34,205 bases of DNA from Spirochaetota bacterium (GTDB lineage Bacteria; Spirochaetota; UBA12135; COTS27; JAFLEE01). Of the stretch, positions 1 to 34,205 are shown in pieces. Made by a program: the position numbers and the translations under genes. The stretch lies in the NCBI GenBank assembly GCA_017302015.1, contig JAFLEE010000060.1, positions 1-34,205 of the forward strand. The letters are read 5' to 3'. The notes beneath the pieces are model-generated. The model made no database searches. It saw nothing but the letters and a program-made list of their open reading frames with translations, and was not told the DNA's origin. Each line of letters opens with the position of its first letter. Position 1 is the first letter of the stretch.

Positions 1-1
1 T

Positions 2-94
2 TACAACAAAAAACGATTCCACTCGTCCATCAATTATTGCACCCCGGAGGAAAAGCATGTAGAATCAAACCCGAAGCAATTCAGTGTGGCTTGA
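2..94 (+). mobile_element. IS3-family transposase, C-terminal tail (cut by window edge)
   Basis: An open frame enters from the left edge and encodes the last 30 residues of a protein, ending in TGA. It contains the pattern YNxxRxHSxxxYxxP (seen as YNKKRFHSSINYCTP), which marks the C-terminal end of the rve integrase core in IS3-family OrfB transposases. The rest of the element lies outside the window, so intactness cannot be judged. The AT-rich composition differs from the GC-rich genes that follow, as expected for a mobile element. The family call rests on this one motif. Confidence 0.72.
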
Positions 95-99
95 CCGAC

Positions 100-123
100 T
101 GTCCCAATTTTTGAGAAAGATCA
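100..123 (+). repeat. Possible right terminal inverted repeat of the IS3-family element
   Basis: Just after the transposase stop there is a TGTCCCAATTTTTGAG-type sequence ending in CA. IS150-like members of IS3 end in a similar TGTCC..CTTTTTGGG sequence and terminate in CA. The left end is outside the window, so the pairing cannot be tested. Confidence 0.25.
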
Positions 124-238
124 CCGGTCGCTCGGAAGCGTTGATTCCAGGCACCCGCGATGATCCGTGTTTGGATCCAGAATGCAATGAACATCGACGA
201 TGTGAATTCGAAACTGGCCACGACCGGCCAATGGAGAA

Positions 239-267
239 TTGAAAATGGGTGCGGCTCGCGGTATAGT
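239..267 (+). promoter_or_regulatory. Sigma-70-type promoter for the DUF1028 gene
   Basis: TTGAAA (239-244) and TATAGT (262-267) are separated by exactly 17 bases, close to the housekeeping sigma consensus. The predicted transcript start near 274 leaves a leader of about 105 bases before the ATG at 378. The interval between the IS end and this gene otherwise shows nothing recognisable. Confidence 0.4.
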
Positions 268-377
268 GGCTCTATGATCCAGCAGGAACGGCGCGATGGC
301 CGCGTCATCGTAAATCGTCGACTTTACGAGGTTGGGGCGCGGCAAATCGGGTTTGTTCGCCGATTGAAGGGTGCCGC

Positions 378-1110
378 ATGAACCATCCGCGAATGCGCCC
401 TCCCACGGCGATCATTCGCCCGAATGGTGGGCCTTCCTTTAAGGTGCCGAACCTCACCGCCATCACGGCCACCTTTTCCATCGTGGCCGCCGACCCGGAT
501 ACCGGTTGCTGCGGGGTCGCCGTCGCCAGTAAGTATCCCGCCGTGGGCAATTGCGTGCCGTTCGTTCGCGCGGGCGTGGGGGCCTTCTGCACCCAGGCGT
601 GGTGCTATTCCCCGTTCGGGAAGGAGGCCCTCGATCGCCTCGAAGCCGGAGCATTGCCCGAGGCCGTACTCGCCGCCCTGCTCGAGGGCGATGAACTCCG
701 CGACAAACGGCAACTCGCGCTCATCGATGTCCGCGGTCGGGTCGCCTGCCGCAACCCATCCGGCGTCGAAACGGAGGCCTCGTGGTGGGGGGGGGGGCAG
801 TGGGCGATTTTATTCCTGCCAAGGGAACACGCTCGTCGGCCGGGAGGTCCTCGAGGCCATGGCCCGGGCGTATGAGGACACCTCGAGCACCCTCGCCGAT
901 CGGCTTATGGCGGCCCTTCGGGCCGGCGACGAGGCGGGCGGTGACCACCGGGGCCGACTCGCCGCCGCCGTGAAAGTCGCCAAGCCCGGAATCCAAGGGT
1001 CTTGGCTGGAGATCGAAGTCGACGAGCACGCGGACGCCGTGCGCGAACTCGTGCGCCGCTACTGCGCGCTGAACCACGAGGCGAAGGGCGGCTGGGTCCC
1101 GCGCCCCTGA
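378..1110 (+). pseudogene. DUF1028 family protein, frameshifted in a poly-G tract
   Basis: The N-terminal part reads TFSIVAADPDTGCCGVAVAS, then a TQAW block and RQLALIDVRGRVA, all typical of DUF1028, an Ntn-hydrolase-like family of unknown substrate. The frame then runs into 11 consecutive G (787-797). The rest of the family sequence (QGNTLVGREVLEAMA, and a GGDHRGR block) continues in the next frame to a stop at 1110. Removing one G, or adding two, would restore a protein of about 243 residues, the usual size of the single-domain family. The ATG at 378 is preceded by AAGGGTG. The break may be real, a phase-variable tract, or a homopolymer sequencing error. The family call is firm, but expression as a full protein from this sequence is not. 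Confidence 0.8.
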
Positions 1111-1479
1111 GCGGCCTGAGTCGCCACGGAGGTCGAGGCAATTTGAACTCACTCAGCGAAAAAAGCCGGCCAACACGTCGTTGCCTTAGCCAAGCCTTGC
1201 TAGGGTGAGGTCACGCTACCCAAAGGAGCCATGGATCTTAGGTCCCTTTCTTAAATAGGCTGGGGCGGGCTTTCCAAGCCGACTTTAAGATCGTAGGTTG
1301 GTTTCATATGAAAGGAAGGGTTTGGGGGCTTGCTTTCTGCCGAATCAAGGTTTGCGGGCAGGCGAATATCCATTCTAAAGTCAGAAAAGGGACGTATTTT
1401 CAGGTAGCGCTATGCCCCAGGTATATCCTGAATTCCAGTGTGTCACTCGTAACAAGGCGCCTATTTTAAAACGAGAGTC
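1111..1479. other. Intergenic, no gene recognised
   Basis: These 369 bases between the DUF1028 gene and the alpha/beta hydrolase hold no frame with protein-like sequence and no convincing terminator. A short AAAGGAGCC-ATG at 1223-1234 opens a frame of only seven codons. The hydrolase promoter is presumably here but I could not pick one. Confidence 0.4.
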
Positions 1480-2430
1480 ATGAACATGCTCACCGGCGCG
1501 AAATCGGGTATTCACTTGGTATTCATCGCCATCCTAATGATCCTATGGGTTTGTTCAGCCCATGCCGAAGTGGGCGGATCCCGCCTCGAAACAAGCGCCG
1601 TGAAACAATCCTCAGATGGCAATCGCCTATTCGTCTACACCCGCTCCCAAACCCAAACGCCCCTGGCAAACGTCTATATCATCACCGGATACACCGGCAT
1701 CAACCACATCGCCGAACAAGATGTCATCGCCCTCCTATGCGGCGTCTCCAATCGCGTCGTCGTGATGCATCCCCGCGGAACCGGATACTCCGATGGCACC
1801 CGGGGCGATGTCCGCGATTACGGGCGATTCATGCGCGACTATATCGAGATCCTCAACGAAGACATTGGCCACCTTGCCGGAAATTCCAAGGTGATCCTCT
1901 ACGGCCATAGCATTTCGACGGCCATCGCCCTCCATCTGGCCCCCTCCCTAAGCCGGGTCGATGGAATCCTCTTGGTGAATCCCCCCTGCCGGATGAAATC
2001 CGCCCCGGGAATGTCCCCCACGATGGCCGACTACGTCAAATACGCCGCCTACATGGTTTTCGCACCCCATAAACCGGTGGTGAACATGGGAGGCGACCCC
2101 TCCCGGATCGAAAATCTCGCGGAACGAACGGAGGCCATGGCGCGGGCGAGCGACCCCCTTCTGGTGAATACGATCAGCATGTACCTGATGATCGAGAGCA
2201 AGAAACTCCTGGATCAGATGGGGAGCGCGGCCTCTCGATCCGACTATCCCCTTCTCCTCGTCTACGGGCTCGCCGATAGCATCGTCGACCGCGAGGGATG
2301 CGCAGAAATTTATCGTCTCTGGAAAGGGAGCCGGAAGACGTTTCTGGAGGTGCCAGAAGGGCCCCATGGGAGAGTGACGGTTCTTAAGGCGCGGGAAACG
2401 GTACAGTTGTGGATCAAAAGCCTTTATTGA
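1480..2430 (+). CDS. Secreted alpha/beta hydrolase (serine aminopeptidase S33 / monoglyceride-lipase-like)
   Basis: The 316-residue protein begins with a signal peptide (hydrophobic residues 11-28, likely cleavage after SAHA). The remainder has an alpha/beta-hydrolase layout: an HPRGTGYSDG oxyanion/cap region at 97-106, a nucleophile elbow YGHSIS with Ser144, an acid in YGLADSIVD (Asp266), and His296 in PEGPHG. The elbow is G-H-S-I-S rather than the usual G-x-S-x-G, so the last glycine is replaced by serine; the triad is otherwise in order. This layout fits Hydrolase_4-type esterases and lipases, and the substrate is unknown. Export suggests action on an ester in the periplasm or outside the cell. 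A possible intrinsic terminator lies 120 bases downstream, suggesting a single-gene transcript. A weak GAGAG precedes the ATG. Confidence 0.82.
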   Translation: MNMLTGAKSGIHLVFIAILMILWVCSAHAEVGGSRLETSAVKQSSDGNRLFVYTRSQTQTPLANVYIITGYTGINHIAEQDVIALLCGVSNRVVVMHPRGTGYSDGTRGDVRDYGRFMRDYIEILNEDIGHLAGNSKVILYGHSISTAIALHLAPSLSRVDGILLVNPPCRMKSAPGMSPTMADYVKYAAYMVFAPHKPVVNMGGDPSRIENLAERTEAMARASDPLLVNTISMYLMIESKKLLDQMGSAASRSDYPLLLVYGLADSIVDREGCAEIYRLWKGSRKTFLEVPEGPHGRVTVLKARETVQLWIKSLY

Positions 2431-2874
2431 GGATGTTCACGGGGCTGTTCACGACCCATCGGACGGATTGAAATGCTCGATTCTTTTTAAGAAATCAATA
2501 AGATTATTGAATGTTCGATTGGTTCTTATCCTGTGAATCTCCTGGGGCATTTCTCTTCCGAGGAATAGAGAGATTTTTTTTTGGCAATTATTGGATTGAT
2601 CTGCGGATAGGCCGTCGAGATCATGGTGAGCCGTTTCACTCATTCAAAATGTGCCCCTGCCCGCGGACCGCGCTCCCGTCGAATACATTGGCGAATCTCT
2701 TTCTGTCCATTGAAGCGTTGAAATCTCAAATAATACTAGATACACGGAGTTTAAAGGGCCTGCCTGGGCTTTTTGACCTGCATTGCGCCGATAGAAGTTA
2801 CTATATGGAGGTGGAAGCGGATTCCGCACTCGAACCCATCGCAAAATGGTAAGGTGTATTCCACGATAGGGGGG
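2431..2874. other. AT-rich intergenic region with a possible terminator
   Basis: This stretch separates the hydrolase from the GH99-like gene and is clearly richer in A and T than the flanking genes. Apart from the hairpin at 2552-2582 I see no supported gene. A 113-codon frame across 2511-2852 has no recognisable domain and overlaps the next gene's upstream region, so I leave it out. Confidence 0.35.
2552..2582 (+). terminator. Rho-independent terminator candidate
   Basis: The stem TCTC-TTCC pairs with GGAA-(TA bulge)-GAGA around a very small loop and is followed at once by a run of nine T. It lies 120 bases after the alpha/beta hydrolase stop and faces the right way for that transcript. 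The tight loop and bulge weaken the call. Confidence 0.42.
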
Positions 2875-4104
2875 ATGATGGCCAAAGCGGATATTCCCAA
2901 AGAAATCTTTCGGTGGCAGACGGTGTTATCCCCAAGTCGCGCATGGTTTCGTCTCCTGAACGTGCAATTTTTGACGATTTCCGCGTGTTCGCTCTTCGGT
3001 GATTCCGGTCCGCTTCTCGGGGCGATCCGTTGGGATGCTTGGCATAAGCCCAGGACCAACGTCGAGCACGGAATCCTCGGGGGGGCATCGGCGGCGGTGA
3101 TGGCCTCGCTCGGTCCGAAGGCATACCAATACCGCCTTCCCTTTTTCGCCCAAATCACCGGTGAAAATACGGCGCGAGTCGACGGATATACGCCTGAAAT
3201 CATGGGAAGAGAGATCGATTATGCCAAGGCCGGCGGCCTGGGCTATTGGGCCTTCCTACTATATGAAGAAGGGACGGGCATGAGCGAAGGGTTGGAAACC
3301 TATCTCCTCCACCCGCGCCGGGCGGAAATGCCCTTTTGCGTCATCGTCCCCGTTTCCCTATTCCGAAGTCCAAAGGAATTCGCAGAGCGTATGCAGCGTC
3401 TCGTGGGATACGCGAGAGATCCGGCGTATCTACGCCAAGCCGACGGTCGCCTCCCTATCTTTCTCTACCATCTAAAGCAAAGCCATGTAGACACGTGGGG
3501 CGGGCCGGATCGGACGCGGCGACTCTTCGATCTTCTTCGCGGGGCCGTCAGGCGGGCCACCGGCGTCGACATCAATCTCGTCGTGCTGGAGCGCTCCGCG
3601 AAGGAGGGGGCGAAGCTGGCCAAGCAGATCGGAGCGAACGGCATCAGCAGTTACGCGACGCCGGGCGGCGTCCAGACGGCGAGTCCCTTCGCCGCCCTCG
3701 ATGCCTGCGCCGAGAAGTTCTGGAACCAATGTCTCGCCACCGAATGCGACGTGGTGCCCCTTTGCATGGCCGGCTGGGATCGCCGCCCCCGCATCGAGCA
3801 CCCCGTGCCTTGGAATGAGAACCAGAAGCCGGGGGAAGGCATGGAGCGACATTACGCGATGCCTACCCCCGAGGAACTCGCCGCCCATCTACGCAAAGGG
3901 TTCGATTTCGTCGCTACCAACCGCGCGCGCTGCCCGGGGCAGCTCGTGCTCACCTACGCCTGGAACGAGCATGACGAAGGGGGCTTTCTTTGCCCGACGC
4001 TTCGCAGCGATGGCGGCGCCGACACCTCGAGACTCGAGGCGATCTCCAAAATGGTCCATTCTTATCGCATGGCCTCTTCGAATCATGGGTTGCCTGTACG
4101 TTAG
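2875..4104 (+). CDS. GH99/WbsX-like glycoside-hydrolase-type protein, copy 1
   Basis: About 409 residues. The core resembles the GH99/WbsX-like group: an N-terminal strand ending in IRWDAW, a central GYWAF strand, AGWDRRPR, and near the end AWNEHDEGGFLCPT, the counterpart of the AWNEWxEGxxLxP signature whose acidic residues line the active site. The closest relative in the window is the gene at 18133-19293, which shares the IRWxAW start, the GWDxRP block and the xEGGFLCPT ending. Start choice is uncertain: tandem ATGs at 2875 and 2878 directly follow a G-rich ribosome-binding sequence. A moderately hydrophobic stretch (about residues 25-40) may be a poor signal peptide. Endo-mannanase-like action is possible by family, but neither catalysis nor substrate can be claimed. 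Confidence 0.7.
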   Translation: MMAKADIPKEIFRWQTVLSPSRAWFRLLNVQFLTISACSLFGDSGPLLGAIRWDAWHKPRTNVEHGILGGASAAVMASLGPKAYQYRLPFFAQITGENTARVDGYTPEIMGREIDYAKAGGLGYWAFLLYEEGTGMSEGLETYLLHPRRAEMPFCVIVPVSLFRSPKEFAERMQRLVGYARDPAYLRQADGRLPIFLYHLKQSHVDTWGGPDRTRRLFDLLRGAVRRATGVDINLVVLERSAKEGAKLAKQIGANGISSYATPGGVQTASPFAALDACAEKFWNQCLATECDVVPLCMAGWDRRPRIEHPVPWNENQKPGEGMERHYAMPTPEELAAHLRKGFDFVATNRARCPGQLVLTYAWNEHDEGGFLCPTLRSDGGADTSRLEAISKMVHSYRMASSNHGLPVR

Positions 4105-4210
4105 TTTCCATCCATTCAGGGGTGCGCCATTTCAATACCCATGCCCGTTCCACAACGACGTGAAGACATTAAAAAAACTCTATCGGGGAATTCGAGGCAC
4201 CTCATCCAGG

Positions 4211-4756
4211 CTATACCCTCAAAATCCCCCTGAACCCGCGTGATGCAAAATAGGAATCCGCCCCGTTATGGTAGGTGAACACATGGTCGTAGCGCCGATC
4301 GCAGAAGAGCGCCCCGCCCAGCTTCCGGATGGAATCGGGCGTTTTGACCCAACTGGAGGTCTTCAAGTCGAAGGGCGCCAATTTTTGCAGGTCGCGGTAT
4401 TGCCCTTCGGATAGGAGTTCGATCCCCATTTCTTTTGCGCGTTCCATGGCGCTGCATTTGGGTTTGTTCTCTTTCCGGGATTCGAGGGCCTTTTGGTCGT
4501 AACAGGCGCTCCGCCTCGCGGCCGGGCTTTCGGCCGAGCAATCGCAGAAGAGATATTCGTTGCGGGCCTCGTCAAACCCGATGACGTCCGGTTCGCCGTC
4601 GGAACCCTCCATATTCTGAAGTGCCTTCAGGGCCTTCGGGTTATGGGCAATCCTTTCCTCGATTTTTTCCCACGGCATGTCTTTATGCAAATGGGGTTGG
4701 GAATGGAATCGCGCTTTCAGAATTTCGAGGAGATCGCCGCCGGTCGCTTTCTTCAT
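4211..4756 (-). CDS. DUF4256 family protein
   Basis: The 181-residue protein matches DUF4256 over its whole length. Hallmarks seen are the GEPDVIGFDE segment, YLFCDCSAESP-x-RRS-x-CYD, MGIELLSE-x-QYR-x-LQ, FDLKTSSWVKTP, IRKLGGALF-x-DRRYD, and the ending YHNGADSY-x-ASRGFRG. The family is cytoplasmic and its function is unknown; strong conservation of charged residues suggests an enzyme. I prefer the ATG at 4756 (GGA at a suitable distance) over an upstream TTG at 4774. The gene is convergent with the GH99-like gene, 106 bases apart, and has its own promoter candidate at 4807-4834. It is intact. Confidence 0.9.
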   Translation of the reverse strand: MKKATGGDLLEILKARFHSQPHLHKDMPWEKIEERIAHNPKALKALQNMEGSDGEPDVIGFDEARNEYLFCDCSAESPAARRSACYDQKALESRKENKPKCSAMERAKEMGIELLSEGQYRDLQKLAPFDLKTSSWVKTPDSIRKLGGALFCDRRYDHVFTYHNGADSYFASRGFRGILRV

Positions 4757-4806
4757 AGGTTTTCCAGATTTCAAAGCGCTGATTTGACGCGTTTTAAGCC
4801 AGTATT

Positions 4807-4834
4807 AAGATAAAAGGGGGATTGTCCGAGTCAA
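4807..4834 (-). promoter_or_regulatory. Promoter candidate for the DUF4256 gene
   Basis: On the minus strand TTGACT (4834-4829) and TATCTT (4812-4807) are 16 bases apart, giving a start near 4800 and a leader of roughly 45 bases before the ATG at 4756. Confidence 0.33.
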
Positions 4835-5343
4835 ATGTCCGCTCTTATACCCGTAGGATGAGGTGGCACAAGCCGCCCATCATTTCTCGATGGCTCCATG
4901 TTCTTTTACGGATAGAAATAAAAGCCGGTCCACGGTTGACGGACAACTAATACATCCCCTTTTTCTCCGGCCCGGTGAAATAGACCATAAACCGCTGCCC
5001 AATCCGCGGAAATTCCTGAGAAATCCTCATGGGCAGGCCCCAGGCCGTCCAGTCTTAGGAGATTCGGACTTTCTTCCATCAAGTACCATACAAATTCTGA
5101 AACCGTAAACCGTCTGTTCCCGCCCGCTCCATGGGCATCGCCGTGGTCTGAAAATCGCTTCTCGGGTTCTTTCTCTTTTCAAACCAGACTTGGACCTCGG
5201 CCGACGTTTTCACGACTCCCCTGTAGAAGTTCCATGCCCTAGACGGCGATCCGGTTCCCCGGACGGCTCATGGTTCGGGACAGGTTGCTTTTCATGGTTT
5301 TTGGGATATCCTTCCAAGGCGGCTGACTGGACGCGGAGGGAGC
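4835..5343. other. Intergenic, nothing recognised
   Basis: About 500 bases between the DUF4256 promoter and the large WD40/caspase gene. Frames here (for example 4863-5108) have no domain-like sequence. The only functional element I can name is GGAGGG just before the ATG at 5344. Confidence 0.35.
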
Positions 5344-8300
5344 ATGCGGGTGTTTGGTTCATACGTCGCGTATTTCCACCTAGTTTGGGCATGCTCGTTT
5401 CTCGCCCTTCACGGCGGCCTCGCCAAACGGGCCCAGGAGGGGGCGACGCAGCCCGCCGAGCTTATCCTCGTGCCCCAAGTCGGGAACACGTCCAGGGTGA
5501 AACGCGTGGAAGTTTCGGCAGACGGCCGAACCGCGGTGACCCTGGCGGGCGAGGCGAAATTATGGGACCTCCGGACCCGAAAAGAGGTGCGCACCTTCAA
5601 ACAAGCCTCCGAGATGTCGGATTTCGCGCTCTTGCCCGATGGCAGGAGCATGGTGGTGAGCCCCGCCGTGAAAGGAAGCGCGAACCGGCAAAATCCCGGC
5701 GATACCGCCCTGCGACATTATGATTTGGCAACCGGCCGGATTCTCCGGGAATTCAGCGGGCATACCTGGGCGGGCGCTTCCTTGGCGCTGAACGCAAGCG
5801 GGACGCATCTGGCGAGTTGCGCCGATCAACGGGCCCACCTGTGGGACCTCCGCGAGGGTACCCTGCTCGCGAGTTGGCCCGTGGAAGCGGGGGGCAAGTC
5901 GTTGGCCGTGCGGTCCGATGGAAAAGTCGTGGCGGTCTCTTCCTTTAAGGGGGCCCTGGTGCGGTTATGGGATCCGGCGGGGAATCGGACGATCCTCGAC
6001 CTACCCGCCTCCGCCCAGGATTCCAGGCTCGTAGAGCCTGAAAAAATCGGGTTCAGCGAGGACGGATCCCTGGTCTTCGGTTTCAGCCGCGTGTTCAGCA
6101 GGGACGCGGCGGGGTTCGATCATGTCCTCTACGTCTGGGACGCATCGAGCGGGAAATTGCGCACGCGCATGGCGCTGCAGGCCTCATCGCATCGGACCCA
6201 GAATTTCGTCGATTACGATTCGATTCGCCGCCGCTTCGTGGTCATCAAGGAAGGCGGGCGCGTCCTGGAGTCGTATGATCCCGTGACCGACAAGGCCACC
6301 CCCCGCGTTTTGAGCGCCTTGCGGCACGACGAGTCCGGGCGAAGCAGGGTGCTCGCGGGAGCCCTGTTGGCCGGCGACGCGGGCGTCCTGCTGGCCATCT
6401 CCGAAGGCGACTCGTTGTGGGGAAACGTCCTTTGCTCCATCGACTTCTCCACGCCTTCCCTCGTCAACCCCATGCACCCATCCCTGGATGTCTACTCCGA
6501 CCTGGCCATCGATACGGAAAACCGCTATGCCATGGCCTGGAATCGGGCGAATGCGGGAATCGCCCTTTGGAACTTTGAAACGGGCAGATTGGACGCCCGG
6601 ATCGCTTTGCCGGGAGGGGCCCAGCCGCTCAGCCACGCCCGATCGGGGGACGGCCAATCCGTCTATATCGCCGCCGAGGATTCGCTCCTGAAGTGGGACC
6701 TCGGCTCCAGGCGCATCACCCATCATTGGAAACTCGGTTGGACGCCGGCCAAGATCGTGGCGGATGGGGAGGCCGTTCTCTGCTATACCTACCTCCGGTC
6801 GGAGTATGGCGGGGGGGGCGAATATGTCGTCTTCCGGCTGGATGGCCGCACCGGGAGAATCGTCGCGCGCAGCGCCAAGGGATTCTACTCGGGCGACGAC
6901 CTCGCGCTTTCGCCGGATGGGAGCCGTTTGGCGTTCGCGGCGGGTTTCCGGATGCCGATTTTCGACGCGAAGACGCTCGCGTTGATCAAAGAAATCGACA
7001 TCGGCTCCTATGCCTACGGCGCCGTTTTCCTCTCCGATAACGCCACGGTTGCGCATCCCTGGGGCCGAGCGCTGCGGTTGATCGACACCGCGACGGGAGC
7101 GCGCACCCAATCGAAGTACGAGTACTCCGGGAACGTTCAAATCTCGGGGCGATCCGGTTTTTTCAGGGAAATCCGCCGCCCCGACCCGAACGATCCTTCG
7201 AGGTTGTCCGTGCATTTCCGGAGGCTTTCGGACGGGCAGGAGGTGGAGCGGAGCGCCTTGCCCGCGGGAGACCCGATCGCGCTTCCCTACCTCTACACGG
7301 CATCCGGACGCGATGGCGTGGCGCGTCGGAACCTGGTCAACGGGAACGTCGTGACGTTCCTCTCCGATTCCAAGAACGGCCATTGGGTGGCTTATGACCA
7401 TCGCGGCTTTTGGGATGGCTCCCTCCAGGGCGGGGAACTCCTGGCCATGGTGCAAAAAACCGGGGGCATCGCCGCCTTCCAGATCGATCAATTCGCCGTG
7501 CGCAATAACCGGCCGGACCGCATCCTCGAAAGCCTCGACACCACCAATGCGGAACGGCTGGAGTACTTTCGGGGGCTCTATCGGAAGAGGCTATCCCGGA
7601 TGGGGCTGGAAGAAAGCGGCCTCGACGCGGAGCGCCGCACGCCCCAGGTGGAACTCTGGGGCCGGGTCGGCGGGGGGCCGACCGAGCAGATCGGCATGCG
7701 GTTCCAGGCCGCCGGTTCACCGCTGGCGCGCTACCAGGTCTATGTGAACAATGTGCCGCTCTTCGGCGCCGATGGACGCGACTTCAGGCTCCTTCCCCCC
7801 TCCAATTTCCAGCAAAACGGGAACGTCGCGACGGTGATCCAAGAGGTGCCCCTCGCCACGGGCGCGAATAAAATCGAGTTCTCATGCCGCGACCGCCTCG
7901 GCCTCGAGAGTCACCGCTTTCCCCTGTTCGCGTTCCGTCCCGAGACGAGCGGGAGGGCGAAGCCCAACCTGTTTTTCCTGGGATTCGGCGTCTCGGACTA
8001 CGGGGATCCCTCGATCCGTGACTTGAAATACGCCGAGAAGGACGTGGTCGACTTGGAAGAGGCCTTCAAGGCCATGCAGGGGGGGAGATTCGAAAAGGTG
8101 CTGACGCGGGCGGTCCTCGGCCGGGAGGTCACGCGCCAAGCCATCGCGCGCGCCAGGGATTTCCTGCTGGCTTCCTCCGTGGAGGATACCCTCGTCCTGT
8201 TCATTTCCGGCCATGGCATCCAGGCGGGACGGGGGCCGGAATATTATTACGTCACGCAGGATGCGAGGCTGTCGGACCTGGAATCGACGGCGGCGCCCTT

Positions 8301-8817
8301 TGATCTGGTCGAAGCGCTGCTCCAAGGGGTCCCGGCGCAGCGGAAATTATTCCTCATGGATACCTGCGAGTCGGGCGAAGCCGACGAGGCGGGGGCGCGG
8401 AGCGGCCTCGCCGAGGCCTCGAGCAAGGGCCTCCATGCTCGGACCTTGGGCTTGGAGCAGACCCGGGCGTTGCGCATCGTGGGCCGCCAGGCGGCGCAAG
8501 CGTTCTCCGAACGGGACCGCTACATCCACAACGACCTACTACGCCGATCCGGGGCGATCGTTCTTTCCAGCAGCCGGGGGAACGAAGCGTCGCTCGAATC
8601 GGATGCGCTGCGCCAGGGCCTCTTCACGCATACCGTCCTCAAGGCCTTCCGGGAGAAGGCCTCCGCGGACCGCGACGGGAATGGGGTGCTCTCCGTGCGG
8701 GAATTGCGGTCGTTCGTCGAGGTCGAGGTGCCCCGGTTAGCCGAGTCGCTCCTCCCCGGTGCCCAGCAGCACCCGGTCGTCGACCGGGACAATCTCCACA
8801 TCGATTTCGGATTTTAG
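5344..8817 (+). CDS. Exported WD40-repeat protein with C-terminal caspase-like (peptidase C14) domain
   Basis: A 1157-residue protein with an N-terminal signal peptide or anchor (about 1-27). Residues about 45-640 contain degenerate WD40/beta-propeller blades, seen as AKLWDLRT, AHLWDLREG, VRLWDPAG, LYVWDASSG, IALWNFETG and LLKWDLGS. A short domain containing WVAYDHRGFWDG follows, then a beta-rich stretch (about 765-860), then the caspase-fold domain (about 873-1157). The catalytic dyad is visible: His957 in FISGHGI and Cys1008 in MDTCESGE. A DRDGNG motif near the C-terminus could bind calcium, which many metacaspase-type enzymes need. GGAGGG precedes the ATG. It stands alone on its strand. 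Family members cleave after basic residues or other specific sites; the target is unknown. A second caspase-fold gene lies at 30313-31860. Confidence 0.85.
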   Translation: MRVFGSYVAYFHLVWACSFLALHGGLAKRAQEGATQPAELILVPQVGNTSRVKRVEVSADGRTAVTLAGEAKLWDLRTRKEVRTFKQASEMSDFALLPDGRSMVVSPAVKGSANRQNPGDTALRHYDLATGRILREFSGHTWAGASLALNASGTHLASCADQRAHLWDLREGTLLASWPVEAGGKSLAVRSDGKVVAVSSFKGALVRLWDPAGNRTILDLPASAQDSRLVEPEKIGFSEDGSLVFGFSRVFSRDAAGFDHVLYVWDASSGKLRTRMALQASSHRTQNFVDYDSIRRRFVVIKEGGRVLESYDPVTDKATPRVLSALRHDESGRSRVLAGALLAGDAGVLLAISEGDSLWGNVLCSIDFSTPSLVNPMHPSLDVYSDLAIDTENRYAMAWNRANAGIALWNFETGRLDARIALPGGAQPLSHARSGDGQSVYIAAEDSLLKWDLGSRRITHHWKLGWTPAKIVADGEAVLCYTYLRSEYGGGGEYVVFRLDGRTGRIVARSAKGFYSGDDLALSPDGSRLAFAAGFRMPIFDAKTLALIKEIDIGSYAYGAVFLSDNATVAHPWGRALRLIDTATGARTQSKYEYSGNVQISGRSGFFREIRRPDPNDPSRLSVHFRRLSDGQEVERSALPAGDPIALPYLYTASGRDGVARRNLVNGNVVTFLSDSKNGHWVAYDHRGFWDGSLQGGELLAMVQKTGGIAAFQIDQFAVRNNRPDRILESLDTTNAERLEYFRGLYRKRLSRMGLEESGLDAERRTPQVELWGRVGGGPTEQIGMRFQAAGSPLARYQVYVNNVPLFGADGRDFRLLPPSNFQQNGNVATVIQEVPLATGANKIEFSCRDRLGLESHRFPLFAFRPETSGRAKPNLFFLGFGVSDYGDPSIRDLKYAEKDVVDLEEAFKAMQGGRFEKVLTRAVLGREVTRQAIARARDFLLASSVEDTLVLFISGHGIQAGRGPEYYYVTQDARLSDLESTAAPFDLVEALLQGVPAQRKLFLMDTCESGEADEAGARSGLAEASSKGLHARTLGLEQTRALRIVGRQAAQAFSERDRYIHNDLLRRSGAIVLSSSRGNEASLESDALRQGLFTHTVLKAFREKASADRDGNGVLSVRELRSFVEVEVPRLAESLLPGAQQHPVVDRDNLHIDFGF

Positions 8818-8891
8818 GTCGTCCTTATGGCGCCGCCGCGCCGTGAGACGGGCCGCCGAACGCCGCGGGATGGAGCGTGGACCGCCCGAGC

Positions 8892-9497
8892 CTAATGCGG
8901 GTGATTCCGTGGTGGCGGGAGCGGTTTTCCATCCGCGCGTCCGTGATTTCCAAACCGGTACACGCTTTGAACAAACCCGAAAGGCCACGAGCGGCTTGAC
9001 ACCCATTCCAACAATCGTTTGCCGCCGTGGGCCTGAAATAATGCCCGGCCCCTGCCCAATAGCACCGGAAGGGTGGTGATGGTGATTTCATCGAGGAACC
9101 CGGCCTCAAGGTAGGCGCCGATCGTGACGCCCCCATCCACATAGGCGCGGCGAAGTCCGGAATCACGGCACTCGGCGTCCAGGGCCGCGGGCGGAACGTT
9201 CCTGAGTTGAACCGAGGGCGGAACCCCGGGCGGCAAGGCGGGGAGGGTCGCGCTGAGGACGAACACCGGTTTAGTCCCCCAAGGCCATTCGGGGAACCTA
9301 AGAACTTGTTCGAAGGTCTTCCGTCCCACGATGAGCGCGTCCACGGTGGCGAAGAAGGCGTTGTATCCGCAGTCTTCTCCGGGGGGAACGCGGGCATTCG
9401 CCTCTTCAAGCCAGTCGATGCGGCCTTCAGAATCGGCGATAAAGCCGTCGAGGCTGGTGGCAATGAAAGCGGCGTATTCCATGGGTACTTTTAGCAT
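8892..9497 (-). CDS. Dihydrofolate-reductase-like (RibD C-terminal domain) protein, copy 1
   Basis: About 201 residues. It opens with FIATSLDGFIAD, the RibD_C/DHFR-like nucleotide-site strand, and contains DALIVGRKTFEQVL, a YVDGG loop and LPVLLGRGRALF, the usual ending of this family. Members are NADPH-binding reductases, many of unknown substrate, distinct from true FolA. About 25 residues after the FVQSVYRF segment look like an extension. The start is ATG 9497 or ATG 9482; neither has a clear ribosome-binding site. It lies 62 bases downstream of the HXXEE gene on the same strand. The same order recurs at 12258-13453, so the two proteins probably form a functional pair. The frame is intact, unlike copy 2. 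Confidence 0.82.
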   Translation of the reverse strand: MLKVPMEYAAFIATSLDGFIADSEGRIDWLEEANARVPPGEDCGYNAFFATVDALIVGRKTFEQVLRFPEWPWGTKPVFVLSATLPALPPGVPPSVQLRNVPPAALDAECRDSGLRRAYVDGGVTIGAYLEAGFLDEITITTLPVLLGRGRALFQAHGGKRLLEWVSSRSWPFGFVQSVYRFGNHGRADGKPLPPPRNHPH

Positions 9498-9559
9498 GGC
9501 GCCCGAAACCGGGCGTGTGCGACCCAGCCGATGCGGGTGCGTCGCTCGCACCCACGAGT

Positions 9560-10069
9560 TCATTTCACGAGATGGAACACAGTCGCCAATCGCGCATGAT
9601 TGACGATCGCCCTCGCGAAGGTGGGAATCAGCATCACCAAAAATCCGCCCACCAAGAGGGATGCCATCACATTCTTCCAGTTCAATTGCCTTCTCTTTCC
9701 CCACCGGACCAAAAACCATACGCCTACCGGGGCGTAAAGCGCGGTCGCGGTGACCACGCCCGGCGAATACTCATGACCGAGCAGGGTCGCCGAAATATGG
9801 ATGAAGGAATTGGCCAAAATCCACATGGCCCCCGCCATGCCCAACCATAGATATTTGACGGAGTTCCGGTATTACAGGGAACAAGCCACGGTCAATAGAA
9901 CGAGATAGATCGAGTTTCCGATGATATTTTGGTTCCAATCGAAATTCCCGAAGTACCGGTTCGCCCACTCGACGAAGCCGAGCGAGAATTCTTCTAGCAT
10001 ATGGACGGCATAGATCAAGCATAGCAGAAAAACGATTCTTGGTTTTGGGCCGTGGTTTTGCGTTTCCAT
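9560..10069 (-). pseudogene. HXXEE-domain membrane protein, copy 1, interrupted by an in-frame TAA
   Basis: The ATG at 10069 has a strong AGAGGAA site five bases upstream. The frame contains the family-defining H-x-x-E-E in VHMLEEF (residues 23-27) and a first hydrophobic segment, then meets TAA at 9874-9872 (codon 66). The same frame continues without shift and encodes the second half of the family: a SFIHISATLL segment, YSPGVVTATALYAPVG, and a last hydrophobic segment. Codon 66 was probably CAA (Gln) or a tyrosine codon. Total length would be 169 residues, normal for the family, which is a small integral membrane protein of unknown role. The mutation may be real, an error, or read through. 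Compare the intact copy at 12941-13453. Confidence 0.75.
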
Positions 10070-10621
10070 ATTTCCTCTAATTGTTCTCCAGCGCGATGAA
10101 TGCGATGGTTCGTCGGTTTCCAATATGGATTGGGCGGTCAATGAAACCATCGGGCAGGAACTTTTGTTTGGCCTTGCTTCCGCGATTTTCCTCGAGTTCC
10201 CTGGTTGCGACGGATAGTGCTCTTGGCGCTTGCCTGATGCCGACTGCGCTTTCTTGATAGTTCCTCTCTGAAAAGAAAGATCCGTGGTGAAGACGCCGAG
10301 TTTTTCGACTCATCGACCTGCAAAATATACCACCAAACACCGCCGCCTGGGCGGAGAAAAGCATCAAGGGGTGTCTTGGCATTTTCCAGGCTTTCTGGAG
10401 GGGGATAGGCTATCCGATTGATCAATATTGAAAGGATGGGGGTCAGGCCCACTAGAGGAAACCAGTCACGGGCCTTGTCGATTGATTAAAATTGAAAGAA
10501 AAGGAGGTTCATAATAAAGGCTGGATCCGGTTTCATTAAAGTCATGGCTTAAAATCAGGGTTCTATGTTCTAGATGAAGCCGTGTCCAATTCCTAGGTCC
10601 AGCGGAAAGGACCAGGCCGAT
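10070..10621. other. Intergenic; no gene recognised, holds a short direct repeat
   Basis: Overlapping open frames exist on the minus strand here, but their translations are rich in Arg and Ser with no known motif, and they overlap each other in different frames, so I call none. The direct repeat at 10415-10500 is the only structure found. Confidence 0.3.
10415..10500. repeat. Imperfect 22-bp direct repeat, two copies
   Basis: Copies at 10415-10436 and 10479-10500 share the pattern CGATTGATYAAWATTGAAAG and match at 19 of 22 positions, 64 bases apart. The first runs into a GGGGGTCAGGCCC sequence, which resembles the ends of small palindromic or IS200-type elements. A transposon remnant or a pair of binding sites are both possible. 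Confidence 0.3.
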
Positions 10622-11581
10622 TCAAGAAACCCCATTCACTACATTTCGGTATTTTCCATCCATATATCCGCGTAAATTTGCGGCGCATTCCGCCATCAGG
10701 CGTTGGCGTGATTCCCGGGTGGCCCAAGCCAGGTGGGGGGTGATGAGGCAATTTTTCGCCAGAAATAAGGGGTGGTCCCCCTTCGGAGGCTCGTCACAAA
10801 GCACATCGAGGCCGGCCCCGGCCAGGGCTCCCCCGTTGAGGGCATCGGCGAGATCCGCTTCAACGACAAGTTTGCCCCGAGCGGTATTGATCAAAAACGC
10901 CGAAGGCTTCATCTGCCCAAGCAGGTCACGGAACACCATGCCCCGAGTCTCTTCGGTGAGGGGGCAATGGAGGCTCACGACATCGCTTCGCGAAAATAAT
11001 TCGTCCCGGGGCACCAAGGGGATGCCACCCGTGGGCGAGGAGCCGGGCCGCGCGCAACCCATGACCTTCATGCCGAAGGCCCTGGCGATTTGGGCGGTTT
11101 GTTGGGCGATGCGACCCTGGCCGACTAGGCCCATGGTTTTGCCCGAAAGCTCGATCAGGGGACTCTCCCAATAGCAAAAATACGGTTGGTTCGCCCAATG
11201 GCCCGCGGCGACCCCCCGGGCATGGTCGCCCACATGGTGGGTGAGTTCGAGGAGCAGGGCGAACACCGTTTGGGCCACGGAGGCTGTGCCGTACCCCGGC
11301 ACGTTGGTGAGGGGAATGCCCCGCTTCGCCAGGGCGACTTGATCCACCGCGTCGGTCCCGGTGGCGGTGACCCCCACGTACTTGAGCCTTGGAAGTCGTT
11401 GGATTAACTCGGCTTGGAGGGGCACTTTATTGGTGAGGAGGACATCGGCCCCGCGGGCGCGGGCTTCGATCTCCTCGGGCGAGGAGCGCGGAAAGAGGGT
11501 GACTTTGCCCATCCGCTCGAAATCGCCCCAAGAGAGGTCTCCTGGATTTAAGGTGTGGCCGTCGAGGATCACGATATCCAT
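10622..11581 (-). CDS. D-isomer-specific 2-hydroxyacid dehydrogenase (glycerate/hydroxypyruvate type)
   Basis: A 319-residue cytoplasmic enzyme of the D-2-hydroxyacid dehydrogenase family, which interconverts 2-hydroxy acids and 2-keto acids with NAD(P)H. The catalytic trio is present: Arg235 (NTARGKL), Glu264 (CDEPP) and His283 (TPHLAW). The nucleotide-binding motif is GLVGQGRIA (151-159), G-x-G-x-x-A in place of the usual final Gly. The GTDAVD and NVPGYGTASVAQ substrate-domain motifs are also seen. The ATG at 11581 follows GAGGCGAG and places the start 22 bases after the stop of the FAD oxidoreductase remnant, so the two were probably one operon. The closest activity by motif is glycerate or hydroxypyruvate reductase; the exact substrate cannot be read from sequence. 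Confidence 0.9.
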   Translation of the reverse strand: MDIVILDGHTLNPGDLSWGDFERMGKVTLFPRSSPEEIEARARGADVLLTNKVPLQAELIQRLPRLKYVGVTATGTDAVDQVALAKRGIPLTNVPGYGTASVAQTVFALLLELTHHVGDHARGVAAGHWANQPYFCYWESPLIELSGKTMGLVGQGRIAQQTAQIARAFGMKVMGCARPGSSPTGGIPLVPRDELFSRSDVVSLHCPLTEETRGMVFRDLLGQMKPSAFLINTARGKLVVEADLADALNGGALAGAGLDVLCDEPPKGDHPLFLAKNCLITPHLAWATRESRQRLMAECAANLRGYMDGKYRNVVNGVS

Positions 11582-11603
11582 ACTCGCCTCGTCATTGTTT
11601 TGC

Positions 11604-12066
11604 TCAGTCAGCGCTAGTGAAGAACCCGCAGCGGGAACGCAGTGTTTGCACGAGGGATTCCGTGTCGAGGTCAAGCGCCGTTTGTCCGGTGCGGTGGCAT
11701 TGGGCCGCGGCGGTCCCCGCGGCCTCGCCCATCATGAAACAGGCGGGCTGGTCCCGGATGGCGCCGTGGACTTTGACATCGCTGGAAACGCAGCGTCCGG
11801 CGACCCACAAATTATCCCATCCCCGGGGAACGAGGACCCCATAGGGGATTCCGTAGGTTTCACCGGCGGCGGGGCGATCGGTCTCCGAAAAATCCCTTTC
11901 GTAGCGCTGGCACTCCTCGTCGGAACAATCGTTGACATGGATGTCGACTGATTTCATGTAGACGGCGACCTGGCCGGGGAATAGCCTTCTGCTCTTGAAG
12001 TTTTCGTAGTTCAGTTTGGTCTCCCCGGCGATGCGGGGGATTCCCGCAAGCCCATGAGGGCCATCA
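11604..12066 (-). pseudogene. FAD-dependent oxidoreductase, C-terminal remnant
   Basis: The open frame encodes only the C-terminal third of a FAD_oxidored-type protein: GIPRIAGE, a VDIH segment, ETYGIPYGVLVPRGWDNLWVAGRCVS, then MMGEAAGTAAA, the FAD-contacting end of the family. Family members usually exceed 400 residues and start with a G-x-G-x-x-G dinucleotide fold; that part is absent. Recognisable similarity begins near 12050 and fades before 12100, with no start codon in a sensible place. The gene has therefore lost its 5' part, probably when the block containing the AHSA1, HXXEE and second DHFR-like genes arrived. It would have been transcribed with the hydroxyacid dehydrogenase that follows. 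Confidence 0.78.
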
Positions 12067-12257
12067 TCGATAAAACGTGGCCTCTATTAATGATGGCGCC
12101 TTTTTCTCGATGCTTAAAACGCCGGAACATGGCCGTCTCTCCCTTCGCGACACCTTTCTATATTCACCTAGTTTCGAGCGTGATTGGCTGCTTGAAGTCG
12201 GCTCCAATTTCTTAAAGTCGGTTTTTGCGAGTGGTTATTCGAAGTCCTACGATGCGG
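12067..12257. other. Junction sequence between the FAD remnant and the second DHFR-like gene
   Basis: This non-coding stretch marks where the FAD oxidoreductase is broken off. An 8-bp inverted repeat (GCCATCAT at 12060-12067, ATGATGGC at 12090-12097) followed by GCCTTTTT sits at the break. AAGTCGG occurs twice between 12196 and 12221. No transposase fragment was found. Confidence 0.3.
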
Positions 12258-12854
12258 CTACGCCTTGCGTACGGGATAACGAAGGTGGGTCACCCCGGTG
12301 CCCGCGGCGACCGTCGGATTTCCCAGGGTGAGCGGCAACCGATTGAGGTGGTCGAAGAGTCGTACGCCAGCGCCAAGGACGATCGCCGCGACATCGATCT
12401 GGAGTTCGTCGAAGAGGCCGGCATTGAGCAATTGCTGGATGGTATCGGCGCCGTGGACCCCGACCGATTTCCCGCCGGCCGCTGCTTTGGCTTTCTCCAC
12501 GGCGCTTTCGAGGCCATCGGTCACGAAGTATACCGTCGACTCGGGTTTTGGCCATCCCTCGGGGATGCGGTGGGTCAGCACGAACGCCGGCCCCCAAGCG
12601 TGGTTTCCGCCCCAGCCGCCGGCGGTTTCGAAGGTGCGCCGGCCGGTGAGCACGGAACCGAGTCGTGAAACGAGTTCCTGGTATTGCCGGGCGCTCGCTT
12701 CCGACATATGGAGCGCCATGGGGTCTGAGCCCCCGGTTCGGACCTCGGTGTCCCCCGAGTCCATGTACCAGCCCATGACTTCGCTCACGTGGCCGTCTTG
12801 GTCGGCCACTTAGCCGTCGAGGGACATCGACATGATCGCGATTAGTTTTGGCAT
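12258..12854 (-). pseudogene. Dihydrofolate-reductase-like (RibD_C) protein, copy 2, interrupted by an in-frame TAA
   Basis: The ATG at 12854 has AAGGA eight bases upstream and starts MPKLIAIMSMSLDG, the normal family opening. Codon 15 is TAA (12812-12810) exactly where the conserved aromatic residue of SLDG[YF]VAD belongs, and VADQDGHV continues in the same frame. The rest is intact to 12258: VLTGRRTFETAGGW, a VHGADTIQQLL loop, and AAIVLGAGVRLFDHL. Full length would be 197 residues. A single substitution in a Tyr codon (TAC or TAT to TAA) explains the break. A GTG directly after the stop could in principle restart translation but has no ribosome-binding site. The gene lies 86 bases downstream of HXXEE copy 2. 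Confidence 0.78.
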
Positions 12855-12940
12855 CGAGATTTTCCTTGTTCGATTTTCAGGGTTCGTTCGGGATTAGAGG
12901 TGTCTACCGCCTTGCCTGGCGGTTGCCATTCATCGAAGGT

Positions 12941-13453
12941 TCAAATTCCAGTTTTTCTGTCGGAGCTCTTCTTGGCCGTCCATTTGCGGCCGATGGCGAA
13001 CAGGAGCGGGATGGAGGCCACGATCGCAATCGCCGTGGCGGGCGCCACCCACATCAGGGTTCTCCATGCGACAAAGCCTTGGCTAATCGCTTCCCGGAGA
13101 AACAGGATGCCGAGGGGCAGGTTGAAGAGGAGCGCGGTCGCGGTGCCCGGCATATAGCGCCTCAGGGCGAGGGTGCCGGCGGCGTGGGGGACGATGACAT
13201 TGGCCACCATGGCGAACACATAGCCCGAGAATGCATAGGCCCAGACGCTACGTGGTTGAGAGGATAGGGCGGCCGCCGCCAGTGCGACAAGTAATATGGA
13301 AAGCACCGCGACTGCGAATATGAATTCGCGAGGGCCGACGGGCGCGTGCCAACGGCCCGCTGTTCTGGACCACGCCGGGAGGAAAAGGGCTTCCTCGGTG
13401 TTATGCGCGAGGACGCCGAGGGTAAAGAGGCAGGATAGGCCGATGAGCGACAT
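12941..13453 (-). CDS. HXXEE-domain membrane protein, copy 2
   Basis: A 170-residue, strongly hydrophobic protein. The H-x-x-E-E motif is in VLAHNTEEALF (about residues 17-21 from the chosen start). Further hydrophobic segments and a NVIVPHAAGTLALRRYMPGTATALLFNLPLG region match the second conserved part of the HXXEE family. I place the start at the ATG at 13453, which has GGAAG at good distance; an ATG four codons upstream lacks one. Four to five membrane segments are likely, with a basic C-terminus. Function is unknown; the conserved His and Glu residues suggest metal binding or catalysis within the membrane. It is followed by a DHFR-like gene, as for copy 1. This copy is uninterrupted. Confidence 0.78.
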   Translation of the reverse strand: MSLIGLSCLFTLGVLAHNTEEALFLPAWSRTAGRWHAPVGPREFIFAVAVLSILLVALAAAALSSQPRSVWAYAFSGYVFAMVANVIVPHAAGTLALRRYMPGTATALLFNLPLGILFLREAISQGFVAWRTLMWVAPATAIAIVASIPLLFAIGRKWTAKKSSDRKTGI

Positions 13454-13537
13454 CGTTACTTCCATGAACAGGGATGGATGATTTTCGGTGCGTCAGGGAG
13501 GGGGTGAACGGCGCTCGCGAGTAAATTCCGAGGATCT

Positions 13538-13963
13538 CTAAAGATTTTCCTCGATGAAATTCTTAAGCCAGGCGAGTATCGGATTCTCTTCCCCCTGCGT
13601 CGGCTCCTGAACCGCGCCCGGGCGGCCGTCTTCTTGGAAGATTTCCAGCGCCGTCGTGCCTGAATCGTCGGTTAAACAATTTTTCATCGTGAAATAATTC
13701 TCCGGTTTGTCGATCAAATCTGGCCGTGGCGCAAATAAGGTATAGGACAATGATTTGAAGGGATTGAATTCTAGCACCTTACCTCATTGTTCAAGGCGCT
13801 GGTCGTTCCACTCGGCACAAAAGCGAATCTCGTTTCCAATTTCACAGTTCGTCACCATTTGGCTTCCGTACTGACATTGTTTGACGAGTTGTGGGAGCGC
13901 CAGGGAATCCCAAACGCTTTTTGGCGGCGCCTTGATCGAGATCTTAGATAGATTCCTCACCAT
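13538..13963 (-). pseudogene. AHSA1/SRPBCC-domain protein interrupted by an in-frame TGA
   Basis: The ATG at 13963 is preceded by AGGAAAG. The frame reads ISIKAPPKSVWDSL, then QLVKQCQYGSQ, then GNEIRFCAEW, which matches the opening of AHSA1-like START-fold proteins. TGA at 13786-13784 (codon 60) interrupts it, and the same frame continues GKVLEFNPFKSLSYTLF and then TALEIFQED, the expected remainder, to a stop at 13538. The original codon was probably CGA or TGG. Total length of 141 residues is normal. Such proteins bind small hydrophobic ligands in a helix-grip cavity and are often near DHFR-like and HXXEE genes. As written, only 59 residues would be made from the first start; a GTG three codons after the stop might yield the C-terminal 79. 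Confidence 0.72.
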
Positions 13964-14601
13964 GCTTCTTTCCTGATCGTGTGCTTCGTTTTTTTACCGT
14001 AAGAATTCATGTGGATCATTCATGGACGAATCCTTTCGCGGCTCCCCGGGGGCGTCTCGAAAGGATGGTTTAGGCGCTTGGGTTCTAGATATTTTCTCGT
14101 TATCCATTATTTTACGCGACCTAAGGGATGTGCCCAGATCGGGCTCAAAAAAACATGAAAATCCCCGACCTTTATTTGGGTGTTCTTGCAATGGATGAAA
14201 CCATCATCCGAAACGCATTGGCTGGCGAGTATATCACCAAAAATCGCCCTTGGCGTCCCGAAACCACCACGTGGGTCCAAAGAAACTTACGGGTAACATG
14301 ACGCGCTTCCGTTACGCAAAGCACCGGTGGGCCGAACCGGAATCGGGGAAATTCCTCCGCCTTCGCTTGTTCCTGTGCGTCGGTTTCTCCCTGAGCGTGG
14401 TTCGGTGAATCCACGCTGAATGGAAGACTCTGGTGTTGCTCCCAGGTGTCCCGCCCCTAGCGCCTGCCAATCTCTCGGTGTTCGCGGTTCATGAAGGCAG
14501 GGGGACCCTGGACGATCATTTCAATGTCGGGAAAATTGGATGAAAAGTATCCAAGCCGGCCCTCGTTGGAGACCCGATTTATAGTTAGACACCCCGGTCG
14601 T
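13964..14601. other. Intergenic, no supported gene
   Basis: This stretch lies between the AHSA1 pseudogene and the promoter of the next plus-strand gene. A 48-codon plus-strand frame from ATG 14155 gives plausible-looking sequence but no family match and no ribosome-binding site. Minus-strand frames at 13994-14191 and 14172-14414 likewise lack motifs. It may contain gene debris. Confidence 0.3.
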
Positions 14602-14630
14602 TTGACAAAAGATAACCTGAGGACTATTAT
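14602..14630 (+). promoter_or_regulatory. Strong sigma-70-type promoter for the secreted protein/sulfatase pair
   Basis: A perfect -35 TTGACA (14602-14607) and TATTAT -10 (14625-14630) are 17 bases apart in AT-rich sequence. Transcription would start near 14637, 40 bases before the GTG at 14677. This rules out longer upstream starts in the same frame. Confidence 0.55.
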
Positions 14631-14676
14631 TAGTAAAACGATTTATCTATTCGATAAAAACAATTTAGGGAAAGCG

Positions 14677-15090
14677 GTGAAAACCTTCGGACGGACCCTC
14701 TTTGTCTTGGCGTTTTACGGCATGTCTTGTGTCGGCGCCGAATCGGAACGCATCGCGACTCAACCCCTGTTAGACGGCCCTGAAAACAGGGCCCAATTCC
14801 AAATCGCCACGCAAACTCGCCTCGGGAAGGACGGCCGGACCCTCTACCTCATCCGCTTCAACAAGCGCCTATTATCGCCCATCGAAACGCAGCTCGCCTT
14901 CGATGCGCCCGTTTCCGACCCCCGTTGGTGGGAGGTGAGCCCGCCCTCGTACGAAATGAGTCACCTCGTCTCGCCGGTGGTGCTTGAAGGAAAGGGCGGC
15001 GTCACCGTCCCAGGCTGGGGCCCGAAGGGCGGCACGATCACCCTCTCCCCCCGGTCGATGAACGCGATCGAATGCCGACTCACACTGTGA
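14677..15090 (+). CDS. Small secreted protein of unknown function upstream of the sulfatase
   Basis: I chose the GTG at 14677: it has AGGGAAAG just upstream, lies 40 bases after a near-consensus promoter, and opens a signal peptide (MKTFGRTLFVLAFYGMSC). The 137-residue product is predicted to be exported. The mature part is beta-rich, with segments such as GRTLYLIRFNKRL, WWEVSPPSYEM and GTITLSPRSMNAIECRL, resembling an accessory or C-terminal beta-sandwich of a carbohydrate-active enzyme; that is an impression, not a family match. The stop lies 28 bases before the sulfatase ATG, so both probably share one transcript, which suggests a role with a sulfated substrate. I do not recognise the family. 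Confidence 0.6.
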   Translation: MKTFGRTLFVLAFYGMSCVGAESERIATQPLLDGPENRAQFQIATQTRLGKDGRTLYLIRFNKRLLSPIETQLAFDAPVSDPRWWEVSPPSYEMSHLVSPVVLEGKGGVTVPGWGPKGGTITLSPRSMNAIECRLTL

Positions 15091-15118
15091 AATCCGCCCA
15101 ACACACCGAGAAGGACCC

Positions 15119-16765
15119 ATGAAAAAACCCAATATTCTCCTCCTTTTTCCCGACCAAGCGCGTCACGACACCATCGCTGAGGCGGGTTTCCCTTGGATGA
15201 AGACCCCGGCCCTGGACCGCCTGGTGCGGGAGGGGTGCCTCTTCACCCGGGCCTACACGCCGAGCCCCCTCTGCATGCCCGCGCGATACTCGCTCATTAC
15301 CGGGCGCTCCCCCCGCGCCCATGGATTTTTCGGGATCCAGCATGAGCCGATCCTCGACGCCGGCCTCCCCACGCTCCCCCAGGTTCTCTCCGATCATGGA
15401 TGGGCCACGGCGGCCGTGGGCAAGATGCATTTCTACCCGCCGCGGCGCCACCATGGATTCGAGTGGATGCGCGCGATGGAAGAACTCCCCCGGGATCGGA
15501 GCGAGGATGACTACGCCCTCGCCCTGCAGGAACGCGGCCGGGGCGAGGTTCAAAATCTCCACGGCGTCCGTCCCCTGCTTTACCACGAACCCCAGGCCTC
15601 ACTCGTGCCGGAAGAACTGCACGAATCCCATTGGGTCGATGAAGAGGCGATCGCCTGGATGGAAAAAGTGAAGCACCGTCCGTTTTTTCTCATGTGCGGT
15701 TGGATCAAACCCCACCCGCCCTGGGATCTCCCGCCGCGCTGGCAAGGCGCCTATCGGGGCTCCGGATTGCCCGAGCCCATCCTTCGCTCCCGAGAGTTTC
15801 CGTTCCCGGCGGGAGACAACCCCTATTACGGAGATGGGGACTCGCCCGAGGAAAAGCGGCGCATCCGCGAGGCCTATTACGCCAGCGTGTCCATGGTCGA
15901 CGAGAGCATCGGACGGATCCTCGCCTGGTTGGAGCAAGAAGGAATCCTCGACGACACGATCATCCTCTACGCCTCGGACCACGGAGAGATGCTCCAAGAC
16001 AAGGGTTTTTACCAGAAGACCCTCCCGTATGAAAGCGCCTCCCGCATCCCCCTGGTGGTGCGTTGGCCCCAAAAATTCACGGCCGGCTCGAAGGACGATC
16101 GTTTCGCCGATCTCTGCGATCTCTTCCCGACGATCCTGGATTTGGTCGGGCTGGAGGGCGGGGAGGATCCGGAGCCTCGCGCCCGCCGATTCGACGGGGC
16201 CTCGCTCGTTTCAGAGGCGACCCGGCACCGCAGCCATCAGAACGTCTCTTGCGTCTCGGGCCGGGATCGCTGGTCCGCGGTGCGCGAGGCACGGTGGAAA
16301 TATGTCTATTTTTACAACGGCGGGACGGAACAACTCTTCGATCTCCAGGACGATCCCGGCGAGACCCGCAATCTCCTGAATGGCGGTACTTATCCCCCGG
16401 CGGTGCTTTCCGATCTACGTTCCCGCGTCTTCGCCTATGAATCGGTCCATGGGCCGGCGGGGCAGACGAAGAACGGGGCCCCGATTCCTTTTCCCGCGAA
16501 GGCCTTGGACCCCGCCTCCGATAGCAATGCCTCGTGCAAGTTCCCGGCCTGGGCCCATCAGCATTTTCAACGTTTTTCGGACGAAGCACCGAAGGAAATC
16601 ACGGAGCGATTCGCCCGGGAGGCCGGGCTCGCGCTGGGGAGCGATGATCCTTCGGCGCGCATCCGCGGCATGAGTCCTGGTCCTGAATGGGAAGGGCGTT
16701 TTAAGGAGCAATTGAAGAGTTTGGGGGATGAGGGGGTGGCGGGGCGGGATTTATTCGGGGAGTGA
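15119..16765 (+). CDS. Sulfatase (formylglycine-dependent, alkaline-phosphatase superfamily)
   Basis: A 548-residue type I sulfatase. The FGly signature is CMPAR at 52-56 (C-x-P-x-R), with the modified Cys52. Metal ligands are visible in LLLFPDQ (Asp12/Gln13) and ASDHGE (Asp287/His288); GKMHF and KPHPPW supply further substrate-site basic residues. Such enzymes hydrolyse sulfate esters of glycans or small molecules after Cys is oxidised to formylglycine by a maturase, none of which is encoded here. No signal peptide is evident: the protein starts MKKPNILLLFPDQ, the catalytic fold itself, so it is probably cytoplasmic and acts on imported sulfated saccharides, or export is unconventional. It resembles choline-sulfatase and heparan-sulfatase-like groups, and the substrate is open. 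An AGAAGGA-type site precedes the ATG. Confidence 0.93.
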   Translation: MKKPNILLLFPDQARHDTIAEAGFPWMKTPALDRLVREGCLFTRAYTPSPLCMPARYSLITGRSPRAHGFFGIQHEPILDAGLPTLPQVLSDHGWATAAVGKMHFYPPRRHHGFEWMRAMEELPRDRSEDDYALALQERGRGEVQNLHGVRPLLYHEPQASLVPEELHESHWVDEEAIAWMEKVKHRPFFLMCGWIKPHPPWDLPPRWQGAYRGSGLPEPILRSREFPFPAGDNPYYGDGDSPEEKRRIREAYYASVSMVDESIGRILAWLEQEGILDDTIILYASDHGEMLQDKGFYQKTLPYESASRIPLVVRWPQKFTAGSKDDRFADLCDLFPTILDLVGLEGGEDPEPRARRFDGASLVSEATRHRSHQNVSCVSGRDRWSAVREARWKYVYFYNGGTEQLFDLQDDPGETRNLLNGGTYPPAVLSDLRSRVFAYESVHGPAGQTKNGAPIPFPAKALDPASDSNASCKFPAWAHQHFQRFSDEAPKEITERFAREAGLALGSDDPSARIRGMSPGPEWEGRFKEQLKSLGDEGVAGRDLFGE

Positions 16766-16939
16766 TGGTTTTTCGTGGTTTCGACTCTGGCGGTGGTACG
16801 CGAAACCGCGGATTGTTGGCCGACTCTGGAAGTCCGGATACGGGCTCGCTATTTCATGCGATGCATATTGACAGGTGGGCCAAGCACCCATCGGCGCGCG
16901 ATGGGCGGATCGTGCCAGCGATTTGTATCAGGGAAAAAA

Positions 16940-17662
16940 CTACTCGACCGCTATCTTACGGAATTGATCGATCGGGAATTTGAAACCTTTCAATGCCGAC
17001 TTCGTCTCTTCCATCTCGTCTTTGATCGTCAAACCCGTATTGACCAGACCGAAATCGCCATAAGTCTTGCAGTAGTGGAATTCCAAAGTTCCAATATAAT
17101 TGTAGGTATTTGAATCGATCGTGAACCTGTGTTTCGGATAATCCAAATAACTGTAGTCGTACTCGGTCCTTGAATACGAGACGCCCACTCCGATCGACAG
17201 ATTGGGCGAGGGCCTGGCGATGGTCATGTTTCCGGAATTCCCTAAATTTACGGGCGCGCCGCCGTTTATCTTTGGTTTGTTCGGAAAATAACGGTCAAGG
17301 GTCATCTCCTCGTTCGTCGATTTGATCAGCGGGAATTTTCCGCCGACATCATACAGGCAAAGGATCTCATAATCCCCCGGCGGAATCGAGCAAATGAACG
17401 ACCCGTTCTCTTTCTTACGGCCAAACTTATAGAGGCTGAAGATCTTCTTTGTCTTCAAGTTTTTCGCGAGAATATAATACTCGACGGCTTCAATCCCGAA
17501 TAATTTAGGAACACCGACCTTGTCGAATACGGGTCGGATCCGCCCCATCAAATATGAATTCCTTTCGATATTGGGCTTGGAATTTTTCCCCATATAGGGG
17601 AGCATGGTCGTGCAACCAGCGAGAACCAACCCAAGAAACAATGCAGAAAGCGGTTTAACCAT
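16940..17662 (-). CDS. Lipoprotein of unknown function
   Basis: The ATG at 17662 follows AAGGAT. The 240-residue product starts with a lipoprotein signal peptide ending in VLAGC (Cys17), so it should be lipidated and membrane-attached. A central segment GSFICSIPPGDYEILCLYD has the PPG-x-Y shape of carboxypeptidase-regulatory-like beta domains found in envelope lipoproteins. The rest is rich in Tyr, Asn and Lys with beta-strand character. Base composition is markedly more AT-rich than the sulfatase on one side and the GC-rich genes further on, which may indicate separate ancestry. It converges with the sulfatase gene, about 175 bases apart. I do not recognise the family. Confidence 0.68.
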   Translation of the reverse strand: MVKPLSALFLGLVLAGCTTMLPYMGKNSKPNIERNSYLMGRIRPVFDKVGVPKLFGIEAVEYYILAKNLKTKKIFSLYKFGRKKENGSFICSIPPGDYEILCLYDVGGKFPLIKSTNEEMTLDRYFPNKPKINGGAPVNLGNSGNMTIARPSPNLSIGVGVSYSRTEYDYSYLDYPKHRFTIDSNTYNYIGTLEFHYCKTYGDFGLVNTGLTIKDEMEETKSALKGFKFPIDQFRKIAVE

Positions 17663-18132
17663 ATTTATCCTTCGGTGCTAAAGAGAATGTCATGAAGGTG
17701 ATCGACGCAAAAAAGGATATCATGAAAAGCGCATCGAATGTCCCCGACCCCCTTCCCCGCGAAGAAATTTGGCTCCGCCTCCGATAGCAAGCTTTCGCAT
17801 CCGAGTCTTCGAGCATTCGAAGCGGGTCGTCGAGGAAAAGTGGGCCAGTCCCCCTTTGATCACCGGATACGACCTTGAATGCATGGGGCTGTCGATGAAT
17901 GGAATGCATAATGGGAGGATCCCTCGAATCGTAAAAGATCGTGGCTCAGGATCACAAGGCTATCGCTTTGCGAAGCCGGCATCATACATGAAGCACGGCC
18001 ATGGACGATAAAGGGAATTCCTAATTTGATCGCCCGAGTCTCCCTGATGTTAAGGTATTCCTGGTTGTCCGCAGAGGGCTTTCGATTTCAGAAGGCAAGT
18101 TGCCGGAGACTTACTGTGATGGAGCGTGTCCC
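17663..18132. other. Divergent intergenic region, nothing certain
   Basis: These 470 bases separate the lipoprotein gene (minus) from the second GH99-like gene (plus), so promoters for both must be here. I found no good hexamer pair. A minus-strand frame overlapping the lipoprotein start has no motif. Confidence 0.3.
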
Positions 18133-19293
18133 ATGAACTACCCTCGCGTGTGGATTAGTTTATTCTTATCAATTTCCACAGGCGCTCTCCACCCCATCCA
18201 CTCGGCCCCCATCCGGGTGGGTGTGATCCGATGGGGAGCATGGACATCAAATTTCCTCCAGTCGGAATACTTGGCCGCCACAAATTGGCATGGGCGTCTT
18301 CCTTACTTTGCCATTCGTACCAACGGGAAAGTCATCATCGACGAATGCCAGCAAGGAGTGATGGATCAGGATCTGCTCTACGCTTCGAGTGCGGGCATCG
18401 ATTATTGGGCCGTCAACTTCCGTTTTTGGCCAAGGGATCTACGACGCGATCCCACTTGGAAATGGTACACCCCCGATCTCCCCGCGCTGCACCGCAGAAG
18501 CGTGTACCGCAACCGTGTCAAGTATTGCCTGTTCCTCCAGGATCATTTGTTGGGGCCGAACCGGGGCGCTGATCCGAATTGGGATTACCGGGCCGAATGG
18601 CGCAAGATAGTCGATGAGATCGTGGCCATGTTTCGAGAAGACATCTACCAAAAAGTGATGGAAAATCGGCCCCTGCTCTATGTTCTTGGCGCTGAAAAGT
18701 TTGGCTATTTCATTTCGCCGGCTGAAATGAAGGATGGTTTCGAGCTCCTCAGCGCCCAATGTGAAGCCATTGGCCTTGGGAAGCCGTATGTGACGGGCAT
18801 GCTTTGGTTGCAGGGCGGGGAGCGTTCCCGATTCAAGAACGAGGCAGGGTTCGACGCCGTGAGCGGTTATGGGGCGCCCATCCATCCCGAGATCAGGCTC
18901 AATCCTGGGCAAAAGATTTTCAACAATTTTCCTTATTCCAAATTAGCCGAAGCGAACGCTGCCTTCTGGGATTATTTCGGCAGGGCGGGGTTTCAAATCA
19001 TCCCCCCACTCAATGAGGGATGGGATTCAAGACCCGCACAAGTAAAGAAATTTCCGCTCTATGATCGCCCCGAGGAAGGGCCCTGGTTCGCCCGGGGCAC
19101 CGACGAGGAGTTGTCTGAAAATGTCCGCGCAGCCTGCCAATGGGTGATCGAACACCCCGAGTCCTGCGAGACCAACTCCATCCTCATCTATAACTGGAGC
19201 GAGTACGTGGAAGGCGGCTTCCTTTGCCCGACTAGGGATGCAGGCAGTTCAAGATTAGATGCCGTCAAGAGGGCATTGGCCCGATTTAAATAG
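18133..19293 (+). CDS. GH99/WbsX-like glycoside-hydrolase-type protein, copy 2, secreted
   Basis: A 386-residue protein with a signal peptide (residues 1-24, likely cleavage near IHSA). The ATG at 18133 has GGAG nine bases upstream. The mature part begins IRVGVIRWGAW, followed by a YWAVNF strand, and it ends with LNEGWDSRP and YNWSEYVEGGFLCPT. The last motif matches the WNEWxEGxxLxP signature of GH99/WbsX-like proteins, whose acidic residues are catalytic in true GH99 endo-mannosidases. It is a clear relative of the gene at 2875-4104, especially in the first and last 40 residues, with a diverged middle. Cleavage of mannan-like polymers is plausible by family, but unproven. After the TAG the same frame stays open for 47 codons (see the next entry). 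Confidence 0.76.
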   Translation: MNYPRVWISLFLSISTGALHPIHSAPIRVGVIRWGAWTSNFLQSEYLAATNWHGRLPYFAIRTNGKVIIDECQQGVMDQDLLYASSAGIDYWAVNFRFWPRDLRRDPTWKWYTPDLPALHRRSVYRNRVKYCLFLQDHLLGPNRGADPNWDYRAEWRKIVDEIVAMFREDIYQKVMENRPLLYVLGAEKFGYFISPAEMKDGFELLSAQCEAIGLGKPYVTGMLWLQGGERSRFKNEAGFDAVSGYGAPIHPEIRLNPGQKIFNNFPYSKLAEANAAFWDYFGRAGFQIIPPLNEGWDSRPAQVKKFPLYDRPEEGPWFARGTDEELSENVRAACQWVIEHPESCETNSILIYNWSEYVEGGFLCPTRDAGSSRLDAVKRALARFK

Positions 19294-19901
19294 TTTGTGG
19301 CAACCGACGGTGACGGCGTTGTGGAAATGACCAGCGGACACGACCCGTGGAAAAGCCGGACTATGCCGCAATTCGGCAATTTAGATTCAGGCAAAGGTCC
19401 GGTAGCGCCGACGCATGACCGATATGCGTTTATCTAACCTTTAGCGCGGGTTGATTCACACGTTCGCGCAATAGGGGTTTTGAACGGGTCGACGACATAA
19501 GATTCGGCGAGTACTTGGAGGCAGGACTCGATATCCACGTCATCGCGGCGGATGGCCAGTTCTGGGGCAGTGGTAAATATTTCAAACCTGCCAATCGATG
19601 ACGAATATCCACATCGAACGATAATCGCTTCGGAAAAACCATTTGCGAGTCCGCCCTGGACCGAAGGTTTGCCTCTTGAGAGATGGCGTGGAAGCGGAGG
19701 GACCGGCTGCACTTGGGCTTTTTGGCACTGGGTTGGCGCCGCATCGATTCCTATCAATCCCGAAAAGCATGCGCGTTAATTGGTGTGTGAATCGCAGGAG
19801 AGGACCGACAGCGAGGACCGCGGGCTTCCATGATCCGCGCCGGAGTCGGGCCGGAACGACCATCGATGGAGTTGCGCGTATCCTACATCAACATTCATGG
19901 A
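19294..19901. other. Gap between GH99-like copy 2 and the AraC gene; in-frame tail
   Basis: Directly after the GH99-like stop the same frame stays open to TAA at about 19436 and reads ATDGDGVVEMTSGHDPW. This resembles a thrombospondin type-3 calcium-binding repeat (D-x-D-G-D-G ... G-x-D-P), such as often ends secreted proteins. Nothing else convincing is present: frames at 19434-19863 have no recognised motif. No terminator was found. Confidence 0.3.
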
Positions 19902-20828
19902 TTATTTGGTTTGTCGGGTGGGCGATCGTCCGATCGGTCCCGGTGATCGTCCTTCCGCAAACGAATCCATCTCGGCCACGAAGGCTTGCCGTTTTCGCCA
20001 CGCGCCCATGCCCGTTCCATGGGCCTTGAGGAAGCACCGCGCGGCCAAAATGTAACTTGGGTATCCGGCGGCCTCGGCCGCCCGAGCGGCTCCCAAGCGC
20101 GTGGTGCGCAGGAGTTCTTCCAGCCGCCGCATGCGTGCTTTCGCAACGAAGGCGCGGGGCGTGCAGCCGACGTGACGGAGGAAGACTCGGCTGATATGCT
20201 CGCGGGAAAGGCCGAAGCGCCGGGCCATGCGTTGAATTTTGCGCTTCTCGGCCAGGTTCTCGGTGAGTTCTATCGGAATGGCATCGCTGAACGAGGGATC
20301 GGTGCGCGCGGGGGCCAGCCGGGTGTCCACCCAAACGGCCACGGCGCGCCAGAGATCATGGCAGCGCAGGCTGAGAGCCTCGTAGTGGATTCCCCTGCAC
20401 GCCTTCAGATCGTGGAACAGTTCGGGTAGGGTCTGCGCGACGGATTGCTCTGGCAGGATGGCGAAGCGCGAGGGAAGCCTTTTCAAAAGGAACTCCACGA
20501 GGATGGGGTCTTCCACGGCGAACCAAAGGGTTTCGATGCGGCGCGATCCCAGGTTCTGGGCGCCGCCGTACCACGCGTCCAATGGCTGCAGGGTGAGGAG
20601 CGCCGCCCCCTCGGGCACAGTGAGCCTCCTTGAGGCCAATTCAAGTTCGAGGGAGCCTACCGCCACCCACTCCAGCACCATCGTCGGCCTGGATTGGCTG
20701 CGTTGTTTGCGCACGCGGTAGGCCGGCGCGGGTACCCGGTTGAAACCGATGGCGGAAGGAATGGGGGAGTGGAGCCCCCGGCGTTCCCGGAAAGGGTTGA
20801 AGAAGCCTTTACCTGTCTGGGGGAGCAT
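19902..20828 (-). CDS. AraC-family transcriptional regulator
   Basis: The 308-residue protein has an N-terminal ligand-sensing region (cupin-like strands such as GAALLTLQPLDAWYGG, about 70-95) and a C-terminal pair of helix-turn-helix motifs (about 200-285): a RMARRFGLSREHISRVFLRHVG helix pair, then a second one around AARAAEAAGYPSYILAARCFLKAHGTG. These match the AraC/XylS DNA-binding domain. The gene diverges from the GH49-like gene; the intervening 116 bases hold palindromic sequence that may be its operator. The usual logic would be activation of the polysaccharide gene by a sugar ligand. The start near 20828 lacks a clear ribosome-binding site and could lie further in. About 30 residues after the HTH domain form an unusual C-terminal tail. 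Confidence 0.85.
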   Translation of the reverse strand: MLPQTGKGFFNPFRERRGLHSPIPSAIGFNRVPAPAYRVRKQRSQSRPTMVLEWVAVGSLELELASRRLTVPEGAALLTLQPLDAWYGGAQNLGSRRIETLWFAVEDPILVEFLLKRLPSRFAILPEQSVAQTLPELFHDLKACRGIHYEALSLRCHDLWRAVAVWVDTRLAPARTDPSFSDAIPIELTENLAEKRKIQRMARRFGLSREHISRVFLRHVGCTPRAFVAKARMRRLEELLRTTRLGAARAAEAAGYPSYILAARCFLKAHGTGMGAWRKRQAFVAEMDSFAEGRSPGPIGRSPTRQTK

Positions 20829-20841
20829 TTATGACGGTGTG

Positions 20842-20887
20842 TGATTAAATCATAAGAGTATATCCTGTATCACAATCGTATATACTC
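20842..20887. promoter_or_regulatory. Palindromic operator candidate between AraC and GH49-like genes
   Basis: Two inverted repeats lie side by side. TGATTAAATCA (20842-20852) is a perfect 11-bp palindrome. GAGTATAT (20856-20863) pairs with ATATACTC (20880-20887) across 16 bases. The spacing is close to what a dimeric regulator could span, and the sequence is AT-rich within GC-rich surroundings. TATATC and TATACT within it could serve as -10 elements. Confidence 0.42.
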
Positions 20888-20944
20888 GTTCCTCCCGGGT
20901 GGGCTACCATGTCTCTGCGCGGTTCGATCTCGCGACGGAGCCCC

Positions 20945-22516
20945 ATGAAACCTGCCGGATTCATCATTCTCCTGACGGCGTACCTCTCGGGGGCCCCCGC
21001 TTCCGGCCTGGTCATTCCGGGCTCGGTTCCTGGCCTGGCGCCATCTCCGCACTATAGGTTGGCGGTGCGCTTGGTGAAGGGAGACCCTTCCTTCGCTCCC
21101 GCTTTTGCCATGCTGACGGCGTGCAAGGACAAAGGCGACAAACCCAAAGTGGATAATTATTTCCCGCATCTCTCAGGTTGGAGTCACACGTATATTAACT
21201 TGGAGATGACCGCCCCGATCGAGGTGGAAATCGGTCGGGTAAACGGAGAGCCCATCCGTAAGGCGACCCCTCATCCGAAACATCGCGTGAAGTCATGTGA
21301 AATTCGGAGTGGAAAAGCTTACGTCATCCTGGAACAGGCGGCCCTTGTTACCGTCGATATCGATGGCCAAATGGACGATCAGGATACGGGGAAGTCTCCT
21401 GGCGGGAGTTACGTCGGCCCACTCATCCACACCGTGTCCATCTTCGCCAATCCGCCCCTGACGGGTTGCCCCCGCCCGGAGGATGATGGGGTTTTTGCGC
21501 TGAAGCCGGGCACGACGCCCCCGATCGAGGGCGAGTGGAAGACGCTCTATTTCCTTCCCGGGGTGCACGATATCGGCGCGGCCTATCCCATCCGCCATAG
21601 CCGCCAGTACTATATCCCGGGAGACGCGATCGTCTACGGCGGCCTCAACTCCGGAAGTAACTGGAACAATGGCCACGACATACGCATCTTTGGCCACGGA
21701 ACGCTCTCGGGGGCCCGCATGCCCCATCCGAAATTCCTACCTCCCGGCCGGGGTCCCGATTCTCTCCAAGACCCCATCCACATCCTGGGCGCGGCGAACA
21801 CCCGGGTGGAGGGGATCACGCTCGCCGATTCGGCCTATCACTCCCTCATGCTCATCTCGGGTTATGATCCGCAGAAGCCCACCGATATCCGTTGGGTGAA
21901 GATCATCACTTGGCGCGGGAACGGAGACGGCATCAACCCGTTCGGCAACGGCCTCTTGGAGGATTGCTTCATCCGCACCCAGGACGACAGCACCTATGTG
22001 AACGGCCGTGGCCTTCGAAGGCTCGTGCTGTGGAACGACTGGAACGGGTCTTCCTTTGTGCTCTCGGCATTGCCGAGAGTGACGGACCGGACCCTCGTCG
22101 TAGAAGATTGCGACGTGATCTACGCCCGTGCGGGTTGGCATCAATGGGCCGGGGGCCGCGTATTCAATATGCGGGGCGAAGGACGCGGCGAATGCGGCGC
22201 GGGTGTGGTCTTCCGCGATATCCGTGTGGAGGATCCCCGGCCGACCCTTCAGGCCTTCTGCATCCAGATGCGGATGCAGCCGCCATATGGGAAGCCCGAG
22301 ACCGCGAGAAAGGCGGGCGACCTTAGCGGGGTCGTGTTCCAGAATATCTCCATTGCGGCGGCGAGTATCCTGGGAGAACCGGAGATTCTTTTCGGGATGG
22401 AGGGAGCCTGGATCCACGACTTGACGTTCGAGAATTTCACCGTCGCAGGCCGTAAAATCACCTCCGCAAATTTCTTCACCACCAACGCGTTCGTTAAGAA
22501 TCTGGAGTTCCGTTAG
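20945..22516 (+). CDS. Secreted GH49-like (dextranase/isopullulanase family) beta-helix glycoside hydrolase
   Basis: A 523-residue protein with a signal peptide (MKPAGFIILLTAYLSGAPAS). ATG 20945 follows ACGGAG. An N-terminal beta-sandwich part (about 20-190) precedes a right-handed parallel beta-helix seen as repeating turns: IRIFGHGTLSGARM, TRVEGITLADSAYHSLMLI, IRWVKIITWRGNGDGINP, LLEDCFIRTQDDSTYV. The putative catalytic aspartates are Asp328 (NGDGINP), Asp347 and Asp348 (TQDDS). Their 19-plus-1 spacing matches what I recall for the catalytic residues of the GH49 dextranase Dex49A (376, 395, 396). GH28 polygalacturonases share the fold but have a different NTD/DD/GHG pattern. The likely role is endo-hydrolysis of an alpha-glucan or a related polymer outside the cytoplasm, under control of the divergent AraC gene. 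Confidence 0.78.
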   Translation: MKPAGFIILLTAYLSGAPASGLVIPGSVPGLAPSPHYRLAVRLVKGDPSFAPAFAMLTACKDKGDKPKVDNYFPHLSGWSHTYINLEMTAPIEVEIGRVNGEPIRKATPHPKHRVKSCEIRSGKAYVILEQAALVTVDIDGQMDDQDTGKSPGGSYVGPLIHTVSIFANPPLTGCPRPEDDGVFALKPGTTPPIEGEWKTLYFLPGVHDIGAAYPIRHSRQYYIPGDAIVYGGLNSGSNWNNGHDIRIFGHGTLSGARMPHPKFLPPGRGPDSLQDPIHILGAANTRVEGITLADSAYHSLMLISGYDPQKPTDIRWVKIITWRGNGDGINPFGNGLLEDCFIRTQDDSTYVNGRGLRRLVLWNDWNGSSFVLSALPRVTDRTLVVEDCDVIYARAGWHQWAGGRVFNMRGEGRGECGAGVVFRDIRVEDPRPTLQAFCIQMRMQPPYGKPETARKAGDLSGVVFQNISIAAASILGEPEILFGMEGAWIHDLTFENFTVAGRKITSANFFTTNAFVKNLEFR

Positions 22517-22688
22517 GAAGGGTCACCACAAACGAGATCGGGACCCGGGACGGATCCCCATCGGGAGACAGGTAAGACGGTGGCTTGGCCAATTACCTGT
22601 TTCAATGCGCCGGAAAAGCAAACGAAGGATAGGAGACAAGCCGCAAAGCTTTGCCTAACTAGAGTTTGGCCTAAAAAAGTGACCCCCC

Positions 22689-23492
22689 TCACCCACCCCC
22701 CGGCAACCGCGGCACCGCCCCCACCAACGCCCGCGTATACGCATCCTTCGGCTCCCGCAAAATCTGGTCCGGATGCCCGCGCTCCACGAGGCGCCCGGCC
22801 TTCATGACGAGCACTTCGTCGCAGAAATGGTCCACCACCGCGAGGTCGTGGGAGATGAAGAGGTAGGCCACTCCGAGTTCTTCCCGCAGGTCGGCGAGGA
22901 GATTGAGGATGCCGGCCTGGACGGAGACGTCGAGGGCGCTCACGGCCTCGTCGAGGACGATGAAGCGCGGTTCCACGGCCAGGGCGCGGGCGAGGGCGAC
23001 GCGTTGGCGCTGGCCGCCGGAGAGTTCGTGGGGGTAGCGGTCGAGCCAGGCGGGGTCGAGGCCGACCTTGCGAAAAAGCGCGGCGCAGCGGTCGCGGCGT
23101 TCGGAGGCGGCGAGGCGCGGGAAATGGATGACGAGGGCCTCGCCGATGAGTTCGCCGAGGCTCAGGCGGGGGTTGAGGCTCGCCCCGGGGTCTTGGAAGA
23201 CGATTTGGAGCTGCCTTCGGAAGGGACGGAAGTCTTCTTCGGAGAGGTTCTGGAGGGCCTTGCCCTCCCAGCTGATCTCACCTTCGGAGACCGGGGCCAG
23301 GCGCAAGAGGGCCTTGCCCACCGAAGATTTTCCGCTGCCGCTTTCGCCCACCAGACCCACGACGCCCGCCGGCGGAACATCGAAAGAGATGGCTTCGGCG
23401 GCCCGGATCTCCTGGACCACGCGGCGAAGGAAGGCGGAATGGATGGGATAGCGCACCGAGAGATTGCGAACGGAGAGGAGCGGCGCGGTCAC
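22689..23492 (-). CDS. oppF: Oligopeptide ABC transporter ATP-binding protein (OppF/DppF type)
   Basis: A 267-residue ABC ATPase. Walker A is GESGSGKS (49-56), the signature LSGGQRQR begins at 157, and Walker B is FIVLDE with Glu182, followed by the ISHDLAVV His switch. An oligopeptide-type C-terminal extension (KDAYTRALVGAVPRLPGGG) supports the OppD/OppF subfamily; family members couple ATP hydrolysis to import through an OppBC channel. The start overlaps the stop of the upstream oppD-like gene by four bases (ATGA), so it is the last gene of a four-gene operon. The gene is very GC-rich. Peptide specificity is by family; nickel or sugar import is a possible alternative for this superfamily. 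Confidence 0.92.
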   Translation of the reverse strand: MTAPLLSVRNLSVRYPIHSAFLRRVVQEIRAAEAISFDVPPAGVVGLVGESGSGKSSVGKALLRLAPVSEGEISWEGKALQNLSEEDFRPFRRQLQIVFQDPGASLNPRLSLGELIGEALVIHFPRLAASERRDRCAALFRKVGLDPAWLDRYPHELSGGQRQRVALARALAVEPRFIVLDEAVSALDVSVQAGILNLLADLREELGVAYLFISHDLAVVDHFCDEVLVMKAGRLVERGHPDQILREPKDAYTRALVGAVPRLPGGG

Positions 23493-24301
23493 GGGGCCAC
23501 CTCGGAGAGGGTCGGAAAGCGCTTGAGCCTCGCGCCCAGTCGCGGCACGCAGGCCAGGAGGCCACGGGTATAGGGGTGCTTCGGCGCCGAAATCACCTCG
23601 AGGAAGGGCCCCTGTTCCACGATCTTCCCGTGGCGCATGACGGCGATGCGGTCGGCGAACGAGGTAAGGAGCGCCATATGGTGGGTGATGAAGAGCACGG
23701 CCATGGCGCGCTTTCTCCGCTCCGTCTTGAGCAGTTCGAGGATCTGGGCCTGCACCGTCACGTCGAGGGCGGTGGTGGGCTCGTCGGCGATGAGGAGGTC
23801 GGGCTCTCCGGCGAGGGCCATGGCGATGATGGCCCTCTGTTGCATCCCCCCGGAGAGTTCGTGGGGCCAGGCGCGCGCGGCGCGTTCGGGGTCGGGCAGG
23901 CCCGTCTCGCCCAGGAGGCGCACGGCTTCTTTCATGGCGGGAACGCCCGGTCGGTGCTGGCGCACGGCCTCGGCCACCTGGCGGCCCACCCGCAGGAGCG
24001 GATGCAGCGCGCTCATGGGTTCTTGGAAGACGTAGGCGATGCGGCCCCCGCGAACGCGGCGGAGGTCGCGGGGCGCGAGCGACAGGAGATCCGTATCGCC
24101 GAGGAGGGCCCGGCCTCGGATCTCGGCGGCGCGCTCGGGGAGGAGGCGGGTGAGGGCGAGGGCCGACGCGCTCTTGCCGCTGCCGCTTTCCCCCACCAGG
24201 GCGAGCACTTCCCCCTTCTGGATCTCGAAGGAGATCCCGGCCACCGCCTCGACGCTGCGGAAATGGACGTGGAGGTCTTCCACCCGAAGCAGCGGCGTCA
24301 T
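23489..24301 (-). CDS. oppD: Oligopeptide ABC transporter ATP-binding protein (OppD/DppD type)
   Basis: A 270-residue ABC ATPase, the partner of the OppF-like protein. Walker A GESGSGKS (37-44), Q-loop VFQEPMSALHP (91-101), signature ELSGGMQQR (148-156), Walker B LLIADE with Glu174, and a FITHHM switch region are all present. MSALHP and the C-terminal HPYTRGLLACVPRL are typical of the OppD branch. The ATG at 24301 overlaps the stop of the fused permease by four bases, and its own stop overlaps oppF by four, indicating translational coupling. Two distinct ATPases are expected for an Opp-type importer with a heteromeric channel; here the channel is one chain. Confidence 0.92.
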   Translation of the reverse strand: MTPLLRVEDLHVHFRSVEAVAGISFEIQKGEVLALVGESGSGKSASALALTRLLPERAAEIRGRALLGDTDLLSLAPRDLRRVRGGRIAYVFQEPMSALHPLLRVGRQVAEAVRQHRPGVPAMKEAVRLLGETGLPDPERAARAWPHELSGGMQQRAIIAMALAGEPDLLIADEPTTALDVTVQAQILELLKTERRKRAMAVLFITHHMALLTSFADRIAVMRHGKIVEQGPFLEVISAPKHPYTRGLLACVPRLGARLKRFPTLSEVAP

Positions 24302-26559
24302 GGCTTGCTCCCGGATTTGGGGTCGAGGGCGCCCCGGATCTGGTCGGCGAGGAGGTTGGCGGGGAGGAGGAGCGCGAACATGGAGGCGAACGCGGCGAGG
24401 AGGGGCCAGGCCACCACCGGGTCGCGGCTTAATTCGAGGCGGGCGTCGTTGATCATCACGCCCCAACTGCCCGTGCCCGGGTCGACGCCGATGCCGAGGT
24501 AGGAGAGGGTGGCCTCCGCCAGCACCAGGGCGCTGAAGGCGAGGGCCAGGTTCACGAGCACCAGGTAGGTGAGGTTGGGGATGACATGGCAGCGCAGGAT
24601 GCGGGCGTCCCGGGCGCCCAGGGCCCGGGCCGAGGCGATGAAGGGGAGTTCGCGCAACTTGAGGGTCTCGCCGCGCATGAGGCGGCACAGGTCGGTCCAC
24701 CCCGTGAGGCCCAGCACCACGCAGATCTGCCAGAGCCCCTGGCCGAAGAGGAGCACGAAGGCCATGACGAGGAGCACCCCGGGGATCGCGGAGATGAGCG
24801 TGTAGAGGTACTGCACTAGGTCGTCGACCCAGCCCCCGTACCATCCCGCCGCCACCCCGAGTAGCAGCGCGAAGGGGAGGGCGAGGAGCGTGGTGAGGAT
24901 GCCGATGAGCACCGCGGTGCGCACGCCCTTCACCGCCCTCAGGAAGACATCGCTGCCGGCCTTGTCGGTGCCCATGGGGTGGCGCCCCGGGTGCTTGAGG
25001 GTCTCTTTGCGCCGCTCTCCGGTACTGGGATCGGTGGTGTTGACGAAGAGGGTCTTGGCGAAGGGCGCCGAATAGGTTTTCTCGGAGAGGTCGGCGATCT
25101 TCGCCACCGGGGCCCCCGCGAGCCTCCACGCCGAGAGGAGCCCCGCGTCGAGGAGTGAAGTCGCTTGTTGGGCCCGCGCTGGCTCGGCGGTCCGGGGATC
25201 GAGGACGACCTTACCGGCGCTGTCTTTCACGATTTCCCGCCAGCGCACCGAATCGAGCCAGGCGATGGCGATGAAGAAGAGCACCACAGCGAGGCAGCCT
25301 TGTGCGAGGCGGCTCGATGCGAGGGTCGCCTTGAGGCGCTGGCCCTCGAGGGTCCGCATGAGGAGGAGCGGGAGGAGGATCAGCGCCGCCAAGGCCAGAG
25401 CGGCGCCCAAGTTTCCCGGCCAGAGGGCGGGGGTGGCGGGCGCGGCGGCGGCGAGGGGCGCGGCGGCCTGTACCGCGCGGATGGCCGGATCGCTCAAGTG
25501 GCCGACGATGGCGAGGACGAGCGTGGCCCCCACCACGAAGAGCCAGACCGGCAGGAGCCTTCCCGCCTTCTTCCCCCCGAGGCGGATGCGGGGGTCGACG
25601 AGGAGATAGGCGAAGTCGGTGAGCAGCAGGCCCAGGATGGTGAGGAGGGAGCCGAAGAAGACCATGGCCCGCACGATGGCGAAGTCCTTCTGGTTGAGGG
25701 CGTCGAGGGTGTAATTGCCCAGGCCCGGGATGGCGAAGAACGACTCGAGGAGCAGGCTGCCCATGACGAGGAAGGGCAACCCCGCGACCACCGCGGTGGC
25801 GATGGGCACGAGGGAACTGCGCAGCACGTGCAGCGAGAGCACGCGGGATTCGGGGAGGCCCTTGGCCCGGGCGGTGCGCACGTAGTCCCGCCCCAATTCC
25901 TCCTCGAAGAGCGCCCGGTAGAACCGCACCGAGGCGCCCGTGCCCGCCACGAGGGAGATCAGGACGGGGCCGATGACGAAGCGCCACGCGTCGAGGCCAT
26001 CGGCCCAGCCGCTGACGGGGATCCACATCCACCCCTTCCCCAGGAGGGCCTGGATCCCGATGATATAGAAGAGGCCCGAGATCGACATGAGGGCGACGAG
26101 GGCGGCGTCGATGCCCCGCTCGGCGCGGGCGCCCTTGAAGCGGGCGAAGGCGAGGGCCAGGGCCAAATGCAGCAGCAGGCCGAGGGCCATGGCCGGCAGC
26201 GTCACCATGAGGCTCGGCCCTATGCGCCGCACGAGTTCGGTGCGCACCGGGTGGGCGTCGACGTCGCTGCGGCCGAAGTCGAGGAGGAAGAGGCGGGCGT
26301 TCTTCTCGAAAAAGATCGTCTCGGTGGCCTTCTTGAGGCCCGCTTCCTTGGCGTTCCAGAACCGGGGGCGGTCGTAGCCGCGTTCCCGCATCCACGCCGC
26401 GATCTGCTCGGGGCGGACATTGCGGCCGCCGAGGGCCTGGCGGGCCTGGTCTTGGGGGGGATTGACGAGGAAGAAGAGGAGGAAGGTGATGAGGTTCACC
26501 CCGATGAGGATCGGGAACAGGTAGAGGAGCCTGCGCAGCAGATAACTAAGCACGAGCAT
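24298..26559 (-). CDS. Single-chain OppB-OppC fused ABC transporter permease
   Basis: A 753-residue membrane protein containing both permease halves of an Opp/Dpp-type importer. Residues about 1-345 form the OppB half: LSYLLRRLLYLFPILIGVN at the N-terminus, the EAA loop YVRTARAKGLPESRVL, and the ending DPRIRLGG. A middle part (about 346-510) has extra hydrophobic segments and a soluble stretch. From about 525 the OppC half begins with HPMGTDKAGSDVFLRAVKGVR (Met529), then WYGGWVDDLVQYLYTLISAIPG, a second EAA loop ASARALGARDARIL, and LAEATLSYLGIGV. In most bacteria these are two genes. There is no stop or frame change, so the fusion is genuine in this sequence. ATG 26559 overlaps the binding-protein gene by 14 bases behind AAGGGGA; GTG 26553 is an alternative start. 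Confidence 0.88.
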   Translation of the reverse strand: MLVLSYLLRRLLYLFPILIGVNLITFLLFFLVNPPQDQARQALGGRNVRPEQIAAWMRERGYDRPRFWNAKEAGLKKATETIFFEKNARLFLLDFGRSDVDAHPVRTELVRRIGPSLMVTLPAMALGLLLHLALALAFARFKGARAERGIDAALVALMSISGLFYIIGIQALLGKGWMWIPVSGWADGLDAWRFVIGPVLISLVAGTGASVRFYRALFEEELGRDYVRTARAKGLPESRVLSLHVLRSSLVPIATAVVAGLPFLVMGSLLLESFFAIPGLGNYTLDALNQKDFAIVRAMVFFGSLLTILGLLLTDFAYLLVDPRIRLGGKKAGRLLPVWLFVVGATLVLAIVGHLSDPAIRAVQAAAPLAAAAPATPALWPGNLGAALALAALILLPLLLMRTLEGQRLKATLASSRLAQGCLAVVLFFIAIAWLDSVRWREIVKDSAGKVVLDPRTAEPARAQQATSLLDAGLLSAWRLAGAPVAKIADLSEKTYSAPFAKTLFVNTTDPSTGERRKETLKHPGRHPMGTDKAGSDVFLRAVKGVRTAVLIGILTTLLALPFALLLGVAAGWYGGWVDDLVQYLYTLISAIPGVLLVMAFVLLFGQGLWQICVVLGLTGWTDLCRLMRGETLKLRELPFIASARALGARDARILRCHVIPNLTYLVLVNLALAFSALVLAEATLSYLGIGVDPGTGSWGVMINDARLELSRDPVVAWPLLAAFASMFALLLPANLLADQIRGALDPKSGSKP

Positions 26560-28768
26560 TCCCCTTGGCGCGCCAGGCCGCATCGGCTCGACGCCGGCGC
26601 CAGACCCAGAGGCCGCCGCCCAAGAGGGCCGCCAAGCCCAGAAGGAGCGGCCAGAGCGCGGGCCGGTTCCATTCATGGCGCTTGGCTTCCCTGAGGGCGG
26701 GCTCGAGGCGCTGGTACTTGCGGCCGCTATTGATGAACGAGGCGGGCTTGATATTGGAGAGCCAGGGCTGGACGAGGGCGTAGGTGACGGGGTGGAAGCC
26801 CCAGATCCACGGGCCGTCTTCCCAGGCGATGCGCACCAGGTCGGCGATCACCGCGCGGCGCTCGGGCCCGTCGGTCATGACGCGCATCTTCTCGAAGCCC
26901 CGGTCGAAGGCCGCGCTCTCATAATTGGCGGCGTTCTCCCCGCCCCCTCCGGCCATGGCGTTGGGGCCGTAGAGCAGGAAGAAGAGGTTCTCAGCGTCGG
27001 GATAATCGGCGTTCCATCCCCAGGAGAAAAATTGGGAAGTGCCCTTCTCCATTTTTTCCCGGAATTGCCGGTAGGTGGTGTTGCGGAAGCGGAGTTGGAT
27101 GCCGAGTTTGGCCATTTGCTTGGTCATCCAATTCATCTCGCTCTGGAACCCGGTCTGCCCCGCGTTCGCCCCGTCGAAGGAGAGCACCAAGGGCCCCTCG
27201 GGGCCGACGCCTCCCGGGTAGCCCGCTTCGGCCAGGAGCGCCTTCGCCTCGTCGAGGGATCGGCGCTGGGCGCCCTTCGGCCCCGGGCGGTAGACCATGG
27301 GGTTCACGTCCCCCTCCTCGTAGCCCGGTACGCCCGGCACCAGGGGCGACATGGCGGGCACGCCCCGGCCGTTTAGGAAGATCTGCAGGTATTCTTCGAC
27401 GTCGAAGGCGATGGCGATGGCGCGCCTGAGTTTTTTGCGTTTCTCGTCGAGTCCGCCGACGACGGGATCCCGCATATTGAACGACCAATAGTGCACGCTC
27501 GAGTCGGGCTCCAGCAGCAGCGACATGCCCTTGGCCGCGGGCTCGCCCCCGAGTTCGGGCTTCCCCCGGCCCGGTTTGATGACCGCGTCGAAGCTGTCTT
27601 CGGTGATGCCCGAGGCGTCGTACCAGCCCTGGAGGAATTTATTCCAGCGGGGGAGGCTCTCCTTCTCGTAGCAGAGCACCACGCGGTCGATGAAGGGGAG
27701 CGCCTTGCCCGCGTCGGCGAGCAGGCCGGCTCCCCGGTCTCCCGGGGCCCCCTCGGTGGGATAGGTTCCGTGGACGTAATGGGCGTTCTTCTCCATGGCG
27801 ATCTGGCGGTTGCGCTCGGCGCGCACCAGGCGATAGGGCCCCGTGCCCACGGGCCAGCGGTCGAGGGAGATGTCTTTGCGGGAGAGCGCGCCCTGGGCGT
27901 AGAAGCGCTCGACCTCAGCGGGCACCGGCCCGAAGAAGGGCAGGGTCATCCATTGGAGGAGTTGGGGATATTTTTTTACGAGCACGATCTCGAACTCGAA
28001 CTCGGAGAGCACGCGCACGCCGGAGAATGGGATCTTCTCGAGATCGATGAGGAGGGGATGCTCGCGCTCGTCCTTGGCCCGGTCGTAAAGGGCGCCGCCT
28101 TGGGTTTTGCGCCGCGCGCGCTCTCCGTCGACGGCGGCCTGGATCACCTCGCGGCAAGCGGTGAAGCCCTCCACCACATCGGCGAGAGTGGAAGCCAGGG
28201 GGCTCTCGAAGAGCGGATGGGCCAGGCGCTTCCATTGGTAAACGAAATCGGCGGCCACGGCGGGTCGGGTGGCGGCGGCCGGGAGGTCGAGGGGCCGTTT
28301 CGCCCCGTCGAGATCCCGGTCAGAAAGCGAGGCAAAGCGCGCCCGCCCATCGGCGGTCCGGACGAAGGCCGGGTGTTCTCCATAGAAGAGATTGGTCTTG
28401 AGGCGAACGCGCAGCACCGCCCGGGCCACAAGGTCGGCCGGCGGATCCCCGGGGAGCGGCCGCCCCGCCGCGTCGTAATAGGCGAAGGTCGGAAGTTCCC
28501 GGGCGGCCAGGGGGGAGAGTTCGAAGGGGCGCTTCAGGTAATGGAACTCGACGGGGGGCTCGATGACCAGGGCGAGCACCTGGTACTCGTCGCTGCTATA
28601 GGCGCGCGCGATGTCGAAATGCTTGGGGAGTTGAAAAAAACTGGTGTAGAAGACGGGCTTGCCGGCCTCGGCGACGGGATGGGGCCGGCTGAGTTCGCAC
28701 GAGGCGAGGAGCGCGAAGGCGAGGAGCGTAAAGCAAAACCGGAAGGGGGAGGCGGGTAGGGATGCCAT
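26546..28768 (-). CDS. Extracellular solute-binding protein, family 5 (Opp/Dpp type), with C-terminal membrane anchor
   Basis: About 740 residues. A lipoprotein signal ends in ALLASC (Cys24 from the start chosen), followed by a family 5 binding protein: FDIARAYSSDEYQVLALVIEP, RWPVGTGPYRL, and a YPGG / LAEAGYP region. The ligand is typically an oligopeptide. Two oddities: the protein is about 200 residues longer than usual, and it ends in a hydrophobic helix (ALWPLLLGLAALLGGGLWVW) followed by RRRR, which looks like a second membrane anchor. I take ATG 28768 as start because a promoter -10 candidate covers the upstream ATG at 28786; 28786 remains possible. It is the first gene of the transporter operon and diverges from the sigma factor operon. 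Confidence 0.86.
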   Translation of the reverse strand: MASLPASPFRFCFTLLAFALLASCELSRPHPVAEAGKPVFYTSFFQLPKHFDIARAYSSDEYQVLALVIEPPVEFHYLKRPFELSPLAARELPTFAYYDAAGRPLPGDPPADLVARAVLRVRLKTNLFYGEHPAFVRTADGRARFASLSDRDLDGAKRPLDLPAAATRPAVAADFVYQWKRLAHPLFESPLASTLADVVEGFTACREVIQAAVDGERARRKTQGGALYDRAKDEREHPLLIDLEKIPFSGVRVLSEFEFEIVLVKKYPQLLQWMTLPFFGPVPAEVERFYAQGALSRKDISLDRWPVGTGPYRLVRAERNRQIAMEKNAHYVHGTYPTEGAPGDRGAGLLADAGKALPFIDRVVLCYEKESLPRWNKFLQGWYDASGITEDSFDAVIKPGRGKPELGGEPAAKGMSLLLEPDSSVHYWSFNMRDPVVGGLDEKRKKLRRAIAIAFDVEEYLQIFLNGRGVPAMSPLVPGVPGYEEGDVNPMVYRPGPKGAQRRSLDEAKALLAEAGYPGGVGPEGPLVLSFDGANAGQTGFQSEMNWMTKQMAKLGIQLRFRNTTYRQFREKMEKGTSQFFSWGWNADYPDAENLFFLLYGPNAMAGGGGENAANYESAAFDRGFEKMRVMTDGPERRAVIADLVRIAWEDGPWIWGFHPVTYALVQPWLSNIKPASFINSGRKYQRLEPALREAKRHEWNRPALWPLLLGLAALLGGGLWVWRRRRADAAWRAKGNARA

Positions 28769-28776
28769 GGCCGGAT

Positions 28777-28866
28777 GGGCAATCATACCCTATCCCCCGG
28801 CGCTTTCCCCGGCTTCGGCGCCCCCCGCCCGATTGAAAGATGGCCCTTTCGCGGGTATGATTGCCC
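28777..28866. promoter_or_regulatory. 14-bp perfect inverted repeat spanning the divergent promoters of the transporter and sigma operons
   Basis: GGGCAATCATACCC (28777-28790) and GGGTATGATTGCCC (28853-28866) are exact reverse complements 62 bases apart. Each strand therefore carries GGGTATGATTGCCC pointing toward its own operon, with TATGAT in -10 position. GAAAG lies 15-16 bases upstream of TATGAT on both strands. One protein, or one sigma factor, could thus act on both promoters. Confidence 0.5.
28833..28861 (+). promoter_or_regulatory. Promoter candidate for the sigma/anti-sigma/caspase operon
   Basis: TTGAAA (28833-28838) and TATGAT (28856-28861) are 17 bases apart. The predicted start near 28868 gives a leader of about 113 bases before ATG 28981. 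The -10 lies inside the right arm of the 14-bp inverted repeat, so a bound repressor would block it. Confidence 0.45.
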
Positions 28867-28980
28867 GAAGCCTCCGGGGAAAAAAAACGGGAATCAGGTG
28901 CAAAAAATGGCCGCGCCGGTGATCCAATCCCATGGGCCCCTCCCTCCTCCCGATCCCGCTTCGATGCGGCGGGCGCTGCG

Positions 28981-29502
28981 ATGAGCGAGCCCATCAGTCA
29001 CGGGGAACTCGCCCGGCTCTACCGCCAGTACGGCCCCATGGTCCTGCGGCGCTGCCGGTTCCTCCTGCGTGACGAGGAAAAAGCCATGGACGCCCTCCAG
29101 GATGTCTTCGTGGAATTGGTGCGCCACCGCGACCGCCTGCGCGCCGATTTCCCCTCGAGCCTCCTCTACCGCATCGCCACCCACGTCTGCCTCAATCTCC
29201 TGCGCGCCGCGCGGCGCAAGGGCGCCCTCCAAGAGAACGAGGCTTTCGCCGGCGCCCCCAGCCACGAGAGCGGCTACGAACGGGCGGAGGACCGCCTGCT
29301 CCTCGACGCCGTCTTCGAGGCGGAGGATTCCGATACCCGGGCCTTGGCCCTCATGTACCACGGCGACGGCATGACCCTCGACGAACTCGCCCAAGTCTTC
29401 CGACTCTCCATCTCCGGCGTGCGCAAGCGGCTACTGAAATTCCAGGAGCGGGCCTCGCAGCGGCTGCGGACCCCCGTCCCCAAGGAGCTCGGCCATGGCT
29501 GA
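28981..29502 (+). CDS. ECF-type RNA polymerase sigma factor
   Basis: A 173-residue sigma-70 family protein with region 2 (about 10-80: LYRQYGPMVLRRC, EEKAMDALQDVFVELV, SLLYRIATHVCLNLLR) and region 4 (about 118-165: ALALMYHGDGMTLDELAQVFRL then SISGVRKRLLKF), without regions 1 and 3, as in ECF sigma factors. The ATG at 28981 has only a weak GGCGGG upstream. The stop overlaps the start of the anti-sigma gene by eight bases, so the two are coupled. It diverges from the peptide transporter with shared promoter elements. It would direct polymerase to a small regulon, perhaps including its own operon. Specificity class cannot be set from sequence by eye. Confidence 0.88.
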   Translation: MSEPISHGELARLYRQYGPMVLRRCRFLLRDEEKAMDALQDVFVELVRHRDRLRADFPSSLLYRIATHVCLNLLRAARRKGALQENEAFAGAPSHESGYERAEDRLLLDAVFEAEDSDTRALALMYHGDGMTLDELAQVFRLSISGVRKRLLKFQERASQRLRTPVPKELGHG

Positions 29503-30316
29503 GAAACTCTCGAACCTGCTTTTGGAACGCTTCCTGCTGGGCGAGGTGACGCCCCAGGAAAAAACGCGGGTCGAGGCCGCCTTGAACTCGGATCCCGAAA
29601 CCGCGCGCCGCCTCGATGCGCTTCGCCGCGAGACCGAGGCGTTCTTCCAGGCCCATCCCGAGGGCCAGGTCGTCCCGGGCATCGAGGCGCGCCTGGAACG
29701 CGCCCAGCTCTCCGGTGTCGAGGGGAAGAAGCGCTTCCCCATCCAGGCTTGGCTCATCCCCGCGCTCACCCTGCTCCTCGTCGTCGGCCTCGCGCCCCTT
29801 TGGATGGACCGGGGGAGCACCGACGCCATCGTGCCCATTTCGCCGGGTGTCCCCTATCCGGAGGGTTCCCGCGCGTTTGCGATGGAGCGCTACAAGGGCG
29901 GGGATGAGATCGCGCTCTACCGGCAAGGGGCTCCGGGGTCGGAGCCCGAGCGCCTCACGAATAGGCAATCGGTGCGCCCGGGGGATCGCCTACAATTGGC
30001 CTACACGTCGGCGGGATCCCCCCAAGGGGTCCTCTTCTCCGTGGACTCCGCCGGGGTCTTGACCTGGCACTATCCCGCCAAGGCCCCCGAAGCCCGCGCT
30101 CCCCTGCCCAAACTCGTGATGGGAAAAAGGCAATTTTTGGGGGATTCCTACGAACTCGACGCCACGGCGGGGGAAGAGCGCTTCTATCTCGTCACCTGTG
30201 CGGTCTCGGTGGCCCCCGCTCTCATCTTGGGCGGCGCCGCCCGCCTCGCGCGGAGTACCGACGCCCAATTCCCCGGCTGCGTGGTCACCGTATTCTCGGT
30301 GGTGAAGCGGCCTTGA
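29495..30316 (+). CDS. Membrane anti-sigma factor with periplasmic DUF4384-like domain
   Basis: A 273-residue protein. The N-terminal cytoplasmic part (about 1-75) has LLERFLLGEVTPQEKTRVEAAL and DPETARRLDALRRETEAF, the helical layout of anti-sigma domains, but no H-x3-C-x2-C zinc motif. A single membrane helix covers about 81-104 (FPIQAWLIPALTLLLVVGLA). The outer part (about 110-273) is beta-rich and contains RPGDRLQLAY, GVLFSVDSAGVLTWHYP and a FYLV strand, resembling DUF4384-type sensor domains. It overlaps the sigma gene upstream by eight bases and the caspase gene downstream by four. The simplest role is to hold the sigma factor at the membrane until the outer domain senses a ligand or is cut. 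Partner assignment is inferred from gene order. Confidence 0.76.
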   Translation: MAEKLSNLLLERFLLGEVTPQEKTRVEAALNSDPETARRLDALRRETEAFFQAHPEGQVVPGIEARLERAQLSGVEGKKRFPIQAWLIPALTLLLVVGLAPLWMDRGSTDAIVPISPGVPYPEGSRAFAMERYKGGDEIALYRQGAPGSEPERLTNRQSVRPGDRLQLAYTSAGSPQGVLFSVDSAGVLTWHYPAKAPEARAPLPKLVMGKRQFLGDSYELDATAGEERFYLVTCAVSVAPALILGGAARLARSTDAQFPGCVVTVFSVVKRP

Positions 30317-31860
30317 GTTACCGGGCCGTACCCCTCCTCTTCGCCGTCCTGCTGGCCGGATGGCTGGCGGCCGAGGAGGGCCGGGGCCCGGCCTTGCGGC
30401 GCTCGGCGCTCTTCGTCGGCGCCCACGACGGTGGCCCCGACCGGGAACCCCTGCGCCACGCCCACGCCGACGCGGAGACGCTCTCGCGGGTCTTCCTCGA
30501 ACTCGGGGGGGTCGCGACCAACGACGGCGAACTCCTCCTCGAGCCCAGCGCCCTCGCCCTGCTTTCCAAACTCGACGCGGTCCACCGCCGCCTCGCCGAA
30601 GAGCGGGGGAAGGCGGCGCGCAGCGAGTTCGTCTTCTATTATTCGGGGCATTCCGACGAGAAGGGCCTCCTCCTCGGCCGCTCGCGCATCGAGTACGGCG
30701 AACTCCGCCGCCGCATAGGCGAGCTCCCCGCCGACTTGCGCCTGGTCATCCTCGATTCGTGCGCCTCGGGGGCCTTCACCCGGGCCAAGGGCGGCGTGAA
30801 GCGCCGGGCCTTCCTCTCCGATCCCGCCCTTTCCGCCCGGGGGTTCGCCGCCCTCACCTCCAGTTCGCCCGGCGAACTCTCCATGGAATCCGACCGCCTC
30901 GGGGGCTCGTTCTTCACCCTGGCCCTGGTGGCGGGCCTGCGCGGCGGCGCCGATAGCCGGGGCGCCGGGCGCGTGAACCTCGACGAAGCCTACCAGTACG
31001 CCTACCGCGAAACGGTGGAGAAGACCGCGGCCCTGGGGCGCGCCGCCCAGCACCCCCTCTTCGAGGTCCAACTCGCCGGGGCGGGGGAGGTGGTGCTCAC
31101 CGACTTGCGCGACCACGCGGCGACCCTGGTCCTCGAGCCGGCCCTCGAGGGCCTCGTCACGGTGCGCAGCGGGGTCGGGCGGCTGGTCTCCCAGGCGCGC
31201 AAAGAGAAGGGGCAGGAACTCGCCCAGGCGCTCGTGCCGGGAAATTATGCGATTCGAATAGATAAATCAGGCGAGGCGTGGACGGCGGATGCGCTCCTGG
31301 AGGGCCCGGCGCGCCTGCGGTTGGGCCCCCCGGCGTTCACCCGGCTCTCCAACCGCGACCCGGTTCGCGACCCCCGGGCCATGCGGGCGGTGAACACCGG
31401 GGGCCAATTGCTCCTGGGCTCCGTGGCCGGCGGGGTGGGGGCCGCGGGGGGCACCTTCCTCTTCGGCCTTTTAGGCCACGCCCTCGACCCCGCCGCGCCC
31501 ATCGGGATCTACTCCACCCTCAACGCCCCGGTGGCCCTGGGTCTCCTCGGCTTCCTCGCCGGCGACATCGTGCTCTCCGCGGTGGCGGTCAACGGGGTCG
31601 GCGCCCTGGGCGATCATCGGGCGCCCCCGGGCGCGGCCTTCATCGGGGCCTCCGTGGGGACGGCCGTCGCGCTCCCGCTCATCCTCGCCATCGCCTACCG
31701 CAAGAGCGGGGTCGAGTTGCTCCCGGCGGTCTTGCCCGCCTTCCTCCCCGGCCTGGCCGCGACCCTGGCCTTCCAGATCGGGAAGAAACCGCTCCCCTTC
31801 GTCGGCTATGTCTTGCCGACGGGGTCGGGATGGCAGGCGGGCATCGTCGCTTCCTATTAA
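30313..31860 (+). CDS. Exported caspase-fold peptidase with hydrophobic C-terminal region
   Basis: A 515-residue protein. It starts at TTG 30313, overlapping the anti-sigma stop (TTGA), with a signal peptide (AVPLLFAVLLAGWLAAE). The caspase-like domain (about 30-260) has His113 in YYSGHSDEKG and Cys150 in VILDSCASGAF, the expected dyad order and spacing for peptidase C14. A beta-rich linker follows (about 265-345). The last 165 residues hold several glycine-rich hydrophobic stretches (GGQLLLGSVAGGVGAAGG and others), probably membrane-inserted. This places the protease on the same side as the outer domain of the anti-sigma factor. Gene order suggests that it cleaves, or is regulated by, that protein; this is inference. 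Its stop overlaps the convergent AraC stop (TTAA), leaving no room for a terminator. Confidence 0.82.
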   Translation: MSYRAVPLLFAVLLAGWLAAEEGRGPALRRSALFVGAHDGGPDREPLRHAHADAETLSRVFLELGGVATNDGELLLEPSALALLSKLDAVHRRLAEERGKAARSEFVFYYSGHSDEKGLLLGRSRIEYGELRRRIGELPADLRLVILDSCASGAFTRAKGGVKRRAFLSDPALSARGFAALTSSSPGELSMESDRLGGSFFTLALVAGLRGGADSRGAGRVNLDEAYQYAYRETVEKTAALGRAAQHPLFEVQLAGAGEVVLTDLRDHAATLVLEPALEGLVTVRSGVGRLVSQARKEKGQELAQALVPGNYAIRIDKSGEAWTADALLEGPARLRLGPPAFTRLSNRDPVRDPRAMRAVNTGGQLLLGSVAGGVGAAGGTFLFGLLGHALDPAAPIGIYSTLNAPVALGLLGFLAGDIVLSAVAVNGVGALGDHRAPPGAAFIGASVGTAVALPLILAIAYRKSGVELLPAVLPAFLPGLAATLAFQIGKKPLPFVGYVLPTGSGWQAGIVASY

Positions 31861-32813
31861 GCCGAAACGTCCCTTCGCCGCCAGGCGCCCGGGCTCATCC
31901 CCATCACGCGCCTGAATTGCCGGGCGAAATAATTCCCGTCGGAGAAGCCGCTGGCGCCGGCGATATCCACCACCGGGGTTTCTAGGTCCCGCAGCAGGCG
32001 GCAGGCGTGGTGGATGCGGAGTTTCAAGGCGTAATCGATGGGCGTGGTGCCGTAATGGGCCTTGAAGATCCGCTGGAATTGGCGGGGAGAGAGGCCGGCG
32101 AGGCCGGCGAGATCCCCCAGGCGCAGGGGCTCGAGGAAATTCTTCTCGAGGTGGCTCACGGCCACGGCGAGACGGTGCACCCCGTCGAGGGCGGGCTCGG
32201 AGGGGGCCACGTAGCGGCGGGAAACCCAGGCCACCAATTGGGTGAAGGCCCCCGAGAGCATCCCCTCGTAGCCCTCGCGCCGGGATTGGAACTCTTCGCC
32301 CATGGCATCGATCATGCGTTCGGCCTCCTTGAGTTCGGGGAGGGGAAGCCGCAGACGGCAGCGGAACTCGGCTGCGTTCCTGGCCGGCGGACCGAGCACG
32401 AAGAGGGCCTGGAAGCCGGCGAGCTTCTTGAGATAGGCGGCCGCGGGTTCCAGGAGCGCCGGGCCGAAGGCGAGATTGCACATCTCGAGTTCGTGGCAAT
32501 CGACGAAACCGTGGGAGGCGTCGCCCTGGAAGACATAGACGTCGCCGGCGGAGACGAAATGCCGCGCCCCCTGCACCAAGTGGGTGCCCGTGCCCCCGAG
32601 GATCACCACGAGTTCGGAATAATCGTGCGTATGTTCGTGGAAGGAGGCGAGGACCTTGGTTCGCCCGACCCGGAAGGGGAAGGCGGGATTGGCCCCCGGT
32701 GCCATGGAATAATGGTGGACTTTACCAATATTTTCACCGACTTCGGCGTGCTTCCCGGCGGGCCCCTCGCGGCGGGCGGGGCCTCGATGGGGGATTCGGC
32801 GTTTTTTTGGCAT
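31857..32813 (-). CDS. AraC-family regulator with N-terminal cupin sensor domain
   Basis: A protein of up to 318 residues. The N-terminal cupin domain contains HEHTHDYSELVVILGGTGTH and AGDVYVFQGD (about 60-105), the arabinose-binding-like fold used for ligand sensing. The C-terminal DNA-binding domain (about 215-318) has two helix-turn-helix motifs: LGDLAGLAGLSPRQFQRIFK, then VVDIAGASGFSDGNYFARQF and the family ending GMSPGAWRR. The gene is divergent from the URO-D-like gene, which it probably controls. The start is uncertain: ATG 32813 or an internal ATG near 32703, neither with a clear ribosome-binding site. It shares the GMSPGAWR ending with the broken AraC fragment at 34018-34092. Confidence 0.86.
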   Translation of the reverse strand: MPKKRRIPHRGPARREGPAGKHAEVGENIGKVHHYSMAPGANPAFPFRVGRTKVLASFHEHTHDYSELVVILGGTGTHLVQGARHFVSAGDVYVFQGDASHGFVDCHELEMCNLAFGPALLEPAAAYLKKLAGFQALFVLGPPARNAAEFRCRLRLPLPELKEAERMIDAMGEEFQSRREGYEGMLSGAFTQLVAWVSRRYVAPSEPALDGVHRLAVAVSHLEKNFLEPLRLGDLAGLAGLSPRQFQRIFKAHYGTTPIDYALKLRIHHACRLLRDLETPVVDIAGASGFSDGNYFARQFRRVMGMSPGAWRRRDVSA

Positions 32814-32898
32814 GTCGCAATCGTGCTATATCGCGTCGGAAAAGTGAAGGAAGGCGCGCCCCCCATGGCCCATCCTTCCTTATCGAAAGGGAGCCCCC

Positions 32899-34014
32899 AT
32901 GAACGCGACCGCCGAAATGAAACCCGCATCCACCATCGCCCTCTGGAAGGACGACGCGGCCCTCGTCCAGAAGCATTACCGCGATTGGTGGGACCGCAAG
33001 GGGATGGTCCTCAACCTAAGCGGCCCCGTGCAGAACCGCAAGCTTCCCCGCGACCCGATGCCCGACCCGGGCCCGGCGAAGTCCCATCGCGACCAGGTCA
33101 TCGACGTCGATTGGGTCTCCCGCACCCAGCGCTACCGCCTTTCCCGGCGGAATTATCCCGCCGACAATCTTCCCATCGCGGTGCCCAGCATCGGCCCGGG
33201 TTCCCTGGCGCTCTACCTGGGTTCCCAGCCCGGCTTCGAGGCGACCACCGTCTGGTACGACTCGTGCATCGAGGACATCGAGAAGCATCCCCCCCTCGTC
33301 TTCGACCCCGACGCCCCCTGGTGCCGCACCCAGGAGGCCCTCGTCGCCGCGTGCGTCCGGCTCTCCAAGGGGGAGTACTTGACCGGCTGCCCCGATCTCA
33401 TCGAGAACATCGATATCCTCGCCTCGCTGCGCGGCAATGAAACCCTCATGGTCGACATGCTGGAGAGCCCCGAGTGGGTGAAGGAGAAGGTGGCCGAGAT
33501 CAATGGGGTCTTCTTCCGCGCCTACCAGCGCATCTACGACCTCATCCAGGCGCCCGACGGGAGTTCGGCCTGGGCCCACTTCGACCTGTGGGGGGACGGA
33601 AAGACCGCCAAACTCCAATGCGACGCCTCGGCCATGTTCTCCACGGCCATGCTCTCGGAGTTCGTGGTGCCCGCGCTCACCGAGCAGTGCGCGTGGCTCG
33701 ACCACAGCATGTACCACCTCGACGGCACCCAATGCATCCCCCACCTCGACGCCCTCCTCGAGGTCGAGCCCCTCGACGCCATCGAGTGGACTCCCCAGGC
33801 GGGCCTGGAGCACGGCGGGCACCGCCGCTGGTGGCCGATGTATAAGCGCATCCTCGACGCCGGCAAGAGCGTGCAGATCATTCCGGCGAAGAAAGAAGAG
33901 GTCGTGCCGCTCCTCGACGCCATCGGGGGAAAGGGCGTCTTCCTCTACGTGGGCGGGGTCCAGGATGAGGGCGAGGCCGAAGCGATGATCCGGGCAGTGG
34001 AGCCCTACCGCTAG
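32899..34014 (+). CDS. Uroporphyrinogen decarboxylase-like (URO-D / MtaA-type methyltransferase family) protein
   Basis: A 371-residue cytoplasmic protein behind a GGGAG ribosome-binding site. Its sequence follows the URO-D superfamily barrel: a PDLIENIDILASLRG segment, the HFDLWGDGK strand, YHLDGTQCIPHLDALLE (about 273-289), and the GVFLYVGGVQDEGEAEAMI ending. It lacks the N-terminal motifs of true HemE, and in other bacteria this branch occurs with methyl-transfer or sugar-related genes, so haem synthesis is unlikely. HLDGTQCIPHLD offers His and Cys residues that could bind zinc, as in MtaA/MtbA-like methyl-cobamide transferases. It is probably controlled by the divergent AraC gene. The substrate is unknown. 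Confidence 0.78.
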   Translation: MNATAEMKPASTIALWKDDAALVQKHYRDWWDRKGMVLNLSGPVQNRKLPRDPMPDPGPAKSHRDQVIDVDWVSRTQRYRLSRRNYPADNLPIAVPSIGPGSLALYLGSQPGFEATTVWYDSCIEDIEKHPPLVFDPDAPWCRTQEALVAACVRLSKGEYLTGCPDLIENIDILASLRGNETLMVDMLESPEWVKEKVAEINGVFFRAYQRIYDLIQAPDGSSAWAHFDLWGDGKTAKLQCDASAMFSTAMLSEFVVPALTEQCAWLDHSMYHLDGTQCIPHLDALLEVEPLDAIEWTPQAGLEHGGHRRWWPMYKRILDAGKSVQIIPAKKEEVVPLLDAIGGKGVFLYVGGVQDEGEAEAMIRAVEPYR

Positions 34015-34017
34015 ATC

Positions 34018-34092
34018 TCAGACGGCCCGCTTCCTCCACGCTCCCGGGCTCATCCCCTTCCATTCTTTGAACGCCCGGCTTAGGCATCGCGT
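34018..34092 (-). pseudogene. AraC-family regulator, C-terminal fragment cut by an insertion sequence
   Basis: Reading leftward, the frame LSRAFKEWKGMSPGAWRKRAV ends in TGA at 34020-34018. This is the last part of an AraC helix-turn-helix domain. Upstream the GC-rich coding sequence stops within a few bases of 34090 and changes to AT-rich sequence belonging to the neighbouring ISAzo13-type element. The gene was therefore split by the insertion; its 5' part would lie beyond the right edge. It is closely similar to the ending of the AraC gene at 31857-32813. Confidence 0.7.
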
Positions 34093-34109
34093 CACAATAA
34101 AATGATCGA

Positions 34110-34205
34110 TTAATCCTTTATAGGAATCAGTGTGTAATTCCAGTCTCCATGAAATCTTGCTCTTTTGATTTTAATGAGGGCGATTTCTTCGTCACTCACC
34201 TTGAT
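34110..34205 (-). mobile_element. ISAzo13-family transposase, C-terminal tail (cut by window edge)
   Basis: The minus-strand frame that enters from the right edge encodes 31 residues and ends in TAA at 34112-34110. It reads KVSDEEIALIKIKRARFHGDW followed by NYTLIP; the V-S-D-E-E and F-H-G-[DE]-W-N-Y-T pattern is the characteristic end of ISAzo13 (Rhodopirellula-type) DDE transposases. The AT-rich composition matches a recent arrival. The element's end should lie between about 34083 and 34109. Confidence 0.75.

Follow-up and report, generated by a model that had tools for sequence, protein, structure and literature searches.

The window analyzed here, a 34,205-nucleotide stretch of a Spirochaetota genome (GenBank assembly GCA_017302015.1, contig JAFLEE010000060.1), carries three open frames on the forward strand that overlap by 8 and 4 bases. 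They encode an ECF-type sigma factor (P0001, positions 28981 to 29502, ATG start, 173 amino acids, regions 2 and 4), a predicted membrane anti-sigma factor (P0002, 29495 to 30316, 273 amino acids), and an exported caspase-fold peptidase (P0003, 30313 to 31860, TTG start, 515 amino acids). A first-pass annotation had proposed an overlapping three-gene operon, and its coordinates, single strand, and overlaps all check out. The ECF-type sigma of that annotation was likewise borne out, both by a match to Sigma70_r2 (E value of 5.9e-14) and by a score of 63.2 bits against TIGR02937, the sigma70-ECF superfamily model, for which the cutoff is 42.9. Regions r2 and r4 are matched by members of the sigma family, and P0001 is 25 to 49% identical to 32 sigma factors from operons of this type.

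How P0002 is built was predicted by AlphaFold2. Four N-terminal helices precede a single transmembrane helix (residues 83 to 103, positions 29741 to 29803 on the forward strand, with a hydropathy segment at residues 86 to 104), after which a disordered linker leads to a beta-sandwich that begins at residue 138 (pLDDT of 85). The modeled arrangement of an N-terminal helical domain and one transmembrane helix is that of a class I membrane anti-sigma factor, and sigma binding is predicted. Consistent with such a role, residues 9 to 100 weakly resemble anti-sigma models (1e-7), as do 20 of 47 family members. An HxxxCxxC or other His-Cys zinc motif was sought in P0002 and is absent, which places the protein outside the zinc-binding anti-sigma factors (zf-HC2), a model matched by only 2 of the 47 relatives. 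The outer domain (residues 136 to 273, positions 29900 to 30313, forward strand), a putative sensor, appears Ig-like in the model and in a fold search. Pfam scanning of P0002 itself returned no hit, not even to DUF4384 (PF14326) at its gathering score, and 24 of the 47 relatives match DUF4384 at E values up to 0.1; we call the domain DUF4384-related only. Because the fold search retrieved generic Ig-like matches alone (best Z score of 8.5), no function is assigned to it. The earlier description of a zinc-less anti-sigma factor with one membrane helix and a DUF4384-like outer domain thus holds.

P0003 belongs to peptidase family C14 by its domain profile (Peptidase_C14, above the Pfam cutoff) and by a His113/Cys150 dyad kept in all 47 relatives, and its proteolytic activity is predicted. 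His113 lies at positions 30649 to 30651 and the D148-S149-C150 motif, with D and C likewise in 47 of 47, at positions 30754 to 30762, both on the forward strand. The N terminus resembles a signal peptide of about 20 amino acids (positions 30313 to 30372, forward strand; hydropathy segment at residues 1 to 19, model helix at residues 5 to 23). A search of the PDB with the single sequence gave no hit, a profile search does retrieve metacaspases, and the model of residues 25 to 267 matched Arabidopsis metacaspase 4 (AtMC4) with a Z score of 21.2 and human caspase-7 with a Z score of 20.7. The exported caspase-fold protein of the first-pass annotation was therefore recovered with its signal peptide and dyad. 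P0003 is not, however, one of the EACC1-associated caspases (NF047832), as it scored 59.9 bits against a curated cutoff of 140.

Which residues the caspase might cut after is suggested by its pocket. D148, two residues before the catalytic cysteine, and S111 are invariant in the 47 caspases and correspond to AtMC4 Asp137, through the shared D-S-C, and AtMC4 Ser84, through an aligned Y-S-G-H. In AtMC4, Asp137 and Ser84 form an acidic pocket for Lys225, and the enzyme cuts itself after that lysine, which lies in the p20-p10 linker (PMC7206013). AtMC4 shares its fold and the D-S-C motif with the window caspase, but it is calcium dependent, is cytosolic, and has no sigma factor signaling partner. 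We note that P0003 carries the acidic S1 residue typical of Lys/Arg-cutting metacaspases, and Lys/Arg specificity is a candidate property of the family.

The sigma/anti-sigma/caspase operon is genuine and not a local peculiarity. When contigs were scanned across genomes with the caspase, 31 relatives were found, and sigma and anti-sigma genes lay directly upstream in 24. Among the remainder, L018 and L032 end at contig edges, L038 is without a detected sigma gene, L010 has neither partner despite 1.3 kb of visible sequence, and L033 to L035 are rearranged, with sigma downstream of the caspase. Within the Spirochaetota, the caspase is present in 54 of 393 genomes (E ≤ 1e-20), and all 56 caspase loci fetched from that phylum have both partners directly upstream, although both are short in L080. 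The reverse search of 198 Spirochaetota genomes gave the same picture, as 33 of 34 full-length anti-sigma factors (E < 1e-40) adjoin such a caspase, and the 34th, in genome G182, stops 6 bases short of a contig edge. In the phylum of L013 (Polyangia), most anti-sigma matches, even those of 35 to 60 bits, are flanked by sigma and caspase genes, and the gene order is common to Myxococcota and other phyla as well. Gene order conservation is far above chance, and linkage is near-obligate in both directions. The first-pass annotation had suggested looking for the trio in other genomes and held that caspases found mostly without the pair would speak against a functional link; the same order recurs across several bacterial phyla instead. 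Moreover, L294, L305, and L310 each combine a caspase with a DUF4384 domain in a single polypeptide (two above the Pfam cutoff and L310 just below it), and thus a physical link is supported.

The anti-sigma factor and the caspase share a short motif. In P0002, R132-Y-K134-G135 (positions 29888 to 29899, forward strand) lies just outside the membrane where the disordered linker ends, in modeled coil with the linker on one side and the first strand on the other, and is a candidate site of caspase cleavage or of pseudosubstrate binding. Across 47 anti-sigma factors with a mean identity of 25%, K134 and G135 are invariant and R132 is found in 46. In P0003, R157-A-K159-G160-G161 (positions 30781 to 30795, forward strand) falls in the loop after the catalytic cysteine and is a candidate self-processing site. 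K159 and G160 are kept in 47 of 47 family members and R157 in 40 of 47; K159 lies nine residues past the cysteine, and K159 to G161 form the edge of a flexible loop (mean pLDDT of 51 for residues 161 to 170). The R-x-K-G-G loop motif was absent from the other caspases examined.

Conservation of the anti-sigma motif follows linkage to the caspase. Over all fetched loci, K-G is kept in 135 of 153 caspase-linked sensor domains versus 1 of 35 unlinked ones (Fisher P = 4e-23, with relatedness not removed and the loci phylogenetically nonindependent because the unlinked controls are mostly other subfamilies). Of the 18 linked exceptions, at least 3 (L012, L219, and L244) are alignment errors, with R-x-K-G in fact present. 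K-G is missing from L212 and L216, close sequence relatives without a caspase or an anti-sigma domain, and R-x-K-G is missing from the anti-sigma factor that follows sigma in the rearranged L033 to L035. One locus, L236, has an R-G motif with no caspase within 3 kb. Variants in linked proteins include R-G, K-A, and K-S and are compatible with a Lys/Arg-cutting enzyme. Covariation between the two K-G motifs was sought and not found, as the caspase loop stays K-G when the anti-sigma factor drifts to R-G or K-A, and K-G is also retained in the caspase loops of L137 and L141, where this anti-sigma factor is absent. L128, with LLKG in both proteins, is one suggestive case of covariation. R-x-K-G could act in binding and not in cutting.

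Most operons with a close sigma factor have a common promoter, GTRACAC-N15-GTGTTA. An unsupervised search for word pairs upstream of 48 sigma genes found 12 paired occurrences versus at most 4 in shuffled sequences, and the refined matrix scored about 34 of the 48 operons near or above the 99% null, the matrix having been fitted on those same 48 sequences. Separate Myxococcota operons, nearly all outside the fitting set (L193 is L013, which was fitted, and L194 is L012), exceeded the 99% null in 21 of 24 cases with a spacer of always 15 when sigma was close and in 1 of 37 when sigma was distant. Promoter sites thus follow the sigma subfamily, as autoregulation predicts. The two boxes are partly complementary, and a dimeric operator was considered; we rejected that reading in favor of a promoter because the spacer is fixed, conservation is one-sided, and Myxococcota sites include GTGTTGA and GTGTTCC. 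Upstream of the window operon, no promoter above chance was found, the candidate there being the weak and degenerate GTGCAAA-N14-GTGATCC (positions 28898 to 28925, forward strand), which scored 2.3, below the null median of 4.6. The genome of the window has no exact match to GTRACAC-N15-GTGTTA, and a second copy of the trio in that genome has a good site (score of 17.1). Whole-genome searches of 20 genomes gave 28 matches versus 3 for a reversed control. Outside the operon, matches lay upstream of MotA/TolQ/ExbB genes in 4 genomes and of genes for TonB-plug proteins in 2 genomes, and further linked genes encode outer-membrane-barrel-like proteins, an ABC ATPase, and secreted proteins.

How the three proteins might work together is suggested by the operon, its conservation, the topology, the motifs, the promoter, and the downstream genes, each of which is directly supported. 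We somewhat favor an autoregulated transmembrane signaling module in which the caspase is a site-1-type protease, and from these parts we infer cleavage, its site, its trigger, and a site-2 step. The ECF sigma would be bound in the cytoplasm by the helical domain of the anti-sigma factor, whose single transmembrane helix would cross the inner membrane and whose linker would end in R-x-K-G, just ahead of the Ig-like outer domain. The caspase, once exported, may dock at or near that outer domain and probably processes itself first, at R-x-K-G-G in the post-cysteine loop. Once triggered, it would cut the anti-sigma factor after Lys134, and an M50 site-2 protease would then act on the leftover stub, such that sigma is freed to transcribe its own operon and envelope genes. 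An M50 (RseP-type) protease gene, the site-2 component of regulated intramembrane proteolysis, is present in the genome. The first-pass annotation had suggested that a caspase cleaves the anti-sigma factor instead of the usual site-1 and site-2 proteases. Regulated proteolysis is indeed the best reading because of the shared R-x-K-G, the metacaspase-type S1 acid, and the caspase-linked conservation of the motif, but replacement of both proteases was too strong a claim because the caspase could replace site-1 only and the M50 protease is encoded. That the same pathway is widespread, with self-activation at R-x-K-G-G, an anti-sigma cut at R-x-K-G, and a caspase in place of the DegS- or Prc-type first protease, is a plausible but tentative extension.

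The strongest rival holds that R-x-K-G is never cut. Instead, the motif would fill the caspase active site while the inner domain holds sigma, such that the anti-sigma factor restrains both partners until a signal frees them, after which other envelope proteins would be the targets of the caspase. Such a brake has a precedent, as Lys225 of AtMC4 lies uncut between the catalytic residues before calcium activation (PMC7206013), and it would suit a motif that adjoins a folded domain of a family fused to caspases elsewhere, as well as the K-G retained in caspase loops where this anti-sigma factor is absent. Sigma release would then need a separate protease or a conformational route, however, and the motif lies where site-1 cuts usually fall, closing a disordered linker next to a single transmembrane helix. 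We consider the brake unlikely. Perhaps the motif simply caps this subfamily of outer domains and its match to the caspase is coincidental, which might explain why it abuts the first strand and why the two motifs do not covary. Unlinked DUF4384-like domains lack it, though, close relatives L212 and L216 included, and we find a purely structural cap quite improbable.

Alternatively, the caspase might be output only, a surface-bound processing enzyme made by the regulon while another protease drives the sigma/anti-sigma pair. Its gene does sit within an autoregulated operon, and most caspase relatives bear surface repeats or barrels, but linkage that is near-obligate and one-to-one, together with motif conservation specific to that linkage, makes an output-only role improbable. 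Finally, the first-pass annotation had also suggested, as a caspase fold might, a sigma system that guards a death-type protease. PADLOC defense-system models matched none of the three proteins, and in other genomes the promoter sites sit ahead of exbB and of TonB-plug, outer-membrane, and transporter genes. A death or defense module with a suicidal protease is thus not supported, and we regard it as very improbable.

The proposed site-1 role for the caspase has relatives among known systems. In sigma-E signaling by RseA, DegS, and RseP, regulated intramembrane proteolysis starts with a first cut on the outer side, made by DegS, a PDZ trypsin-type protease. The trio resembles that system in its membrane anti-sigma factor, its envelope stress logic, its M50 protease, and what would be an outer-side first cut, but a caspase from the same operon would take the place of DegS. 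The first-pass annotation drew a parallel to the CRISPR-linked CalpL/CalpT/CalpS, in which a SAVED/Lon-type protease frees a sigma factor; the logic of protease-driven release stands, but CalpL is not a caspase. A closer parallel is type III-E CRISPR Csx29/Csx30/CASP-sigma, in which a caspase-fold protease cuts a sigma inhibitor, with sigma release proposed and with positive autoregulation (PMC10028731). That protease, however, is a cytoplasmic, RNA-guided CHAT protein with no membrane step, and the trio, without a PADLOC match, lies outside the CRISPR-linked protease/sigma systems (CASP and CalpL). ECF54, with CHAT/subtilase neighbors, also places a caspase-like protease near an ECF sigma but has no anti-sigma factor, and proteolysis was proposed to act on sigma itself (PMC8999054). 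By analogy, the trio may work like RseA/DegS and Csx29/Csx30, yet it belongs to neither.

The link between sigma and metacaspase genes was noted in 2012, when sigma-70/metacaspase operons were reported, four in M. xanthus and others in Anaeromyxobacter, Haliangium, Sorangium, Ralstonia, and Fibrobacter (Asplund-Samuelsson 2012, PMC3501461). Like the trio, those operons join sigma and a caspase homolog; the text of the paper names no anti-sigma factor, and its passages on them offer no topology, motif, promoter, or mechanism. A search of the literature outside subscription journals and the ECF classification paper found no description of the trio, motif, or promoter. A large branch of bacterial caspases, the role of which is largely obscure, gains a dedicated substrate, a four-residue site, and a specificity, all of them candidates, as well as a promoter and promoter-linked envelope genes. 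If the proposal is true, bacterial caspases would have a concrete role, testable with a few mutants and one cleavage assay, and a caspase would join the proteases that drive transmembrane sigma signaling, separate from cell death and CRISPR.

FecI/FecR/FecA cell-surface signaling also joins a sigma factor, a membrane anti-sigma factor, and an outer membrane protein, and genes linked to the trio promoter include TonB/ExbB types. Unlike FecA, however, the outer membrane partner of the trio bears a caspase, and Pfam scans gave no FecR match. Among 47 caspase family members, an LA_2272 surface repeat was found in 28 and the VC2662 family in 29, and most relatives shorter than 660 residues finish in sequence that resembles an outer membrane barrel and has an aromatic last residue. 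In a caspase-driven pathway, the signal in most relatives would plausibly be read at the surface repeat or outer membrane barrel that is fused to the caspase and tethers it. The hydrophobic C terminus noted at first pass is genuine, with four helical, membrane-anchor-like segments (residues 366 to 485, positions 31408 to 31767, forward strand, overlapping residues 359 to 481, which are modeled without confidence), but it is specific to the window copy and replaces the barrel of the relatives. The earlier proposal that protease and sensor domain share one side of the membrane is supported, as both are placed outside the inner membrane with a helical anchor and a barrel alike. We note that the window caspase is thus unlike most of its relatives in having a helical membrane anchor and neither surface repeats nor an outer-membrane-type barrel tether.

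The promoter recognized in front of the trio operons also occurs elsewhere. In several genomes (L320, L326, L327, L332, L333 and L334), this sigma-type promoter lies upstream of exbB/tolQ-type genes and of genes for TonB-plug proteins, and we take this placement as a lead, one that may point to the signal or the output of the system. Another copy of the promoter lies immediately 3' of the caspase gene at a further locus, L343 (G014:C113:6551), and the gene that follows it encodes a small outer-membrane-barrel-like protein similar to the barrel part of the caspase. Moreover, the source genome of the window encodes a second sigma/anti-sigma/caspase trio (L039, G000:C75:33000-45000). The caspase of that trio (961 aa; 4226-7111 of L039) is longer than the window caspase, and, in contrast to the window copy, the trio has a promoter that matches the family consensus (GTRACAC-N15-GTGTTA) well.

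The architecture of the caspases and of their operons varies. In some family caspases (L123 and L181), the barrel is exchanged for other modules; that of L181 has a long extension with kelch-like repeats, and CsgG, LpoB, and kelch domains are found among the matches of the caspase family. Loci L033, L034, and L035 form a rearranged branch in which the caspase is followed by a lipoprotein-like gene, the sigma factor, and an anti-sigma-like gene that lacks the R-x-K-G motif. At L080 (G310:C1), short frames for a sigma factor (103 aa) and an anti-sigma factor (124 aa) lie upstream of an intact caspase, and the short frames possibly reflect frameshift or decay.

Caspases of other kinds are also present. 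The window itself encodes a second caspase, unrelated to that of the trio (5344-8817, forward strand). This protein of 1157 aa combines a WD40 propeller at the N terminus with a caspase domain at the C terminus. Quite different caspases also adjoin genes for DUF4384, the domain related to the outer domain of the anti-sigma factor (L041, G000:C76:46961-48521; L048 with L262; L047 with L268), and the source genome of the window is among the genomes with such pairs.
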